From Sphaerochaeta globosa str. Buddy (lineage in GTDB: Bacteria; Spirochaetota; Spirochaetia; Sphaerochaetales; Sphaerochaetaceae): a stretch of DNA of 64,000 bases. The translations under genes and the position numbers were made by a program. The notes beneath the pieces were generated by a model. It made no database searches and was not told where the DNA came from. It was given only the letters and a program-made list of their open reading frames with translations. Below, piece by piece: positions 1 through 64,000 of this stretch (the first letter of the stretch is position 1; every line of letters starts with the position of its first letter). The stretch is from positions 1,804,458 to 1,868,457 of the forward strand of contig NC_015152.1 of assembly GCF_000190435.1 (NCBI RefSeq). Direction: 5' to 3'.

Positions 1-2454
1 TTGCCGATCGAGCAACTGCTTCCCAATAATTTGTTTATTCTTCCAGTCACGGGAAACCCTGTGTTCCCTGGACTGTTTACCCCGTTGATGATCACCGACA
101 ATCAGGATGTCGAAATCGTCAACCAGGCTATCAAACATGGTGGCTTTTTGGGACTTTTGCTCATCAAGGATGAAACCGAGAGCGAGGAGTACTCCCAAGA
201 GAACCTGTACAGTGTGGGAACTGTTGCCAAAATCGTTAAGAAAATCAAGCTCCCCGACGGGGGCATTAGCATATTCATCTCTACGCTCAAGCGTTTTGAG
301 ACCAAGCAGTACTACCCAAGCGGTCCGTACCTTGTTGCCGAGGTGCAATACCTCGAGGACATAGAGGATGAACCGGAGGAGCTGAGGGCATGGACCCGGC
401 TCTTGCTCTCCGAGATGAAAATGCTTACCAAGAACAACCAAATCTTCAGTGAGGAGATGCGCCTGAACATGGTCAATATCGACCATCCGGGCAAGCTTGC
501 CGACTTCATCGCAAGCATCCTGAATGTCGAACGCAAGCAGCAGCAAGCCATTCTTGAAACACTGGTGGTGCGTAGGCGCATAGAAAAAGTATTGGTATTC
601 ATCAAGAACGAGCAGAATATCGCCCAGGTGCAGGCAAAAATCCAAGCCAGGGTAAACCAGAAGATTGAGAAGAACCAGAGAGAGTACTTCCTACGCGAGG
701 AGCTCAAGTCCATCCAACAAGAGCTGGGATTGACAACCAACCCCAAGGTTGAGTTGATAAACCGACTCAAGGCAAAATTCAAGGGCCTCCCCCTCTCAAC
801 TGAAGCCCAGGAAACGGTGGACCGTGAGATGGCTCGATTCGAAGCTATGGATCCCTCAAGTCCTGAGTACTCCATCAGCCGTACGTATTTGGAAATCATC
901 AGCGACCTGCCGTGGAAGGAACCCAAGGCGGAGAACTTCAGCATCGAAAGCGCCCGCAAGATTCTTGAACGGGATCACTACGGTATGAAGGATGTAAAAG
1001 ACCGAATTCTTGAGTTCCTTGCAGTCCGCAAGAAAAAGCAGGATACCAAGGGTTCCATCATTTGCCTTGTCGGCCCTCCGGGAGTCGGCAAGACCAGCGT
1101 GGGTATTTCCATTGCCCGTTCGCTGAAGAAGCAGTACTTCCGCTTCTCAGTCGGCGGCATGAATGATGAGAGCGAGATCAAGGGCCACAGAAGGACCTAT
1201 ATCGGGGCGATGCCTGGAAAAATCATCCAAGGGCTCAGGATTACCAAGGCTAAGAACCCAGTTTTCCTCATCGATGAAATTGACAAGATGGGTGTCTCCT
1301 ACCAGGGAGATCCTGCCAGTGCATTGCTTGAGGTACTCGACCCCGAGCAGAATTCCTCCTTCCGTGATACCTACCTTGACATCCCCTTCGATGTAAGTGA
1401 GGTTCTGTTCATCTGTACCGCCAACACGCTCGATACCATTCCCAGGCCCCTCTTGGACCGCATGGAAATCATCCAGCTCTCCGGCTATACCAGCGAGGAA
1501 AAGCTGGCCATCGGAAAGAAATACCTGGTACCCAAGTCGATGGAGAAGCATGGCCTGACCAAGGATGAAATCAAGTACACACCGGCTATTCTCAGAAAGA
1601 TTGCCGATGAGTATGCCAGAGAGGCAGGAGTCAGAAATTTCGAGAAGTCACTGCATAAGATCAATCGCAAGGTTGCACTTCGTTTGATCGAGAGCAAGCC
1701 GGAAACATTGCCGGTGGTCATCGACGATGTATTGTTGCATGAATTCCTTGGAGAGCCGGTTTTTGTGGAAGATGAAATTCTCAAAGCCGACCGCCCGGGA
1801 ATGGCAATCGGTCTTGCATGGACCAGCATGGGTGGCGATACCCTGATCATCGAAGCGCAGAATACTCCGGGAAAAGGCGAGATCAAACTCACCGGTCAGC
1901 TTGGAGAGGTCATGCAGGAGTCGGTGAGCATCGCTTACACATACCTGAAGGCGCATGCCAAGGAACATAAGATCGATCCCAGTTGGTTTGAGAATAATGC
2001 AATACACTTGCATGTACCCGAAGGGGCTACTCCCAAGGATGGCCCGTCGGCAGGCGTAACCATGACAGTCGCCCTCTACAGCTTGGTAACCGGCCAGACG
2101 ATGGCACCCAACCTTGCGATGACAGGAGAGCTGACGCTCAAAGGTAAGGTAATGCCTATCGGAGGACTCAAGGAGAAGGTGCTTGCTGCCAGAAGGAACA
2201 AGATCGACACGATCATCATTCCCCAATTCAACAAGCGCGACTTGGACAAGCTGGACGATGCATTAAAGAGCGGCATCACCTTCCACTTGGTCGGTTCAGT
2301 TGAGCAGGTACTCTCCTATGCCTTCCCGGATGACGGCAAGCGCTCGGTCATGGAACCGATTCTCCCCGTTGTCCCAAAGACCAACACCAGTGAAATCGAA
2401 GCTATCAGCAAAGCGATTGCCCTGGCAGTCAGGGAGGCATTGAGTGAGCATTGA
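1..2454 (+). CDS. lon: ATP-dependent protease Lon
   Basis: Cytoplasmic AAA+ serine protease that unfolds and degrades damaged and regulatory proteins. The 817 residues cover a full Lon: an N-terminal substrate-binding domain (about 1-310), an AAA+ module with Walker A GPPGVGKT at about 358-365 and Walker B FLIDEID, and a C-terminal protease domain. The catalytic dyad is Ser683 in GPSAG and Lys726 in the GGLKEK segment, 43 residues apart as in E. coli. The frame opens with TTG at the first base of the window, so the true start and its ribosome binding site cannot be checked; the N-terminus is compatible with a complete protein but could extend upstream. It overlaps the next gene by 11 bp, which suggests translational coupling. 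Confidence 0.96.
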   Translation: MPIEQLLPNNLFILPVTGNPVFPGLFTPLMITDNQDVEIVNQAIKHGGFLGLLLIKDETESEEYSQENLYSVGTVAKIVKKIKLPDGGISIFISTLKRFETKQYYPSGPYLVAEVQYLEDIEDEPEELRAWTRLLLSEMKMLTKNNQIFSEEMRLNMVNIDHPGKLADFIASILNVERKQQQAILETLVVRRRIEKVLVFIKNEQNIAQVQAKIQARVNQKIEKNQREYFLREELKSIQQELGLTTNPKVELINRLKAKFKGLPLSTEAQETVDREMARFEAMDPSSPEYSISRTYLEIISDLPWKEPKAENFSIESARKILERDHYGMKDVKDRILEFLAVRKKKQDTKGSIICLVGPPGVGKTSVGISIARSLKKQYFRFSVGGMNDESEIKGHRRTYIGAMPGKIIQGLRITKAKNPVFLIDEIDKMGVSYQGDPASALLEVLDPEQNSSFRDTYLDIPFDVSEVLFICTANTLDTIPRPLLDRMEIIQLSGYTSEEKLAIGKKYLVPKSMEKHGLTKDEIKYTPAILRKIADEYAREAGVRNFEKSLHKINRKVALRLIESKPETLPVVIDDVLLHEFLGEPVFVEDEILKADRPGMAIGLAWTSMGGDTLIIEAQNTPGKGEIKLTGQLGEVMQESVSIAYTYLKAHAKEHKIDPSWFENNAIHLHVPEGATPKDGPSAGVTMTVALYSLVTGQTMAPNLAMTGELTLKGKVMPIGGLKEKVLAARRNKIDTIIIPQFNKRDLDKLDDALKSGITFHLVGSVEQVLSYAFPDDGKRSVMEPILPVVPKTNTSEIEAISKAIALAVREALSEH

Positions 2455-3727
2455 GCTGCTCAGTCCGGCAGGTAATCTTGAGAAGCTGCGTCTTGCGTTC
2501 GCCTATGGAGCTGACGCAGCATATCTGGGTCTTTCGGACTTCTCCCTTCGTTCAAATGCGAAAAACTTTACAGCAGAGGACTTAGAGCAGGTAAAGCAAC
2601 TGAAGCTCGATAGTGGCAAGCGTCTGTACTGTACGCTTAACATGCTCTTTGACGAAGCAAATCTTGCCTCGCTCAAAGAGCAGTTGCCACTCATCAAAAC
2701 CTGGCCGTTTGATGCATTCATCATCAGCGATATCGGCTTGGTGCCGCTGCTACAGGATGCACTGGGACCTTCGGTTGAGCTCCACCTCTCAACCCAGGCA
2801 AGCTGTACCAACTCCAGCAGTGCATCGATGTACCACAAAATGGGATTCAGCCGAGTCATCTTGGGCAGAGAGACCCCGCTCGAGGATATCAGGCGTATCA
2901 AGGATGCCAATCCCGATCTCCAGCTCGAGGTATTTGTCCATGGTGCAATGTGTATGGCGTATTCGGGCCGTTGTCTCCTCTCCAGCCATTTGGCCGGACG
3001 TAGTGCGAACAGAGGTGATTGCAGCCATACATGCCGATGGAATTACCAACTAGCCCAATCTGAGGAACTTGCCCAGGTATTGGCAAGCGGTGAACTGGCC
3101 CTGCAAGAGGAACAGCGTACAGGTGTGTACTACCCCATACGCGAAGAGGATGGTTATACCACCATTCTCTCCTCCAAGGACCTGTGCATGATCGACCATC
3201 TGCAAGAACTTATCGATGCAGGAGTCGACTCACTCAAGATAGAAGGCAGAATGAAAAGCAGCTACTATGTTGCCGTTGTTTCGAGGGCGTATCGCAAGGC
3301 CTTGGATGCCATCGGTACGGGCTCTGATAGCTGGAAACTGTTTCGTCAGGACCTCTTTGATATCAGCCATCGTGAGTATTCCACCGGTTTTTTCTTCGGT
3401 CATGGACCGGTTGACCCTACAATGGGACAGGGAATCGACAAAAGCACCGAACAGGGGTACCTCAGGAATTATCTTTTCTGTGGGTTCATCGGAAAGCAGA
3501 TTGAAAAGGGAATCTGGGCAATGGATTTGAAAAATCAACTGCGCCAGGGAATGGCCATCGAATATATCGGAAGTGATGTCTATCGCATCGAAGACGATGC
3601 CTTTTGTCTGCTTGATGAGAATTTTCAGCCGATTTCACAAGCCGACCATGGGAAAGTGCAATATCTGAAAACCGATAAATCGCTGCAGACCGGCTATATC
3701 ATCCGTCGTGAAACTATGGTTAAATAG
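2444..3727 (+). CDS. U32 family peptidase-like protein, probable tRNA uridine hydroxylation factor (TrhP/YegQ-like)
   Basis: 427-residue U32 family protein. The U32 signature is clear: EVFVHGAMCMAYSGRC followed by LLSSH, a GDCSHTCRW segment with clustered cysteines, and KIEGRMKS. Members of this size (YegQ/TrhP type) act with prephenate in 5-hydroxyuridine formation at tRNA position 34, while other U32 proteins are annotated as collagenase-like peptidases. The cysteines probably hold an Fe-S cluster. It starts at GTG 2444 inside the end of lon. The tRNA role is inferred from family and length; a related U32 subgroup such as RlhA is possible. Confidence 0.85.
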   Translation: MSIELLSPAGNLEKLRLAFAYGADAAYLGLSDFSLRSNAKNFTAEDLEQVKQLKLDSGKRLYCTLNMLFDEANLASLKEQLPLIKTWPFDAFIISDIGLVPLLQDALGPSVELHLSTQASCTNSSSASMYHKMGFSRVILGRETPLEDIRRIKDANPDLQLEVFVHGAMCMAYSGRCLLSSHLAGRSANRGDCSHTCRWNYQLAQSEELAQVLASGELALQEEQRTGVYYPIREEDGYTTILSSKDLCMIDHLQELIDAGVDSLKIEGRMKSSYYVAVVSRAYRKALDAIGTGSDSWKLFRQDLFDISHREYSTGFFFGHGPVDPTMGQGIDKSTEQGYLRNYLFCGFIGKQIEKGIWAMDLKNQLRQGMAIEYIGSDVYRIEDDAFCLLDENFQPISQADHGKVQYLKTDKSLQTGYIIRRETMVK

Positions 3728-3731
3728 CACT

Positions 3732-4478
3732 ATGAAGCGAATCCTTTTCACCCTTGTTGTGTGCATTGGTACACTCCTCTCGCTTCCAAGTGCAGCCTTG
3801 GTGGATGATTTTTCGTTTCTTCAAGAAATTCCTGCCTTTGTACAGTTTGTGCAAGCAGTGCGGGATGAAGGCGATGTGCAAAAAGGCGAAGAGTTGCGGA
3901 TAAAGCTTCTTCAGTCCCTTGTGGAAGAGCAGCAACGGTCTGTGCTGTCTATTCGTACAGCAACCTTGCTTGGGCGGCTGTATACCGAAATTGAACCGAA
4001 GAACCTCATTCGTTCCAAAGAGCTGCTCAAGGAAGCAGAGCAAGATTTGCCTGCACTGCAGAAAAACTCGTATTTTGCTCTCATTCTGGAAGCAGAAATC
4101 GATTCCATCTACTATCTTATCAATCCTAAAAGCTTGGGAAAAGGAATCAGCAGCAATGCGAAAATCAAAGAAGCTTACAAACTGTATCCCCAGCAGGTAT
4201 ATGCACAACTCATGAAGGCCAGCAGCCTTTTGTACGCTCCTTCGATTGCAGGCGGTGATGTGAACAAGGCACTGCAAATCTACTTGATGTTGCTCAATGA
4301 AGCAAAACCGGTCCTTTCGCGATGGGATACAGCCAGTCTGTACAGCAGTATTGGTGTAGTCAGCATGAAGCGCAAAGAGTGGGCGACTGCAAAGGGCTAC
4401 TTGGAGGCTGCAAAGTCTCTCTACCACTTCGATCCAACGCTCGATACATACCTTAAAGAGGTCCAAGCACACCTATGA
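3732..4478 (+). CDS. Exported TPR-like protein of unknown function
   Basis: 248 residues from ATG 3732, five bases after the U32 stop. The N-terminus (MKRILFTLVVCIG, then a hydrophobic run ending PSAA) is a signal peptide, so the protein is probably periplasmic. The rest is helical and TPR-like: paired helices, an AGGDVNKALQIY segment and a C-terminal EWATAKGYLEAAK helix pair, as in tetratricopeptide scaffolds. No catalytic motif is seen. Its stop overlaps the glycosyltransferase start (ATGA), so the two are likely co-translated and may act together at the envelope. The partner is unknown. Confidence 0.7.
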   Translation: MKRILFTLVVCIGTLLSLPSAALVDDFSFLQEIPAFVQFVQAVRDEGDVQKGEELRIKLLQSLVEEQQRSVLSIRTATLLGRLYTEIEPKNLIRSKELLKEAEQDLPALQKNSYFALILEAEIDSIYYLINPKSLGKGISSNAKIKEAYKLYPQQVYAQLMKASSLLYAPSIAGGDVNKALQIYLMLLNEAKPVLSRWDTASLYSSIGVVSMKRKEWATAKGYLEAAKSLYHFDPTLDTYLKEVQAHL

Positions 4479-5626
4479 TTGTATTGCTTTCCAGCATAAT
4501 TCTTTTTGTCGGCCTATGGTCGGCGTTTCTCTATACGAGCAACAGGCGGTATTTTGATCGGATAACCAAGAACTGGCAGGACCCTGAAAGCCAGGAATTG
4601 GTCACCATAGCCATCCCGGCGCGTAACGAGGAACACCACATTGAAGCATGTGTACGTTCCTTGCTGAAACAGACTCATGTCAATCTTGAGATTCTTGTGC
4701 TTGATGACAACTCCACCGATGCCACAGCTTCAAAGGTCCTTGCTTTGCAAGCACAGGATTGTCGTGTTCGCCTAATCCAGGGTCGTGTATTGGAAAAACG
4801 TTGGAGGGGAAAGCTTTTTGCTATGCAACAGCTCTATGAGGCTGCCAAAGGCAAGTATATCCTGTTCTCCGATGCCGATACCCAGCATACTGTCGACTCC
4901 GTTGCCTACGGACTTGCACTGCTTGAGAAGCAGGGGGGCTCTATGATCAGCGGCTATCCAAAGCAGATAGCAAAATCCCTGGGTATTGAGGTACTGGTCA
5001 GTGTCATGCTCTTCAATCCTGCGCTGTTCGTTCCTTTCCGCTACCAGGCATCGTTGCAGTGGCCGCTTTTTTCCATGGCCATCGGTCAGTACTTGCTGAT
5101 CAAGCGCGATGTTCTGGATGCACTGGGAGGCTTCGTCCCGATCAAGAGTCAGATTTGCGACGATGTGGCGCTTGCACGCTTATGTGCAAAACGGGGGTAC
5201 AAGCAACTGTTCGCTCCCATGCAGACAGCCCTGCAGTGCGAAATGTTCACTTCTTTCAATCAGGGATGGAAGAGTCTTGAGCGTTCAATCAACGGAGTGG
5301 TCAAGCAAGGCATTCTCGGATTCCTTCTGATTCTCGTTATTGTGCTTGTACTGTTGTTGCTCAGCTTCTCCCCTCTGTTGGGTCTTTGGTTTGGAGTGCT
5401 TGCCGTTTCGAACCAGCTGTTTTTCCTTCCATTTCTCTTCACGTTGCTTGGCAGCTTCCTGCTCTTTGCGACCTGGAAACGCTGTGCAATGTACTTTGGA
5501 TTCTCAAAAAAGGCGGGCCTTTTCGGTCCGGTAACCATCCTGTTGGTAGTGCTGATGTACCTCAATGGAATGCTTTTACGTCTCAGTGGTAAGGGATTTG
5601 AATGGAAAGGACGCGTAATTTCCTAA
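4475..5626 (+). CDS. Membrane-associated family 2 glycosyltransferase
   Basis: 383 residues. An N-terminal transmembrane helix is followed by a GT2 catalytic domain (about 40-270): PARNEE nucleotide-binding motif, LVLDDNSTD, the metal-binding DADTQH motif, and an acidic ICDDVAL segment in the position of the ED motif. Three or so transmembrane helices follow (about 275-375). The architecture resembles membrane glycosyltransferases that modify lipid or carotenoid acceptors at the inner face of the membrane. The acceptor cannot be told from sequence. It is the last gene of the lon operon and overlaps the preceding TPR gene by 4 bp. Confidence 0.85.
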   Translation: MIVLLSSIILFVGLWSAFLYTSNRRYFDRITKNWQDPESQELVTIAIPARNEEHHIEACVRSLLKQTHVNLEILVLDDNSTDATASKVLALQAQDCRVRLIQGRVLEKRWRGKLFAMQQLYEAAKGKYILFSDADTQHTVDSVAYGLALLEKQGGSMISGYPKQIAKSLGIEVLVSVMLFNPALFVPFRYQASLQWPLFSMAIGQYLLIKRDVLDALGGFVPIKSQICDDVALARLCAKRGYKQLFAPMQTALQCEMFTSFNQGWKSLERSINGVVKQGILGFLLILVIVLVLLLLSFSPLLGLWFGVLAVSNQLFFLPFLFTLLGSFLLFATWKRCAMYFGFSKKAGLFGPVTILLVVLMYLNGMLLRLSGKGFEWKGRVIS

Positions 5627-5665
5627 AAAAACGCTAAATTAACGCGTTATATGCAGGTTTTTCCC

Positions 5666-5693
5666 TTGCACTGGCATGAAAGCGTGATAGAAT
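5666..5693 (+). promoter_or_regulatory. Sigma70-type promoter of the small H1-like gene
   Basis: TTGCAC at 5666-5671 and TAGAAT at 5688-5693 are separated by 16 bp, upstream of the small gene at 5722. This gives the gene its own transcript separate from the lon operon. Confidence 0.5.
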
Positions 5694-5721
5694 TAGGTAA
5701 CCTAGACACATGGAGGAATCA

Positions 5722-5895
5722 ATGACTATTCACGAACAGATTGTCATGCAGTATGAAACGTACCTCACAGAGAACCAAAAGTTCACTGAAAAAGGAGTAA
5801 AGGTATCGGCGGCAAGAGCACGAAAGGCTCTCGCAGAAATGGCCAAGCTTTGCAAGGACCGCAGAAAAGAAATTCAGGAAGAAAAAGGCGAATAA
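5722..5895 (+). CDS. Small histone H1/Hc1-like basic protein
   Basis: 57 residues starting at ATG 5722, chosen because GGAGG (5712-5716) lies 5 nt upstream; an in-frame ATG at 5710 lacks a site. The pattern KGVKVSAARARKALAEM followed by KLCKDRRKEIQEE resembles the short Hc1/H1-like family (basic helix with AARARK, then a charged helix) found in chlamydiae, Bacteroidetes and spirochaetes. Such proteins bind DNA non-specifically, so nucleoid binding is possible. The family assignment comes from the motif pattern only. The gene stands alone between a promoter and a strong terminator, as expected for an abundant small protein. Confidence 0.6.
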   Translation: MTIHEQIVMQYETYLTENQKFTEKGVKVSAARARKALAEMAKLCKDRRKEIQEEKGE

Positions 5896-5908
5896 GCCAG
5901 TCTTCAGT

Positions 5909-5940
5909 ATGGCGTCCTTTAGGGGACGCCATTTCTTTAG
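5909..5940 (+). terminator. Rho-independent terminator after the H1-like gene
   Basis: A 9-bp stem (ATGGCGTCC 5909-5917 pairing with GGACGCCAT 5924-5932) with a 6-nt loop is followed by TTTCTTT. Confidence 0.85.
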
Positions 5941-5949
5941 CTCCACCCC

Positions 5950-6576
5950 TCACCACTGGTTCAGATGGATTCTCTCTTGCACTGAGTATTCTGTTTGTTT
6001 GACCCTTGCAGCATCAGGGCGCGGCTTGCCGATAGCAATCAGACAAGGCATGAGGTAATCCTTAGGATAGTTCAAGAGCTGTCTGGTCCATGGCTCTTCC
6101 TGTCCAAGGGGAATACGCAGTGTACAGGCGTACTGTTCATCAGTGGCCGCCAGAAGCATGTTTTCAATACAACACCATATGGATGCAAATCCATTGAGCT
6201 GTGAAAGGTTTTCGGCCCCGAGCACAGCTGTTTTCTGTTTGAAGAGCGGTACTACCAAACAGGAGGCCTCGGCAAACATTCGATATTGTTTGGGAACAGC
6301 ATCCTTGTAGCAGGCCTGCTGTATCGGATCGCTCAGATTCCAATCCTTGATCAAGGCAGCCATTGCGGCATCTGAAATTCCTCTGGGAATGATATCTATC
6401 AGTTTGTGAATAGCATGCTTGTCCTTAATCACGATGAAGTGCCAATCACGCATGTGGTCATTGGACGGAGCCTGTAAACCCGCCTTGAGAATTCTTTCTA
6501 TGGTGGCATCCTCAATGACTGCATGCTCAAAATCACGTATCGTTCTTCTCGAATTCACAACCTCGTAGAATTCCAT
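5950..6576 (-). CDS. Nitroreductase family protein (FMN-dependent)
   Basis: 208-residue nitroreductase-fold flavoprotein. The N-terminus EFYEVVNSRRTIRDF is the family's FMN phosphate-binding SRRTIR motif, followed by LKAGLQAPSNDHMRDW, the second flavin contact. The C-terminal half has the PLGQEE stretch and a LIAIGKP segment. Such enzymes reduce nitro compounds, quinones or flavins with NAD(P)H. The natural substrate is not visible in the sequence. It sits downstream of valS on the same strand but beyond the valS terminator, so it is probably transcribed separately. Confidence 0.85.
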   Translation of the reverse strand: MEFYEVVNSRRTIRDFEHAVIEDATIERILKAGLQAPSNDHMRDWHFIVIKDKHAIHKLIDIIPRGISDAAMAALIKDWNLSDPIQQACYKDAVPKQYRMFAEASCLVVPLFKQKTAVLGAENLSQLNGFASIWCCIENMLLAATDEQYACTLRIPLGQEEPWTRQLLNYPKDYLMPCLIAIGKPRPDAARVKQTEYSVQERIHLNQW

Positions 6577-6631
6577 ACTAGCCCTCCCCTTTCACTATGC
6601 CATCATACGTCATAATGCAGACAGCAGGGGC

Positions 6632-6657
6632 AAAAAAATGTGCTCCCGAAGGAGCAC
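6632..6657 (-). terminator. Rho-independent terminator of valS
   Basis: On the minus strand GTGCTCC-TTCG-GGAGCAC (6651-6657 pairing with 6640-6646) with a stable tetraloop is followed by a run of seven T (A-run 6632-6638 on plus). Confidence 0.92.
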
Positions 6658-6665
6658 CGACAGTT

Positions 6666-9314
6666 TTACAGGAAGGTTTTTAGCAGGGCCAGGTGTTTTT
6701 CACCTTTCTCAATTTTCTCTTCAAACTCAGCCTTCTTGCCTTGTTCCTTTTCTATCGCCTCCGCTTTCGCATTGGAGGTGAATTTCTCATTGGAGAGCTT
6801 GGCTAGCACTGCTTCAAGACTCTTGCGGTTTTTCTCAATATCCGAGCCCAGTTTCAGTACCTCTTTCTCCACATCGATGGCCTCACGGACAAAGACATAC
6901 ATCTCATAGCCGGTACCTGCAACAGGAACCGCCTTGTCGGTTGCCATGCTGTTGTCAACTTCCAAAGAGGAAGCCCCAACAAACCCTGCAATGAGATTTT
7001 TCTGTTCCTCAAAGAAGGATGCGGCGACGAAGTCAGGGTCGCACTTGACGACCACCCGGATTTTTCGTTCCACTGCGATACCCAGATCAGAGCGAAGCGC
7101 CCTCAGCGAGGTAACTGCTTCCTGCAGTCTTTGCACCTTCAAGGCGTCTTCGGTATAGACACGGTCGCTTCTAAACGATGGGTAGGTGCTGTTGATCAAA
7201 AGCCCTTCAACATTGGGAAGCTTCTGATAAATCTCTTCACTGATGAACGAGGCAAAGGGATGCATGAGGCGCATCGACTCGGCCAGGAGGTCCAACAAAA
7301 GGGAAACTTGGCGTTCCTTTACTGCAGGATCATCACTATACAGACCGCGTTTAGCACTTTCGACATACCAGTCGCAGAAGTCGTTCCAGAAGAAATCATA
7401 TACAGCCTGGGCGCCATCGTTGAACTTATAGTTTTCCAGGGCTATCTGCACGTTCTGAGCAGCCACGTTGAGCTGGTTGTAAATCCACGTATCCATCGTG
7501 GTGAGGGTCACCATAGAGACGGGAATTAGATTTACCCCCTCGAGATTCATCAAAAGGAAGCGGGCGGCATTCCAAACCTTGTTGGCAAAGCGAGAGCCAA
7601 GCCTGAAGGAGTCCATGTCGATGAGAATGTCCTGGCCTTGGGTAGCCATGTAACTAAGGGTGAACTTCATCGCATCGGCACCGTATTGATCAATCACTTC
7701 CAGCGGATCGATACCATTGCCCAGGCTCTTGCTCATCTTCCTGCCCTGCTTGTCTCGTACCAGACCGGTGATGTAAATATCCCGGAAGGGAACCTCCCCC
7801 ATCAATTCGAGCGACGCCATAATCATTCGGGAAACCCAGAAGAAAATAATGTCATAGGCGGTAACCAAGGTGGAAGTTGGGAAATAGGTTGCAAGGTCTG
7901 CAGTCTTTTGGGGCCAACCCAAGGTACTGAACGGCCAGAGCCATGAACTGAACCAAGTGTCCAGCACATCGGTTTCCTGTACAAGGTTCGCGCTGTGGCA
8001 ATTCGGGCATTCGGTGGGATCTTGTCTTGCTACAATGACCTGCTTACAGTCCTGGCATTCCCACACAGGAATGCGATGACCCCACCAAAGCTGGCGACTG
8101 ATACACCAGTCATGGATGTTCTCCAGCCAATGGGTATAGGTATTCTCCCAACGCTTGGGATAGAAAACAACCTTCTCGTCTCTCCAAGCCTGCAGGGCCT
8201 TTTCTGCCATACCCTTCATACTGACAAACCATTGGTTGGACAAATACGGTTCGATGATGGTATTGCAGCGATAGCAATGTCCTACATCGTGGTTATGGGC
8301 AACTTCCTTGACCAGAAAACCCTGCTCTTTCAAGTCCGCAACCACCATCCCTCGTGCCTCAACGGCACTGAAATTGCGGTATTTCTGTGGACAGTTCTCA
8401 TTGAGCGTTCCGTCAGGATTGAGTACGTTGACCTTTTCAAGGTTGTGCCGCTTGCCGCATTGCCAGTCGTTTGGATCGTGGGCGGGAGTAATCTTCACCA
8501 TACCGGTCCCAAAGCTCTTATCGACGAAAGCATCGGCAATAATGGGTATCTTACGGTCGGTCAAGGGAAGGTCGAGCAACGCCCCGATAAGATGGGTATA
8601 GCGCTCATCTTCGGGATTTACAGCAACGGCAACGTCACCGAACATGGTTTCAGGTCGAGTGGTGGCAACGGTTATAAACCCGCTTCCATCGCTATAAGGA
8701 TAGCGAACGTCATACAGGAATGCACTGACCGGCTGATATTCAACTTCATCATCAGCCAACGCAGTTCCACACTTCGGGCAGTAGTTGACCAGGTATTCGC
8801 CTTTATAGATGAGTCCACGCTCATAGAGGGTGACAAAACTCTCTCGCACTGCCTGGCTGAGACCTTCGTCCATGGTGAAGCGTTCATGATCCCAATCACA
8901 GCTGGAGCCAATCTTCTGCAACTGCTGCTTGATGATGCCATGGTGCTTTTCCTTGACCTGCCATGTGCGCTCAATGAAACGGTCACGCCCGAGGTCCTGT
9001 CTTCGCAGACCTTCCTTGGCCAGCTGGCGCTCCACAATATTCTGGGTGGCAATACCTGCATGGTCTGTTCCCGGCACCCAAAGGGTGGGTCTGCCAGTCA
9101 TGCGGTAATACCGAGTCAGGATGTCTTGCAGGGAGTTGTTCAACGCATGACCCATGTGCAGAATTCCGGTTACGTTGGGAGGAGGCATAACGACGGTAAA
9201 GGGTGATTGTTCTCCCGCTACGGGCTTGAACATCCCCTTCTCCATCCATGTCTGATATATTCTGTCCTCAAATGATTTGGGATCATAGGCCTTGGATAAT
9301 TCAACTGCCTTCAC
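6666..9314 (-). CDS. valS: Valyl-tRNA synthetase
   Basis: Class I aminoacyl-tRNA synthetase charging tRNA-Val. 882 residues are predicted from GTG 9314; this start is chosen because AGGAGG lies 6 nt upstream, whereas the upstream in-frame ATG at 9356 has no such site. Visible features: PPPNVTGILHMGHAL (HIGH motif), a long editing (CP1) domain, zinc-type cysteine pairs (CPKCGTA, CQDC, CPNCHS), GRKMSKSLGN (KMSKS motif), the anticodon-binding domain, and the C-terminal ValRS coiled-coil tRNA arm (last about 70 residues). Length is typical. It is a single gene between two hairpins. Confidence 0.97.
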   Translation of the reverse strand: MKAVELSKAYDPKSFEDRIYQTWMEKGMFKPVAGEQSPFTVVMPPPNVTGILHMGHALNNSLQDILTRYYRMTGRPTLWVPGTDHAGIATQNIVERQLAKEGLRRQDLGRDRFIERTWQVKEKHHGIIKQQLQKIGSSCDWDHERFTMDEGLSQAVRESFVTLYERGLIYKGEYLVNYCPKCGTALADDEVEYQPVSAFLYDVRYPYSDGSGFITVATTRPETMFGDVAVAVNPEDERYTHLIGALLDLPLTDRKIPIIADAFVDKSFGTGMVKITPAHDPNDWQCGKRHNLEKVNVLNPDGTLNENCPQKYRNFSAVEARGMVVADLKEQGFLVKEVAHNHDVGHCYRCNTIIEPYLSNQWFVSMKGMAEKALQAWRDEKVVFYPKRWENTYTHWLENIHDWCISRQLWWGHRIPVWECQDCKQVIVARQDPTECPNCHSANLVQETDVLDTWFSSWLWPFSTLGWPQKTADLATYFPTSTLVTAYDIIFFWVSRMIMASLELMGEVPFRDIYITGLVRDKQGRKMSKSLGNGIDPLEVIDQYGADAMKFTLSYMATQGQDILIDMDSFRLGSRFANKVWNAARFLLMNLEGVNLIPVSMVTLTTMDTWIYNQLNVAAQNVQIALENYKFNDGAQAVYDFFWNDFCDWYVESAKRGLYSDDPAVKERQVSLLLDLLAESMRLMHPFASFISEEIYQKLPNVEGLLINSTYPSFRSDRVYTEDALKVQRLQEAVTSLRALRSDLGIAVERKIRVVVKCDPDFVAASFFEEQKNLIAGFVGASSLEVDNSMATDKAVPVAGTGYEMYVFVREAIDVEKEVLKLGSDIEKNRKSLEAVLAKLSNEKFTSNAKAEAIEKEQGKKAEFEEKIEKGEKHLALLKTFL

Positions 9315-9362
9315 ACGCTGCCTCCTACTCGAAAAAGAGTCTACCCATAGTAGCAAAATAGG

Positions 9363-9392
9363 GAAGGCTCTACAAGTGAATGTAGAGCCTTC
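9363..9392 (-). terminator. Hairpin ending the cysS/sigma/anti-sigma transcript
   Basis: A perfect 12-bp stem (GAAGGCTCTACA pairing 9363-9374 with 9381-9392) with a 6-nt loop lies between the anti-sigma stop and valS. On the minus strand it is followed by CCTATTTTG, a weak T tract. Confidence 0.7.
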
Positions 9393-9418
9393 AACATGAG
9401 AGCGAGAGGAATTATCTC

Positions 9419-9955
9419 TTATTCGAGAGGAGTCACGGCCTTCAATTCCAACTTGACAGCATACCCCATGGCGTCAAGATGCTGAACAATCTGCTCCAGA
9501 CTGAACATATCAAGAGAAGGTTTCTGAACATCGGTCACCTGCCGAATGTGAGCACTATCAATAGGGGCGACAACTCCAGGCAGGATTTCCTGTCCCATCT
9601 GGGGTTGCGTCCCGAACAACATGAAGGCACCAATAAAAACCACCACAAACGCAGCAGCACTGGTAATCAAGGCTGGAACCAGTTTGATTTGAACCTTTTT
9701 GCGAAAAATGTGCATTTTTTTGTTTGTAGAAGGAAACCGGGTCTTCTCAAAGTAAGCAAGCACCCGATCCTGGCGAGCCTGTATGTCTGAGTCCCGTAAC
9801 CTGGCATCATACATTTTCTGATGCAATGAGCGCAGCTGCTCCAAGCGTTGGCGACAGGCATTGCAGTAGGAAAGATGTTCCTGAACCTGGGTTTTCCAAG
9901 GCTCTTGCAACTCTTCGTCAAGATAGGTATTCAACAGTTCGTCATCCACACACAT
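9419..9955 (-). CDS. Membrane anti-sigma factor with zinc-binding ZAS domain
   Basis: 178 residues. The N-terminal zf-HC2/ZAS domain has the pattern HLSYCNAC (HxxxCxxC), which binds zinc and clamps an ECF sigma factor. One transmembrane helix at about 93-116 (ALITSAAAFVVVFIGAF region) leaves a short C-terminal extracytoplasmic tail of about 60 residues that may sense the signal or be a protease target. The gene starts 3 nt after the stop of the ECF sigma gene, the usual arrangement of a cognate pair. The signal cannot be told from sequence. Confidence 0.87.
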   Translation of the reverse strand: MCVDDELLNTYLDEELQEPWKTQVQEHLSYCNACRQRLEQLRSLHQKMYDARLRDSDIQARQDRVLAYFEKTRFPSTNKKMHIFRKKVQIKLVPALITSAAAFVVVFIGAFMLFGTQPQMGQEILPGVVAPIDSAHIRQVTDVQKPSLDMFSLEQIVQHLDAMGYAVKLELKAVTPLE

Positions 9956-9958
9956 GCT

Positions 9959-10477
9959 CTACTCCTGGCTGAGAATCGACTCGAGCATTTTGCGTGCCCG
10001 ATAGACTCGTACCTTCACGTTACTTTCGGAAATATGGAGCACACTCGCAATCTGCTTGTAATCCATGTCGGTATACTCTTTCATCACGATGACTAGCCGG
10101 AACTTCTCAGGAAGCTGATCTATTGCATCCTGAACGAGTTTGCGGGTTTCCTTCTCCACCAGTACCTGGGCGCCGTCGGAAGTATTGGCATGCATGGTGG
10201 GAAACTTCTTCAGCTTCTCAACCATGCCCATCTCCCGGGCTTTCCGTTTTACTTGGTTGATGGCAAGGTTTTTCGACACCCTGATCAGCCAATATTTGGC
10301 ATCATCAAGAGTGGCAAACTCCATCCCCTTGTCAAAAAACCTGATGAAAGCTTCCTGGCAAATCTCTTCAGCAAGGTCCTGATTATTGGTTACGTGATAA
10401 ACCACACGCATCAATATCGGGAATACCGCTTCATAGACCTGCTTGAACGCTCGCTCATCGTTGCTCTGTATTTCCAT
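9959..10477 (-). CDS. ECF-family RNA polymerase sigma factor
   Basis: 172 residues with sigma region 2 (LAEEICQEAFIRFF, then YWLIRVSKNLAINQVKRK) and region 4.2 (MDYKQIASVLHISESNVKVRVYRARKML), and no sigma-1 or sigma-3 domain, which defines an ECF sigma. It is followed 3 nt later by its likely anti-sigma factor. It begins 27 nt after the cysS stop with no clear Shine-Dalgarno. A short inverted repeat overlapping the cysS stop may mark an autoregulated promoter, so the pair may be both read through from cysS and self-induced. Confidence 0.9.
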   Translation of the reverse strand: MEIQSNDERAFKQVYEAVFPILMRVVYHVTNNQDLAEEICQEAFIRFFDKGMEFATLDDAKYWLIRVSKNLAINQVKRKAREMGMVEKLKKFPTMHANTSDGAQVLVEKETRKLVQDAIDQLPEKFRLVIVMKEYTDMDYKQIASVLHISESNVKVRVYRARKMLESILSQE

Positions 10478-10495
10478 AACGTTAACAACTCACCA

Positions 10496-10508
10496 GTAAC
10501 CAAGTTAC
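10496..10508. promoter_or_regulatory. Inverted repeat GTAAC-N3-GTTAC upstream of the ECF sigma gene
   Basis: A perfect 5+5 bp inverted repeat with a 3-nt spacer overlaps the cysS stop codon, about 19 nt upstream of the sigma start. On the minus strand it reads GTAACTTGGTTAC. The GTAACTT part resembles the AAC-type -35 of ECF promoters, with a GTTAAC-like -10 further on. The role is inferred. Confidence 0.3.
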
Positions 10509-11920
10509 ATCTTTTTTTCCAAAGAGCTTCCCGAAGGTGTATCTTTGACAACATAGCCCATAGATTCCAATTCTGAACGCAATGAATCCGCAAGCGCCCA
10601 GTTTCTCGCCTTCTTGGCTTCTGTGCGTTGATCGAGCAACGCTAATGCCTGGGAAGGGAACGTTTGCTCCTCGGCCTTGGTAATTGAGTCGAACTTCAAA
10701 CCAAACACTTGGTCGAAGAACAGACACAGTGAGTATTTCTCATCGATGCTCAGATTTTCATCCTTGAGAACTCCCCACAGGTCCGCAAGAGCTCGAGGAG
10801 TATTCAAATCATTCTGAATGTGCTGGAGGAACGCAGTTTGGTAAGCCAAGGCCTCATCGCGTTGCAACACTACCTGCTTAGCTCCCTGTGTGAGGAGATT
10901 CTGAATCCGATCATAGACATTGCGTCGTGCGGTACGGGCTGTGGACAGTGAATCAAAGCTGAACTTCAACTGGCTGCGGTAGTGCCCGCCAAGGCAGAAG
11001 TAGCGGTAATCCATCGGCTCATAGCCTTTACTCGTAAGCAGGCTCAAGGTAAGGAATTCCCCTTTACTTTTGCTCATCTTTCCCGTTTCATCAAGCAAAA
11101 ATTCGCCATGCAGCCAGTAGTTGACCCAACCCTTGCCTGTAGCAGCTTCGCTTTGGGCAATTTCATTGGTATGGTGCACCGGTATTGCATCGATGCCTCC
11201 ACAGTGGATGTCAAACGACTCGCCCAAGTAGTGCATGCTCATCGCCGAGCATTCGATATGCCAACCGGGAAAACCCCTGCCCCACGGAGAGTCCCACATC
11301 ATGGCTTGTTCCCCATGTTTACTCTTGGTAAACCAGAGCACGAAATCCTTGCTGTTCTTCTTATTCCCGTCCACCTCGACATCCTCGCGCACTGCAGTTC
11401 TGAGCGCATCAAGGTCAAGTCTGGCAAGCTTGCCATAGTCGGGGATGGAATCAATGCTGAAGTATACATTACCGCCGCTTATATACGTATGCCCACCCGC
11501 TTCAAGGCGTTTGATTAAATCAATCATCTGCTGGACATGATCGGTGGCCTTGCAAACAGTGCTGGGCCTGATCATGTTCAGGTCATCATAATCCTTGAAG
11601 AAAGCTTCAGTATAGAAGGCGGCTATTTCCCATGCCGTGCGATTGGTTGTATGAGCCATCTTCTCAAGCTTGTCCTCACCGTCATCGCCATCTCCGGTCA
11701 GATGCCCGACATCGGTGATATTCATTACATGATTTACCGTGAATCCGGAAACACGCAAGGTTCGTTTTAGGAGATCCTCAAATAAAAAGGTCCGTAAATT
11801 GCCGATATGTGCATAATTATAGACTGTTGGTCCACAGGAATAGAGTCCTACTTCAGACTCTTTTATTGGATGGAATGGTTCCAAAGCTCGACTCATCGTA
11901 TTGTAGAGAAGGACAGGCAT
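10505..11920 (-). CDS. cysS: Cysteinyl-tRNA synthetase
   Basis: Charges tRNA-Cys. The start is ATG 11920 ([13 protein letters not shown]), with AAGGAG 6 nt upstream; the frame stays open further upstream, but that part lies antisense to murB and is not coding. Class I motifs: [20 protein letters not shown] (HIGH-type HIGN plus the first zinc cysteine), HIECSAM and HCGGID (further zinc ligands), [10 protein letters not shown], and GKMSKSKG (KMSKS). The 471 residues match the family. It is divergent from murB with 51 bp between starts. Confidence 0.96.
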
Positions 11921-11971
11921 GCAGAGCTCCTTTAGGTTGCCCACCCCAGAAAAAGGGGGTAAGATGTATCC

Positions 11972-12889
11972 ATGCATATCAATGTACGCAATAGCGATGA
12001 AAAAATCAACCTTGATCACCTGCTCATCGAGCAGGTTGAACTGGCTATTCACTCTGGCATCCATACCGGCGGTAAAGCCGATCTGGCCGCCTACCCCTCC
12101 GATTTTGAGGAACTGAGAGCCCTTCTTGAGTATGCTCAGAGACAAAATCTTCCCATCACCGTCCTCGGTGGTGGAACAAATAGTCTGATAAGTGACAAAG
12201 GTATTGAAGGTCTGACCATCATCACCTCCCATCTCACCCGCCGCCATGTCCAAGGGCAGATGTTTTGCGTTCGCAGCGGTCTGCTTCTGGACCGGGCCAT
12301 CGACTTAGCCATTGAGGATGGGCTGGGTGGGTTGGAGCTGCTGGGAGGTCTTCCGGGCACTGTCGGAGGGGCTATAGCAGGCAATAGTGGAGCCCATGGG
12401 ATTCATATTGCTGATCTTTTATATTATGTCGATTACATGACCCTCGACGGGAAATTGCACCGAAAGCAGATTCACCGCGAAGATTTTTCCTATCGTAATA
12501 CCCCTTTCTCCAACCGAAACGACATCATAATCTACGAAGCAGGATTCCGACTCTTTCCGATTACCCAAACCAACGAAGCCCGCAAGCGCAAGGATGAGGT
12601 GAAAGCCAAACGAAAGCAGAATGGGCAGTATGACAATCCAAGCATCGGCTGTATTTTCAAGAACCCACAAGGATTGCATGCCGGCCAGCTCATCGATGAA
12701 TGCGGCCTCAAAGGGTATACGATCGGCGGGGCGAAAGTCTCACAACGTCATGCAAATTTCATTATCAATACCCATAAACGCGCGACCAGCGGTGACGTGA
12801 AAGAACTTATTGAGTATGTACGTCATCAGGTATTCGAAAAACACCAGGTCATGCTTGAGGAAGAGATTCACTATGTAGGCCGCTGGTAA
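11972..12889 (+). CDS. murB: UDP-N-acetylenolpyruvoylglucosamine reductase
   Basis: FAD-dependent reductase making UDP-MurNAc for peptidoglycan. 305 residues: an FAD-binding PCMH domain ([38 protein letters not shown]) and the C-terminal MurB domain ([32 protein letters not shown]). The short C-terminal domain suggests a type II enzyme. The residue at the position of the usual catalytic serine is Cys227 (GCIFKNP instead of GSxFKxP). The start at ATG 11972 has only a distant G-rich stretch upstream, so it is less certain. The 3' end overlaps the convergent gene by 41 bp. Confidence 0.94.
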
Positions 12890-13913
12890 GGACATAGGCG
12901 TACGAAATCGTCAAACCGTTTGAGGGATGGAACACAAGCCTAACCGAGCCCCAGCTGCGTTGAAAGATAAAGGTTGCAGCGAGTGAACAAGCTTGCCAAA
13001 CCACATTTGACGACCCGCTGGTAAAGGATACAATCGGGCCTGGCTCGCCCGTAAAGCGCAAACCAACCTGCATGAAAGCTGTACTGTAGAAAAGTTGCAT
13101 TTCCCTGTCACATGCACGAGATCCTTGTGCATCAAAGGCAAAGCTCTGTTCGTAGAGCAGCCGAATCTGTTTATAGGTTGCCTTGGTTTCAAGGGTCAGG
13201 TTCATCGTCTGATACTGGCCGCTGTAAATAGGTGCCAACCCCAGGCTTGTAGTCCATGTATGCTGCACCTCGAGTCCCTTGTGCTGTACCTGGATGCTCA
13301 CCGTGCGCATTTTCAAATACCCTTGTCCCCTGAATTGGCTCTGAAGGGTCCACGGCCCAAGGTTGAGGCCCAACGTAGTAGAGAAATCGAGCCTTCGATA
13401 CTCTCCCCAAAGCCCTTCCAAAACAAAAAATGCCCGGTTACCTTCATATGTATAGTGGACAATGCAGTTTTGACCGAAGAGGTACCGATCCCAAATACAC
13501 TCGATTTCATCAGATTGGATGTTCTTTGGCCCAAACAGATAGAAAGCTGAGAACGAGCCGGCTCTCAACATGGCGGATTTCTGCTGATTCCCATCGTCCA
13601 AGAGTGCAAGTGAAAAACCAGGCCTCTGATACCGCAAGGCTTTCCACGACCGCTTCGAAAGAAATGCATAATCTGAAAGCCAAAGACTATCGGTGTAGGA
13701 GAATGCCCCATACATAGCAGAGACAAGTCTATCCTGTATGCTTTCGTCTCTCACGTTCGCCTTCAGTTCATATTGTAGGGCGAAGCTCTCATTCGAATAG
13801 GTATGGACAGCTTGGTAGAGCCCCTGCTGGGGAACCAAGGACAGATTGAGTATTTGTTGCCCGAAGAGCAGGGAAAACGGACAAAGCATCAAGCATACGA
13901 GAGCTACCTTCAT
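12849..13913 (-). CDS. Exported beta-rich protein of unknown function
   Basis: 354 residues. MKVALVCLMLCPFSLLFGQQ is a signal peptide. The remainder is rich in alternating hydrophobic/polar strands and aromatic residues (for example QVQHKGLEVQHTW, SFTSGSSNVVW, VRLVFHPSNGLTISYAY) and ends without a terminal aromatic. It looks like a secreted or outer-membrane-associated beta structure. I recognise no family. It overlaps murB tail to tail by 41 bp, which is long for two unrelated genes, so either this stop or the murB end deserves checking. Confidence 0.6.
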   Translation of the reverse strand: MKVALVCLMLCPFSLLFGQQILNLSLVPQQGLYQAVHTYSNESFALQYELKANVRDESIQDRLVSAMYGAFSYTDSLWLSDYAFLSKRSWKALRYQRPGFSLALLDDGNQQKSAMLRAGSFSAFYLFGPKNIQSDEIECIWDRYLFGQNCIVHYTYEGNRAFFVLEGLWGEYRRLDFSTTLGLNLGPWTLQSQFRGQGYLKMRTVSIQVQHKGLEVQHTWTTSLGLAPIYSGQYQTMNLTLETKATYKQIRLLYEQSFAFDAQGSRACDREMQLFYSTAFMQVGLRFTGEPGPIVSFTSGSSNVVWQACSLAATFIFQRSWGSVRLVFHPSNGLTISYAYVLTSGLHSESLPQA

Positions 13914-13951
13914 GATAGGAAAAGACCTAGCACTTCCTGTTTTGCTTCAGG

Positions 13952-13980
13952 TTGATTATTCTGCTTAATAGTGATTTAAT
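13952..13980 (+). promoter_or_regulatory. Sigma70-type promoter of ackA
   Basis: TTGATT (13952-13957) and TTTAAT (13975-13980) with a 17-bp spacer, 62 bp upstream of the ackA start. Confidence 0.5.
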
Positions 13981-13983
13981 GAC

Positions 13984-14005
13984 TTGGAATCAATCAACAT
14001 TCCAA
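13984..14005. promoter_or_regulatory. Inverted repeat in the ackA leader
   Basis: TTGGAAT (13984-13990) and ATTCCAA (13999-14005) form a perfect 7-bp inverted repeat with an 8-nt spacer at the expected transcription start of ackA. It could be an operator or a 5' stabilising hairpin. Confidence 0.35.
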
Positions 14006-14042
14006 AGTATAGGTAAACCATACGAAACTATAGGAGTCTTTC

Positions 14043-15380
14043 ATGGTAATTCTGACCCTGAATTGTGGCAGCTCTTCTGCCAAGTACCAAGTCTACGACT
14101 GGGCAAACAAGGATATTCTTGCTGTAGGTGTTGTAGAGAGAATCGGACTGGAATATTCCACTATCGAACATAAAGCCAACGGCAAGGAGGAGTACCACGC
14201 AGAGTTTTCCTCCCCCACCCATAAGGAAGCCATCGAACTGATCATCCGCATGTTGCTTGATGAAGAGTATGGCGTCATCAAGGACCTGAAAGAGATCGGA
14301 GCAGTCGGACACCGGGTTCTGCATGGGGGCGAGGTGTTCAAGCAGTCTGCATTGGTTACTGATGAGGTCATTGAACAGCTGAAGAAAGTCATCCCCCTCG
14401 GACCGCTTCACATGCCCGCCAACATCATGGGCATCGAGGCCGCCCGCAAGGCAATGCCCGATGTTCCCCAGGCTATTGTTCTGGATACCGCTTGGCACCA
14501 AACCATGCCCGATGAAGCGTTCATGTATGCCGTTCCGTATGAGTGGTACACCAAGTACAACGTACGACGCTACGGTTTCCACGGAACCAGCCACCTGTAT
14601 TGTGCAAAGCGTGCTGCTGTAGTCCTTGGCAAAGAAAACAAGGATACCAACGTCATCATCTGTCATATCGGCAACGGAGCTTCCGTGTGTGCGGTAAAGA
14701 ATGGTGTATGTGTAGATACCTCCATGGGTCTCACCCCGCTTGAGGGCCTGGTAATGGGCTCACGCAGCGGCGATATCGATCCGGCAATTATTCCCTATAT
14801 GATGGAGAACACCGGTATGAGCGCCAGGGAGATGGACACCGCCCTGAACAAGAAGAGTGGTTTGATCGGCCTGTGTGGAAAGAGCGACCGCCGCGATGTA
14901 CTCAAAGCAAGCCAGGAAGGCGACCATCGTGCAAAGCTGGCGATCGACATGGAGTGCCGCAGACTGAAGAAGTACATCGGTGGGTATGCCACGCTGCTTG
15001 ATGGCAAGCTCGATGCAATCGTCTTCACTGCCGGTGTAGGTGAAATGGCTCGCCACGTCCGCCTGGGTGCCTGCAAGGGCCTTGAGGCGATCGGGGCAAA
15101 GCTTGATGAGCACAAGAACGACGTCTGCTTCAGCAGAAACGGTGAGTTTGAAATCAGCACCGACGACTCTGTGGTCAAGATTCTGGTAATTCCCACCGAC
15201 GAAGAGCTGGTCATGACCGAGGATGCCTATGCCTTGATGAATGGCACCTACGATGTCCATACCAACTTCCATTATACGTTCGAAGAGAAGACGTATGTAA
15301 ACAAGGGTCGAGAAAGGGATCTGAAAAAGAACCTCGTAAAGAATCCCGAGCTTGCATCCATTCTTGCCATTCCTCGCTAA
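14043..15380 (+). CDS. ackA: Acetate kinase
   Basis: Converts acetyl phosphate and ADP to acetate and ATP, the energy-yielding last step of fermentation to acetate. Motifs: [12 protein letters not shown] (phosphate-binding, Asn-7 type), [29 protein letters not shown] and [20 protein letters not shown]. The 445 residues exceed the usual ~400 because of a lysine-rich C-terminal extension of about 40 residues. The start ATG 14043 has GGAG 6 nt upstream. It is a single-gene unit with its own promoter and terminator; no phosphotransacetylase is adjacent. Confidence 0.96.
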
Positions 15381-15402
15381 GCAAATAGTACACTGCACAT
15401 GG

Positions 15403-15425
15403 GGACGCCTTCGGGCGTCCTTTTT
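15403..15425 (+). terminator. Rho-independent terminator of ackA
   Basis: GGACGCC-TTCG-GGCGTCC (15403-15409 with 15414-15420) followed by TTTTT. Confidence 0.95.
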
Positions 15426-15499
15426 CATAGGTGTGAATAATCTGTGAAAAACCCTCTCAACTCTTGCCTTCTGAACGGATTGTATACTACCGTTACGGT

Positions 15500-16174
15500 A
15501 TGAATACGATTCTGGTAGTTGAAGACGATTCTGATATCCGGGAACTGGAACGCTACACCCTCACCAGCAACGGCTACGCTGTCCTAGAAGCTGAACACGG
15601 CAAGCAGGCTCTTCAGGTCCTTGGAACACAAACCGTCGACCTGATCATACTTGATATCATGATGCCGGTCATGGATGGGCTTTCGTTCATCAAAACCCTA
15701 CGCTTCTCCCTCAACGACACCACTCCCATCATTGTGGTATCGGCAAAGGGGGATGAGAGTGACATCATAACGGCTTTGGAACTTGGAGCCGATGACTACC
15801 TCACCAAACCATTCAGCATGAATGTGCTGAGCAGTAAAATCCGTGCCGTCCTGAGGCGCTTTGAACAGGTGCAAACCCCATCTGTGGTACACCATGCAGG
15901 CTTGGTCATGGACCAAACCAGGCACTTGTGCATGGTGGACAACCAAGAAGTCGAGCTTACCGCCACCGAGTTCGCACTGCTCTACCTGCTTGCCGGCAAT
16001 GCCGAACAAGTCTTTACCCGAAATCAGATGATCACCAGGATCAAAGGAAGCGATTACCCCGTCACCGATCGATCCATCGATGTCCAAGTAGCAACCATCA
16101 GAAGGAAACTCGGTACGTACGGCTCAAGAATCAAAACTGTATGGGGTATTGGCTATTCCTACAAAGAGAACTGA
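15500..16174 (+). CDS. OmpR/PhoB-family response regulator
   Basis: 224 residues from ATG 15500; the TTG at 15464 is the other in-frame option. Receiver domain (1-120): acidic pair VVEDD, phospho-acceptor Asp in LIILDIMMPVMDG, VVSAKG and the conserved Lys in YLTKPF. The C-terminal winged helix (about 130-224) has ELTATEFALLYLL, the recognition helix region SIDVQVATIRRKLG and IKTVWGIGYSY. No kinase is adjacent; the nearest is the PhoR-like kinase at 22799, so a PhoB role is possible but inferred. A TATACT box ends 11 nt before the ATG with no Shine-Dalgarno. Confidence 0.9.
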   Translation: MNTILVVEDDSDIRELERYTLTSNGYAVLEAEHGKQALQVLGTQTVDLIILDIMMPVMDGLSFIKTLRFSLNDTTPIIVVSAKGDESDIITALELGADDYLTKPFSMNVLSSKIRAVLRRFEQVQTPSVVHHAGLVMDQTRHLCMVDNQEVELTATEFALLYLLAGNAEQVFTRNQMITRIKGSDYPVTDRSIDVQVATIRRKLGTYGSRIKTVWGIGYSYKEN

Positions 16175-16187
16175 TTTGCTCGTTCAC

Positions 16188-16811
16188 TCATTGCAGTTTT
16201 TTCAGTTCTCGATCGAGTTTCGCTAAAAAACTGGTGTCGTCTTCGCTGAACAGTGAAGCTTCCCTCTGGTTGGGAATCGTTTTGCCAATAACCGGGTCTT
16301 GACGGCTTTTCTCCTCATTTCTCAACGCTTTGCTGTAGGTTGTAGCATCACCAACTCCCCCAAGAACTGCTTCAGCGAGGGTTTGACTGGTTTCTACCAC
16401 AGAAAGGAGTGCTGTTAATTCTGCATCCTGCAACAGAAACAGATGCTGCGTATCTTTCTCGCTGAGAGAGTCGGATGGATGGTGTTTTGCAAACAGCTGA
16501 AGTGCAGCAAACCTTGCCATTTGCTGACCCCGTTTTACCCCTGCCGCAGCCCATACGGCAAAATGCTCTGACTCATCCTTGATTACCACCTGTTCTTCAC
16601 CCAACCGCAAAAGAGCCAGGGCGGCAAGATCGCCAGAGGGCATAAGCAACGGGGCTTGCCCTACCTTGCCAAAAAAATTCGCCTGACCGAGGGGGGTATC
16701 GGCTCTGCCACGGTAATAGCGGGGATGCATTCCCTGGTTATCCACAATACACAGCACATAGCGGTCATCCACAATATCGACGCCGCCCGTTTCATCGTGT
16801 TCTTCTTTCAT
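16188..16811 (-). CDS. Hypothetical protein
   Basis: 207 residues from ATG 16811 (MKEEHDETGG). I recognise no family. The N-terminal part has a small beta-like segment (YVLCIVDNQGMHPRYYRG), then LMPSGDLAALALLRLGEE and WAAAGVKRGQQMARFAALQLF. The C-terminal third is charged and probably helical. No signal peptide or membrane segment. The start is not backed by a Shine-Dalgarno; TATGCT lies 6 nt upstream, so a leaderless transcript is possible. It is divergent from yqeC (93 bp between starts) and ends 13 bp from the response regulator stop. Confidence 0.6.
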   Translation of the reverse strand: MKEEHDETGGVDIVDDRYVLCIVDNQGMHPRYYRGRADTPLGQANFFGKVGQAPLLMPSGDLAALALLRLGEEQVVIKDESEHFAVWAAAGVKRGQQMARFAALQLFAKHHPSDSLSEKDTQHLFLLQDAELTALLSVVETSQTLAEAVLGGVGDATTYSKALRNEEKSRQDPVIGKTIPNQREASLFSEDDTSFLAKLDRELKKLQ

Positions 16812-16868
16812 GAAATGAGCATACCAACTCCTCGTACTTGTACCAGTGATAAAAGAAATCCTCTTTTG

Positions 16869-16897
16869 TTGCAACAAAGCGCAACTAGTGCTACAGT
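16869..16897 (+). promoter_or_regulatory. Strong sigma70-type promoter immediately before yqeC
   Basis: TTGCAA (16869-16874), 17-bp spacer, TACAGT (16892-16897). The -10 ends 7 nt before the ATG at 16905, so transcription should start at or next to the start codon. Confidence 0.65.
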
Positions 16898-16904
16898 TTT
16901 TTTC

Positions 16905-17609
16905 ATGGCTAGTTTGCTTGCTGCACTCAGTACGTACATCGATGAGGACACTCATTGCATCAGCATCACGGGAAGCGGAGGAAAAACCACCACCCTGATT
17001 GCACTCGCATCGCTGTACGCCCAGCGTGGCAAACGGGTTTTGGTCTCTACGACCACCAAGCTCGAGCTCCCTTCCAAACGAGACTACCTTTGCGACACCT
17101 ACTTCAGCGATGAACGCATCCAGCTCTACAAACCATCAAAAGGGCAGAAGGTCTTCTATGCCCTCCAAGGCACAGAGAAGGCACTTGCTCCTCCCCTTGA
17201 AGAGCTACAAGCCTTTACTGCAACATACGATGTTCTGCTGCTTGAAGCTGATGGAGCACAGCACAAACCTTTGAAGCTTCACAGTGAACGAGACCCAGTC
17301 GTACCAGATTTCACCACCACAACGCTGGCAGTGGTCGGTATGTCCGGTTGGGATCAACCTCTTGGCCAATGTTGCTTTGGATGGGAGGGAGATCCCGATC
17401 GTATCGCAGATGAAAATGCCTATCTCCAGTTGTTGACGCATCCACAAGGCGTATTGAAAGCGGCAATAGGAAAAACGCTGGTGCTTTGCAATCAGGCGGA
17501 AAGCACAACGTTTGATACCATGTCCCACCTTAGCTCAAGGTATGACCGGGCACCGCTCTTTTTTGGTTCCATGCAGACCGACAGACTTTTTTACAGGAAG
17601 GTAGTATGA
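16905..17609 (+). CDS. yqeC: Selenium-dependent molybdenum hydroxylase accessory protein YqeC
   Basis: 234 residues from ATG 16905. The N-terminus has a P-loop (ITGSGGKTTTLIALA) and VLVSTTTKL, followed by LLLEADGAQHKPLK and MSGWDQPLG, which are hallmarks of the YqeC family of putative nucleotide-binding proteins linked to selenium-dependent molybdenum hydroxylases. Its biochemical step is not established. It overlaps the following XdhC-YqeB gene (ATGA) and heads the maturation cluster. The frame continues upstream of 16905, but that stretch is antisense to the hypothetical gene, and the promoter position fixes the start. Confidence 0.87.
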   Translation: MASLLAALSTYIDEDTHCISITGSGGKTTTLIALASLYAQRGKRVLVSTTTKLELPSKRDYLCDTYFSDERIQLYKPSKGQKVFYALQGTEKALAPPLEELQAFTATYDVLLLEADGAQHKPLKLHSERDPVVPDFTTTTLAVVGMSGWDQPLGQCCFGWEGDPDRIADENAYLQLLTHPQGVLKAAIGKTLVLCNQAESTTFDTMSHLSSRYDRAPLFFGSMQTDRLFYRKVV

Positions 17610-19408
17610 ATACAATAGTAGTACAGCAGGCTGTCACGCTCATTGGTGAGGCCAAGAAATTTGTGTATATCAGCATCCTTAAAACAGAGGGTTCTGCAAG
17701 CCGAAGCCAAGGCTCGATGGTTGTCGATGAAGAGGGAACCATCACCGGTACCATCGGGGGAGGAGAGACTGAAGCCTATGCACAAAGGCAGGCCTTGGTT
17801 CTCTTACAAAACGGGGAGCCGTATCGGTATCTCAAGTACCAAGTTGCGCAGGCAGAAATTGCCGATGCCGGGACAGTGCACCTCTTGTTGCTTGCCTCTA
17901 CCAACGAAGCTGTACAAACGGCTTTCCTGCAGTTCGGTGTATGGCAAGAACATCAGATGCACCATGTCATGGGCCTACAGATCCTGCCGTCGCTCTCCCT
18001 TTTAGGGCTCTCTGAAGGAGGGGCTACCATCGGCGATGTCCATGCTGAGTTCCTCACCCAAGCCAAGCAAGCACTCGCAGAGGACAGGGCACGCTACATA
18101 CAAAATTCCAACTGGATGTGCCACCTGAGTGTGCCGGTCCAAGCGCATGGCCTGCTGCTTATCGGAGGTGGTCATGTGAATCAAGCGATAGCCAATCTTG
18201 CCCATTTTGTCGGGTTGTCCACCCAAGTGGTAGAGACGCGAAGTGAATTTGCGACAGCGGATTTATTTCCTCACGCCAAGCGACGCGTCGTTGCCCCGAC
18301 CCTTGAAATGGCCCTGGGGGATGTGGACTGCAATCATCATACCGCTTGTATCATCGCAAGCCACGCGTTCGACCAGCAAGCCGCCAAACTGTTGCTGGAA
18401 AAAGATATTGCATACCTTGGGGTACTCGGCTCGCGTCACAAAGCTAAAAAACTTGTTACCTCTTTTCATCTCGATTCTGAGGCACTGGAAAAGCTTTACT
18501 GCCCTATCGGACTTGACTTGGCAAGTGAAACACCCCAGGAAATTGCTGTGTCGGTCATTGCAGAAGTCATGAAAGTATTTCATAACGCAAGCGGTGGCAG
18601 CATGAAGAACCTGGGCAAAAAGGTCGTATTGGTTCGGGGGGGCGGCGATTTGGCAACAGGAGTAATCCTCAGGCTTCATCGCAGTGGCTATCGGGTTATC
18701 GTTCTGGAGACCGAACAGCCGACAGTCATCCGAACCACCGTCAGCCTCGCCCAAGCCATGTATAGCGGTACGGTAATAGTCGAGGGCGTCCAAGCGCAAC
18801 GTTGCAGCAGTGTCAAAGAGGCGTTCAACGTGCTGGATGAGAAGCGTATCCCCATCCTTTGTGATCCTGACATGCAATGCATTGCAGAAGTCAATCCCGT
18901 CTGTGTTGTGGATGCAATTATCGCGAAACGAAATCTGGGGACCCGCATCGACGACGCTCCGTTCGTCATTGCCCTCGGTCCGGGCTTTGAGGCGGGAGTG
19001 GATGCTGATGTGGTCATAGAGACCAAGCGGGGACACAGCCTTGGACGCATCATCAGAAAAGGGTGTGCTATAGCAAATACCGGCATCCCAGGCTTAGTGG
19101 ATGGATTTGGCAAGGAGCGGGTGCTCCACTCCCCCAAAAGTGGAGTTTTCAAAGCTGCATGCAAAGTTGGGGATATAGTAAGTAAAGGCAGTATCATCGC
19201 CTGGGTGGATGGAGAGCCGATTGTCGCCCCGATTGATGGCAAGCTGAGGGGCTTGCTCAATTCGGGTCTTACTGTCAGTGAACATTTCAAGGTGGCCGAT
19301 ATCGACCCAAGGGGAGAAGAGGCTGATCATACTACAGTCAGCGAGAAGGCCTATGCCATAGCAGGAGCTGTACTTGAGGCCTTGGATGCGTTTCTCAACC
19401 GAGCATAA
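17606..19408 (+). CDS. XdhC-YqeB fusion protein for molybdenum hydroxylase maturation
   Basis: 600 residues joining two proteins. Residues 1-~330 are XdhC/CoxI-like: an N-terminal XdhC domain with GSASRSQGSMVV and GTIGGGETEA, then a Rossmann domain with LLLIGGGHVNQAIANLA and GVLGSRHKA. Residues ~335-600 are YqeB-like (EF2563 family), starting KVVLVRGGGDLATG and including ILCDPDM, DAIIAKRN and ALGPGFEAG. XdhC proteins bind and help sulfurate molybdenum cofactor; YqeB is a marker of selenium-dependent Mo hydroxylases. An internal methionine at the junction (MKNLGKK) suggests ancestral fusion of two genes. Overlaps yqeC by 4 bp. Confidence 0.87.
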   Translation: MNTIVVQQAVTLIGEAKKFVYISILKTEGSASRSQGSMVVDEEGTITGTIGGGETEAYAQRQALVLLQNGEPYRYLKYQVAQAEIADAGTVHLLLLASTNEAVQTAFLQFGVWQEHQMHHVMGLQILPSLSLLGLSEGGATIGDVHAEFLTQAKQALAEDRARYIQNSNWMCHLSVPVQAHGLLLIGGGHVNQAIANLAHFVGLSTQVVETRSEFATADLFPHAKRRVVAPTLEMALGDVDCNHHTACIIASHAFDQQAAKLLLEKDIAYLGVLGSRHKAKKLVTSFHLDSEALEKLYCPIGLDLASETPQEIAVSVIAEVMKVFHNASGGSMKNLGKKVVLVRGGGDLATGVILRLHRSGYRVIVLETEQPTVIRTTVSLAQAMYSGTVIVEGVQAQRCSSVKEAFNVLDEKRIPILCDPDMQCIAEVNPVCVVDAIIAKRNLGTRIDDAPFVIALGPGFEAGVDADVVIETKRGHSLGRIIRKGCAIANTGIPGLVDGFGKERVLHSPKSGVFKAACKVGDIVSKGSIIAWVDGEPIVAPIDGKLRGLLNSGLTVSEHFKVADIDPRGEEADHTTVSEKAYAIAGAVLEALDAFLNRA

Positions 19409-19467
19409 GCCATTGATTTTTTAAAACTTTAATGGATTAATACATTGCTTTCGGCTACACTGATACC

Positions 19468-20592
19468 ATGCGCAGAATCTATTTGGACAATGCCTCCACC
19501 TCCTTTCCCAAAGCCGTGGGAGTAGTTCAGGCAATGAATGACTACCTGACTGAGAATGCAGCCAATCCCGGTAGGGGCAGCTATGAGCATGCCTTCCAAG
19601 CCATGGAAAATGTGATGGACTGCAGGGCCAAACTGGCTAAACTTTTTGGCTCGGACAACCCTCGCCTGGTAACATTCTCGCTGAATGTCACCACTGCCCT
19701 GAACACCTTGATTGCGGGCCTTCTGACACGTGACGACCATGTCTTGGTCAGCGGCGTAGAGCACAACGCAGTCATGCGAGCCCTGCATGTGCATGGTATT
19801 CCCTACTCAATCATTCCGTGCGACAGCGAAGGCAGACTTATCCCTGAGGCGATGCCGGCTCTGATCAAAGCTAAAACCAAGGCTCTCATACTGAGCAGTG
19901 CATCCAATGTAACGGGGACCATCCAGCCTATCCAAAAGGCGGCAATGCTTGCCCAAAGCTACGGACTTTGGACCTGCATCGATGCGGCCCAAGGAACACC
20001 CACCGTCGATTGCCGGCTCCAGCCCACCTTGATCGATGCAATCGCCTTCACCGGCCACAAAGGCCTTGCCGGACCGCAAGGAGTTGGGGGCCTTGTCCTC
20101 TCAGAGCAACTTGCAAACAACATAGTTCCCACCGTCGGAGGGGGGACGGGCAGCAGAAGTGACAGCTTTGCCATGCCCGAAACGTTTCCTGACAGACTGG
20201 AAGCGGGGACACAAAACATTGTAGGAATCGTCGGACTTTCTGCCGCATTGGATTTTCTGCCCAAGAAAGGCGATGCTGATCGTACAAGTTGCAGCCGATT
20301 ACTCTCCTATTTTCTCTCAGACGGCCGAATCACCGTCATTGGGCCCAAAACCATGCAGGAGCGCACCAGCGTACTCAGCATCATCGTGCAAGGATTCGAC
20401 CTTGCCGAACTTGCCTACCGTCTTGGATCGGAATATGGCATCCAGACTCGCTACGGCCTGCATTGTGCTCCCCTTGCCCACCAAAGCTTGGGAACGCTGC
20501 AGACGGGAACCATACGATTCAGCTGCGGTTGGGCGACGACGAGCGAACAGATAGACTATACCATTGCGGCAATGAAGGAGCTTTTATCGTGA
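19468..20592 (+). CDS. Class V aminotransferase, cysteine desulfurase family (Se/Mo hydroxylase-associated)
   Basis: 374-residue PLP enzyme: RIYLDNASTSFPK at the N-terminus, SGVEHNAVMR, DAAQGTP, and the PLP lysine in FTGHKGLAGPQG. It matches the small cysteine-desulfurase-like group (EF2568 type) encoded with selenium-dependent molybdenum hydroxylase genes, which probably supplies sulfur or selenium for cofactor maturation. The expected catalytic Cys loop near the C-terminus is represented by RYGLHCAPLAH. The donor role is inferred from context. No Shine-Dalgarno precedes ATG 19468; a TACACT box lies 6 nt upstream. It overlaps the next gene by 4 bp. Confidence 0.88.
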   Translation: MRRIYLDNASTSFPKAVGVVQAMNDYLTENAANPGRGSYEHAFQAMENVMDCRAKLAKLFGSDNPRLVTFSLNVTTALNTLIAGLLTRDDHVLVSGVEHNAVMRALHVHGIPYSIIPCDSEGRLIPEAMPALIKAKTKALILSSASNVTGTIQPIQKAAMLAQSYGLWTCIDAAQGTPTVDCRLQPTLIDAIAFTGHKGLAGPQGVGGLVLSEQLANNIVPTVGGGTGSRSDSFAMPETFPDRLEAGTQNIVGIVGLSAALDFLPKKGDADRTSCSRLLSYFLSDGRITVIGPKTMQERTSVLSIIVQGFDLAELAYRLGSEYGIQTRYGLHCAPLAHQSLGTLQTGTIRFSCGWATTSEQIDYTIAAMKELLS

Positions 20593-21563
20593 TTAACCCT
20601 ACTTCCTACCAAGCACTGTTGCTTCACGCATTACAAAAAGGCGATGTCATTCGGAAAACACTGATAAGCGGCCCCTCTGTAGGCTGTGAGGAGCTCTCCC
20701 AGGATGGGCAGCTGCTTGCTTGGCGATATGACAGCGAACCGGACTGGGAAACTGGAGAGGTGCTGACAGAACTACTGCAAACCGACGTGGAACTGGTCAT
20801 CTGCGGAGGCGGCCACATCGCTTTGGAGCTTGCAACGTACGCAAGGCGGCTTGGGTATCACACGACAATCATCGATGAACGAAAAGAGTATTGCAATCAC
20901 GAACGATTTCCTTCTGAGAGCTGTCTGTGTGCGCCTTTTGAAGAAGTGTTGGAGTGCAAACAGACGTGGATCCGACCCTACTTCGTCATTGCTACGCGTG
21001 GTCACATGTTTGACCAAGTGTGTCTACAAAAAATTCTGAACCTTCCCCACCGGTATATCGGTATGATCGGCAGTAAAACCAAGGTTGCGGCAACCTTTTC
21101 AAATCTGCTGAGCCTTGGGTTTACCCAAGCACAACTTGATCAAGTCCACTCCCCGATCGGACTTCCCATCAAGGCGGTGACCGCCGCTGAAATCGCCATC
21201 TCCATTCTTGCCCAGATTATCCAGACAGCCCGATTGACACCGCAAGCAGTACAGCTGGACAGGAATCTGCTCACCCACCTTGCCCATAGCAGGCAGAGCT
21301 ACGTCTTGGCCCGGGTGATAGAAAAAACCGGTTCGGCTCCCTGCGAGGTAGGCTTTCAGCTGGTAGTGTTTGAGGATGGAACGGTTGAAGGGACCATCGG
21401 AGGGGGTGCTGTGGAAGCCAAGGCACTAGAGACGGCCAAACAGATGCAAAAAGAGTGCACCATCGCCGAGCAGGTGGCCGTCTATAACCTGTCCAATGCA
21501 AAGGCCTCAGAGCTTGGGATGATTTGCGGGGGGATGGTGCGCGTGCTCTTTCAGCGGTGGTGA
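20589..21563 (+). CDS. XdhC-family protein with permuted domain order
   Basis: 324 residues from GTG 20589, overlapping the previous stop by 4 bp. The Rossmann half comes first: VELVICGGGHIALELATYARRLG at about 60-83, then IDERKEYCNHERFP and IGMIGSKTK. The XdhC/CoxI signature comes last: ARVIEKTGSAPCE and GTVEGTIGGGAVEAKAL at about 240-285, ending CGGMVRVLFQRW. In ordinary XdhC, as in the gene at 17606, this order is reversed. The short N-terminal stretch (1-60) may be the remaining part of the split domain. Likely function: molybdenum cofactor binding or insertion together with its neighbours. The 3' end overlaps femAB-like by 13 bp. Confidence 0.82.
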   Translation: MINPTSYQALLLHALQKGDVIRKTLISGPSVGCEELSQDGQLLAWRYDSEPDWETGEVLTELLQTDVELVICGGGHIALELATYARRLGYHTTIIDERKEYCNHERFPSESCLCAPFEEVLECKQTWIRPYFVIATRGHMFDQVCLQKILNLPHRYIGMIGSKTKVAATFSNLLSLGFTQAQLDQVHSPIGLPIKAVTAAEIAISILAQIIQTARLTPQAVQLDRNLLTHLAHSRQSYVLARVIEKTGSAPCEVGFQLVVFEDGTVEGTIGGGAVEAKALETAKQMQKECTIAEQVAVYNLSNAKASELGMICGGMVRVLFQRW

Positions 21564-22624
21564 TAGCCCTCTCCCACCATCTCATAGGCAAAGAGGTTTC
21601 TTGCGTCCTCCTCATTGTAGGCGAAATCCCAGCAGCCCATGCGGTGCAGCAAACTACCCCCGAACCCTTTTTTGAAGGAGTACAGCCCACTCATCGGATG
21701 GTCCTTTTCCTGGGAGGGTGATACACCAAACAAGTCATACTCGTTGCAGTTCCAGCTTTTTGCCAGCGTTATGGCACCCCACTGCAGGGCATAGGTGCTC
21801 ATGGTGTTTCTCAGTTCTGACGATGAAGCGCCATAGAGATAGGTCGCTCGATTCTTCGAGCGGCTGAGGAACATGGCACTCAACGGTTTTCCCTCAAAAA
21901 AGGCCATGAGCAACGTCACTCCGGCACTCTCATCCGAAGGTCCGTAGAGGGATTCAAAAAAAGATCGGTCATGCAGATTGATGCGATTGCGTTCACACGT
22001 CTCGCGATACAATGCATAGAAGGTATCGAGGTGGTCGTGTCCCACCTGACGTACCTCCACTCCTTTTCGCAATGCTAGATTGATGTTGTAGCGCGTTTTA
22101 TAATGCATTCTTGAGAGTATTTCTTCCTCACTAGGCCTGAGGTCGATGAGCATGGTATCGCTGGGAAGTTGGTTGGAGACAGACTTTTGCAAGTTGTGCC
22201 TGCTGGTACCCCAATTCAATCTCAGGTTCTGCAGTGACAGCGGTAAATCCTCATCCTCCCAGATGGTGCGCCAAGGAAGGTCATACCGCAACAGGATGCA
22301 GTGTCGTGGCAGCTTCTGTTGAAGATTCATGGATAGCTCTTCCAAGAATAGCCCCATGCGGTCCTCTTGGGGACTGAGTACCGGCCCGTAGGGTACATAG
22401 CCGATGGTCTGCTCCCTGTTGACAGGCACCAGTTGCACCAGCACGTCGTCCAGGACATAAGAGGAGGCTGGAGACCCCTGCAAGTCTTCTGAGCGGACTT
22501 TCAAATCGAAAGCTTTCGTTTCGAAACCTTGTTTTTGTTTTACTTGTGACCAAAATGAGGATTGATGCAACAGCGGAGTATCATAGAGGTACGCAGGTTC
22601 TTTCTCCTGCACACTGACGTTCAT
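21551..22624 (-). CDS. FemAB-family peptidoglycan bridge aminoacyltransferase-like protein
   Basis: 357 residues from ATG 22624 (MNVSVQEKEP), chosen for GGAG 6 nt upstream; an in-frame ATG at 22663 is not supported. FemAB/FemX architecture: two GNAT-like halves, with IGYVPYGPVL, MHYKTRYNINLALRKGVEVR and LYGASSSELRN before the conserved YDLFGVSP and LYSFKKGFGG motifs. Such enzymes transfer amino acids from aminoacyl-tRNA to lipid-linked peptidoglycan precursors in the cytoplasm. A role in cross-bridge synthesis or another tRNA-dependent ligation is inferred. It is divergent from the PhoR-like kinase. Confidence 0.87.
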   Translation of the reverse strand: MNVSVQEKEPAYLYDTPLLHQSSFWSQVKQKQGFETKAFDLKVRSEDLQGSPASSYVLDDVLVQLVPVNREQTIGYVPYGPVLSPQEDRMGLFLEELSMNLQQKLPRHCILLRYDLPWRTIWEDEDLPLSLQNLRLNWGTSRHNLQKSVSNQLPSDTMLIDLRPSEEEILSRMHYKTRYNINLALRKGVEVRQVGHDHLDTFYALYRETCERNRINLHDRSFFESLYGPSDESAGVTLLMAFFEGKPLSAMFLSRSKNRATYLYGASSSELRNTMSTYALQWGAITLAKSWNCNEYDLFGVSPSQEKDHPMSGLYSFKKGFGGSLLHRMGCWDFAYNEEDARNLFAYEMVGEGYHHR

Positions 22625-22727
22625 CGCATGCTCCCTAATATGATTTTTGGAAAACCATATCACGAAAAGAAAAAAGAAGGAAGAGCGGATGAAGATATGA
22701 GAAAACTATGAATTTGGTGCCTCATCC

Positions 22728-22757
22728 TTGTGTCCCTCACTTCATCCTTGCTACAGT
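22728..22757 (+). promoter_or_regulatory. Possible promoter of the PhoR-like kinase gene
   Basis: TTGTGT (22728-22733), 18-bp spacer, TACAGT (22752-22757), 41 bp before ATG 22799. Confidence 0.4.
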
Positions 22758-22798
22758 ACACCTATGCACAATCCTTTCCTTGTTTGGGAGTTGGTACC

Positions 22799-24634
22799 AT
22801 GAAATTTTCAAGCATCCGTTCCAATCTGCTTGTTTCCACCCTTCTCATCCTCCTCTTGAGCCTTATTCTCAGTTTCGGTTTCTCCAATCGGGCATTCAAC
22901 GCTGCACTGAGGGAGACCACCTATGCCGAACTGCAAGAGAATGGCGAATACCTCAGAAATCTCATCGCACAGTATTCACATCCATGGCAGGAAGGGCACT
23001 TCGATGCATACGCCCAATCCACGGCAACCAGAATCACCCTGATCGCACTAGACGGGGTGGTGCTCTTTGACTCCGAATACCCGCTTTCTGATTTGAACAA
23101 CCATCTGTATCGACAGGAAGTACAGCAGGCTTTATCCACGGGAAGTTCCCAGAGCGAGCGACCCAGCACCACTGAAAACCTTCCTGTTCTGTATTATGCC
23201 CTCTCTATAGAAGGCCATCCCAGCATCGCAGTTCTGCGCGTTTCCAAGACCTTGAACCAGCTGAAAGGGTTCCAACAAACCTATCAGAATCTGTTTCTTG
23301 CAAATTTGACAATTCTTGTAGTTCTGGGCTTACTCATAGCCACAATATCGATTCTCTTGATCACCAAGCCCTTGAAGAAAATACAAGACTTGGTTAAACG
23401 CTATTCCCAAGGGCAACTCAAGACATCACTAACCATCCAACGTCCCAGGGAAATGGCCGAACTTGCAACATCGCTTCAGCAAATGGCGCATCTGTTGCGT
23501 ACCAATATGGAAAGCGTAGAGACGGCGCACAATCGGCTTAAGGCCATTCTGGACAACCTGCATGAAGGCATTCTCCTCTTGGACACTACACTTACTGTCG
23601 AGGTGGCCAACCAGGAAGCAGCCAAGCTGCTGAATGGGAATCTTTTGGGTCGCCGCCTCAGTGAGGTGATCAGTGCACCTCAGGTCATTGCACTTTGCAA
23701 CACTTGCTATAAGGAAGGTGGAAGCAATTCCCTTACCATAGCGCAATACAACCATCTCTATGGGCAGACCGCCTCTGTAATCGGAAAGCGAAAAACAAAA
23801 ACCCTTCGATTCCTCTGTTCAGCGCTTACCACCGATTCAGGGCAAGTCAACTCACTGGTTGTTTCCATCCAGGATATGACCGAACTCACCCGCTTGGAGC
23901 AAATACGAAAAGATTTTGTCGCAAATGTCTCCCACGAGCTGAAAACACCCATTACTTCCATTACGGGATTCTCAGAGGCCCTGCTGCAAGCAAAGAACGA
24001 TCAGGAATACCAACGATTCACCCAAATCATCCATCGCCAGGCTGCAGGCATGCAGAGAATCGTCGATGACCTGTTGCTGCTTTCCAGCCTCGAACAGACA
24101 AACGCCCATCCAACCATGGCTTGGACACGCATCGAGCAGATACTTGAGGAGACCGTTCAGAGTTGCAAGTATCGATTCGAGGAGAAGCAGAGTACGCTGA
24201 GCCTGGTGGTGGATAATCCATCGGAGTACGAAGTTCTCTGCAACGGGATGCTGCTCACCCAGGCTCTTACAAATCTGGTAATCAATGCACTGACCTATTC
24301 CGCCGAACGATCCGTCGTCGTGCTTGGTTGTCACGTGGATGATGAAACAGCCACCTTCACGGTCAAGGATGAAGGAATCGGGATACCCAAAGAAGATCAG
24401 GAACGAATTTTTGAGCGGTTCTACCGGGTGGACGCGGCACGCAGCCGAAGCCAAGGGGGAACCGGGCTGGGACTTTCCATCGTCAAGCACATCACTGCTG
24501 TGCACCATGGTAGTGTTGCGGTGCAAAGCGAGGTAGGAAAAGGCAGCCTGTTTATTCTCAAGCTGCCTCGAAGTGGCTCAATATTGCAGGAATTGGAAGA
24601 GCGCAGTGATTCGTTGTACCACAACGCCCCATAA
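22799..24634 (+). CDS. phoR: PhoR-like sensor histidine kinase
   Basis: 611 residues from ATG 22799 (GGGAG about 9 nt upstream). Domains: transmembrane helix at about 10-32, periplasmic sensor region, second helix at about 180-205, HAMP linker, PAS domain (LDNLHEGILLLDTTL onward), HisKA with the phospho-acceptor in VANVSHELKTPITSITGFSEAL, and HATPase with N box VINALTYS, FTVKDEGIGIP (G1) and GGTGLGLSIVKHI (G2). The TM-HAMP-PAS-HK plan and the tail-to-tail position with phoU-pstBACS (8 bp apart) suggest phosphate sensing. No response regulator gene is next to it. Confidence 0.85.
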   Translation: MKFSSIRSNLLVSTLLILLLSLILSFGFSNRAFNAALRETTYAELQENGEYLRNLIAQYSHPWQEGHFDAYAQSTATRITLIALDGVVLFDSEYPLSDLNNHLYRQEVQQALSTGSSQSERPSTTENLPVLYYALSIEGHPSIAVLRVSKTLNQLKGFQQTYQNLFLANLTILVVLGLLIATISILLITKPLKKIQDLVKRYSQGQLKTSLTIQRPREMAELATSLQQMAHLLRTNMESVETAHNRLKAILDNLHEGILLLDTTLTVEVANQEAAKLLNGNLLGRRLSEVISAPQVIALCNTCYKEGGSNSLTIAQYNHLYGQTASVIGKRKTKTLRFLCSALTTDSGQVNSLVVSIQDMTELTRLEQIRKDFVANVSHELKTPITSITGFSEALLQAKNDQEYQRFTQIIHRQAAGMQRIVDDLLLLSSLEQTNAHPTMAWTRIEQILEETVQSCKYRFEEKQSTLSLVVDNPSEYEVLCNGMLLTQALTNLVINALTYSAERSVVVLGCHVDDETATFTVKDEGIGIPKEDQERIFERFYRVDAARSRSQGGTGLGLSIVKHITAVHHGSVAVQSEVGKGSLFILKLPRSGSILQELEERSDSLYHNAP

Positions 24635-24642
24635 TACAGGAA

Positions 24643-25341
24643 TCAGACTCTCGGGATGGCTTGATTCTGCAGTTTCGGTCCATTGAGTTTGGGGCGCTGC
24701 CCTTTCTCCATGTAGACAATCCAGCGGCAGATGGTCGTCACGTGATCACCGAGGCGCTCCATTTCCTTGGTCAGATAGTAGAGATTTAAAATCCGTTCCA
24801 TCTCTTTCTCCGTCTCAGGCTTCAGTGCATACAAATCACGATTGAGGTCATCACGCAGCTGATCCATCTGGTCATCCATGGCAGCCACCTCGATAGCCTT
24901 CTCAGCCTTGACATCGATGAAGGCTTCCACTGCACGGCGCGTCATGGTAGCCCCGAGCAAGGCCATCTCGCTGATGCGCTGGACAAAGGGGGCAAACTGC
25001 GGAGACTCCTCCCACCTTGTCATTTTTGCGAGGTGGGCGGCATGGTCTCCCATGCGCTCCAGACTGGAAACAATTTTCATACCTGCAATAATATGGCGCA
25101 TATAATGGCCGTACGGAGCTTCGCTGATAAGCAGACGTACCCCGTCGTTCTCCACCATCTCCTGCAGTTGGTCTATGAACCAATCATTGGCAATGACTTT
25201 CTTTGCCAATTCCTCATCGTGATTGCTGAACGCTGCATGGGCCAACAGGATTGACTCCTCCACCCTGTTCACCATCTGGATCAACAACTCCTGAAAAAAC
25301 CGCATTTTCTCATCCAGCATACTGGTATGTTTTTCGTCCAT
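24643..25341 (-). CDS. phoU: Phosphate transport/signalling regulator PhoU
   Basis: 232 residues from ATG 25341, with AAGGAGG 6 nt upstream. Two PhoU three-helix-bundle repeats with the metal-binding acidic motifs appear as SLERMGDHAAHLAK and EMERLGDHVTTIC. PhoU couples Pst transporter activity to PhoR and represses the Pho response when phosphate is ample. It is the last gene of the pstSCAB-phoU operon, 16 bp after pstB. Confidence 0.94.
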   Translation of the reverse strand: MDEKHTSMLDEKMRFFQELLIQMVNRVEESILLAHAAFSNHDEELAKKVIANDWFIDQLQEMVENDGVRLLISEAPYGHYMRHIIAGMKIVSSLERMGDHAAHLAKMTRWEESPQFAPFVQRISEMALLGATMTRRAVEAFIDVKAEKAIEVAAMDDQMDQLRDDLNRDLYALKPETEKEMERILNLYYLTKEMERLGDHVTTICRWIVYMEKGQRPKLNGPKLQNQAIPRV

Positions 25342-25357
25342 GTCGTACCTCCTTCGA

Positions 25358-26188
25358 TCAACCGAATTTTCCCGATATATACTCTTCAGTCTTCTTGTGT
25401 ACCGGATTGAGGAACAGTTGCTCGGTTGCTTCGTACTCCTGTAGGTATCCGGTTCTGTTCTGATCCACCATGAAAAAGGCCGTGTAGTCGGAGACACGGC
25501 TGGCCTGTCCCATATTATGTGTGACAATGATGATGGTGTAGGACTGCTTCAGCTGAAGGATCAGCTCCTCAATTCTCGAGGTGGCGATGGGATCGAGTGC
25601 TGAAGCGGGTTCATCCATGAGTATCACTTCCGGTTGTACGGCAATGGTACGGGCGATGCACAGCCTCTGTTGTTGCCCGCCGCTGAGGCGCAGGGCATTC
25701 TGCTTGAGCTTATCCTTGACCTCATCCCACAAGGCAGCTCTCTGCAGGCTGGTCTCAACCAATTCATCGTAATCGCCCCGGTATCCATTCACCCGTGCTC
25801 CCCAGGCAATATTCTCATAAATGGATTTGGGGAACGGATTGGGTTTCTGGAAAACCATGCCGATTCGTCTTCGAATCAGAACGGGATCGACAGATTTCTC
25901 GTAGAGGTCCTGTCCATTGAACAAGACCTTGCCTTGCAGTGTTGCACCGCGAATCATGTCATTCATGCGGTTGATGCTTCTCAGCACAGTACTTTTTCCA
26001 CATCCCGAGGGCCCGATGAACGCGGTGACCTGATGCTCATAGATTTCCATACTTGCATCCTTCACCGCATGAAAGGAGCCATAGCGGATGTTGACATTAT
26101 CAAGGCTGATAATGGTTTTCAGAGGCTCCACACTGCTCTCACTTTGGAAGGGCAGCTGCAGATTCTCGGCCAAATTGGTAGTATTCAT
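25358..26188 (-). CDS. pstB: Phosphate ABC transporter ATP-binding protein
   Basis: 276 residues from ATG 26188, overlapping the pstA stop (ATGA). ABC motifs: Walker [11 protein letters not shown]-loop [16 protein letters not shown], signature LSGGQQQR, Walker [14 protein letters not shown], switch His in [11 protein letters not shown]. The [11 protein letters not shown]-loop is characteristic of PstB. Residues 1-~30 form a longer than usual N-terminal lead. Energises phosphate import with PstA/PstC. Confidence 0.96.
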
Positions 26189-27453
26189 GATTCCATCCTC
26201 TTCTTCTTGGATAGTTTGTCTCGTAGTATGATGGCGCTGCTGTTCAGAGCCATGAGCAGGATCAAAAGGGCAATGATCGCAGCTCCCGCCACATTGCGAT
26301 ATGCACCCTGGGGTCGTGCGGACCACTGATAAATCTGAATGGGCAATGTCGTAAACTTGGAAAAAATTCCTGAAGGGTCGACACTGATGAACGTGGATGC
26401 TCCGATGACCACCAAGGGAGCTGTTTCTCCAAGGGCCCTTGAGAGGGCAAGAATGGTCCCGGTAAGAATCCGGTCGATTGAGACCGGCAATACCTGCCCC
26501 CAAATGGTCTGCCATTTGGTTGCCCCAATACCATAACTGGACATTCTCAGGGTATCAGGGACGGCTTTCAGTGCTTCTTGGGTGTTGATGATGATAATGG
26601 GCAACACGAGCAAGCCCAGTGTCAGGCCACCACTTAGGATGGTTCTTCCATTGGCGGTGGAATCGGCAACCCTTGAGAAGAATGAGCCGCTGGTAAAACC
26701 TTCCATCGCCCGGACAAAGACTGCCAACCCCAATAGGCCATAGATGATCGAAGGCACGGCGCTGAGGTTGAATATATTAAGCTGCAAAATCCGGGATACT
26801 TTCGTATCGGGGGCATATTCCTGCAGATAGACAGCCGAGCCGACCCCGATGGGAAAGGCAAACAGGAACGTGATTAGAATAATCCACAACGAGCCCAGCA
26901 AGGCGGTTCTGATACCTGCATACAAAGGATTTGCACTCTGGTCGGCTACGAGGAAGTCAAAGGTAAGCCAGCTCTTGAATGTCAGATGCGCGCCTTCCTG
27001 TTCAGAGAGGTATGCATCGATTTGTCCCTGGTTCACCAAGGAATCCCAAAGGCCCCACGTCCTGAGAACGGTGGGCTTGATCACATGCTGCTCGATAAGG
27101 GCGATCAAATCCTTGTCGGAGCGGTCAGCGATAGGTTTCTCGTACTCCACACGCCGAAGGATGCCGCCCGAGAGCCGGCTCTTTGCAACCTGTTCAAGTT
27201 CCAGATGAGAAAACTCGGAGAGGTGCTGCTTGCCTGCAATAAGGGTTTTCGGTTCAACATCATACTGCAGGGCAGCAAAACCGAAGGTGGAGTCGATGAC
27301 CGAGACCAGCAACAACACCAGGAACAGAATCGCCAGGGAAGTTGCCAGCAAAAAGACTGCCTGCCAAACCACCGAGGCTCTTCTTCGCTTCTCCATCAAC
27401 CGGAGAACATTCTCTTGTGTGCCAAATGCGAAGGAACTTTGCATATTATTCAT
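26185..27453 (-). CDS. pstA: Phosphate ABC transporter permease PstA
   Basis: 422 residues if the first ATG (27453) is used, 419 if the second (27444). The single AGGAG lies 1 nt from the first and 10 nt from the second, so 27444 is more plausible. The BPD permease domain occupies the C-terminal half ([26 protein letters not shown] coupling loop and [16 protein letters not shown]). About 130 residues between the first and second transmembrane helices form a large extracytoplasmic insertion, longer than in many PstA. It lies between pstC and pstB. Confidence 0.94.
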
Positions 27454-28360
27454 ACTCCTGATGGAACACGTTGGAAATCTTTCGGGATATCAGATTCAGC
27501 GTAAAGGTGATCAGAAAGAGCACCAGACCAAGGGCGAAAATGCTGTTGTAGTCAACAGAGTTGTAACTGACATCCCCCCCGCTGATTCGTACGATGTACC
27601 CGGTAATCGTCTCAGCTGCCTTGAAGGGATCGGCAGTCAGTTTCGGACCAGCCCCCGCGGCGAGAGCGACAACCATCGTCTCTCCGATTGCCCTTGAGAG
27701 AGCTAACAGGAAGGTAGCCGAAAGACCACTCAATGCGGCAGGAATTACCACTTGGAAGGTGGTTTCAATCTTTGTCCCTCCCAATGCATAGGAGGCCAGA
27801 CGCAACTCCTTGGGCACCGAGCTGATTGCATCCTCGGCCATGGTGGCAATCAAAGGGAGGACGAGAATGCCGATTACCAAGCCGGCGGAACCAGTGTTGT
27901 AGATTTCCACGCGCTCTTGTCCAAACAGCATTCGTAAGAGTGGCGTCATGAAAGTAAGGGCGAAATACCCATAGACGATGGTCGGAATGCCGGCTAGCAC
28001 TTCCAACGTGGGTTTAAGAATGCCCCGCATGCGGTCACTCGCATATTCTGCAAGGTACACTGCCACAAACAGCCCTACGGGGATGCCCAGCAACATCGCT
28101 ATGATGCTGGTGGTGAAGGTTGCGTTGAGCAAGGGAAGAAAGCCGAACTGGTCGATCATCGGCTGCCAATCCTTACCGGTTAGAAACCCCAGCAGATTGA
28201 CTTTCGGATCGCTGAAGAACAGATAGGACTCACGTAGCAAAATGACTACAATCCCGACAGTAATCAGTAAGGAAAACAGGGCGAATAAAAACATGATTGC
28301 TTCGATGATCCGTTCATGCAATCGATGTTTCTTTCTGAACTGTGTATTTTGGGTCGGCAT
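27446..28360 (-). CDS. pstC: Phosphate ABC transporter permease PstC
   Basis: 304 residues from ATG 28360 (MPTQNTQFRKK). An upstream in-frame start at 28429 would translate through a perfect hairpin, so the later start is preferred, although its Shine-Dalgarno (AGGA, 11 nt) is weak. Six transmembrane helices; the PstC coupling loop reads AISSVPKELRLASYALGGTK, and SRAIGETMVVALAAG matches the conserved end of the domain. Membrane channel for phosphate together with PstA. Confidence 0.94.
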   Translation of the reverse strand: MPTQNTQFRKKHRLHERIIEAIMFLFALFSLLITVGIVVILLRESYLFFSDPKVNLLGFLTGKDWQPMIDQFGFLPLLNATFTTSIIAMLLGIPVGLFVAVYLAEYASDRMRGILKPTLEVLAGIPTIVYGYFALTFMTPLLRMLFGQERVEIYNTGSAGLVIGILVLPLIATMAEDAISSVPKELRLASYALGGTKIETTFQVVIPAALSGLSATFLLALSRAIGETMVVALAAGAGPKLTADPFKAAETITGYIVRISGGDVSYNSVDYNSIFALGLVLFLITFTLNLISRKISNVFHQEYE

Positions 28361-28388
28361 AGATGCAACATCCTTTTCAAGGAAGGCC

Positions 28389-28411
28389 ATAGGCCGCATA
28401 CTGCGGCCTAT
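28389..28411 (-). promoter_or_regulatory. Intercistronic hairpin between pstS and pstC
   Basis: A perfect 10-bp stem (ATAGGCCGCA at 28389-28398 and its complement at 28402-28411) with a 3-nt loop, and no T tract on the minus strand. Such structures after a binding-protein gene usually stabilise its mRNA and lower expression of downstream permease genes. Confidence 0.75.
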
Positions 28412-28432
28412 ACCCTCTTTCAATCTCATTTC

Positions 28433-29434
28433 TTAGTAGGTGCCGTTCATTGCTTTGAGCCAGGTCTGGCGACCTTTCTCAAGTTCCTCGTCATTAGCCG
28501 GGAAGTACCCTACACCGATGACCTCTTCATTGACATAGCTGAGGTAGAAGTCGATGAAGGCTGCAACCTGGCTCTTACTTCTCATGATCTGTGCATCACT
28601 GTAGATGAAAAGCGGCCTTGCCAAGGGATAGGTCCCGTTGTCGACATTCGCCTTGCTTGCTTGTACGGAGTTGATCGAGAGGATGCTAAGGCTGTCTGCA
28701 TTCTCGGCGTAGTAGGCATATCCGAAGAATCCGACGGCGTAGGGAGAACCCTTGATTCCCTGTACCAGAATGTTGTCATCCTCACTGAGTTGCAGGTTCT
28801 GGGCTGAAAGCATCGGCTCGGGATTGTTCTTGAACACTTCTTCACTGAAGTAGTCGAAGGTGCCGCTATCGGTTCCGGGGATGAAGCGCTGGATCGGTTC
28901 ATTGGGCCAAGCGGGATTTACGTCAGACCAATTCTTGGCGGTACTGAACAGTTTGGCCAGCTCTTCCTTGGTAACATTCTTTGCAAAGGTATTCTGGTTG
29001 CTCACCACGACAGCAAGGGCATCGGTGCCGACACGGAACTCGATGGGAGAGCGGCCGATGAGCTTGGCAGCCTCGATTTCCTTGGCCTTGATGGCGCGGC
29101 TCGCATTGGCGATATCGGTTTCACCGGCTACGGTAAAACGCTCAAAGCCTGCACCGCTGCCTATGGAATCGATGGTGATGACACCGCTGTAGCCTTCCTG
29201 CTTGAAACGCTCAGCCATTCGTTCGGACAAGGGATACACGGTGGAACTGCCGGCTGTGATGATATTTCCGCTTACCTTGATCGGGTTGACACCGGGAAGT
29301 CCATTGACTCCCTGTTCTTCAACCCAGGCGAATTGAGTAGTTTCCTGCGGTTTTGCTTCCTTCGATCCTGCACCAAAGACGGGAAGCATCAGAAGAGCCA
29401 AAATGGCGATCATTACGATAGTTGCTTTTTTCAT
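28433..29434 (-). CDS. pstS: Phosphate-binding protein PstS
   Basis: 333 residues from ATG 29434, with GGAGG 5 nt upstream. MKKATIVMIAILALLMLPVFGA is a signal peptide cut before GSKEA; no lipobox cysteine, so it is a soluble periplasmic protein. PstS motifs: ITAGSSTVYPLSERMAE, IDSIGSGAGFERF, DIANASRAI and FIPGTDSGTFDYF (phosphate-binding Ser/Thr/Asp). It is the first gene of the operon and is divergent from the superoxide reductase gene (143 bp between starts). Confidence 0.96.
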   Translation of the reverse strand: MKKATIVMIAILALLMLPVFGAGSKEAKPQETTQFAWVEEQGVNGLPGVNPIKVSGNIITAGSSTVYPLSERMAERFKQEGYSGVITIDSIGSGAGFERFTVAGETDIANASRAIKAKEIEAAKLIGRSPIEFRVGTDALAVVVSNQNTFAKNVTKEELAKLFSTAKNWSDVNPAWPNEPIQRFIPGTDSGTFDYFSEEVFKNNPEPMLSAQNLQLSEDDNILVQGIKGSPYAVGFFGYAYYAENADSLSILSINSVQASKANVDNGTYPLARPLFIYSDAQIMRSKSQVAAFIDFYLSYVNEEVIGVGYFPANDEELEKGRQTWLKAMNGTY

Positions 29435-29577
29435 GGTTTCCTCCATATTGGGAACTGTGATGGCCATAGCGTACGGGCAATATATGAGAAAAGTGTGCAG
29501 AGACCATGAATATTTCATTGAACATTGCAGGGGCCCTACCCCTTTCCTCTTTCGTCCAACCTCAGTACCTTATAGGT

Positions 29578-29955
29578 ATGGCAAAGAAACTTCTTTTTTA
29601 TCGCTGTCCAGTCTGTCACTCGCTTGTGGAGCTCATCGATAACGGAGGTCACTCGCTGACCTGTTGCGGGCAGAGCATGCAACTGCTTACCGCAAAAACC
29701 GAGGACCAAGCCGATGAGTATCATTTGCCCGTGTTGAAGCATCGTTCAGGACTCTTGTATGTGGAGGTAGGCAAAAAGCCCCATCCGCAGAGTGAGGACC
29801 ATCAGATCACCTGCATCGTTCTTGTCACCAAGCAGACGATCAGGCGCAGCGACATCAAGAGCAACAGCCCTGCAACGACGGTATTCACCGATAAAGATCA
29901 TGGAGATGTATATGTCTACTGCAATGTCCACGGACTCTTCAAAGTCTCATTCTAA
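29578..29955 (+). CDS. Two-centre superoxide reductase (desulfoferrodoxin)
   Basis: 125 residues from ATG 29578. The N-terminal desulforedoxin domain has Cys10, Cys13, Cys29 and Cys30 (CPVC and TCCG), giving the rubredoxin-like centre I. The C-terminal domain has the centre II ligands: His49 in EYHLPV, two histidines in KPHPQSEDHQ, and CNVHG. It detoxifies superoxide to peroxide without making oxygen, typical of anaerobes. The family's catalytic Lys48 is replaced by Tyr here. No Shine-Dalgarno is seen; a TACCTT box 6 nt upstream makes a leaderless start possible. Its 3' end overlaps the next gene by 44 bp. Confidence 0.92.
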   Translation: MAKKLLFYRCPVCHSLVELIDNGGHSLTCCGQSMQLLTAKTEDQADEYHLPVLKHRSGLLYVEVGKKPHPQSEDHQITCIVLVTKQTIRRSDIKSNSPATTVFTDKDHGDVYVYCNVHGLFKVSF

Positions 29956-30463
29956 ATCCCTGCTTGTCGTCATCGACATGCAACAGGATTTCATAAGCGG
30001 GAGCCTGGGCTCCAAGGAAGCTGAAAAAGTAGTCAGCAAGGTGGAACAGAAAATCAGTCGGCACGAAGGACTGCTTGCCTATACCTTGGACACCCATCAA
30101 AGCGACTACCTTGCAACCAGTGAAGGCAGGCATCTGGCAGTAGAGCATTGCATCAAGGGAAGCGAAGGCCACTCGTTGGTGCCTTCACTTCAGCGTTTGC
30201 TCAGTACTGCACACTGTTTTGAGAAACCAACGTTTGGTTCCGTTGCACTTGCACAGTGGATTTCCCTGCATCCTGAGATCAGTCAGGTACAGCTGGTTGG
30301 GGTCTGTACCGACATTTGCGTTGTTTCCAATGCGTTGCTTATCAAGGCGTTCTGCCCTGAGCTTCCCATAGTGGTTGATAGTGCTTGTTGTGCAGGAACC
30401 AGTATACAAGCTCATCATGCAGCACTGGAGACGATGAGGTCCTGTCAAATAGAAGTATTTTAG
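29912..30463 (+). CDS. Isochorismatase/nicotinamidase-family cysteine hydrolase
   Basis: 183 residues. ATG 29912 is favoured among several clustered ATGs because GGAG (29902-29905) is 6 nt upstream. Motifs: LLVVIDMQQDF (catalytic Asp), YTLDTHQSDY (metal-binding Asp/His of nicotinamidases), HCIKGSEGH (catalytic Lys) and GVCTDICV (nucleophilic Cys). This pattern fits nicotinamidase (NAD salvage, nicotinamide to nicotinate) better than isochorismatase. Translation starts inside the superoxide reductase gene in another frame, so the two are co-transcribed. Confidence 0.87.
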   Translation: MSTAMSTDSSKSHSKSLLVVIDMQQDFISGSLGSKEAEKVVSKVEQKISRHEGLLAYTLDTHQSDYLATSEGRHLAVEHCIKGSEGHSLVPSLQRLLSTAHCFEKPTFGSVALAQWISLHPEISQVQLVGVCTDICVVSNALLIKAFCPELPIVVDSACCAGTSIQAHHAALETMRSCQIEVF

Positions 30464-30483
30464 GTCGTTTGCCCGTAACCCGA

Positions 30484-30513
30484 TGGACAAACTCACCGCC
30501 TGCCTTGTAGGAT
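30484..30513 (+). promoter_or_regulatory. Possible promoter of the NDK-like gene
   Basis: TGGACA (30484-30489), 18-bp spacer, TAGGAT (30508-30513), 34 bp before ATG 30548. Confidence 0.4.
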
Positions 30514-30547
30514 ACGATATACAGACATCCCTAGAAGGAGGCTGCTC

Positions 30548-31750
30548 ATGGAACAGTCCTTATCGTATGTTCTGGTGACACCCTATACGGTCGCAAAAAG
30601 TAGAACCGGCGGGGTACTATCCAGACTCCTCTCCCGCATTTCATTGGAACTAGTCGGCGTGCAAATGGTTGCAATGGACCAACAGTTCGCCAGTGAATAT
30701 GCAAGTATCATCAAGAATAGAAAGAAAGTCGAAGGTTTCAAGATATCCGATCTGCTCTCTGACTATATCGAACAGAGCATGGGTCCATCCCTTGGCGTGC
30801 GGCATCGCTCACTTTTATTGTTGTTCAAAGGCGAAAATCCCTGTGAACAGCTTTCCCAGGTGGTGGGTTCTTTCCAGAAAGAGACCGGAAGCGTTGAAAC
30901 CGTTATCGGAGAATCGATTCGCGATACCTATGCCGATTTGATTTTCACCGATGAGAGCCAGGAAAAAGTCAGATACTTTGAGCCTGCAGTAATTACTGCC
31001 CAGTCCCAGATAGAAGCTGATGCCACCCTTGCCCTTTTCAAACCCTGGCTTGCAGTTCAGAGCAACATCATCATTAACAGACCCGAAGAATATTATGCCG
31101 ATGTACAGCGGACATTGGTCATCATCAAGCCGGACAACTGGAAGTATGCTTCAAGCAGACCCGGTATGATCATCGACATGTTCAGCCGCAGCGGGCTGAG
31201 AATCGTCGGTATCAAGGTACTCAAGATGTCCGTCAACCAGGCACTACAGTTCTATGGTCCCACCAAGGAAGGGCTGAAGGCCAAACTTGCACCCATCTAC
31301 GGCATGCAGGCACGAGAGTTGCTCGAGCACGAGTTCAATGTGCACCTCGATGTGCAGATGCAGGACATTCTGACCAGCAGCTTCGGCGACAAGTATTCGG
31401 AAGAGCAGTTCGAGCGGATTGTAGAGTTCATGGCAGGACTCAAACCCAGCGAATGCAAGCCTGAGGACTTGGACAAGCCCGGTTTGGTCAAATGCATGGT
31501 CCTCGTCTATGAAGGCAAGGATGCGGTGCAGAAAATCCGCACCATTTTGGGGGCGACCGACCCGAACAAGGCTACAGCAGGTACGATCAGACGAGAGTTT
31601 GGTTCCAATATCCGTGTCAATGCTGCCCACGCCAGCGACTCTGCAGAGAATGCACAGCGTGAGATGGGCGTCCTGAAAGCTGAGGAAAACTTCTGTTATT
31701 CCCTGATTTCGGAGTATTTAGCCTCTAAGGCAGCCGCTTCTCACCTGTAA
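30548..31750 (+). CDS. Large nucleoside-diphosphate-kinase-like protein with two NDK modules
   Basis: 400 residues (AAGGAGG 7 nt before ATG). The C-terminal half (about 188-385) is NDK-like: LVIIKPDNW, SGLRIVGIKVLKMS, KIRTILGATDPNKATAGTIRREFG, and the active-site histidine His361 in NAAHASDS. It carries about 70-80 extra residues between the early helices and the MVLVYEG strand, compared with the usual ~140-residue enzyme. The N-terminal half (1-~165) is a second, degenerate copy (YVLVTPYTVAK, LELVGVQMVAM, ETVIGESIRDTYAD) with no histidine. It probably interconverts NDPs and NTPs, but regulatory or non-standard chemistry is possible. Confidence 0.82.
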   Translation: MEQSLSYVLVTPYTVAKSRTGGVLSRLLSRISLELVGVQMVAMDQQFASEYASIIKNRKKVEGFKISDLLSDYIEQSMGPSLGVRHRSLLLLFKGENPCEQLSQVVGSFQKETGSVETVIGESIRDTYADLIFTDESQEKVRYFEPAVITAQSQIEADATLALFKPWLAVQSNIIINRPEEYYADVQRTLVIIKPDNWKYASSRPGMIIDMFSRSGLRIVGIKVLKMSVNQALQFYGPTKEGLKAKLAPIYGMQARELLEHEFNVHLDVQMQDILTSSFGDKYSEEQFERIVEFMAGLKPSECKPEDLDKPGLVKCMVLVYEGKDAVQKIRTILGATDPNKATAGTIRREFGSNIRVNAAHASDSAENAQREMGVLKAEENFCYSLISEYLASKAAASHL

Positions 31751-32822
31751 GAGACCTGAGATGCGTTGCGTCCTGGGTTACTTCCATGCAACCTAGGTAC
31801 TCACCATCAGTACTACGCACTGCGTAGTACTGGATGTGGATGAATTTCCCTTTCATTACCAGATAAAATTCAGCCGAATCCTCCCTCCCTTCTTTGAAGG
31901 AGTCGAGGATGGCTTGGACGGTATGCACACTCTTGGGAGGGTGGCAGTTTTGTACCAACCGTCCGATGACTTCGGGTGTACGCACAAATATGCGATGCGG
32001 TGGGTCTGAATAGAACTTCAGGCGGTCATCGCTGCCGATGAAGGCGATGTCAAACGGGAGAATCGAGAAAATTCGTTCCAACTCCTCTTGCGACAGGGCC
32101 CCGGTTCTGCTCACAAATTTCTTGAACGGTGATTGCATCGGTCCCACTTCCTGCTGCGTTGAAAGCGCACGGTATGCTACGGGAAGCAGAATATATTGCT
32201 CCCGATAACTCAGAATTCCAACCTGTACATAAAACTGGCCGAAGACCTTCCATAGTGCTCCAAGGTCCTTGCCTCCATAAGCAAGTACTTCCTTCTGGAA
32301 ACCAAGGGCTGTATCCTGAATCGCCCACATCAACTTGACACAACTATGCTCGGTGCTTGCTTTCTCAAAGAGCGGAAAGAGCTCATTCTGCAACCGTGCA
32401 TAGTGCTCTTTGATCAGATGAAAAGAGGCTGTTTTCTCCAGCAGAGGGGAAAGGTCTGCACTCTTTTGCTTTTGCAGCTCTTTTGCCAGGGTTTGCAAAT
32501 CCTCCATATATCGGACAATCCGCCGATTCTCCTCATCGAGGGAGGCAAACAACGAATACTGGGGATAGCGGGGCAGGCTTTGGCTTTCCAAGCCTTTGCC
32601 GACGGAGCGTATGAATCGGGCAACAGCGGCGGTATACACCGTTACATCCCTAGTAGCAGAGAGTATCGACTCAAGAGCGCTGTTTGCTTCGAAGGCAGTA
32701 GCGCTTTCCAACACACCGGCATACCTCAGATAGGTCTCTTTATCGGTCGTACCACTACAAAGGAGGCCTAAATAGTGCTTCAGTTGCTCAATGCGATGAT
32801 CTGGATTGTGTATCAGTTCCAT
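31725..32822 (-). CDS. DUF438/PAS-domain sensor-type protein
   Basis: 365 residues, no membrane segments. The N-terminal ~75 residues are a DUF438-like helical module (HRIEQLKHYLGLLCSG). The middle is a helical bundle with a hemerythrin-like fragment (HLIKEHYARLQNELFPLF). The C-terminal PAS domain (about 250-350) carries GRLVQNCHPPKSVHTVQAIL, the conserved signature of the DUF438-linked PAS group. Proteins of this group are thought to bind a cofactor such as heme or iron and sense redox state; no output domain is present. It overlaps the NDK-like gene tail to tail by 26 bp. Confidence 0.78.
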   Translation of the reverse strand: MELIHNPDHRIEQLKHYLGLLCSGTTDKETYLRYAGVLESATAFEANSALESILSATRDVTVYTAAVARFIRSVGKGLESQSLPRYPQYSLFASLDEENRRIVRYMEDLQTLAKELQKQKSADLSPLLEKTASFHLIKEHYARLQNELFPLFEKASTEHSCVKLMWAIQDTALGFQKEVLAYGGKDLGALWKVFGQFYVQVGILSYREQYILLPVAYRALSTQQEVGPMQSPFKKFVSRTGALSQEELERIFSILPFDIAFIGSDDRLKFYSDPPHRIFVRTPEVIGRLVQNCHPPKSVHTVQAILDSFKEGREDSAEFYLVMKGKFIHIQYYAVRSTDGEYLGCMEVTQDATHLRSLTGEKRLP

Positions 32823-33020
32823 GCGGTCTCTCCTGATTCAAGTGTGTAGCAAGCAAGTCTTTCCTGCAAGGACAAAATCAAAAAATGACAGGAGCTGCCT
32901 CTTTCGGTTTCTCCCTATGCAGAGTATGCTAATATCGTCGATTGCAATTTTTGGGGTGTGGTACAACAAAATCTTGCTACGAACTTGTGCTATGCCCCGC
33001 ATACTCTAGGAGGGGTAACC

Positions 33021-33878
33021 ATGAAAACAGGTATGCTGAAGGGGATGAGCGTTCTTTTGCTCATCGGTCTGCTCATCGGGTGCACATCCGGTTCCTTTGA
33101 AATTGGGCCCGGTGGACCGAGTCTGAATCTTGAATATTCCAAAGAGGCAAAACAAGCCGAAGTAGTGGAGGTTGAACCTGCAGCTGTGGTGGAAGCGGAA
33201 ATTGAGGAAGAGGCTGCGCCTTCCCAGACTGTCAAAGGAAAGCTGCCTTCGCTTGCAGCCTGGGATCAGAATCCCGAAAGTTTTACCAACATCATCGGTG
33301 ATCGGGTTACGCTTCAGCTCCCTGCCAATGGGTTTGAATCCGCAATCTATGGGCTGGGAGTCTATACCACCGACAGTTCCATTGGAACTGCCGCGGTACA
33401 CATGGGCTTGATCACCTTTGCAAAGGGCGGCGAAGTCACCATCGAGATTACCGATGGCCGTACCAGCTATGGCGGCCTTTTACGTAACGGAGTGGTTTCG
33501 GGCTCGTACGAATCATGGCCGTTGAGTTTCATCTTTGTGGATGCACAGGGAAATCCCATTTCCTTGGAATCCACAGGAGGAGTCAACATCGAATGGTCCG
33601 ACACAGTACGGGAGCTCGGTCTTGAAATCGGAGAGAGAATGACCGTCAGCTTGCCGGCGGGAGGATCACTAAGAGACGTTTGGGGCTCAGATCCCTATAC
33701 CGGTGATACGCCCATCGGAAGTGCTGCCGTTCATACGGGCCTGATTACCGTTGCTGCAGGGGGAAAGGTTACCGTGGAGCAGTTGCCCAGGCGTGCGTTC
33801 TTTGCCGGTTCGGAGAAAAACGGCATCTCCAGCTACGAGTTTGATGCTCCGATCGATGCATTCACCTTCGTCCTTTGA
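33021..33878 (+). CDS. Lipoprotein with two LCCL-type domains
   Basis: 285 residues from ATG 33021 (AGGAGGGG 6 nt upstream). The signal peptide ends in lipobox LLIGC, so the protein is lipid-anchored. A Glu/Ala/Val-rich linker (about 40-75) leads to two repeats of about 85 residues. Repeat 1 (IYGLGVYTTDSSIGTAAVH, then RNGVVSGSY) and repeat 2 (VWGSDPYTGDTPIGSAAVH, then EKNGISSYEF) both follow the LCCL pattern W/Y-G-x-x-x-Y-x-x-D-S/T-x-I-x-x-AAxHxGxI...GG...NGI, without its cysteines. LCCL domains are carbohydrate- or lipid-interacting modules best known in eukaryotes. Function unknown; surface or periplasmic. Confidence 0.8.
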   Translation: MKTGMLKGMSVLLLIGLLIGCTSGSFEIGPGGPSLNLEYSKEAKQAEVVEVEPAAVVEAEIEEEAAPSQTVKGKLPSLAAWDQNPESFTNIIGDRVTLQLPANGFESAIYGLGVYTTDSSIGTAAVHMGLITFAKGGEVTIEITDGRTSYGGLLRNGVVSGSYESWPLSFIFVDAQGNPISLESTGGVNIEWSDTVRELGLEIGERMTVSLPAGGSLRDVWGSDPYTGDTPIGSAAVHTGLITVAAGGKVTVEQLPRRAFFAGSEKNGISSYEFDAPIDAFTFVL

Positions 33879-33904
33879 TCGATTACCGAGTCTTAATGCT
33901 TGAG

Positions 33905-33933
33905 GAGGGCTGCAGTGCAGCCCTCTTCTCTTG
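33905..33933 (+). terminator. Rho-independent terminator of the LCCL lipoprotein gene
   Basis: GAGGGCTG (33905-33912) pairs with CAGCCCTC (33918-33925) around a 5-nt loop, then TTCTCTTG. Confidence 0.75.
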
Positions 33934-33978
33934 TCATCAAAGAACGAGTGAGATACAGTCAGAGCCTAGGAGCTGATC

Positions 33979-34728
33979 ATGAAATTACAGAAGAGTGCCT
34001 TACAATTAGGATTGAGATTATTGCCTGTAGGCGTGCTATGCAGTATCTATCTGGCGATGACGAATATCACCGTCATGCGTCAAGGAGGCATGGACGCTCC
34101 TGTCGCACTGCTTGTATTCTCTTCCCTTATCCAGGTAGCCTTCATCTATACCCTCACTCTCTCCTACGTGGGCTACCTGCTTGCACAGAAAACCGACTTG
34201 ATCAAACCATTTGCCTTCGTCAGAAAAGAAACGATATATACCATACTCGTGGGCTTTGGCTGTGCCTTGGTGATGGTCAGTGATTACTTTCTCTTTGCTC
34301 CCTTGATCCCACAAATCAAAGCCGTTTATACCAAGGAATCCTTTACGCTTGTTTCCCTTCTTTTCTCCATGCTCTACGGAGGCATTATCGAAGAGATTAT
34401 GCTTCGTCTTTTTTTCCTCTCGCTTGTGGTATTCATATTTGATCTTATAGGAAGAAAAACCAAGAACGGGAAGCCTCTTCCCCGTTGGTATTACTGGACG
34501 GCAAATACCCTAGCCGCACTTTTGTTTGCACTCGGACACCTTCCTGCGACGCAGATGGCCTTCGGTTCCCTTACTCCCCTTTTGGTCGGTCGGGCTTTCT
34601 TGCTCAATGGAGTGCTGGGTTTTGTGTTTGGGCTTCTGTATATACAAAAAGGCCTGCAGTACGCAATGCTCGCCCATGCCCTCACCCACCTCTTCAACCA
34701 AGCGATTTTGCGCTTCTTCATCCTCTAG
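33979..34728 (+). CDS. CPBP-family intramembrane metalloprotease
   Basis: 249 residues, mostly membrane helices. The CPBP (Abi/Rce1-like) motifs are in place: EExxxR in GGIIEEIMLRLFF, FxxxH in LLFALGHLPA, and HxxxN-type in MLAHALTHLFNQ. Such proteases cleave membrane-bound substrates or prenylated peptides, or protect against self-made peptides. The target is unknown. It is separated from the esterase gene by 3 bp, so they share a transcript. Confidence 0.87.
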   Translation: MKLQKSALQLGLRLLPVGVLCSIYLAMTNITVMRQGGMDAPVALLVFSSLIQVAFIYTLTLSYVGYLLAQKTDLIKPFAFVRKETIYTILVGFGCALVMVSDYFLFAPLIPQIKAVYTKESFTLVSLLFSMLYGGIIEEIMLRLFFLSLVVFIFDLIGRKTKNGKPLPRWYYWTANTLAALLFALGHLPATQMAFGSLTPLLVGRAFLLNGVLGFVFGLLYIQKGLQYAMLAHALTHLFNQAILRFFIL

Positions 34729-34731
34729 CCT

Positions 34732-35679
34732 ATGGATATTCGTGCACTGCTGTTGTTCCTTGGAGTTCTGACGGCCTTTTCCGTCATAGTGAGAATCCGG
34801 GAGAAACGCAGTGCGTCCAGTTTCATGGGTGAACGGTTGCTCTATCTGAGAATTCACCAAAGTTTGGTCCCTTTGTATAAGAGTCTGGATGAGTTGGCAC
34901 TTCTCAATCGGCAAGTATACACCTTGCCCTTGGGCCTGAGCCTGCTTGCCACCATAGAGGAATTCGCCTTTGAGAACATGCAGGTATTCAGCCTTGGGGA
35001 CAAACGATCGCACAACTTGGTGTTTTTCCTTCACGGCGGGGCCTATGTCGAACAACCTTCGTTCGCACACTGGATGTTCCTTGAACGCATCATGCGCCTC
35101 AGCAATTGTCGCATCATCGTTCCCATTTACCCAAAGGCTCCCGACCACCAGGTCACCAAGGTACTGCCGTCCCTTCTGCGGCTCTACAGGATGCAGGAAA
35201 GTGATCATCTCACCCTTATGGGAGATTCTGCAGGTGGTGGACTTGCCCTTGCCCTGGCACAGAGCATGGACGAGAGGCAGAAGAAAGAACTTGATCACAT
35301 CATCCTTCTCTCCCCCTGGCTGGATATTGCCTTAGCCAACCCGGCTACCGACTTTCTCCAAAAGAGCGACCCCATGCTTTCCAAGGAACAGCTGCTCCTC
35401 TATGGAAAAGCTTGGAGCGGGGAGGTCGACCCAAAGGATTGGCGGGTGAGCCCATTGTACGGTTCGCTTGTTGGATTAGCACCGATCACCCTGTTTGTAG
35501 GGACCCATGAACTTTTTCTTGCCGATGCCCGCTCACTGAAGCGAAAGGCAAAACAGGAGTTGGTCATGTTGGAATATCATGAAGCAAAGCGGATGAATCA
35601 TGACTATCCGCTCTTCCCCATTCCTGAAGCACGACGCGCCCAAACCAGAATTGCTCATATTATTGGAGGCCGGATATGA
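34732..35679 (+). CDS. Alpha/beta hydrolase of the hormone-sensitive-lipase-like family
   Basis: 315 residues with an N-terminal hydrophobic helix (about 4-20) that may anchor it in the membrane. Oxyanion-hole motif FFLHGGAYVEQP, nucleophile elbow GDSAGGGLALALA, and the likely His in MNHDYPLF; the catalytic Asp lies near HELFLADA. The HGG plus GDSAGG pair defines the HSL (BD-FAE/esterase type IV) group acting on short acyl or acetyl esters. Substrate unknown. It lies between the CPBP protease and a small lipoprotein, overlapping the latter by 4 bp. Confidence 0.87.
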   Translation: MDIRALLLFLGVLTAFSVIVRIREKRSASSFMGERLLYLRIHQSLVPLYKSLDELALLNRQVYTLPLGLSLLATIEEFAFENMQVFSLGDKRSHNLVFFLHGGAYVEQPSFAHWMFLERIMRLSNCRIIVPIYPKAPDHQVTKVLPSLLRLYRMQESDHLTLMGDSAGGGLALALAQSMDERQKKELDHIILLSPWLDIALANPATDFLQKSDPMLSKEQLLLYGKAWSGEVDPKDWRVSPLYGSLVGLAPITLFVGTHELFLADARSLKRKAKQELVMLEYHEAKRMNHDYPLFPIPEARRAQTRIAHIIGGRI

Positions 35680-35969
35680 AGAAACCAGTACTATTGCTTT
35701 GTGTTTCCCTTATAGTGATTTTGCTTCTCAGCGGCTGCCTTGCACGTGATGCAATGCAGCCGACGTCAAACGTAGCAGGATTCTTCTTGGGTGTATGGCA
35801 TGGTTGGATGGCCCCCATCGCCCTTATCGTACGCCTGTTCAATCCAGCCATACGCATCTATGCAGTACACAATACAGGATGGTGGTATGAGTTTGGCTTC
35901 TATCTGGCAATTGTGGGAGGTTTCGGAACCCTCTCCTTGGTCAGGAAGAAGGGAGACGGTCATCGATAA
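35676..35969 (+). CDS. Small membrane lipoprotein of unknown function
   Basis: 97 residues. Signal peptide with lipobox LLSGC, then a Trp-rich segment GFFLGVWHGWMAP and a hydrophobic stretch near the C-terminus (FGFYLAIVGGFGTL). The pattern FxxGxWHGxxAPxxLI recurs in small predicted membrane proteins of many bacteria, but no function is known to me. The ATGA overlap with the esterase implies co-translation. Its last 29 bp overlap the convergent EAL gene. Confidence 0.7.
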   Translation: MKKPVLLLCVSLIVILLLSGCLARDAMQPTSNVAGFFLGVWHGWMAPIALIVRLFNPAIRIYAVHNTGWWYEFGFYLAIVGGFGTLSLVRKKGDGHR

Positions 35970-38085
35970 GCAGCGCTTCATACTCCGCTACCTGCAAGGG
36001 TTGGCTGAAAAAGAACCCCTGAACGACATCACAACCCAGCTGTTGGAGCATCTGCACCTGTTCGCGGGTTTCAACGCCTTCTGCTACAGTTGTGATGCCT
36101 AACTGGTTCGCCAAGGAGATAATGTGCTGGACAACAACCATTCCTCTTTGATGCTCATCACTACCCTTGAGGAAGCCCTGGTCCAATTTTATTACATCGA
36201 TGGCAACATCCTTGAGCATGGTAAGGGAGGAGTAACCGCTGCCAAAATCGTCAAGGGATACGAGAAACGAGTGAGATCGCAGCGAAGCCAGTACCAGGGA
36301 AAGATGCTTTACATCGTTGAGGAACAGGCTTTCAGTCAACTCGAACTCAATGAGATGGTGGGGTACTTCATAGCGGTCGATCATATCGACCAGTGATTGG
36401 TCATAATGGGTATTGAAGAGGTAGGAGCGTGATTGATTGACTGAAATCGGGTGAATCGGCAAGCCTTTGCTTTGCCATTGCCTGACGAGCTTGCAAACTT
36501 GCTCAAGCACAAACATATCCAGTGTCACCAAAAGATTGTGTTTTTCCAGCAAGGGGATGAACTGGGAAGGAGGCAACAAGCCTTTGCTCGGATGATCCCA
36601 CCTCACCAAGGCTTCACAGCCGACCAGGTGACGAGTCGTAAGCGAGTACTTTGGCTGAAGTACGATATGAAATTCACCATCCTTGAGTGCTTTGGTGAAT
36701 ACCTTTTCCAATTCACTCTCCTCAAGCAACTGGGAACGCAATACTTCGTCGTAGTAGAGGTGGCCGCTGGTCTGCCGTTCCTTGAGTGCAGAGAGGGCGA
36801 ACAGTGCCTTGTCGACGGCTTGGTTGATGGGTACCTTGTTGCCCTCGATCAAGGAGACACCGATGAGTATGTCCAGCTGGAAGGGAGACGTACCAGGAAA
36901 TGAAAACCTTTTGAGTTCTTCAGTGATAACACTGATTCTTCGTTCCAAGGTCTCTTTTTCCCGATAACTGCATAAAAGAATGAACTTGTCCCCGCTAAGG
37001 CGGGCGCACACACCGTCCTTGGTTGTATAGCGTGGCAGGACTTTGGAGAAATGCACCAAGAGAGAGTCCCCGAAGGCATAGCCGAAGTGGTCATTGATAA
37101 GCTTGAACTTTCCAATATCGAAAATGATGACTGCATAGGGACTACGCGCCCGCTCAAGCAACAGGGAGGACTCCTGTACGAAATGGTTTTTGTTCGGCAA
37201 CCCGGTCAATTCATCCTGAAATGCCAGATGCATGAGCTCTTGTTCGTACACATGGTCTTTGTAGAGCAGGTAGACCAAAAGAGAAAGTAAAAGCAGAGAG
37301 ACCAAAACAGCCATGGAAAGCGAAGCTTGGAGAATTGTCAGATACGCCATCTCAAGTAGCCTGTCTTGACTTTCAAGGACAAAATAGCCATAGCCATCGC
37401 CAAGGGGCATAATGGAAATGAAGGACAATCCAGTCTTTTGCAGGGTTTGCATCTGTTGCCCTTGCTTCCACGCTGGAACCATTTCTTGCAACGTCTTCGG
37501 CTCAAATTGCTGTGCATCATCCTTGAAGTGCCAGAGTATCTCACCATGTTCTGCCGCCCAGAGCATACTCGAACTTTCCGAATACTCTGGACACGCAAGC
37601 AAATTATAATACGATAGCGGATTGACTTTCAGTTGCAGAAAGGCTTGTTTGCCGTCGGCGAGCTGCAAGGCGACGCTATGGATCATTTGCTGGGAATCTA
37701 CGGTGAAGGATTGAGTCATTGATGAATGTTGGTCAAGAACGAGATTGATATCTGCATTGACAATGCCGTGCACAACCTCGAGGCTTTCTTGTGCAGAGAG
37801 CGTAGAAAGCGATTGAGCCAGGGCAATAAGCCGATTGCGGTCAGCCTCTATTTGGAAGGTGATGAGGTCGGCACATTGGCGGGCCCGATGCTCATACTGA
37901 TTTTGCTTTTCTTCATCCAGCAATGCATCGAGGCGGGTGTAGAAGAGAAAAAATGCGAGAATAATGATCAAGACAATAGGGAAACCCGCGAGAATGAGCC
38001 GAATGGCGACATGTCCTCTTCGCTGTATATGAACACCCTTGTTCGGCAGGGCTTTCCAATTACTATACAAGCGAGTATTTCGCAT
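35941..38085 (-). CDS. Membrane GGDEF-EAL protein, likely cyclic-di-GMP phosphodiesterase
   Basis: 714 residues (AAGGAG 4 nt before ATG 38085). Two transmembrane helices (about 27-48 and 250-275) flank a periplasmic sensor domain of about 200 residues. The GGDEF domain is degenerate: the active loop reads SGDKF at 364-368, so cyclase activity is unlikely. The EAL domain (about 460-705) keeps its catalytic motifs: GCEALVRW (EAL at 491-493), ELTES, DDFGSGYSSL, KLDQGF and AEGVET. This predicts c-di-GMP hydrolysis controlled by a periplasmic signal. No partner gene is adjacent. Confidence 0.92.
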   Translation of the reverse strand: MRNTRLYSNWKALPNKGVHIQRRGHVAIRLILAGFPIVLIIILAFFLFYTRLDALLDEEKQNQYEHRARQCADLITFQIEADRNRLIALAQSLSTLSAQESLEVVHGIVNADINLVLDQHSSMTQSFTVDSQQMIHSVALQLADGKQAFLQLKVNPLSYYNLLACPEYSESSSMLWAAEHGEILWHFKDDAQQFEPKTLQEMVPAWKQGQQMQTLQKTGLSFISIMPLGDGYGYFVLESQDRLLEMAYLTILQASLSMAVLVSLLLLSLLVYLLYKDHVYEQELMHLAFQDELTGLPNKNHFVQESSLLLERARSPYAVIIFDIGKFKLINDHFGYAFGDSLLVHFSKVLPRYTTKDGVCARLSGDKFILLCSYREKETLERRISVITEELKRFSFPGTSPFQLDILIGVSLIEGNKVPINQAVDKALFALSALKERQTSGHLYYDEVLRSQLLEESELEKVFTKALKDGEFHIVLQPKYSLTTRHLVGCEALVRWDHPSKGLLPPSQFIPLLEKHNLLVTLDMFVLEQVCKLVRQWQSKGLPIHPISVNQSRSYLFNTHYDQSLVDMIDRYEVPHHLIEFELTESLFLNDVKHLSLVLASLRSHSFLVSLDDFGSGYSSLTMLKDVAIDVIKLDQGFLKGSDEHQRGMVVVQHIISLANQLGITTVAEGVETREQVQMLQQLGCDVVQGFFFSQPLQVAEYEALLIDDRLPSS

Positions 38086-38200
38086 ACAGCTCCTTACACC
38101 GCTGGTGTGTCTTCAGTATATCGCAAGAAAGAGGAGAATCAAGGAATCTCTGATTATATGCTCATATTTTTTTACAATTTCTCAAGCAGAGCATGCAGGC

Positions 38201-38229
38201 TTGCAAGCAAATGTTCTTTCTCCTATAGT
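38201..38229 (+). promoter_or_regulatory. Strong sigma70-type promoter abutting the AEC gene
   Basis: TTGCAA (38201-38206), 17-bp spacer, TATAGT (38224-38229), ending 7 nt before ATG 38237. The geometry is the same as at yqeC. Confidence 0.65.
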
Positions 38230-38236
38230 ACCCCTC

Positions 38237-39118
38237 ATGATAGCCTCATCATTTTTACAAATGCTGCCCATCCTGCTCGTTGTTTTGGGTGGTTATGTGC
38301 TCAGCGCCTTATACACAATCAAGGTACAGGATTTGGTGAACGTAGTCTCGGATTTCTTTATGCCGGCACTCATTTTCATCTCCCTGACAGAAAGCGACCT
38401 CAGCGGCCAAGCCATCAGCGATATATCCAAGGCATCCGCCTTGGTCTGTATTCTGTTATTTGCAGCAGCATTTCTTTGGGCAAAGCTCGCCAAAGAGGAT
38501 ATCCGTTCGACCGTCCCTCCCCTTGTATTCATGAACTCAGGCTTCTTAGGCATCCCCCTGATGAAACTCTGGGGAGGTATGGAGGCTATGAATCTCATCC
38601 TCATCTATGACCAAGTACAGGGCATTTTCATGTTCACCCTCGGCATTCTGGTCATAACAGGCGGCTTCAGCAAAAAGAGCTTGCTGTCCATGTTCCATTC
38701 CCCAATTCTCTGGGCAGTGGTGCTGGGCTTTCTTTTTCGGCTGACACCGTTGAGCATGCCCTCCAGCCTTGTGGCAACCTTCACCTTTGCAGGAGAAGCC
38801 GCCTCCCCCCTGGCAGCTTTTGCTCTGGGAGTCTCCATACGATCGATCAAGTTCACCTTTAGCTGGAACCTCATAGGAGCTCTATTGCTGCGTTTTGTGG
38901 GAGGCTACCTCATCGGCTATCTTGCTGCCATGGCTTTCGGCCTAACCGGGTTGACCAGGACGGTGGTCATTGTCGCCACCGCCCTGCCTTCTGCCATGTT
39001 CACCAGTATCCTTCCGCTGCGGTATGGACTGCCCAACCAGTTTGCCAGCACCATGGTTCTGGCATCCACACTGCTGGGAGTCATTACCATTCCCCTCTCG
39101 TTTGCCTTGGCAGGCTAA
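38237..39118 (+). CDS. Auxin efflux carrier (AEC) family transporter
   Basis: 293 residues from ATG 38237. About ten transmembrane helices in two halves, with the family's features: FFMPALIFISLTESDL, FMNSGFLGIPLMKLWGG (asparagine-bearing unwound helix) and ATALPSAMFTSILPLRYG. Bacterial AEC members export or import carboxylates such as malate, malonate or citrate. Substrate unknown. The open frame extends upstream of 38237, but the promoter and the start of the first helix fix this start. No Shine-Dalgarno is present. Confidence 0.88.
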   Translation: MIASSFLQMLPILLVVLGGYVLSALYTIKVQDLVNVVSDFFMPALIFISLTESDLSGQAISDISKASALVCILLFAAAFLWAKLAKEDIRSTVPPLVFMNSGFLGIPLMKLWGGMEAMNLILIYDQVQGIFMFTLGILVITGGFSKKSLLSMFHSPILWAVVLGFLFRLTPLSMPSSLVATFTFAGEAASPLAAFALGVSIRSIKFTFSWNLIGALLLRFVGGYLIGYLAAMAFGLTGLTRTVVIVATALPSAMFTSILPLRYGLPNQFASTMVLASTLLGVITIPLSFALAG

Positions 39119-40647
39119 AGCTCGAGTATTTTGGTTTTAACCTCAGAGAAACTCAAGCCTTGGCTCTCAGCAACCGTCTTGATGGAGTCGGTTTTCTTCA
39201 GGGGGCCGAGAATGGCTTCCACTTCCTCTTGTTTGTAGCCTGCGATCAATAAATCCCCAAGTGTTGTCTTACCGGTAAAGGTAAGGGTACCACTTTCAGC
39301 TTCCGGCTTCACAACCACAGGTTGGGTGGAAAGGCCTTCGGGCAGCGTAACCGCGTCACGCGTATAGCGCTCAAAATTTGGATCAGTATTCTTTCCTTCC
39401 CTGACCAATACCTCAATGGCACTCTTAGGCAGCAGGGTTGTCTCTTCCGCCTCATAGGGAATACCCGTATAGAGTGAGACGAACAGCCTGATCGAATCAG
39501 TTCCGACTTCAGCTCCTTCAGCAATTACACCAGCCCAAAGGGTCTCCAAATCTCCCAGCCGTTCATCGAGCGAAGTTCTTTGGAATGCCGCAAGTATGGA
39601 TGCTTCGGGAATCGAAAAGCTCTTAAGGACATCACGGTAGGTATATGAGCCACGAATGTCGGCAGGATTGGCATAACCGGCGAAGTCACCGCTCTTGATC
39701 AAGGCCGGCTGTTTGCTGGATACCGTACTCCAAAGTCCCAGGGCAACTGATAGGAGAATTCCTCCGACAAGGATGGCTGTAGTCAAAAGACCAACCTTGT
39801 TCGTCGAGACTACTGCCTTATCGGCTTTTATGCCTGTTGTTACCGTCTTGGGCACCGGACAGGCGCGGTCGCTGGTGCACTCCATGCATGAAATACACTG
39901 TGCAGAAGTAACGGCGGCCCCACCTTGCACATCGATATTCATCGGGCATGCACGATTGCACTTGGAACAGCTGATACATGTCTGTTCAACGCGGCGGACC
40001 TTGAAAATTCGGAACCGGTTGAAGATGCCCAGCAACGCTCCATAGGGACACGCATACTTGCAGAAGGGGCGTTCCACAAAGAGTGAGAGGAGAACGACAA
40101 TGCCCAGTATAATGGTCCCGGCAAGGGAGAACTCGCTGCGCAGGAATGAGAAGAGTGCATAATAAGGATCGTAGGCTTGGAACACCAAGGTTGCTGAGAC
40201 ACTGGTCATGACCAATACCCACACCAACACAACGTAGCGAAGCAGTCTAAGCCATCGATCTATCTTTTGGGGAACGAAGGTATTGTAGCGTCGCTTGAAA
40301 ATTTTTCTCCCAATACGCCCTACCCACTCTTGGAATGTTCCGAATGGACAAATCCAACCGCAGATGACCGGTCCGAACAGCAAGGCAAGCAACAGTCCGA
40401 GGACCCCTAAAATTACCGAGGAATCATGGATTTTCTTGACCAAGGTACCCTCGGTAATCAAATTCCATGCCGTCACCACGCCGCCGAAGGGACAGATTGC
40501 GTGCAACGAAGCGGTACTGGGGGTAAACGGAAGTACTACTCCCCGCTCTGCCGCCGTTCCCAAGGCTATGACCACTACCACCCAGACAAAAAAAACAATC
40601 TGCACGATTGTTCGGATTCGAATATGCTTCTTCTTCAGCGTTTTCAC
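39115..40647 (-). CDS. NapH/NosR-type membrane polyferredoxin
   Basis: 510 residues from GTG 40647 (AGGAGAGGG 6 nt upstream). Five or so N-terminal transmembrane helices with the family motifs CPFGG, GWICPFGTFQEWVG and FCKYACPYGALLG, then two 4Fe-4S clusters of bacterial ferredoxin type (CISCSKCNRACP and CISCMECTSDRACP). A further membrane helix at about 285-305 leads to an extracytoplasmic C-terminal region of about 200 residues with helix-hairpin-like repeats. Likely moves electrons from the quinone pool across or along the membrane. The partner enzyme is not nearby. Confidence 0.88.
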   Translation of the reverse strand: MKTLKKKHIRIRTIVQIVFFVWVVVVIALGTAAERGVVLPFTPSTASLHAICPFGGVVTAWNLITEGTLVKKIHDSSVILGVLGLLLALLFGPVICGWICPFGTFQEWVGRIGRKIFKRRYNTFVPQKIDRWLRLLRYVVLVWVLVMTSVSATLVFQAYDPYYALFSFLRSEFSLAGTIILGIVVLLSLFVERPFCKYACPYGALLGIFNRFRIFKVRRVEQTCISCSKCNRACPMNIDVQGGAAVTSAQCISCMECTSDRACPVPKTVTTGIKADKAVVSTNKVGLLTTAILVGGILLSVALGLWSTVSSKQPALIKSGDFAGYANPADIRGSYTYRDVLKSFSIPEASILAAFQRTSLDERLGDLETLWAGVIAEGAEVGTDSIRLFVSLYTGIPYEAEETTLLPKSAIEVLVREGKNTDPNFERYTRDAVTLPEGLSTQPVVVKPEAESGTLTFTGKTTLGDLLIAGYKQEEVEAILGPLKKTDSIKTVAESQGLSFSEVKTKILEL

Positions 40648-40769
40648 GATTTGCCCTCTCCTATTTCGTACCAGCGTATGAGCTGATTGTGTGAACTATA
40701 TGGAGCATTGCTTCAGTATCGGTAAAACCTACTGGGTATGCTACACTTTGTATTCATCAGGAGGACGAT

Positions 40770-41990
40770 ATGCGAACCCTTACGCTTTCCTTGCTCGTAC
40801 TGCTACTCGGTATTTCCTTGGCGGCCATGCCGGTACAGGAACAACAAAAGCCTCTGCTTTCAGAAGAGCAGCAGGCAGAGCTGTTTGTCAAGTCAGTACA
40901 AGGGTTTTCAGACAAGTTATTCTTTGCCCATGATGCAAAAGCCTCCAATCGGATGGTTTCCCCCCTTTCTGTGCTGCTCGCCCTCGCGATGACTGCAAAC
41001 GGGGCTGAGGGAGAGACGCAGGACCAAATGCTTAGGGTGCTCACCGACTCTTCACTTTCCATGGAAGCATTGAATCTGGCGAGCCTTGCTTACCTGAAAC
41101 AAACTTCCAAGGAAGTAAGCATCGCAAACAGCTTGTGGGCAAATGAAAACGTAACACTTTCCTCGTCCTTTCTTTCCCGAGTCAGAAAGTCATATCAGGG
41201 ACAAGCTCGGAATCTCGATTTTCTCTCCCCCAAAAACACAAAAACCATCAATGACTGGGTCAAGGATGCCACCAAAGGTGCCATCGACAGCATCATCGAT
41301 AGCGTAGAGCCTTCCATGATTCTCTATGTGATCAACGCCATCAGCTTCAAGGATGCATGGAGAAACGAATTCGAGGAAAGGGCGACTCGGCCTTTGACCT
41401 TCCACACAACCCAAGGTGATGTCTCTTCGTTGTTCCTGAATCAAGAAGGCCATTTTCCCTATCTCCATCAGAATGGGGCTTCCTACCTTTTTTTGCCCTA
41501 TAAGAACGAGCGATATATCCTAACAGCCATCCTGGTCGATGAGGAAAAGGATTTGCAGTCCTTCCTCTCACAGCAGAAACATGAGGGTTTCTCATCTTCA
41601 CTCTTTGCAGCATTTGAAGAGGCACAGTATACGAACATCGACCTTTCCTTTCCCAAATTCGAGAGCAGATACTCCGACAGCTTGGTGGATGAACTCCAAG
41701 CTATGGGAATGCAGTACGCATTCGATACGAACAAGGCTGATTTCTCAGCCATGCTTGCTTCCAAACAGCCCGAAGCTGTCATCGACGAGGTACTGCACAA
41801 GACATTCATCCGTGTCGATGAGGCCGGTACAGAAGCCGCAGCCGTCACCGCTGTCATGATGAAAGCAACCAGCATGGCACCTCAGAGTTCCTTGCGCCTG
41901 ATTTTCAATCGGCCCTTCGTCTATGCGATTTTGGACCTTGAAATGCATATCCCGCTCTTCATGGGAGTACTGGAGAATCCGAAGCCATAA
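40770..41990 (+). CDS. Exported serpin (serine protease inhibitor)
   Basis: 406 residues (AGGAGG 5 nt before ATG). Signal peptide (LTLSLLVLLLGISLAA). Full serpin core: NRMVSPLSVLLALAM, the breach/shutter segments (YVINAISFKDAW; ILTAILVDEEKD), and the end LEMHIPLFMGVLENP. The hinge DEAGTEAAAVTAVMM is of the inhibitory type (small residues at P12-P9 and Thr at P8). Counting Gly353 as P15 puts P1-P1' at Thr367-Ser368, or a nearby Met/Ala if the loop shifts. It likely inhibits an elastase- or subtilisin-like protease from outside the cell. Confidence 0.94.
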   Translation: MRTLTLSLLVLLLGISLAAMPVQEQQKPLLSEEQQAELFVKSVQGFSDKLFFAHDAKASNRMVSPLSVLLALAMTANGAEGETQDQMLRVLTDSSLSMEALNLASLAYLKQTSKEVSIANSLWANENVTLSSSFLSRVRKSYQGQARNLDFLSPKNTKTINDWVKDATKGAIDSIIDSVEPSMILYVINAISFKDAWRNEFEERATRPLTFHTTQGDVSSLFLNQEGHFPYLHQNGASYLFLPYKNERYILTAILVDEEKDLQSFLSQQKHEGFSSSLFAAFEEAQYTNIDLSFPKFESRYSDSLVDELQAMGMQYAFDTNKADFSAMLASKQPEAVIDEVLHKTFIRVDEAGTEAAAVTAVMMKATSMAPQSSLRLIFNRPFVYAILDLEMHIPLFMGVLENPKP

Positions 41991-42002
41991 CGCAAAACGT
42001 TC

Positions 42003-42031
42003 TTGAGAAGCGACATCCGGTGATGTACACT
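42003..42031 (+). promoter_or_regulatory. Sigma70-type promoter of the GPH symporter operon
   Basis: TTGAGA (42003-42008), 17-bp spacer, TACACT (42026-42031). Transcription should begin near 42038, just before GGAGG at 42043-42047. Confidence 0.6.
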
Positions 42032-42068
42032 GCTAAAAACGTGGAGGCACATCATCAAAAACCTTAGC

Positions 42069-43382
42069 ATGCGTACCAAGCTCGGGTTCGGCATAGGAGA
42101 CTTGGGCGGCAATCTCTTTTTCACCATCATGGGCTTTTACCTGCTCTTTTACCTCACCGATATCATCGGCCTTTTGCCGGCCCTTGCCGGTACCGCCCTG
42201 ATGATCGGCAAAGTATGGGATGCCATCACCGATCCGATCACCGGCTATGTATCAGACCGGACCCGTACCCGATGGGGACGCAGAAGGCCCTACATGTTTG
42301 TAGGGGCCATCATCTCCTTTTTCTGCATGGGTCTGATGTTCACTCCTGTCCAACTTTCCAGCCAGATGAGACTGTTTGTGTATGTCACCTTCCTGTACTG
42401 TACACTCAATACTGCCTATACCTTGGTCAACATCCCCTACGCTGCCTTGCTGCCGGAGTTGACCGAAGACTACAACCAACGGACAATCCTCACTGGATAC
42501 CGCATGAGTTTCGCCGTAGTGGGAACCTTTGTGGGAGCGGCATTGGTCATGCCGATCATCGGCTTGTTCAGCTCCGTCTCGGTGGGATGGTCGATGATGG
42601 GAACCTTCATGGGAGCAGTCATGCTCTTTTCCACCTTGGCAACAATTTTCGCCATCAAGGAGCCCACCTATTCAGGAACGAGCGAGCTCGATGGCTTTGC
42701 ATCCACGTTTGCCGATGTGATGAAGGAGAAGGTATTCCTCTCCGCCTTGCTTCCCTGGACGTTTTTCATCACCGGCACTTCCATGATCCAAGGTGCGCTG
42801 GTCTACTATTTCGCCTACATATTCGGCAACGAAGGCCTTTTCCAACTCGCCCTTGTCGCCCTATTGTCCTTCAGCCTGCTGTGTATCCCGATTTGGGTCC
42901 AGGTATCCAAACGCATCGGGAAGAAGGCGTGCTATATGATCGGCATGTCCATTATGTCCGTAGCGGTAATGCTGTTCAGCCTGCTAGGGACCAAGCTCGG
43001 ACCTACCTTCGGAGTCATTGTGATGGGTTTTGCAGGGGTTGGGCTTTCCACCCACTATGTAATGCCTCATTCCATTCTTCCCGACATTGTCGAGTATGAC
43101 GCGGTGACAAGGAACAAAGGAAGGCGTGAGGGAGTTTTTTCCAGCCTCTGGACGTTCTCCAGCAAACTCGGACAAGCATTGGCCCTCGCACTGAATGGAT
43201 GGATACTTGCCTTGTTCGGATATCAGAGTGAACACATCAGTGAGGTTGCAAAAATCGGCATTGTGCTCATTTGCGGACCCTTGCCGCTTCTCTGGTATAT
43301 TGCCGGTATTTGGATTTTGCGCACCTATCCCATAGACCGGGTCTACTATGAACAGATGATTGCAAAGCGGGACAACGCGTGA
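42069..43382 (+). CDS. GPH-family sugar:cation symporter (MelB-like)
   Basis: 437 residues from ATG 42069, twelve predicted membrane helices. GPH motifs: GFGIGDLGGNLFF, KVWDAITDPITGYVSDRTRTRWGRRRPYM (cytoplasmic loop 2-3 with the cation-site Asp), and ATFGVI-type later loops. It imports a glycoside or sugar with Na+ or H+. The start is unusual: the good Shine-Dalgarno GGAGG (42043-42047) is 21 nt from this ATG but 6 nt from an in-frame ATC at 42054, and the extra residues (IKNLS) look like the family N-terminus. It overlaps the next gene by 4 bp. Confidence 0.9.
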   Translation: MRTKLGFGIGDLGGNLFFTIMGFYLLFYLTDIIGLLPALAGTALMIGKVWDAITDPITGYVSDRTRTRWGRRRPYMFVGAIISFFCMGLMFTPVQLSSQMRLFVYVTFLYCTLNTAYTLVNIPYAALLPELTEDYNQRTILTGYRMSFAVVGTFVGAALVMPIIGLFSSVSVGWSMMGTFMGAVMLFSTLATIFAIKEPTYSGTSELDGFASTFADVMKEKVFLSALLPWTFFITGTSMIQGALVYYFAYIFGNEGLFQLALVALLSFSLLCIPIWVQVSKRIGKKACYMIGMSIMSVAVMLFSLLGTKLGPTFGVIVMGFAGVGLSTHYVMPHSILPDIVEYDAVTRNKGRREGVFSSLWTFSSKLGQALALALNGWILALFGYQSEHISEVAKIGIVLICGPLPLLWYIAGIWILRTYPIDRVYYEQMIAKRDNA

Positions 43383-44599
43383 ACAAATCTACTGAACAAT
43401 TCCCCACCCCGCACTTCAGCAGGTCTATCTACCGATTCAGCCGCATCATTGGGAGGCCCTATGTGCGGTTTGCACTGGGCATCAACACCCTGAAAGTGGT
43501 TAACCGCCCTATTCTTACACGGGAAATACAAACCTTCAGAGAGGGGAAGCAGAGTCTCATCATTGCCTTCAGACATACAGCGAAGGAGGATGCCCCTGCC
43601 CTGTTGGCGGCTGTAAAAGAAAGTCATCTGACGTTTCTCTATGGACGGGATGTCCTGAACTGGGCTGGAAAGGCAACTAAGTTTCTCTTCCCACGCCTGG
43701 GGTTTGTAGCAGTACAGAATCGCGGGAACAACAAGGAAGGCATGCGCTATCTGCGCAAGGAAGTAAGTCAGGGGCGTTTTCCTCTCACACTGGCACCGGA
43801 AGGACAGGTCACCTATCACAGCCACCGTTGCCAACCTATTGAAATGGGGGTTGCAACCATGGCTTCCTGGGCTTTGGAAAGCAACAAGGATGTAACCATT
43901 CTCCCCATCGCCATTGGCTACCATTATACCAACAGTCTAGATTCCCTGCTCAGGCGTTGGCAGGCAGAAACCGGGCTTCTCCTTACCAACCAAGACGATC
44001 GAGGGCGGCTACTGGAAGCTTGTGAAAAAAGTCTCCAGCTGGTTGCTTCGTTCTTTGGCCTTCCGCTTTCGGATGAACCCGATTTCCTTGTACGCAGGAA
44101 TCTGCTTTGTGAAGCCTTGCTTACACTCGGAGAACAGCAAGCAGGGCTTACCTGTGGAGAAGGGAAACTATTGGATAGACTTTTCGGGCTCCGCTATGCA
44201 GGTGAGGACACCCTGTTCAACCAGAAAGAAAGTCCACGCCCGTTTGTAAAGCAGGCAAGCATTGCCTACAGGCAGGCAGGAGCCCTCCACTTTTTACGTA
44301 TCAGCCAAGTTGTCGATATCCTGGAATACCTGGACCCCTTCTACGCAGAGGGAAGCAATAAGCAGAATCGCAATATTGAAGTTGCGCTGAACCTTCTGGA
44401 TGTCAACAATCGTCTTGCTGGAGGCTCAATAAACACCCGCTACAGTCCCAAAAGAAAGCGAGCCACCATTCTCATCGGGGATCCAATTCGTTTCCAATGC
44501 CAAGAAACACAGAAAGGCGGACGCCGAAAGCGCCTGGACCTCATGCATGAAGCGGTATTTCAAGGTTTACAGAAAACCAGTGATGATTTGGTGCCTTAA
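43379..44599 (+). CDS. PlsC-type acyltransferase, large form
   Basis: 406 residues from GTG 43379, overlapping the symporter stop by 4 bp. The N-terminal ~230 residues hold an acyltransferase domain: FRHTAKEDAP (HxxxxD), LYGRDVLNW and LAPEGQVTYHS, followed by VTILPIAIGYHYTN. The C-terminal ~180 residues are helical and unfamiliar. It probably acylates glycerophosphate or a related polyol. Coupling to a sugar symporter is odd for a phospholipid enzyme and hints at an acylated sugar or glycolipid, but that is inference. It converges on the smaller plsC gene with a 4-bp overlap. Confidence 0.8.
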   Translation: MNKSTEQFPTPHFSRSIYRFSRIIGRPYVRFALGINTLKVVNRPILTREIQTFREGKQSLIIAFRHTAKEDAPALLAAVKESHLTFLYGRDVLNWAGKATKFLFPRLGFVAVQNRGNNKEGMRYLRKEVSQGRFPLTLAPEGQVTYHSHRCQPIEMGVATMASWALESNKDVTILPIAIGYHYTNSLDSLLRRWQAETGLLLTNQDDRGRLLEACEKSLQLVASFFGLPLSDEPDFLVRRNLLCEALLTLGEQQAGLTCGEGKLLDRLFGLRYAGEDTLFNQKESPRPFVKQASIAYRQAGALHFLRISQVVDILEYLDPFYAEGSNKQNRNIEVALNLLDVNNRLAGGSINTRYSPKRKRATILIGDPIRFQCQETQKGGRRKRLDLMHEAVFQGLQKTSDDLVP

Positions 44600-45270
44600 G
44601 CTTTGACTGTCTTCGTCAAGGTAAAGGAAATCGGATGGTCCTTGTAATGACCCCTTCTCTCGTTGGGCATCAGCATCGCAAGGCGGAGCATGATCTCATC
44701 CGCAAGGGCTTGGCGGGTATCGCCATCAATGCGCCCTCCCTTCTGGATAATCTCGAAAACTTCCCCAACCTTGATGGTGATAACGGTCCGTTTCAGGCGT
44801 TTGATGTTCTTGGAGAACGAATTGAAGCCCATGACAACTACGGGAATCATCGGGACATCCTTCTTATGGGCGATGAAGGCAACGCCTCCCTTGCCTTCCT
44901 GCAGGCATCCATCTTTGCTACGCGTCCCTTCAGGAGCGATGGCAAGGATGTGCTGCTCATCCAGCACCTTGAAACAAGCATCCATCGTGCTTCTGCCCAT
45001 ATTCTGCCGATCAACAGGAATACTCTTCCACGTGTTCATCAGATACGCCATGAACTTGTGTTCCCACAGTTCCTGCTTTGCAATGGCATGCAACGGACGG
45101 GGTTGGAGGAAAGCATACAGCATCGGTCCCTCCAAATTCGAGGTGTGGTTCACCATCATCAAAAGAGGGCCGGCTTGCGGGACTTTGGCAAGCTCACTGC
45201 GGTCGATGCGAAAAAAGAGCCTGAAGAATGTCCTCAGCAGGCTGTTGATCATGCGTTCTGACAGTTTCAT
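44596..45270 (-). CDS. plsC: 1-acyl-sn-glycerol-3-phosphate acyltransferase
   Basis: 224 residues. PlsC motifs: VNHTSNLEGP (HxxxxE where most members have HxxxxD), the WKSIPVDR region, IAPEGTRSKDG (EGTR) and VPVVVMGF. It makes phosphatidic acid from lysophosphatidate at the inner membrane. The Glu at the dyad's acidic position occurs in some family branches. A downstream lysine-rich segment follows the catalytic domain. It is convergent with the larger PlsC-type gene. Confidence 0.87.
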   Translation of the reverse strand: MKLSERMINSLLRTFFRLFFRIDRSELAKVPQAGPLLMMVNHTSNLEGPMLYAFLQPRPLHAIAKQELWEHKFMAYLMNTWKSIPVDRQNMGRSTMDACFKVLDEQHILAIAPEGTRSKDGCLQEGKGGVAFIAHKKDVPMIPVVVMGFNSFSKNIKRLKRTVITIKVGEVFEIIQKGGRIDGDTRQALADEIMLRLAMLMPNERRGHYKDHPISFTLTKTVKA

Positions 45271-45316
45271 TGCCTCATAATAGCAGACTGCCCCCCTCCT
45301 GCCAAGAAGTACATGG

Positions 45317-46507
45317 TCACCTTTTCTGCTTGGATAGCATAACCAAGTAGGGTATCACCAGCAAAGTGGCAAGACAGGCCAGTAAAGCGAAGGCAACCCT
45401 CAAGGAAACAAGGTTGCCCACAAGTCCGACCAAGGGGAAAATGGCAATCATGAACAGGCTGTAGGCCATGCTCTGGAAACTGAGGATGGTCGCTCTGAAC
45501 TTGGAGGGAATCAATTGATTCAGATAGGTCGAAATAGTGGGGATCAACAATCCTTCAATGGATGCTGACAATACGTAGAAGGCCATCGAATAGGGCGTGA
45601 GCGCCACTCCCCAAAGCGTGACAAGCAGCATGAGAGGACAGCAGACTAGTAATCCTTTTTGACCGATTCGTTTCTCAATCGCATGTGCTTTCACCGAGAA
45701 GAATGCTGCAACTGCTGCATGGATGGAAAACACGATACCGATTGATGCTGGATCATAGCCCAGGTGTGTCCAATGGTTCTGCAAATAGAAAAACAAGCAA
45801 ACCATGAAGGCGAACAATGACTCACTGAAAAGAATGAAAAAACCGATACGCGGTGTTTTTTTGAATACCTTGCCACTGTCCAGAATTTGGCTTTTCAAGG
45901 AGGAAAGTACCGATGCCCAGACCGACGTTCTCACTCTGCTTTCCTGCTTTTCCAACTCCGGTTCACGAAAGAAAAGCGCTATGCATAAGCCAATGACGGC
46001 AGAACCGATGGTCGCATAGAACGCGAGAGCGAAATTGAGGGAAGCAAGATAGCCCCCCACCAAGAAGGACAGGATTGACCCTATCTGGTTGATCAGCTCA
46101 TCGTTGCCCTTCACCTTGATGTATCGATCTTGTTGACCATCAAGCAGCAGTGAGTCATACAGCAGGGCATCGCCGGCTCCCGATTCAAGGTTGTATCCCA
46201 ATGCACTCAACACAAAGGCAAGTACCTGCAAGAGGAATGTGGAGCTGTACAGCATGAAAACCAGACTCAGGGTATAACTGACCCTGCCTGCAATGCGGCT
46301 TGCCTTTCTTCCCCAGATATCAGCTACCGAACCGGTTGGGACTTCCATCAGAAACGAAGTACTATGAAAGATTGCCTCGAGCAGACCCAACTGCATCAGG
46401 GAGAAACCCTTGCCGGCAAGGTAGATCATCCAAAGGCCATGGGTGAAGGAGAGGCTGAGGGAAAATGAGAATGCATAGGCCAAACCAATGTTTCTTGTGT
46501 ATCGCAT
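45317..46507 (-). CDS. Major facilitator superfamily transporter
   Basis: 396 residues from ATG 46507 (GGGGGAGG 3 nt upstream); the in-frame ATG at 46528 lies before the site. About twelve membrane helices. The first-half loop motif reads EVPTGSVADIWGRKASRIAGR, matching the DRxGRR-type motif A of MFS drug-efflux-like carriers. The substrate cannot be predicted. Stands alone between plsC and the aldo/keto reductase group. Confidence 0.87.
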   Translation of the reverse strand: MRYTRNIGLAYAFSFSLSLSFTHGLWMIYLAGKGFSLMQLGLLEAIFHSTSFLMEVPTGSVADIWGRKASRIAGRVSYTLSLVFMLYSSTFLLQVLAFVLSALGYNLESGAGDALLYDSLLLDGQQDRYIKVKGNDELINQIGSILSFLVGGYLASLNFALAFYATIGSAVIGLCIALFFREPELEKQESRVRTSVWASVLSSLKSQILDSGKVFKKTPRIGFFILFSESLFAFMVCLFFYLQNHWTHLGYDPASIGIVFSIHAAVAAFFSVKAHAIEKRIGQKGLLVCCPLMLLVTLWGVALTPYSMAFYVLSASIEGLLIPTISTYLNQLIPSKFRATILSFQSMAYSLFMIAIFPLVGLVGNLVSLRVAFALLACLATLLVIPYLVMLSKQKR

Positions 46508-46643
46508 GTTCCTCCCCCTTGTAGGCAAACCTTGCCCATCATACGCCTAGAACGTACAGGAGGCAAGAAATGTACCCATTGAATACCCAATATTTGCAGA
46601 ATTCATGGTATGCTGAATGACATATTCAACGAAGGAGACCGCC

Positions 46644-47774
46644 ATGGAAACGAGAACATGGGAGAAAGCCGACCTCACTACCTCCCTCTTGGGCTTCGGC
46701 GCGATGCGCCTGCCGCTTTCTGATACGCTCAGCATCGACAGAGCAGTTGCATCTGAAATGCTCAAAGAGGCCTATGAGAGCGGAGTCACCTATTTCGATA
46801 CCGCCTATACCTATCACAATGGGGAGAGCGAACTTTTTTTGGGTTCGTTTCTCAAGCAATATCCAAGAAACACCTACCAACTGGCAACCAAACTGCCGCA
46901 ATGGCTCGTAAAAACACTGGATGATGCAAAACGCCTATTTTCTGAACAGTTGGAACGCCTGCAGCATCAGTACTTCGATTTTTACCTCATCCATGCCATT
47001 GATAAACAAGCCTACGTACGTATGCAAGAGCTTGGGGTGGTCAGCTATCTTGAAGAACAGCAGAAGGTAGGCAAGATCAAACAGCTAGGCTTCTCCTTTC
47101 ACTCAATCTATGAGGATTTCGAATATATCGCCGCCTCCAGGACCTGGGACTTTTGCCAACTGCAGTACAACTATCTGGATACCGAGGACCAGGCGGGAGA
47201 TAAGGGATATGATTTGAGTACCAAGCTGGGTATACCCGTCATCGTGATGGAGCCCATAAAAGGTGGTTTGCTGGCCAATCTTCCCCCCGACCTCGAAGCA
47301 AAACTCAAGGCACTCGATCCTTCGGCCTCGAGTGCTTCCTATGCACTAAGGTGGGTCGCCGACCATCCAAATGTGAAGGTAATTCTCAGCGGCATGTCCA
47401 CACCTGAACAGGTGATAGAGAACCTAAAAACGTTTCAGTCTCCCAAAAGGCTTTCAAAGGCTGAGCGTGCTACCCTCGATGCAATCGGACAAACCATGCG
47501 TGACAGAGTCGGAAACGGTTGTACGGGCTGCAAGTATTGCATGCCCTGTCCCTTCGGTGTCGACATTCCCGGCAATTTTGCCCTGTGGAACAAGCAGAGG
47601 ATGTTTGACTCCTATCAGGTGATACAGGCGCAGTGGGAGAATGCCAAGGAGCTGGGCAAACGCCCGACTTCCTGCACCGAATGCGGTCAGTGTGTCCCCT
47701 TGTGCCCTCAGCATATCAATATCCCTGAGGACCTGAAACGGGTACACAGTGAACTGGAATCACTGCGGTTCTGA
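46644..47774 (+). CDS. Aldo/keto reductase with C-terminal 4Fe-4S domain
   Basis: 376 residues from ATG 46644 (GGAG 7 nt upstream). The AKR barrel (1-~285) shows LLGFGAMRLP, YFDTAYTYHNGESE (catalytic Asp/Tyr), LATKLP (Lys) and FYLIHAID (His). The C-terminal ~90 residues carry a ferredoxin-like motif: CTGCKYCMPCPFGVDIP and CTECGQCVPLCPQHINIP, two 4Fe-4S clusters. Such proteins are common in anaerobes and may couple ferredoxin-type electrons to carbonyl chemistry; substrate unknown. First of a group of four closely spaced plus-strand genes. Confidence 0.92.
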   Translation: METRTWEKADLTTSLLGFGAMRLPLSDTLSIDRAVASEMLKEAYESGVTYFDTAYTYHNGESELFLGSFLKQYPRNTYQLATKLPQWLVKTLDDAKRLFSEQLERLQHQYFDFYLIHAIDKQAYVRMQELGVVSYLEEQQKVGKIKQLGFSFHSIYEDFEYIAASRTWDFCQLQYNYLDTEDQAGDKGYDLSTKLGIPVIVMEPIKGGLLANLPPDLEAKLKALDPSASSASYALRWVADHPNVKVILSGMSTPEQVIENLKTFQSPKRLSKAERATLDAIGQTMRDRVGNGCTGCKYCMPCPFGVDIPGNFALWNKQRMFDSYQVIQAQWENAKELGKRPTSCTECGQCVPLCPQHINIPEDLKRVHSELESLRF

Positions 47775-47827
47775 GGGCTCTCGTCTTTTTTCCCAAGTTA
47801 CTATATCGTGAGGCCAGGAGTGAGGTG

Positions 47828-48772
47828 ATGGACAACCAAGAGAAAGCAATTGCAATCCTTACAGGATGGTATACGGGTGATGGGATGGGCAGCCAGACCG
47901 ATGGCATGGAAGCGAGCGAGGTGGAAGTATTGTGTCCCGAGGGGATACAGGAACTCTACACATTGGAAGAAGTCCGGCCCCTATGCGGAATGTCAAGCGA
48001 TGTCAGTGACTTACCAACCCTGCTTGGTCTCAGTATTGCAAGCAACAAGGCATGCGACGTCCACCATGTAAAAGCCAGCTATAGAAAATATATCCAGGAA
48101 GGGGATGGCCCCTCCGAGCATGTCAGCCACATTCTTCAGACCGAGCCATCCAAGGCTGACCACAGCCTGTCTCTCACCCGCTCCCCCATTCACGGGATTT
48201 TGAAAGTATCACAGAGCCAGGGAAAGTGGCTCACCTTTCTCAAGGCAGAGAATCAGATCACCAGCAGCAGTGATCTTTCTTTGCAAGCAGCATTGCTGCT
48301 CTCCTACGGGTTTGCTTCACTGTTGGAGCAAGGGTATGACCAAGGCCTCACGTTTGTGACAGAGCTGCAAAGCTTTGCAAAACGCAGCCGCTTCGATGAG
48401 CGCATCATCACTTGCTTGCAGGCAGCCATCAATCAGAAACCGCTTCCCTTGTATGATGCAAAACAGAGCACCTTCGTCCTTACAACCCTTTTAGTTGTCA
48501 TGCACACCCTGATCGCTTTCGATTCCTACGAAGCGGGAATGCAGGCACTGGTGATGCGAGGGGGAAACGCTCGGCTTACGTGCGCCGTCTATGGAGGCTT
48601 GGCTGCAGGCTTGTATGGAAGCCAGTGCATTCCCGAACGCTGGATCGATGAAATATTCCCTTCAGCGGCCCTTGAGTCGATGATCAAGAAACAAACCCTC
48701 TTCAAACGGGAAACGATACATATGGAGAAGTTGGCAGCTTCGCTTGCAAAAAGCTTGCTCGAATTAGCTTGA
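47828..48772 (+). CDS. ADP-ribosylglycohydrolase-fold protein lacking metal ligands
   Basis: 314 residues from ATG 47828 (AGGAG 7 nt upstream; GTG 47825 is also in frame). The fold is recognisable: ILTGWYTGDGMGS at the N-terminus (GxxxGDxxG), LTRSPIHGIL (RxxPIG-like), a helical AALLLSYGFASLLEQG, and MRGGNARLTCAVYGGLAAGLYG at about 235-260, corresponding to GGDTDTxAAxxGALxGAxxG. The Mg-binding acidic residues of both TDDT-like and DTD sites are changed (SSDVSD and GGNARL), so hydrolysis of ADP-ribose is unlikely. It may bind a nucleotide or act as a regulator. Confidence 0.75.
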   Translation: MDNQEKAIAILTGWYTGDGMGSQTDGMEASEVEVLCPEGIQELYTLEEVRPLCGMSSDVSDLPTLLGLSIASNKACDVHHVKASYRKYIQEGDGPSEHVSHILQTEPSKADHSLSLTRSPIHGILKVSQSQGKWLTFLKAENQITSSSDLSLQAALLLSYGFASLLEQGYDQGLTFVTELQSFAKRSRFDERIITCLQAAINQKPLPLYDAKQSTFVLTTLLVVMHTLIAFDSYEAGMQALVMRGGNARLTCAVYGGLAAGLYGSQCIPERWIDEIFPSAALESMIKKQTLFKRETIHMEKLAASLAKSLLELA

Positions 48773-48786
48773 GATTGGAGGATGTG

Positions 48787-49758
48787 ATGGAATACAAACC
48801 GTTAGGAAAAACCGGCATCATGGTATCGCAGCTGTGCTTCGGCACCATGTCGTTCGGCTCACGTGCCGACAAGGCCCAGTCACAGGCGATGTACAACCTG
48901 TGCAGGGAGAAGGGTGTCAACTTCTTCGACTGCGCCAATGTGTATCAGAAAGGCCTCGCTGAAGAGTATCTGGGTTCCTTCATTGCAGCTGAGCGTGACA
49001 AGGTGGTGATAACGACCAAAGCGTATGGAGCTATGGGGGACGGGGTGAACGACAAGGGTTGCTCCGCCAAAAACCTGCGCAATGCCCTGCATCAGAGTCT
49101 CAAGCGCCTTGGAACCGACTATGTGGATGTTTTCTTTCTGCACCATTTCGATCCTACCACGAGCGAGGAAGAAGTGTTGAGAACCCTCGACAGTTTCGTG
49201 CGTGAAGGAAAGGTCCTGAGTATCGGGGTGAGCAACTATGCCGCCTATCAGGTTGAGCGACTGCTTCGGGTGAGCGAGCTGAAAAATCTCGTCGGTGTAC
49301 AGTGCATCCAGCCGATGTACAACCTTGCCAAGAGAATGGCTGAGGTGGAACTCTTTCCCATGGCACGCGCTGAGGGAATGGGAGTGATCACCTACAGTCC
49401 TCTCGCCGGAGGATTGCTCACCGGAAGGTATGTGAGTCCTGAGGGAAGGAAGAGTGGCCGCCTGATAGAAAATCCCAAGTACAAAATTCGGTATGAGGGA
49501 GCCTTCTATGAGCAGGTCGGAGCCTCGTTTGCTTCCTATGCAGCTCAGCTTGGCATGCACCCTGCAACACTGGGAATTTCGTGGATACTCTCGAATCCTG
49601 CGGTCACCGCCCCAATTTTGGGTGCAGCCGATATCGACCAACTCAGACCATCGCTGGATGCACTTTCCCATCCATTAAGCAAGGAAGTGCTACAACAACT
49701 GGATATAATCAGCCCCCCGCTTCCTCCCGCCCACGACCGCACCGAGGAACGAAGCTGA
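48787..49758 (+). CDS. Aldo/keto reductase
   Basis: 323 residues from ATG 48787 (GGAGG 5 nt upstream). Single-domain AKR of the Kvbeta/YhdN-like type: LGKTGIMVSQLCFGTMSFG, FFDCANVYQKGLAEEYLG (catalytic Asp and Tyr), ITTKAYG (Lys), FFLHHFD (His), IGVSNYAAYQ and YSPLAGGLLTGRY (NADPH contacts). Uses NADPH to reduce aldehydes or ketones, perhaps sugar-derived. Lies 14 bp after the ADP-ribosylglycohydrolase-like gene. Confidence 0.92.
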   Translation: MEYKPLGKTGIMVSQLCFGTMSFGSRADKAQSQAMYNLCREKGVNFFDCANVYQKGLAEEYLGSFIAAERDKVVITTKAYGAMGDGVNDKGCSAKNLRNALHQSLKRLGTDYVDVFFLHHFDPTTSEEEVLRTLDSFVREGKVLSIGVSNYAAYQVERLLRVSELKNLVGVQCIQPMYNLAKRMAEVELFPMARAEGMGVITYSPLAGGLLTGRYVSPEGRKSGRLIENPKYKIRYEGAFYEQVGASFASYAAQLGMHPATLGISWILSNPAVTAPILGAADIDQLRPSLDALSHPLSKEVLQQLDIISPPLPPAHDRTEERS

Positions 49759-49772
49759 AGCAATCCAGCTTC
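49751..49772. other. Hairpin overlapping an aldo/keto reductase stop codon
   Basis: GAAGCTG (49751-49757) and CAGCTTC (49766-49772) form a 7-bp stem with an 8-nt loop just before the recQ-like start. No T tract, so it is more likely an attenuating or stabilising element than a terminator. Confidence 0.4.
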
Positions 49773-49789
49773 AATGCCGCCTTTGGGGC

Positions 49790-51310
49790 ATGGAGTTGGA
49801 TCACACCATCAAAGATCTTGCGTCAACGGTCTTCGGCATACAAATGCTCAGACCGTTTCAATCGGTTGTCATCCAACGCATTCTTGAGCTCGATGCACAG
49901 AATGTGAACCACAAAGGGCTTTTGGTAACCCTGCCCACCGGCAGCGGCAAAAGCTTGTGCTTCATGCTCCCTTCCTTGCTAGTCGAAGGCCTGACTGTCA
50001 TCGTCTACCCTTTACGCTCCTTGATGAACGACCAAGTAAGGCGGTTTACCAAGCTGGGGATCGCATGCATCGCCATCCAGGGAGGGCAATCGAGGGAGCA
50101 GAGAAAAGCATTGTTCTCCCTTCTGGACGACCACCGCTGCAAAGTGGTCATCACCAATGCAGAATGCTTGAGCCAACAGGCAGTCTTTTGTGAACTTGCC
50201 CATCATACCATCAGTCTGTTGGTAGTCGATGAAGCCCATACCATTGTTCGCTGGGGGGAGGGCTTCAGACCTGTTTTTGCATCCCTCGCTCCCTTGCTCG
50301 CCTTCCTGCCCATCAAACAAATCCTTTGCTTTACGGCAACAGCCGACCAGGCAGTCATCCAAGGTCTGAATGATCTCATATTCACCAGGGGCAAACCTCA
50401 TCTGGTACGCTGTAGCAGTGACCGGCCGAATATCAGCTACCATGTTTTTCGTACACTGAGCAAAGACCATACCTTGGCAGCTCTGCTTGCACAAAAGAAC
50501 TTCCGTCCAGCACTTGTTTTCTGCAATACGCGCGAAAGCACGCTCTTTGCCTGCAACGCCTTGCAAAGAACCCATCCTCAAATCCCTTGCAGGTACTATC
50601 ATGCAGGCTTGGATTCCAACCAACGCAAAGCCTTGGAAAGCTGGTTTGGAAACCAGCAGGAAGGCGTCCTCTTTTCAACCAACGCGTTCGGTATGGGAGT
50701 GGACAAGAGCAACATCAGGACAGTCATCCACCGAGAGCTTCCAGACGATGCCCTCTCCTATTTGCAGGAAAGCGGCCGTGGTGGACGCGATGGGAGGCAA
50801 AGCAGGGCTTTCATCCTCCTCGACGGCACAGAAAAAGGAAAACTTACCCAACTCTTCTTTTCAGTGGATGCATGTTATCGGGAGAGTCTGCTTGCAGAAC
50901 TCGGTGAGTCACTGGATTTCTGCAACGGTTGTGATGTATGTAGCCATACCGTAGATGCAAAACGACAAGGAGAGGATGCACTGCTTGGCAGTATTGCCTG
51001 GCATCCATTGCGCTACAGTCCCAGTTCTCTCTCTACGCTGCTTACATCCCAAGCAGCCTACAACAGCTTCTCCAAAACACTTTCTTCGTGGAGGCAGAAG
51101 GAGATACGCTCAGCTTTGCTTTTGCTGCTTTCAGAGGGAAAGGTGTGCATGACCAGGCGCTCTAGACGCCTGTATCTTCCCTGCAAAACGTATGTGACAC
51201 TCTTGACAGCACATCACTTCTATAAAAAACTTACGTATGGAACGAAAGAAAACCGAGCATGTACCACAGCAGACCTACCAGACCATGCCCCGTCCATTCC
51301 TGCCGATTAA
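49790..51310 (+). CDS. RecQ-family ATP-dependent DNA helicase, short form
   Basis: 506 residues. Helicase motifs: FGIQMLRPFQSVVI (motif 0), TLPTGSGKSLCFMLP (Walker A), VVDEAHTIVRWGEGFRP (DEAH and the aromatic loop), CFTATAD, NAFGMGVDKSNIRTVIH and QESGRGGRDG. The zinc subdomain is present (CYRES, then CNGCDVC). A winged-helix-like region follows, but there is no HRDC domain; E. coli RecQ is about 100 residues longer. Unwinds 3' tailed DNA in repair and replication restart. It follows the aldo/keto reductase by 31 bp. Confidence 0.9.
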   Translation: MELDHTIKDLASTVFGIQMLRPFQSVVIQRILELDAQNVNHKGLLVTLPTGSGKSLCFMLPSLLVEGLTVIVYPLRSLMNDQVRRFTKLGIACIAIQGGQSREQRKALFSLLDDHRCKVVITNAECLSQQAVFCELAHHTISLLVVDEAHTIVRWGEGFRPVFASLAPLLAFLPIKQILCFTATADQAVIQGLNDLIFTRGKPHLVRCSSDRPNISYHVFRTLSKDHTLAALLAQKNFRPALVFCNTRESTLFACNALQRTHPQIPCRYYHAGLDSNQRKALESWFGNQQEGVLFSTNAFGMGVDKSNIRTVIHRELPDDALSYLQESGRGGRDGRQSRAFILLDGTEKGKLTQLFFSVDACYRESLLAELGESLDFCNGCDVCSHTVDAKRQGEDALLGSIAWHPLRYSPSSLSTLLTSQAAYNSFSKTLSSWRQKEIRSALLLLLSEGKVCMTRRSRRLYLPCKTYVTLLTAHHFYKKLTYGTKENRACTTADLPDHAPSIPAD

Positions 51311-51381
51311 GCAGTTGGAGCAACAGTTCAAGCCTCCTATAAGAAAACTCACACGTTCATGGAAAAAATTGTTGTTGCTGC

Positions 51382-52356
51382 TCACATCCCCGCCGAACCG
51401 ATAACCAAACGGGGTTGGATGGTACTACTCTCTTCCTGCTGGCCACTGAGCAGCAGTAAAAGCTTCTGGGTGGCTTTCTGATAAAGTTGTCCACATTGGA
51501 TATCCACGCTTGCCGCCTTGGCACCGAGAAGTGCCGAGAAGGGAGAAGCATCGTACCCTACTGCAGGCATGTCCAGTGGCAGACGCATCAGTACATCAAA
51601 GAGGGTAAGGTCGTTCACCGCTGCAATTCCGTCAATATGGTCAGAGCTAAGTATCTGTTCTATCTGAGGCAGTATCGATGTAATCGAGGTAGCAGCTCCA
51701 ATACTTGTATGCAGCACCCTTGCTTCGGGGTAGACACTCAGAAAGCCTTCCAAGCGTTCAGCATGCGGCATTACACTTTCAATAAACCCCGTGATGTATA
51801 AAGGCCTGACACACCCCTTGTCCCTGAGGTAGTTTCCTTGCAGTACTCCCCCGTACCGGTTGTCGGTACGTACACACAGGCCCTGCGTACTTTCGTGCAG
51901 ATGATGCGAGAGTACATAGGGAATGGAAATATCCTCAAACAAAGCCAGCTCTTCGCTCATATCAACGTCATAGGAAAGGATTCCATCACACTGCTTTTGG
52001 AGTGCTTGCATATCTTCTTTGGTACGTACGTTGTAAAACCGCAACTGCCAGGAGCTTTGGCCGATGACTTGCTGCACACCCCGCAGGGATCTGCCGAAGA
52101 ACCAATCGAAGCTGGGAAAATTCCCCCAATAATAGGGTCTGCCTGTTTTATTGAACTCGACAAACGCAAGCGTTCCGGTGCCCTTGCGCCTCAAACTTGC
52201 GGCAAGACAGTTGGGCGAGTAGCCCAGCGTCTCTGCCGCCTCAAAGACTCGCTGCCGCAAATCAGCAGAGACTGAATCGGGGGCATTGTAGACTCGGGAA
52301 ACCGTTGCACTGCTGACATTCGCAAGGGAGGCGACACTGTCGCGGGTAATTCTCAT
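51382..52356 (-). CDS. LacI/GalR-family transcriptional regulator
   Basis: 324 residues from ATG 52356 (GGAGG 5 nt upstream). The N-terminal LacI helix-turn-helix reads RDSVASLANVSSATVSRVYN, with hinge helix LAASLRRKG; the rest is a sugar-binding periplasmic-protein-like domain (DGILSYDVD, VRTDNRYGGVL, DGIAAVNDLTLFDVL). Divergent from galT-galK, with a 14-bp palindrome between them. It very likely represses itself and the galactose genes, with galactose or a related sugar as inducer. Confidence 0.92.
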   Translation of the reverse strand: MRITRDSVASLANVSSATVSRVYNAPDSVSADLRQRVFEAAETLGYSPNCLAASLRRKGTGTLAFVEFNKTGRPYYWGNFPSFDWFFGRSLRGVQQVIGQSSWQLRFYNVRTKEDMQALQKQCDGILSYDVDMSEELALFEDISIPYVLSHHLHESTQGLCVRTDNRYGGVLQGNYLRDKGCVRPLYITGFIESVMPHAERLEGFLSVYPEARVLHTSIGAATSITSILPQIEQILSSDHIDGIAAVNDLTLFDVLMRLPLDMPAVGYDASPFSALLGAKAASVDIQCGQLYQKATQKLLLLLSGQQEESSTIQPRLVIGSAGM

Positions 52357-52374
52357 CAGGGCCTCCATTTTTCG

Positions 52375-52403
52375 TTGACAAAGCATTGTCACAGGTGTAG
52401 TGT
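52375..52403 (+). promoter_or_regulatory. galTK promoter
   Basis: Consensus TTGACA (52375-52380), 17-bp spacer, TAGTGT (52398-52403). The -10 overlaps the operator palindrome. Confidence 0.7.
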
Positions 52404-52427
52404 ACACGTGTACATTTAAGAAAGCAA
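52399..52427 (-). promoter_or_regulatory. Promoter of the LacI-family regulator gene
   Basis: On the minus strand TTGCTT (52427-52422), 17-bp spacer, TACACT (52404-52399). The operator fills most of the spacer and part of the -10. Confidence 0.6.
52401..52414. promoter_or_regulatory. Operator for the LacI-family regulator
   Basis: The perfect 14-bp palindrome TGTACACGTGTACA has the central CpG typical of LacI/GalR operators. It overlaps both divergent promoters, so one bound repressor dimer would block both. Confidence 0.75.
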
Positions 52428-52443
52428 GAGGGATGTAACAGCT

Positions 52444-53496
52444 ATGGATTTACAATTCGATACACACAACCGGTATAATCCGCTGCTCGCACAGTGGGTG
52501 AAAGTCTCGCCCCACCGGACCAAGCGTCCTTGGAACGGACAGGTTGAGAAGCCCAATCTGCAAGAGCTTCCCTCGTACGATAGCACGTGTTACCTATGTC
52601 CGGGCAACCAGCGCTCGGGCGGAGAGCGGAACCCTGACTATCAGGATGTGTATGTGTTTGACAATGATTTTGCCTCCTTGCTGCCTACCACACCCAGCGA
52701 TGCAATCGAAATGGGTCCGCATGGACTGCTTAAGGCGAATGGTGAAAGCGGTCAATGCAGAGTAGTCTGCTTCTCAGCCCGACATGACCTTACCCTTGCT
52801 AGGATGGAGATAGAGGATATCGAGAAAGTCCTCTCAGTCTGGCAGAAGGAATATGAGACGATTGGAAGCAACGAGAAGATCAACTACGTGCAGATTTTCG
52901 AGAACCGTGGGGCGATCATGGGGTGTTCGAATCCCCATCCGCATGCACAGATTTGGAGCGAACAAATCATTCCGGACATTCCAGCAACCGAACTTGTACA
53001 GGAAGCGATGTACTACGCAAACCATACAAGCACTATGTTGATGGACTATGCTCTTTTTGAACAAGAGGTTGGCGAACGGGTGGTCGTCCAAGGCAAGCAC
53101 TTTCTCGCTGTTGTTCCCTTCTGGGCTGTTTGGCCGTATGAAACCATGATTCTCCCCTACAAAAGAAATTTGCAGAGCCTTTGCGATCTGTCCGAAGAAG
53201 AACGAAAAGACCTCGCCTACACGATGCAGCAGCTGGGAATCCGCTACGACAATGTATTCCAAACCAGCTTCCCCTACTCCATGGGAGTACATCAGAAACC
53301 TACCGATGGGAAGGCCTATCCGGGACACACCATGCACCTGCACTATTTCCCGCCTTTGCTACGCAGCGCCACCGTCAAGAAATTCATGGTAGGCTATGAG
53401 ATGATGGCTATGCCCCAGCGCGATATCACCGCTGAGCAGGCTGCTCAAAAGCTCAGAGAACAAAGCGATGTGCACTATCGAAGCACTCTACACTAG
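52444..53496 (+). CDS. galT: Galactose-1-phosphate uridylyltransferase
   Basis: 350 residues (GAGGG upstream of ATG). Leloir pathway: swaps UMP between UDP-glucose and galactose-1-phosphate. HIT-superfamily motifs: CYLCPGN (zinc Cys pair), ENRGAIMGCSNPHPHAQIW (zinc/active-site region; the HPHAQ triad contains the nucleophilic His) and the C-terminal SMGVHQKP with HMHLHYFPP. Length matches the family. First gene of the gal operon, 9 bp before galK. Confidence 0.95.
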   Translation: MDLQFDTHNRYNPLLAQWVKVSPHRTKRPWNGQVEKPNLQELPSYDSTCYLCPGNQRSGGERNPDYQDVYVFDNDFASLLPTTPSDAIEMGPHGLLKANGESGQCRVVCFSARHDLTLARMEIEDIEKVLSVWQKEYETIGSNEKINYVQIFENRGAIMGCSNPHPHAQIWSEQIIPDIPATELVQEAMYYANHTSTMLMDYALFEQEVGERVVVQGKHFLAVVPFWAVWPYETMILPYKRNLQSLCDLSEEERKDLAYTMQQLGIRYDNVFQTSFPYSMGVHQKPTDGKAYPGHTMHLHYFPPLLRSATVKKFMVGYEMMAMPQRDITAEQAAQKLREQSDVHYRSTLH

Positions 53497-53505
53497 GAGA
53501 TACCT

Positions 53506-54780
53506 ATGGCAACCAAGCACGCAATAGAACAAGGACTGTTACACGAACACTACCCAGCTTTGTATGGTGATACCTTCGATGCAGCTGATATGGATATGCG
53601 TTTTGTCCAGCTCGTCGAAAAGCATCAGAGGCTGTTTGGGCATGAAAATCCATCCCTCTACTCCACTGCCGGGCGAACCGAGCTGGGAGGAAATCATACC
53701 GACCACAACCTCGGTCGCGTCCTGGCGGCGACCATCAACCTCGATACCATCGCAGCCGTTACCAAACGCGAGGATCTGAAGGTTATTCTCACCAGCGAAG
53801 GGTATCCTTCGGTGGAAGTGGACTTGGCAAACCTTGCAGTACAGGAGAGCGAGAAGAACACCACCGAAGCCTTGGTTCGTGGGATTGCTGCGGCTTTTAG
53901 GAAGCGGGGACTGACTATCGGAGGCTGGCAGGCAAATACCACCAGCCGGGTGCTCAAGGGTTCCGGCCTTTCCTCTTCTGCAGCAGTTGAAGTACTATGC
54001 GGGACCATTTTCAATCATCTGTACAATGTCGATGCACTCACTCCCGTAGACTTGGCCATCATCGGCAAATTCAGTGAGAACACGTACTTCGGCAAGCCTT
54101 CGGGTTTGATGGACCAAATGGCTTGTGCCTATGGAGGGATTATCGGCATCGATTTTGCAGACGAAGCCAATCCCGTCATCCAGCCGATCCAATACTCCTT
54201 CTCTGAGCAGGGCTACCATCTGTGTATTGTCGATACCGGTGGAAACCATGCCGACCTTACCCCCTCGTATGCATCGGTTCCCACTGAAATGCGGCAAGTT
54301 GCATCCTTCTTTGGCAAACACCATTTGCGTGAAGTAGATCAAGAAGCCTTTACCAAGGCTTTGCCCGAGCTTCGAAAAACATTGAACAACGACCGTTGCA
54401 TCCTTCGCGCGATACACTTCTTCGCAGAGAATGAACGGGTAGAGAGCATGCTCAAGGCTCTGAAGGATAATGAGATCAACTCCTACCTGGAGTTTGTGAG
54501 ACAAAGCGGAGAGAGTTCCTTCTGCTTCCTGCAGAATCTCTACCCTTCCTTCTTCCCCGAGGATCAGGGGCTGAGTCTTGCCATCGCCATGACAAAAGCC
54601 ATGCTTGGCGGTACTGCTACGGTCAGGGTGCATGGAGGCGGCTTTGCCGGTACCATCCAAGCCTATGTACCAAAGGCTGACCTAGAACGCTATGTACAAG
54701 GCATGGAAGCTGTCTTCGGCAAGAAAAGCGTCACCACGATTGCTGTGCGAAGCAAGCCGGCTTGCTGCATAGCAGACTAA
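53506..54780 (+). CDS. galK: Galactokinase
   Basis: 424 residues (AGGAG 7 nt before ATG). GHMP kinase: the galactokinase signature GRTELGGNHTDHNLG, the ATP-binding loop GSGLSSSAAVEVL, GLMDQMACAYGG, and GGTATVRVHGGGFAGT near the C-terminus. Phosphorylates galactose to galactose-1-phosphate, feeding galT. A little longer than E. coli GalK because of N-terminal and internal additions. Operon ends with a terminator; no galE, mutarotase or transporter is adjacent. Confidence 0.95.
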   Translation: MATKHAIEQGLLHEHYPALYGDTFDAADMDMRFVQLVEKHQRLFGHENPSLYSTAGRTELGGNHTDHNLGRVLAATINLDTIAAVTKREDLKVILTSEGYPSVEVDLANLAVQESEKNTTEALVRGIAAAFRKRGLTIGGWQANTTSRVLKGSGLSSSAAVEVLCGTIFNHLYNVDALTPVDLAIIGKFSENTYFGKPSGLMDQMACAYGGIIGIDFADEANPVIQPIQYSFSEQGYHLCIVDTGGNHADLTPSYASVPTEMRQVASFFGKHHLREVDQEAFTKALPELRKTLNNDRCILRAIHFFAENERVESMLKALKDNEINSYLEFVRQSGESSFCFLQNLYPSFFPEDQGLSLAIAMTKAMLGGTATVRVHGGGFAGTIQAYVPKADLERYVQGMEAVFGKKSVTTIAVRSKPACCIAD

Positions 54781-54797
54781 CAAACGAGCATGTATCT

Positions 54798-54828
54798 AAG
54801 CAGGTCCTAAATGGCCTGCTTTTTTTAT
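54798..54828 (+). terminator. Rho-independent terminator of galTK
   Basis: AGCAGG (54799-54804) pairs with CCTGCT (54815-54820), with an extra A-T pair, and is followed by seven or more T. Confidence 0.92.
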
Positions 54829-55264
54829 CGCACCGGAAAATTTGTAAACCCATTGTTCTTTCAGAGGTGTGAATTTCGAACAAACACCTACAAAACCTAC
54901 AATAATTGACAACTAATTGGACGTAACCGCATAATTTCCAGAAGACTCTGAGCGTTCCAGCATTCCTGGAGGACAAAGAGAAAATTGAAGGCCAAATGTT
55001 CTTCACTCCTAGATACATCGGCTATATTGACAAATCCAAAATTGCACTTGAACATGAGTATGTGATTGGGAACGTTTTGCGGCATAGAGGATACCTTGCA
55101 CTCCTTATTCAGCCCTCATTACCCCGTCGTTCCTTCACTGTATGATTGTTGTCCTTTCATGGATGCAGATGCATCAATGAAAGCGAAGGTACTCCTTCCC
55201 ATTTCCTGAAAACACCACAAAGGTGTTTGGAAATATTCGTTCTTGAATCGGGTTGGAGGTAGGT
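54829..55264. other. Long intergenic region before the giant repeat-protein gene
   Basis: About 435 bp with no convincing gene on either strand; the short minus-strand frames here lack ribosome binding sites and recognisable sequence. It holds an imperfect hairpin near its end and presumably the promoter of the giant gene, for which I see no clear -35/-10 pair. Confidence 0.6.
55154..55183. repeat. Hairpin-forming inverted repeat upstream of the giant gene
   Basis: CTTTCAT-G-GATGCA (55154-55167) faces TGCATC-A-ATGAAAG (55170-55183): 13 pairs, one G/A mismatch, a 2-nt centre. It lies 81 bp before ATG 55265 and could be an operator or leader hairpin. Confidence 0.5.
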
Positions 55265-55825
55265 ATGAAACGTAACGTATTACTCATTGCTCTGTGCATC
55301 ATATTGCTCGCATGCGTCGTAGTGTCTCCCCTTACTGCCAAAGTAAGCCGAGCAACCTCAAGAGTACTCTCTATACCGGGTAATCTGGTAACCAGCAGGA
55401 AAGCAAACTTCAAACTTGGGGACATTCTCACTACTCCCATGGTCTCCATCACCATCTCCAACGATGCCACCCCTGCGTGGCTGCTCCTCATTCTGGAACT
55501 GAAAATCGACAGTACCTCCATTACCGGTGAGAACACGGCAACAGCGGAAATTGTGAAACAGTTTACCGCCAATCAGTCGCTGACATTCACCAATACCGAC
55601 TTGCTTAGCTATACAGGAAATGTACGTGGAGGGTCGGCTCCCCAATCAATCAGGGATGCGTTTGGTGTCACGAGTATGGACTCGATCACCTCCGACTTCT
55701 TTTCCAGTTCCAACCGCAGCATTCCGGAAGGTGAATATACGCTTTCACTCACCGCCTATGAATTGGCAAACGAAAACGATGCTACCGGTAGTGTAATCAA
55801 AGCAAAGCAGTCCGTCAGTTTCAAG
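55265..55825 (+). pseudogene. 5' part of an IS-interrupted giant Ig-like repeat protein gene
   Basis: Starts at ATG 55265 (GGAGG 5 nt upstream). Encodes a signal peptide (KRNVLLIALCIILLACVVV) and a domain of about 150 residues with LGDILTTPMVSITIS and IPEGEYTLSLTAYEL; I recognise no family. The true reading stops at AAG 55823-55825, where an insertion sequence begins; beyond it the frame reads 17 IS-derived codons to a stop at 55874-55876. Joined to 57256 without the IS and one target copy, the frame continues exactly, so this is the N-terminus of the protein encoded from 57256 to the window end. Confidence 0.87.
55818..55825. repeat. Left target-site duplication of the IS
   Basis: GTTTCAAG, identical to 57248-57255; 8 bp is the duplication size usual for ISL3-family elements. 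Confidence 0.88.
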
Positions 55826-57247
55826 GGTTATTCGCTGTTTCTGGTGGGTAAGACTCAATTGGGTATTCATGAATAGAGGGTAATTTGCTATGTTTAGAGC
55901 AAGGAGCAAAGCAGATGATCGATCCGCATATTCAGAAACTTTTCAGCCTCGGATTGGGCCTTGAGGAACCTTGGCGCATCACTTCACTGGAGATGGTTCC
56001 GTCCGAGAAGCAGCCAACGCTGTTGGAACTCCACATACGGATCGATTTTGAGGAAGGGTCGAGTTTCCCGTGTCCAGGCTTCGACCAGGGCTGCAAGGTC
56101 CACGACACACGGGAGAGAACCTGGAGGCATCTCAATTTCTTCCAGTATCGCTGCTACATCACGGCGAGGGTTCCCAGGATCATCACGCCCGACGGCAAGG
56201 TGAGGACCGTCCCGGTGCCCTGGGCAAGAAGCGGCAGCGGCTTCACCTTGATGATGGAGGGGGTGATACTCACCCTGGTGAAGCATATGCCGGTCAGGAC
56301 GGTTGCCCGTGAGATCGGGGAGCACGACACCAAGCTGTGGCGCCTGATCGATTACCATGTGGGGGAGGCCCTCAAGGACCAGGACTTCTCGGATGTCAGT
56401 GCGATAGGGGTGGACGAGTACAGCCACAAGGGTCACAACTACATCACGGTATTCCTCTCCCATCCCGATGTCGTCACCGATGAGGCTGGAAGGCGCAGGC
56501 AGGCGGGGAAAGCGAGGGTACTCTTTGTGACGGAAGGAAAAGACAAGGATGCCGTGAAACGTTTTCTTGAGCGTTTCAAGGAGAAGGACGGAAAACCCGG
56601 GCAGGTGAAGGTTGCCACCAGCGACATGATCCACGGCTACCGCAGCGTCCTGGGGGAGAGCTTTCCCGAGGCCGTCGTCACCGTGGACAAGTTCCATGTG
56701 GTCAAGAATTGTTCGGATGCGGTGGACAATACCAGGAAACGGGAAATGCGCAGCAAGAACGCCGCAAAGACAAAGGACCTGAAAGAGACGCGGTACATCT
56801 GGCTGAAGAACCCCGACAACCTCACCGACAGGCAGCGGGAGCGGCTCGGCCAACTGCTCCAGGTCGAATATCTGGATACGGTCCAGGCCTACAGCTGCCG
56901 TCTTGAGCTGCAGGATTTCTATGAGACCCACAAGGCCTATGACGAGGACATGGTGTCTGACTTTGAGCGGCTGGCCATCAGATTCGCCAACTCGGCGGTC
57001 ATGGAAATCCGCAAGTTTGCACAGTGCCTGACCAGGAATGCGGTGGAGATTCTCAACTACTTCCAGACCCTGAGGACCAATGCAATCCTGGAGGGGTTCA
57101 ACTCGAAGATAAGCATCATCAAGAGCCGTGCGAGAGGCTTCAGGAACATGAGGAACTTCATGAATATGATCTACTTCGTCTGTGGAGAATTGTCCCTTCC
57201 CCTGCAGCCAATCATGTAGAGCTACCCACTATAAACAGCGAAAGGCC
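55826..57247 (+). mobile_element. ISL3-family insertion sequence, 1,422 bp
   Basis: Bounded by 8-bp direct repeats GTTTCAAG. Terminal inverted repeats match at 20 of 25 positions: the left end begins GGTTATTCGCTGTTT and the right end (complement) GGCCTTTCGCTGTTT, both reaching TGGGTA. It contains one transposase gene covering most of its length. Its coding sequence looks richer in G+C than the flanking gene, which suggests acquisition from elsewhere. Intact ends, perfect target duplication and an open transposase indicate a recent, possibly still mobile copy. Confidence 0.92.
55915..57219 (+). CDS. ISL3-family transposase
   Basis: 434 residues from ATG 55915 (AAGGAG 8 nt upstream); the frame's earlier TTG at 55885 lacks a site. 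The N-terminal zinc-binding region is cysteine-poor (FPCPGFDQGC). The DDE catalytic core is visible: first Asp in AIGVDEYSHKG, second Asp in VVTVDKFHVVKN, Glu in NAILEGFNSKI, and the family-typical IKSRARGFRNMRNF C-terminus. Full length with no frameshift, so probably active. It copies or moves the element by cut-and-paste. Confidence 0.95.
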   Translation: MIDPHIQKLFSLGLGLEEPWRITSLEMVPSEKQPTLLELHIRIDFEEGSSFPCPGFDQGCKVHDTRERTWRHLNFFQYRCYITARVPRIITPDGKVRTVPVPWARSGSGFTLMMEGVILTLVKHMPVRTVAREIGEHDTKLWRLIDYHVGEALKDQDFSDVSAIGVDEYSHKGHNYITVFLSHPDVVTDEAGRRRQAGKARVLFVTEGKDKDAVKRFLERFKEKDGKPGQVKVATSDMIHGYRSVLGESFPEAVVTVDKFHVVKNCSDAVDNTRKREMRSKNAAKTKDLKETRYIWLKNPDNLTDRQRERLGQLLQVEYLDTVQAYSCRLELQDFYETHKAYDEDMVSDFERLAIRFANSAVMEIRKFAQCLTRNAVEILNYFQTLRTNAILEGFNSKISIIKSRARGFRNMRNFMNMIYFVCGELSLPLQPIM

Positions 57248-57255
57248 GTTTCAAG
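57248..57255. repeat. Right target-site duplication of the IS
   Basis: GTTTCAAG, the second copy of the 8-bp target duplication. Confidence 0.88.
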
Positions 57256-60200
57256 GTAATTACCGTAGGGACCATTGCAGTTCTCACAACTCCAGAAGTT
57301 GGAACAAAGGAATTGACATTCCGTGTACCGGAGATTCCCTATTACAGCGATAGCACGATTCCCAATACCTCTACAACCAAACTCTCTATTTCGGGACCTG
57401 GCGTCACCGAAGTCCTCACCAAGAATCACAACCGGGTTACAGCTTCAGCCAGTGATGCACTGAAGGGATATCCGGGTGACTTGCCTAATGGGGAAGTCAC
57501 CTATGATTTGTCCGGCATTACGTTCCGAGCAGGAGAAACCTACTCCTTTGCCATCGAATTCAAGGATGCCGCAGGGTATCTGGTGGACAGCACCACTACT
57601 TCCATCAAATTCCCTACTCCTAAATTTGCAACCTCGGTTGATCTTTCCTCTCCCTTCCGCCCGGAATTCTCCTGGAGTTTCAATGACGATTACGAGTCGT
57701 GGGTGAAAGAGTACCGTATTTACCTCAACGGCCAATATTATGGATACACGACCAGCAACAGCTATACCCCGAATACCCTGTTAGTCCCCAGCACAACCTA
57801 TACCTGGCATGTGATGCCGATAAACAAGGACAATACCAATTTCTTCCCAAGTACGAGCGGCATTATAAAATCGTTTACCACCATAGCCCATACCAATCTT
57901 TCTATCGATGTTGAAGATCCTATCAACAATGCCGTGTTGTTTGTCGGCCAGTCGTACAACTTCTTGGCAACTCCTACGTTCAGCGATGACGCCACCCAAA
58001 AAAGTGCACAGTGGAGAATTGGCACAGAAACAAAAAATGGGACAAGCATCGCCTATACCCCAACACGTCGCTACCCGGCAAACAGCCTTTTGGCGTATAT
58101 CAATGTTGTGGACAGCCTCAACCTCAGCAAGGACTCCTCCAAACTCTACCTAACCGTTCTTGACCCCGCCATAGCACTCCAAGGAGGGACAACCCGCACC
58201 GTTGCCCAGGATAGCTCGCTTACTCTCTCACTCGATACCCAAGCCAGCAAGGATTTACAGAATGTTTCCTGGTATTTGGACAACACGGTGATAGGAGAAG
58301 GAAATAGCATCAGCTACACCTTCAGTGAAAGTGGGACCTTCACCCTCTTTGCCCGTGGAACAAGTCCGGCGGACATCAATGGCAATACGAAAACTGTGCA
58401 ATCCGCAAACCAAACCATCACGGCAGTCGGAAGCGGACCGGTGGTTGCTATCACCAGACCGACTAAAGAAGTGGAAATCGTACTGGGTACTTCGCTGGAC
58501 CTTCTTTCACAGGTGAGCGGGGATAATACGATTCAGAGCACACAATGGACATACAGCGGAGCTGCTTCAGGCTCATTTAGCACCTCTTCCAGCCAAGCGA
58601 GCTTTAATCCGACATCTGTTGGAGACTATACCATAACCCTTACTGCTACCGATATCTATCAAAAAGCTAGCAGCTCATCGTTGCGGGTATTGGTCATCGA
58701 TCCTCAGATTGCTATAACCTCACCGCTGACACAATCTGTACATCCACTTACTGCAAGTCTTACTCCGGTTATCAACGCGCCGAATGCTGATCGCGTAGTT
58801 TGGTTTTTCAACAACAAACTAATCAACGGCTCGACGCTGGACCTCTCTTCGATCGGCATCGGAACGTACACCTTGTATGCCAGAGCCTTCTGGAATGTCG
58901 TCGATCCCTTGGGGAACCCAAAGGAATACGGAGAAAGCTCCAACCCTGTTTCCATTACCATCAAAGACTTGCAACCACCGGTGATCATCCTTACATCCCC
59001 ATCCGATGGGTCAAAGCTGGTTGCAGGCAAATCATACACCTTGTCTGCGGAAGTCAGTTCTGCATCCCCGATTACCAGTCAATATTGGGAAGTCGATGGA
59101 GCGCGGCTGACAGGTACTACCTATACTCCTGCTGCTTCGATACAGAAAAAACTCGTGAATGCAACCTATCATGCTGTAAATCGTGACGGGGTGAGAAGTA
59201 GCAAATCCATACAATTGCAGATTGCAAATCCTGCTGTCTATAGTACCAAACCCTCGGTTGCGGCCTATGTAACAGGAAGTAGAATTCCTATCGCAGCTTC
59301 GGTTGTGGACGGCGACCTGTTCTGGCAAATTGACGGGATTGAAGTTCCTGATTGGGATTACACCATCACAAAAACAGGCACTCATACCATCCGTGCAGGG
59401 TATAAGGTGGAGGCTCTGAACCCCTCTGGAGGACTTACCACATTTACAGGGCTTGAAGCCAACTCCTTCAATCTCACGGTGTATAGTGAGAAACCTCCGG
59501 TGATAACCACGTTTACTCCGGCAACCTCCCTGATCAGTCAGGTACAGAATAAGCCAGTCGTATTCATGGTAAAAGGGGCGAGCGAAAACACCCTCATCAC
59601 TCCAGAATGGACCATCCACTCAGCTGATACCGAGATCAGGAGAGTCACTGCAGAGAGCATTTCCCATCAAAGTTGGGGACCCGGGCTCTATACGGTTCGT
59701 GCAAGCATAGCGGATGCCTACGGCCAGAAAGTTACCCAGGAGTGGCGGGTTCGGATCATCAACCCGACGGTTGTTATCACCAATCCCAAATCCAACATGC
59801 AGTTTGCAAAAGGTCAGATACCCATACCGACACTAGAAGGTGTGGATGTTGTTTCCTATGCCATGACACTCAATGGTACGGCGATCACCGATCAGTTCAA
59901 TTGGAACTCACTGGCCGTCGGCCAATACACCCTTGCGGTAAGTGGCCTGTACAACTTGACGGGAACAAGCGAACTGCAGCGAACGGAACCACAGATTGTT
60001 ACGTTCAGGGTTGTTGACAGAACTCCCCCGAAGTTTGAGGTTTCAGGGCTTGTGGACAACGACCGATTGATTGCGGGCCTTGCGTACAACTTCATGGTCC
60101 GCGGTGAGACTGACGAAACTTTCACGTGGCTTTTGGACGGCACCGTTGTAGGTGCAAACGAACGCCTTGCAATCCAGTTCCCGAAAAATAAAAAGAATGC

Positions 60201-63200
60201 GGTCTTGACTGTTCGGGCGCTCCGTAACGAGATTAGCGTGGATAGGAACTTCAATGTAAGGATTCTAGATCCCTATTACAGCATTATCATGCCGCAAATT
60301 CTGAATACCTACAAGTTCTATCCAGCAGGCACTCCGCTGCCCTTGATGGCTGAAAGCCGGGATATTGACAGGCTTGTGTGGATGGTTGACACGCAACTCC
60401 ATTCAGGTTCAACCGTCACCCTTAATCCAGGAAAACATTCCATCGATCTGAAGGGAATTGCAACCTCGGTGCGGCTGACCGATGGGACACTCGGTGAGTA
60501 TGAACCCACAAACCAAAGCGGTATATCCGGTCGCGATATCGATGTTGCCACCATGCCCTATGTTGGTTCGATTACTGCACCCGACAGCGTTCAGGAAGGA
60601 CAGCGCGTCACCGTCACGGCAAATCTGGTGATGCAGCAGTCCACCGATCTGACGGCATCGCTTACGTATCTGGTCGATGGGAAGGTGTACCAGGAAGAAC
60701 GCATGCCGGCAAACCGTAGGTATACCATCGCCTCACTGCCGCCTGGAACCCATGTCCTGGGAGTTCGCTCCACCGACATATATGGGAACACCAAGCTAGC
60801 AGAAAAGCAGATAGTGGTCTACAAACCTCTTTCCATCGCTATCACCTCACCGAAAGAGGGACAAAGGCTGTCACCCGATAGCGAAGTGCTGGGTAGCCTC
60901 GAGGTCAAGAGCGGAAGTCAGAATCTCATTACCTGGAGAGTGGACAACCAAATCGTGCGGAACAGCAATTTCTTGACCGGGAATCTGGGAAAACTTTCAG
61001 CAGGACGCCATATGATTTCGGCCAGTGCTCGCGATCTGGGCGGAAATACTATATCAGCTCAAGTACAAGTGGAAGTACAAAGTGATTTCCAGTTGAACCT
61101 GATGGGAAATACAGGCGCGATGGAAGTCGTATTGGGAAATCCGGTTACCTGTCTGGTCGGAGTTGAAAAGGTAGCGGGATCAGCAGTGAATGTCAGCGAT
61201 GCAGCACAACACATCCGTTGGTTCCTAAATAACCAAACCACGAATGTGAGCGGGCTTTCCTATGAATTTGCCGCTGACAAGGCAGGCACGTTCACCATCC
61301 AGAGCCGCTACGACAACGAAGGTATGCAACGCACCAGCGGTGAGCTGACAATAACGGTCCGTGACATTGTGCAACCCACCATCCTCGCTCCATCCAATGG
61401 ACAAAGCCTGACCTACTCGGATGCCAAACCGGTTGAACTCAAAGCCAGCGGCGAGAGTGGGGCAACGTTCCTGTGGAAGTTGGGAGATCGCGTGGTGGCC
61501 GTAGGAAGCCAGGCCCAATTCAATCCAAGTGGATTGACAGGCAATGTGCAACTCACGTTGGTCACCACTGCTTTCTCAAGAAGCAGGGAGCGTATGGTCA
61601 GCTTCACGCTGAACAAGAATACGAGCCCAAGCCTAAGTTTGTCAGTGCCGCCGATTCAATACACGACTGACAATCTGAAATGGTCAGCAACAGCGTTTGA
61701 TGCAGAAGACAAACTGACAAACCAAACCATCCTGTACACCCTTGATGGAATCCCGCTCGCAGCCAATGCTTCAAGGCTTTTGGTTGCCAACGATGTGGGC
61801 CCGCATACCCTAAGCGCTTCCACCATCGATTCCATGGGAGAAAGAACCACCCAAAGTGTTCGCTTTACCGTTGCCGAGGCAACGCTTGCCATGAGTTTGC
61901 ACTCACCGCAAGAAGACAAGAGCTACTACAGGAATTTGGAGATTCCTCTGATAGCTTCACCGGTTGCCGATGAAGGCGGTTCGTATCGCTGGGAAATCCA
62001 GTATCTGGATAATCCGGCGCTTGCAAAGGAGACATTGGGAGGCAGAGAGGCAAAGTTTGTCAGCAAGGCCATTGGAAAGGTGGAGATTACCGCCTTCTAC
62101 ACCGATGTATCCTCAAGGGAACGTGCAAGAAAACGGATTACCGTCGATGTACAGAATGAGCCGATCGACCTGAGCATCAACTGGATGCATGGAAGTCTGG
62201 TAAATGCCGCAATACCTCTACGCCCGACACTGGTCGGCCTTCCTCAAGGAGCCAAGGCAGAGTCGGTAAGTTGGAGCCTCAACGGCAATCCCATCGCCGA
62301 TATTCGAGCCCTCACAGCACCAACCCAGAGTGGACTGTATACCTTGACGGCTACCTACCAGGCTGAAGGCCAACGAAAACAAGCCTCGGTTGCCTTTACG
62401 GTCAATGCACCGCCGAAGGTCACCATTACCACGTTGACCGAAGGAACTGCTTATCAGGTCGGACAGCCTATCATCCTTTCGGCTGCAATCGAGGATGATC
62501 AGGTGTTCAGCGGTGCAGTACAGTGGACCACCGCGGACCAGAAGGTGATTGGAGTTGGAAATCCCCTCATCTATATCCCGACTCAAACCGGTAGGACGAC
62601 GATACAGGCAGAAGCAACCGATATAAGCCAAAGCAAGGGTGCTTCCCAGGTTTCAGTCTCCTTCTACGAGCCGCTGAAGCTGGTCGATGTCGTGGTGAAC
62701 AACGGTCTTCCTTCCTATCTCATCGCTGAGGCTTCGCCCCCATTGGCACTGAAGGCCAGCGTTGAAGGAGGCATACAACCCAAGGTTACCTGGCGGATCA
62801 GACAGGGCAACAGGGTGCTGGAGAAAGAGGGAAAGGAAACCTATCTCCTGTTTACCGAGCTTACACAACTGCTCAGGGAAAATGCCCTCGTTACCATGAT
62901 CCTTTCGGACAGCACCGGGGATGCGAGTCAAGCGGAAATCCTACGCAAGGACTTCACGCTCGCTTTCACTTCCGATGCCACCCTCTCCATTATCAGTCCT
63001 CTTTCCGACTCCGTACTGAGAGTCGGTCAGGATATTGTGATGGAGGCAGCATTGACGGGTTTCACAGAACCCACCTTCTCGCTTACGATCAATGGATCTG
63101 AGCAGAAACTCACCTGGGAATTTGGAGAAGGCAGAAAGACGGTGCGAACAACCATTGCCCCCGCTCAATTTGCCAAGGAAGGAGTCTATGAAGTAGTACT

Positions 63201-64000
63201 CACTGCCCAGGAACCCGGTATAAAACGAACCTCGGCTACCAGCCTGAACCTTTTTGCCGGCAGGAAGGGAATCTTCCTAGAGGATGTGCCGGCAATCTTT
63301 GACAAGACAACCGACTCAGTGGTCATTCATGCAACCTTGGCCGATTTGACGGGAGTCAACCAGGTCACATGGATGCATGACCTCTCCTCCGAACCGGTGG
63401 CAAGTGGCTTCTCGCTTGACTTGACCCAGGCTGATCTCAAAGCTGGAGAACGCTCGATTACCGCCCTAGCGTATGCAGGTGGCAATATCGTTGCCCAAAC
63501 CTCCGTGAGGCTGCAGGTACTCGACCGCATGACGCTCTCCCTGCTTGAAGGGACCGAAGCATTGATCCTCCAAAAAGGGGCGGCTACAAGCTTGCACGCA
63601 GAAGGCTTCGACCGTAACGGAGAAATGCTGGAAGCCTCAGCCTTTAGCTGGCGTTCCCATCTCGATGGAGTGCTTGGTACAGGAAACACTCTCGCTTTTG
63701 ACAGCCTTGCAGACATCAGTGAGGGAGAGCATATCATCACAGCCGAAGCTGTCGGTAGTGACGGATCGACTGTGTCTGTGTTGAAGCCGGTACAAATACT
63801 CTCTTCGATTCCAACACCAGTCGAACAACAAGTAAGCGGAGGAACAAATATTGATATTCCTCCAGGATCGCAAGGGCCTGACAACGAGCCGACTCCCCCG
63901 CCTCCTCCATCCAACTATTTCCAAATGGGGATGCCTATTGACTCCTTCATGCCGCCCAATTATCCGCCTCCATTCGGCCCAGGTATGGGAGGAGGCGCCC
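57256..64000 (+). pseudogene. 3' part of the giant Ig-like repeat protein gene, incomplete at window end
   Basis: An open frame of 2,248 codons with no stop up to the last base, continuing the frame of 55265-55825 across the IS. After a first domain comes an FN3-like module (about 57,610-57,880; [28 protein letters not shown]), then about 22 Ig/PKD-like repeats of roughly 89 residues. Each has a central Trp (sometimes Tyr/Leu) motif of the type xWxxDg: WYLDN near 58,270, WFFNN near 58,800, WQIDG near 59,330, WLLDG near 60,130, WRVDN near 60,940, WFLNN near 61,215, WSLNG near 62,275, WMHD near 63,370. The last ~50 residues are Pro/Gly-rich. Such long repeat stalks are typical of surface adhesins. 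It now lacks its signal peptide unless an internal start is used. Confidence 0.88.

Follow-up and report, generated by a model that had tools for sequence, protein, structure and literature searches.

Circularly permuted XdhC and a cysteine-less XdhC-YqeB fusion in one selenium-dependent molybdenum-hydroxylase module of Sphaerochaeta globosa

Two XdhC proteins with their domains in opposite order are encoded in one operon of Sphaerochaeta globosa str. Buddy, which raises the question of what the reordered protein is, and whether the two proteins share a task. The window analysed here is a stretch of 64,000 nucleotides (contig NC_015152.1, positions 1,804,458 to 1,868,457), and its features of interest are collected in Table 1. 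An earlier note on this DNA had described opposite motif orders in the genes starting at 17606 and 20589, and the Pfam domains confirm them: the usual N-to-C order (XdhC_CoxI, then XdhC_C) is reversed in the second gene and normal in the first. The first gene, taken in that note for a normal XdhC, does have the normal order, but it encodes an XdhC-YqeB fusion without the hallmark cysteine of the family.

Among the four genes of the locus, all on the + strand, there are 4-bp overlaps between YqeC and XdhC-YqeB and between the EF2568-type PLP enzyme and the permuted XdhC, and a gap of 59 bp between the two pairs. YqeC, YqeB, and an EF2568-type PLP enzyme have been described as members of a selenium-dependent molybdenum-hydroxylase (SDMH) module (PMC2276186, PMC2432076). 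Using YqeB (TIGR03309) and YqeC (TIGR03172) as markers of this maturation module, we found both in the cluster and both over their cut-offs (349.8 bits against 220 for the YqeB part of the fusion), while the score of the PLP enzyme lies just at its cut-off. On the opposite strand, a 255-aa open reading frame (16188-16955, - strand) overlaps the start of YqeC and has no NCBIfam match at E 0.1.

Table 1. Features of the XdhC locus, in positions of the window
Feature	Position	Strand	Basis
YqeC	16905..17609	+	PF19842 E=1.9e-32; TIGR03172 131 bits vs cut-off 73
XdhC-YqeB fusion, 600 aa, normal order A-A'-R then YqeB	17606..19408	+	PF02625, PF13478, TIGR03309
A domain of fusion, GTIGGGETEA kept, CGG cysteine loop lost	17648..17824	+	PF02625 aa 15-73, E=8.7e-14
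Rossmann domain of fusion	18152..18568	+	PF13478 aa 183-321, E=2.1e-33
YqeB domain of fusion	18626..19384	+	TIGR03309 aa 341-593
EF2568-type class-V PLP enzyme (cysteine desulfurase / selenocysteine lyase-like)	19468..20592	+	TIGR01977 377.1 bits vs cut-off 377
Circularly permuted XdhC (A'-R-A), 324 aa, GTG start	20589..21563	+	PF13478 then PF02625; same-length orthologues; AlphaFold2
A' segment (aa 1-65), degenerate A repeat = middle segment of normal long XdhC	20589..20783	+	structure model; clostridial homologues
Rossmann domain R (aa 69-210), GGGHI motif	20793..21218	+	PF13478 E=1.4e-40
Codon of Cys145 (TRGHxxDxxC)	21021..21023	+	Cys in 52/55 permuted vs 3/45 unfused normal-order proteins
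Canonical A domain at C-terminus (aa 222-324), GTIGGG motif	21252..21560	+	PF02625 aa 232-288 E=1.9e-16; hhalign
Codon of Cys313 (MICGG), hallmark XdhC cysteine	21525..21527	+	invariant in 52/52 aligned permuted proteins

The permuted XdhC exceeds the gathering scores of both Pfam families (60.2 bits against 24.3 for PF02625 and 139.2 against 29.7 for PF13478). The earlier note had allowed that the motif regions of the two proteins might be unrelated. In a comparison of profiles of segments from many homologues (hhalign), however, homology linked the A domains of one order to those of the other (P=100), and likewise the R domains (P=100). The comparison also identified the middle segment of the normal long XdhC as a second, degenerate copy of A (P=97.7). 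The segments thus run A-A'-R in the long XdhC and A'-R-A in the window protein, where the N-terminal 65 residues are the displaced middle segment; the circular permutation is therefore a rotation. The reversed order and the homology of A that the earlier note relied on are upheld, but the presence of this third segment rules out a simple swap of two domains. The pseudo-symmetry proposed there for a complex lies partly within every long XdhC, since its A and A' are repeats of a single domain.

The AlphaFold2 model of the permuted XdhC (pLDDT 92.8, pTM 0.89) predicts that the protein keeps the XdhC fold, with R and two XdhC/CoxI copies, the degenerate A' and the canonical A. Its best structural matches are the long XdhC structures 2we7/2we8 (Mycobacterium smegmatis) and 3on5 (BH1974, Bacillus halodurans), with Z 21-22 for the A'-R portion only; residues 1-216 of the model align with residues 104-331 of 3on5 (Z 21). 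The A domain, N-terminal in these structures and C-terminal in the permuted XdhC, was matched by sequence alone, as sequence-order structure aligners cannot pair the rotated A. The XdhC half of the fusion, on the other hand, aligns with 2we7/3on5-type structures co-linearly (Z 25-28). In the window protein A' is short and its sequence signal weak, and its probable identity comes from the structure model together with the clostridial permuted homologues, which match NF045664 contiguously from about position 105 to the end, with A as a second stretch. The match of the XdhC equivalog model to the permuted XdhC likewise breaks into two stretches. As a result of the rotation, the curated XdhC models score permuted proteins under their cut-offs, in the window 257.3 against 350 for NF045664 and 124.2 against 161.6 for TIGR02964. 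In the literature library searched, we found no published description of a permuted XdhC, although domain databases may list the PF13478-PF02625 architecture, and the permuted order is widespread yet apparently undescribed.

The earlier note had proposed a search for the permuted form in other EF2563-type clusters; a search in other genomes recovered 59 single open reading frames of this order in several phyla in the first survey. Full-length orthologues are present in nearly all genomes of the genus of the window and in other Sphaerochaetaceae. The order also occurs in Faecalibacterium and in Lachnospiraceae (Blautia, Dorea, Lacrimispora, Anaerobutyricum), with sporadic cases in other phyla. 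Bacilli rarely have it: among 200 surveyed, few near-full-length matches turned up. That a frameshift, a misassembly, or a chance match of motifs mimics the permutation has next to no probability: we found nothing in its favour, the structure model is confident, and the same order stands in single open frames in dozens of unrelated assemblies. The 59 cases across phyla and the congeneric full-length orthologues rule it out.

In the phylogeny, the permuted clade of the Sphaerochaetaceae is sister to Blautia/Robinsoniella (support 98/86), which suggests that the gene was transferred between gut Clostridia and spirochaetes. The best trees require two changes for the permuted state, and a single origin is not rejected (AU p=0.27). 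Two-gene versions with the same segment order, [A'-R][A], occur in Bacillota (L070, L091, L110), and two of them (L070, L091) share Cys145 with the permuted XdhC. Such a split pair is a plausible intermediate to the permuted protein; the trees do not resolve this. Besides, of the genomes without a permuted XdhC in which YqeB was looked for, five have a Cys145-type cysteine; all five belong to Bacillota, and YqeB is present in four.

In a profile search, the permuted protein was the sole XdhC found in 20 of the 24 non-spirochaete genomes. The permuted form can therefore act without a normal-order partner in most Clostridia, and permutation by itself does not imply pairing. This rules out pairing with a normal XdhC as a general law for permuted XdhC proteins, and the pairing proposed in the earlier note thus fails as a general rule. 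For the Sphaerochaetaceae it draws indirect support from the location of both genes in one operon, from purifying selection on both, and from the loss of the cysteine in the fused copy in every case where the two genes were found together.

One cysteine is conserved in nearly all XdhC proteins and corresponds to Cys82 in Rhodobacter capsulatus XdhC (PMC2997495). We take the cysteine of the MxCGG motif at the end of A, Cys313 in the window protein, to be the probable equivalent of Cys82. This hallmark cysteine was present in all 77 permuted proteins that are complete at that point (52/52 in alignment A2), and it was absent from the XdhC half of XdhC-YqeB in 28/28 spirochaete genomes with both genes, namely 21 of the genus of the window and G028, G031, G035, G073, G075, G076, and G078. 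In G000 no XdhC other than the permuted protein was found to carry the hallmark cysteine. Six fused proteins whose genomes yielded no permuted gene (G022, G023, G026, G029, G038, G056) have kept it. There are two exceptions to this pattern: in the draft genome G007 the XdhC-YqeB lacks the cysteine and a permuted gene was not found, and G074 combines a permuted XdhC with an unfused short XdhC that has a Cys-Gly near the hallmark position. On the YqeB tree a single change accounts for the loss, so its association with the permuted gene counts once. Many independent losses are unsupported, and a test of independent pairs, with n=2 pairs, had no power. A conserved replacement cysteine in the fused protein was considered and rejected: a cysteine follows the last strand of A in many congeners, but the window has Ser98 there.

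The Cys-less XdhC half is under strong purifying selection, with dN/dS of 0.01-0.20 on A, A', and R, similar to YqeB and to the permuted gene. These values rule out a decaying relic. They also bear on a functional replacement without any pairing, in which the acquired permuted XdhC does all the Moco-chaperone work and the fused XdhC half serves as a fold or scaffold for YqeB. The sufficiency of the permuted XdhC in most Clostridia, whose YqeB is a protein of its own, its nearest relatives in gut Clostridia, and the altered motifs of the fused Rossmann domain in several spirochaetes are all in line with a replacement. However, selection on the three segments of the fused half is as tight as on YqeB, and nearly all genomes retain this half although YqeB can stand alone elsewhere, so that we regard replacement as unlikely, if still a serious contender. 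In one genome (G019, L141:3402-5316) XdhC-YqeB is broken into overlapping frames of 345 and 306 aa, probably by a frameshift.

The permuted XdhC tracks the SDMH marker YqeB, which is carried by 25/30 genomes reached via permuted loci versus 13/34 reached via normal-order or split loci (Fisher p=3e-4, with kinship ignored). The genome of the window encodes SelD, a selenium-dependent xanthine dehydrogenase (TIGR03311, 1328.1 bits against a cut-off of 830.45), and a TIGR03313 hydroxylase, all located away from the window, and no SelA was detected in this genome. In Dorea phocaeensis, the permuted gene sits among genes for MocA-YqeB, YqeC, MoaC, MoaA, and the large subunit of a molybdenum hydroxylase. 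Fusions between genes of the module were also seen: YqeC-permuted XdhC (with YqeC in place of A'), YqeB-EF2568 enzyme, YqeB-MocA, and MocA-YqeB (L053:7359-8756, L044:7332-8741, L169:3417-5408, L166:2226-3677, L052:5680-7134). A Syntrophomonadaceae locus (L101:6903-8543) encodes a fusion that inverts the usual XdhC-YqeB order: YqeB is N-terminal, and an A-like segment without the cysteine and then R come after it. A separate A domain was not found nearby.

Adjacency of the EF2568-type gene is not constant, and the gene itself went undetected in some of the genomes with both XdhC genes. SelD was undetected in several genomes with both XdhC genes, and selenium dependence is therefore not universal. 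Both SelD and the EF2568-type enzyme were undetected in seven genomes, G007 (L130), G010 (L151), G012 (L136), G014 (L131), G018 (L134), G019 (L141), and G025 (L135), all of which retain XdhC-YqeB (dN/dS of 0.02-0.08 for G012 versus G018). The two genes adjoin in G001 and G003, and they may therefore have been lost together. In G012, SelA is present (C1:190460-191767) though SelD was undetected, which points to an assembly gap or an odd selenium genotype.

The closest characterized system is that of R. capsulatus, in which NifS4 sulfurates Moco on XdhC (PMC2997495). Both systems involve an XdhC-family protein with one hallmark cysteine and a partner PLP enzyme of the NifS kind, and the step is likely the same, i.e., the finishing of Moco ahead of its insertion. 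The R. capsulatus system differs in the normal order of its XdhC, in the use of sulfur rather than selenium, and in NifS4 not being of the EF2568 type; moreover, R. capsulatus XdhC was reported as a homodimer with no second XdhC partner (PMC2997495). The same fusion as in the window is known from Haloarcula (pNG7241), in a selenium-linked cluster (Haft and Self, PMC2276186), in a report that mentions neither a permuted XdhC nor the loss of the cysteine.

By analogy with NifS4 acting on XdhC, the permuted XdhC is most likely a Moco chaperone that receives selenium or sulfur for SDMHs. It would bind Moco, and the EF2568-type PLP enzyme, whose gene directly precedes its own, would pass selenium or sulfur to it, with Cys313, and perhaps Cys145, used in the receipt. 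The finished cofactor would then be handed to hydroxylases, for example the selenium-dependent xanthine dehydrogenase whose gene lies outside the window. The XdhC-YqeB of the Sphaerochaetaceae is most likely a Cys-less partner or docking subunit, acting directly or via YqeB, so that the two XdhC proteins would divide work done by one XdhC elsewhere. The cysteine pattern and the selection on both genes fit such a division of labour, and physical pairing of the two proteins is plausible. We give about an even chance to this reading as a whole, in which the permuted XdhC is the Moco chaperone of the SDMH module and the conserved XdhC-YqeB its partner or docking subunit sharing the job.

Two independent chaperones with separate molybdenum hydroxylase clients, sulfur-dependent for one and selenium-dependent for the other, would agree with the view of XdhC-type chaperones as system-specific (PMC2997495) and with the several molybdenum hydroxylases of different families in the genome. 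Such a separation seems quite improbable to us, with both genes in one operon of the SDMH module and the fused protein devoid of the cysteine conserved in nearly all XdhC. A more specific form of the partnership is a speculative proposal, and on the whole a doubtful one: an obligate heterocomplex of the Cys-bearing permuted XdhC and the Cys-less XdhC-YqeB would act as a single machine for Moco selenation, with its active site divided. It would have arisen in the Sphaerochaetaceae after the permuted XdhC came to be shared with gut Clostridia, and members without SelD would run it without selenophosphate.

To our knowledge, selenium insertion into molybdenum hydroxylases is an unsolved step, and a biochemical role has been assigned to neither YqeB nor YqeC. 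The permuted XdhC, the sole XdhC found in many gut Clostridia and sometimes fused to YqeC, is a concrete candidate chaperone for this insertion. The Cys-less XdhC-YqeB, in turn, offers a natural separation of what needs the cysteine from what needs the fold.
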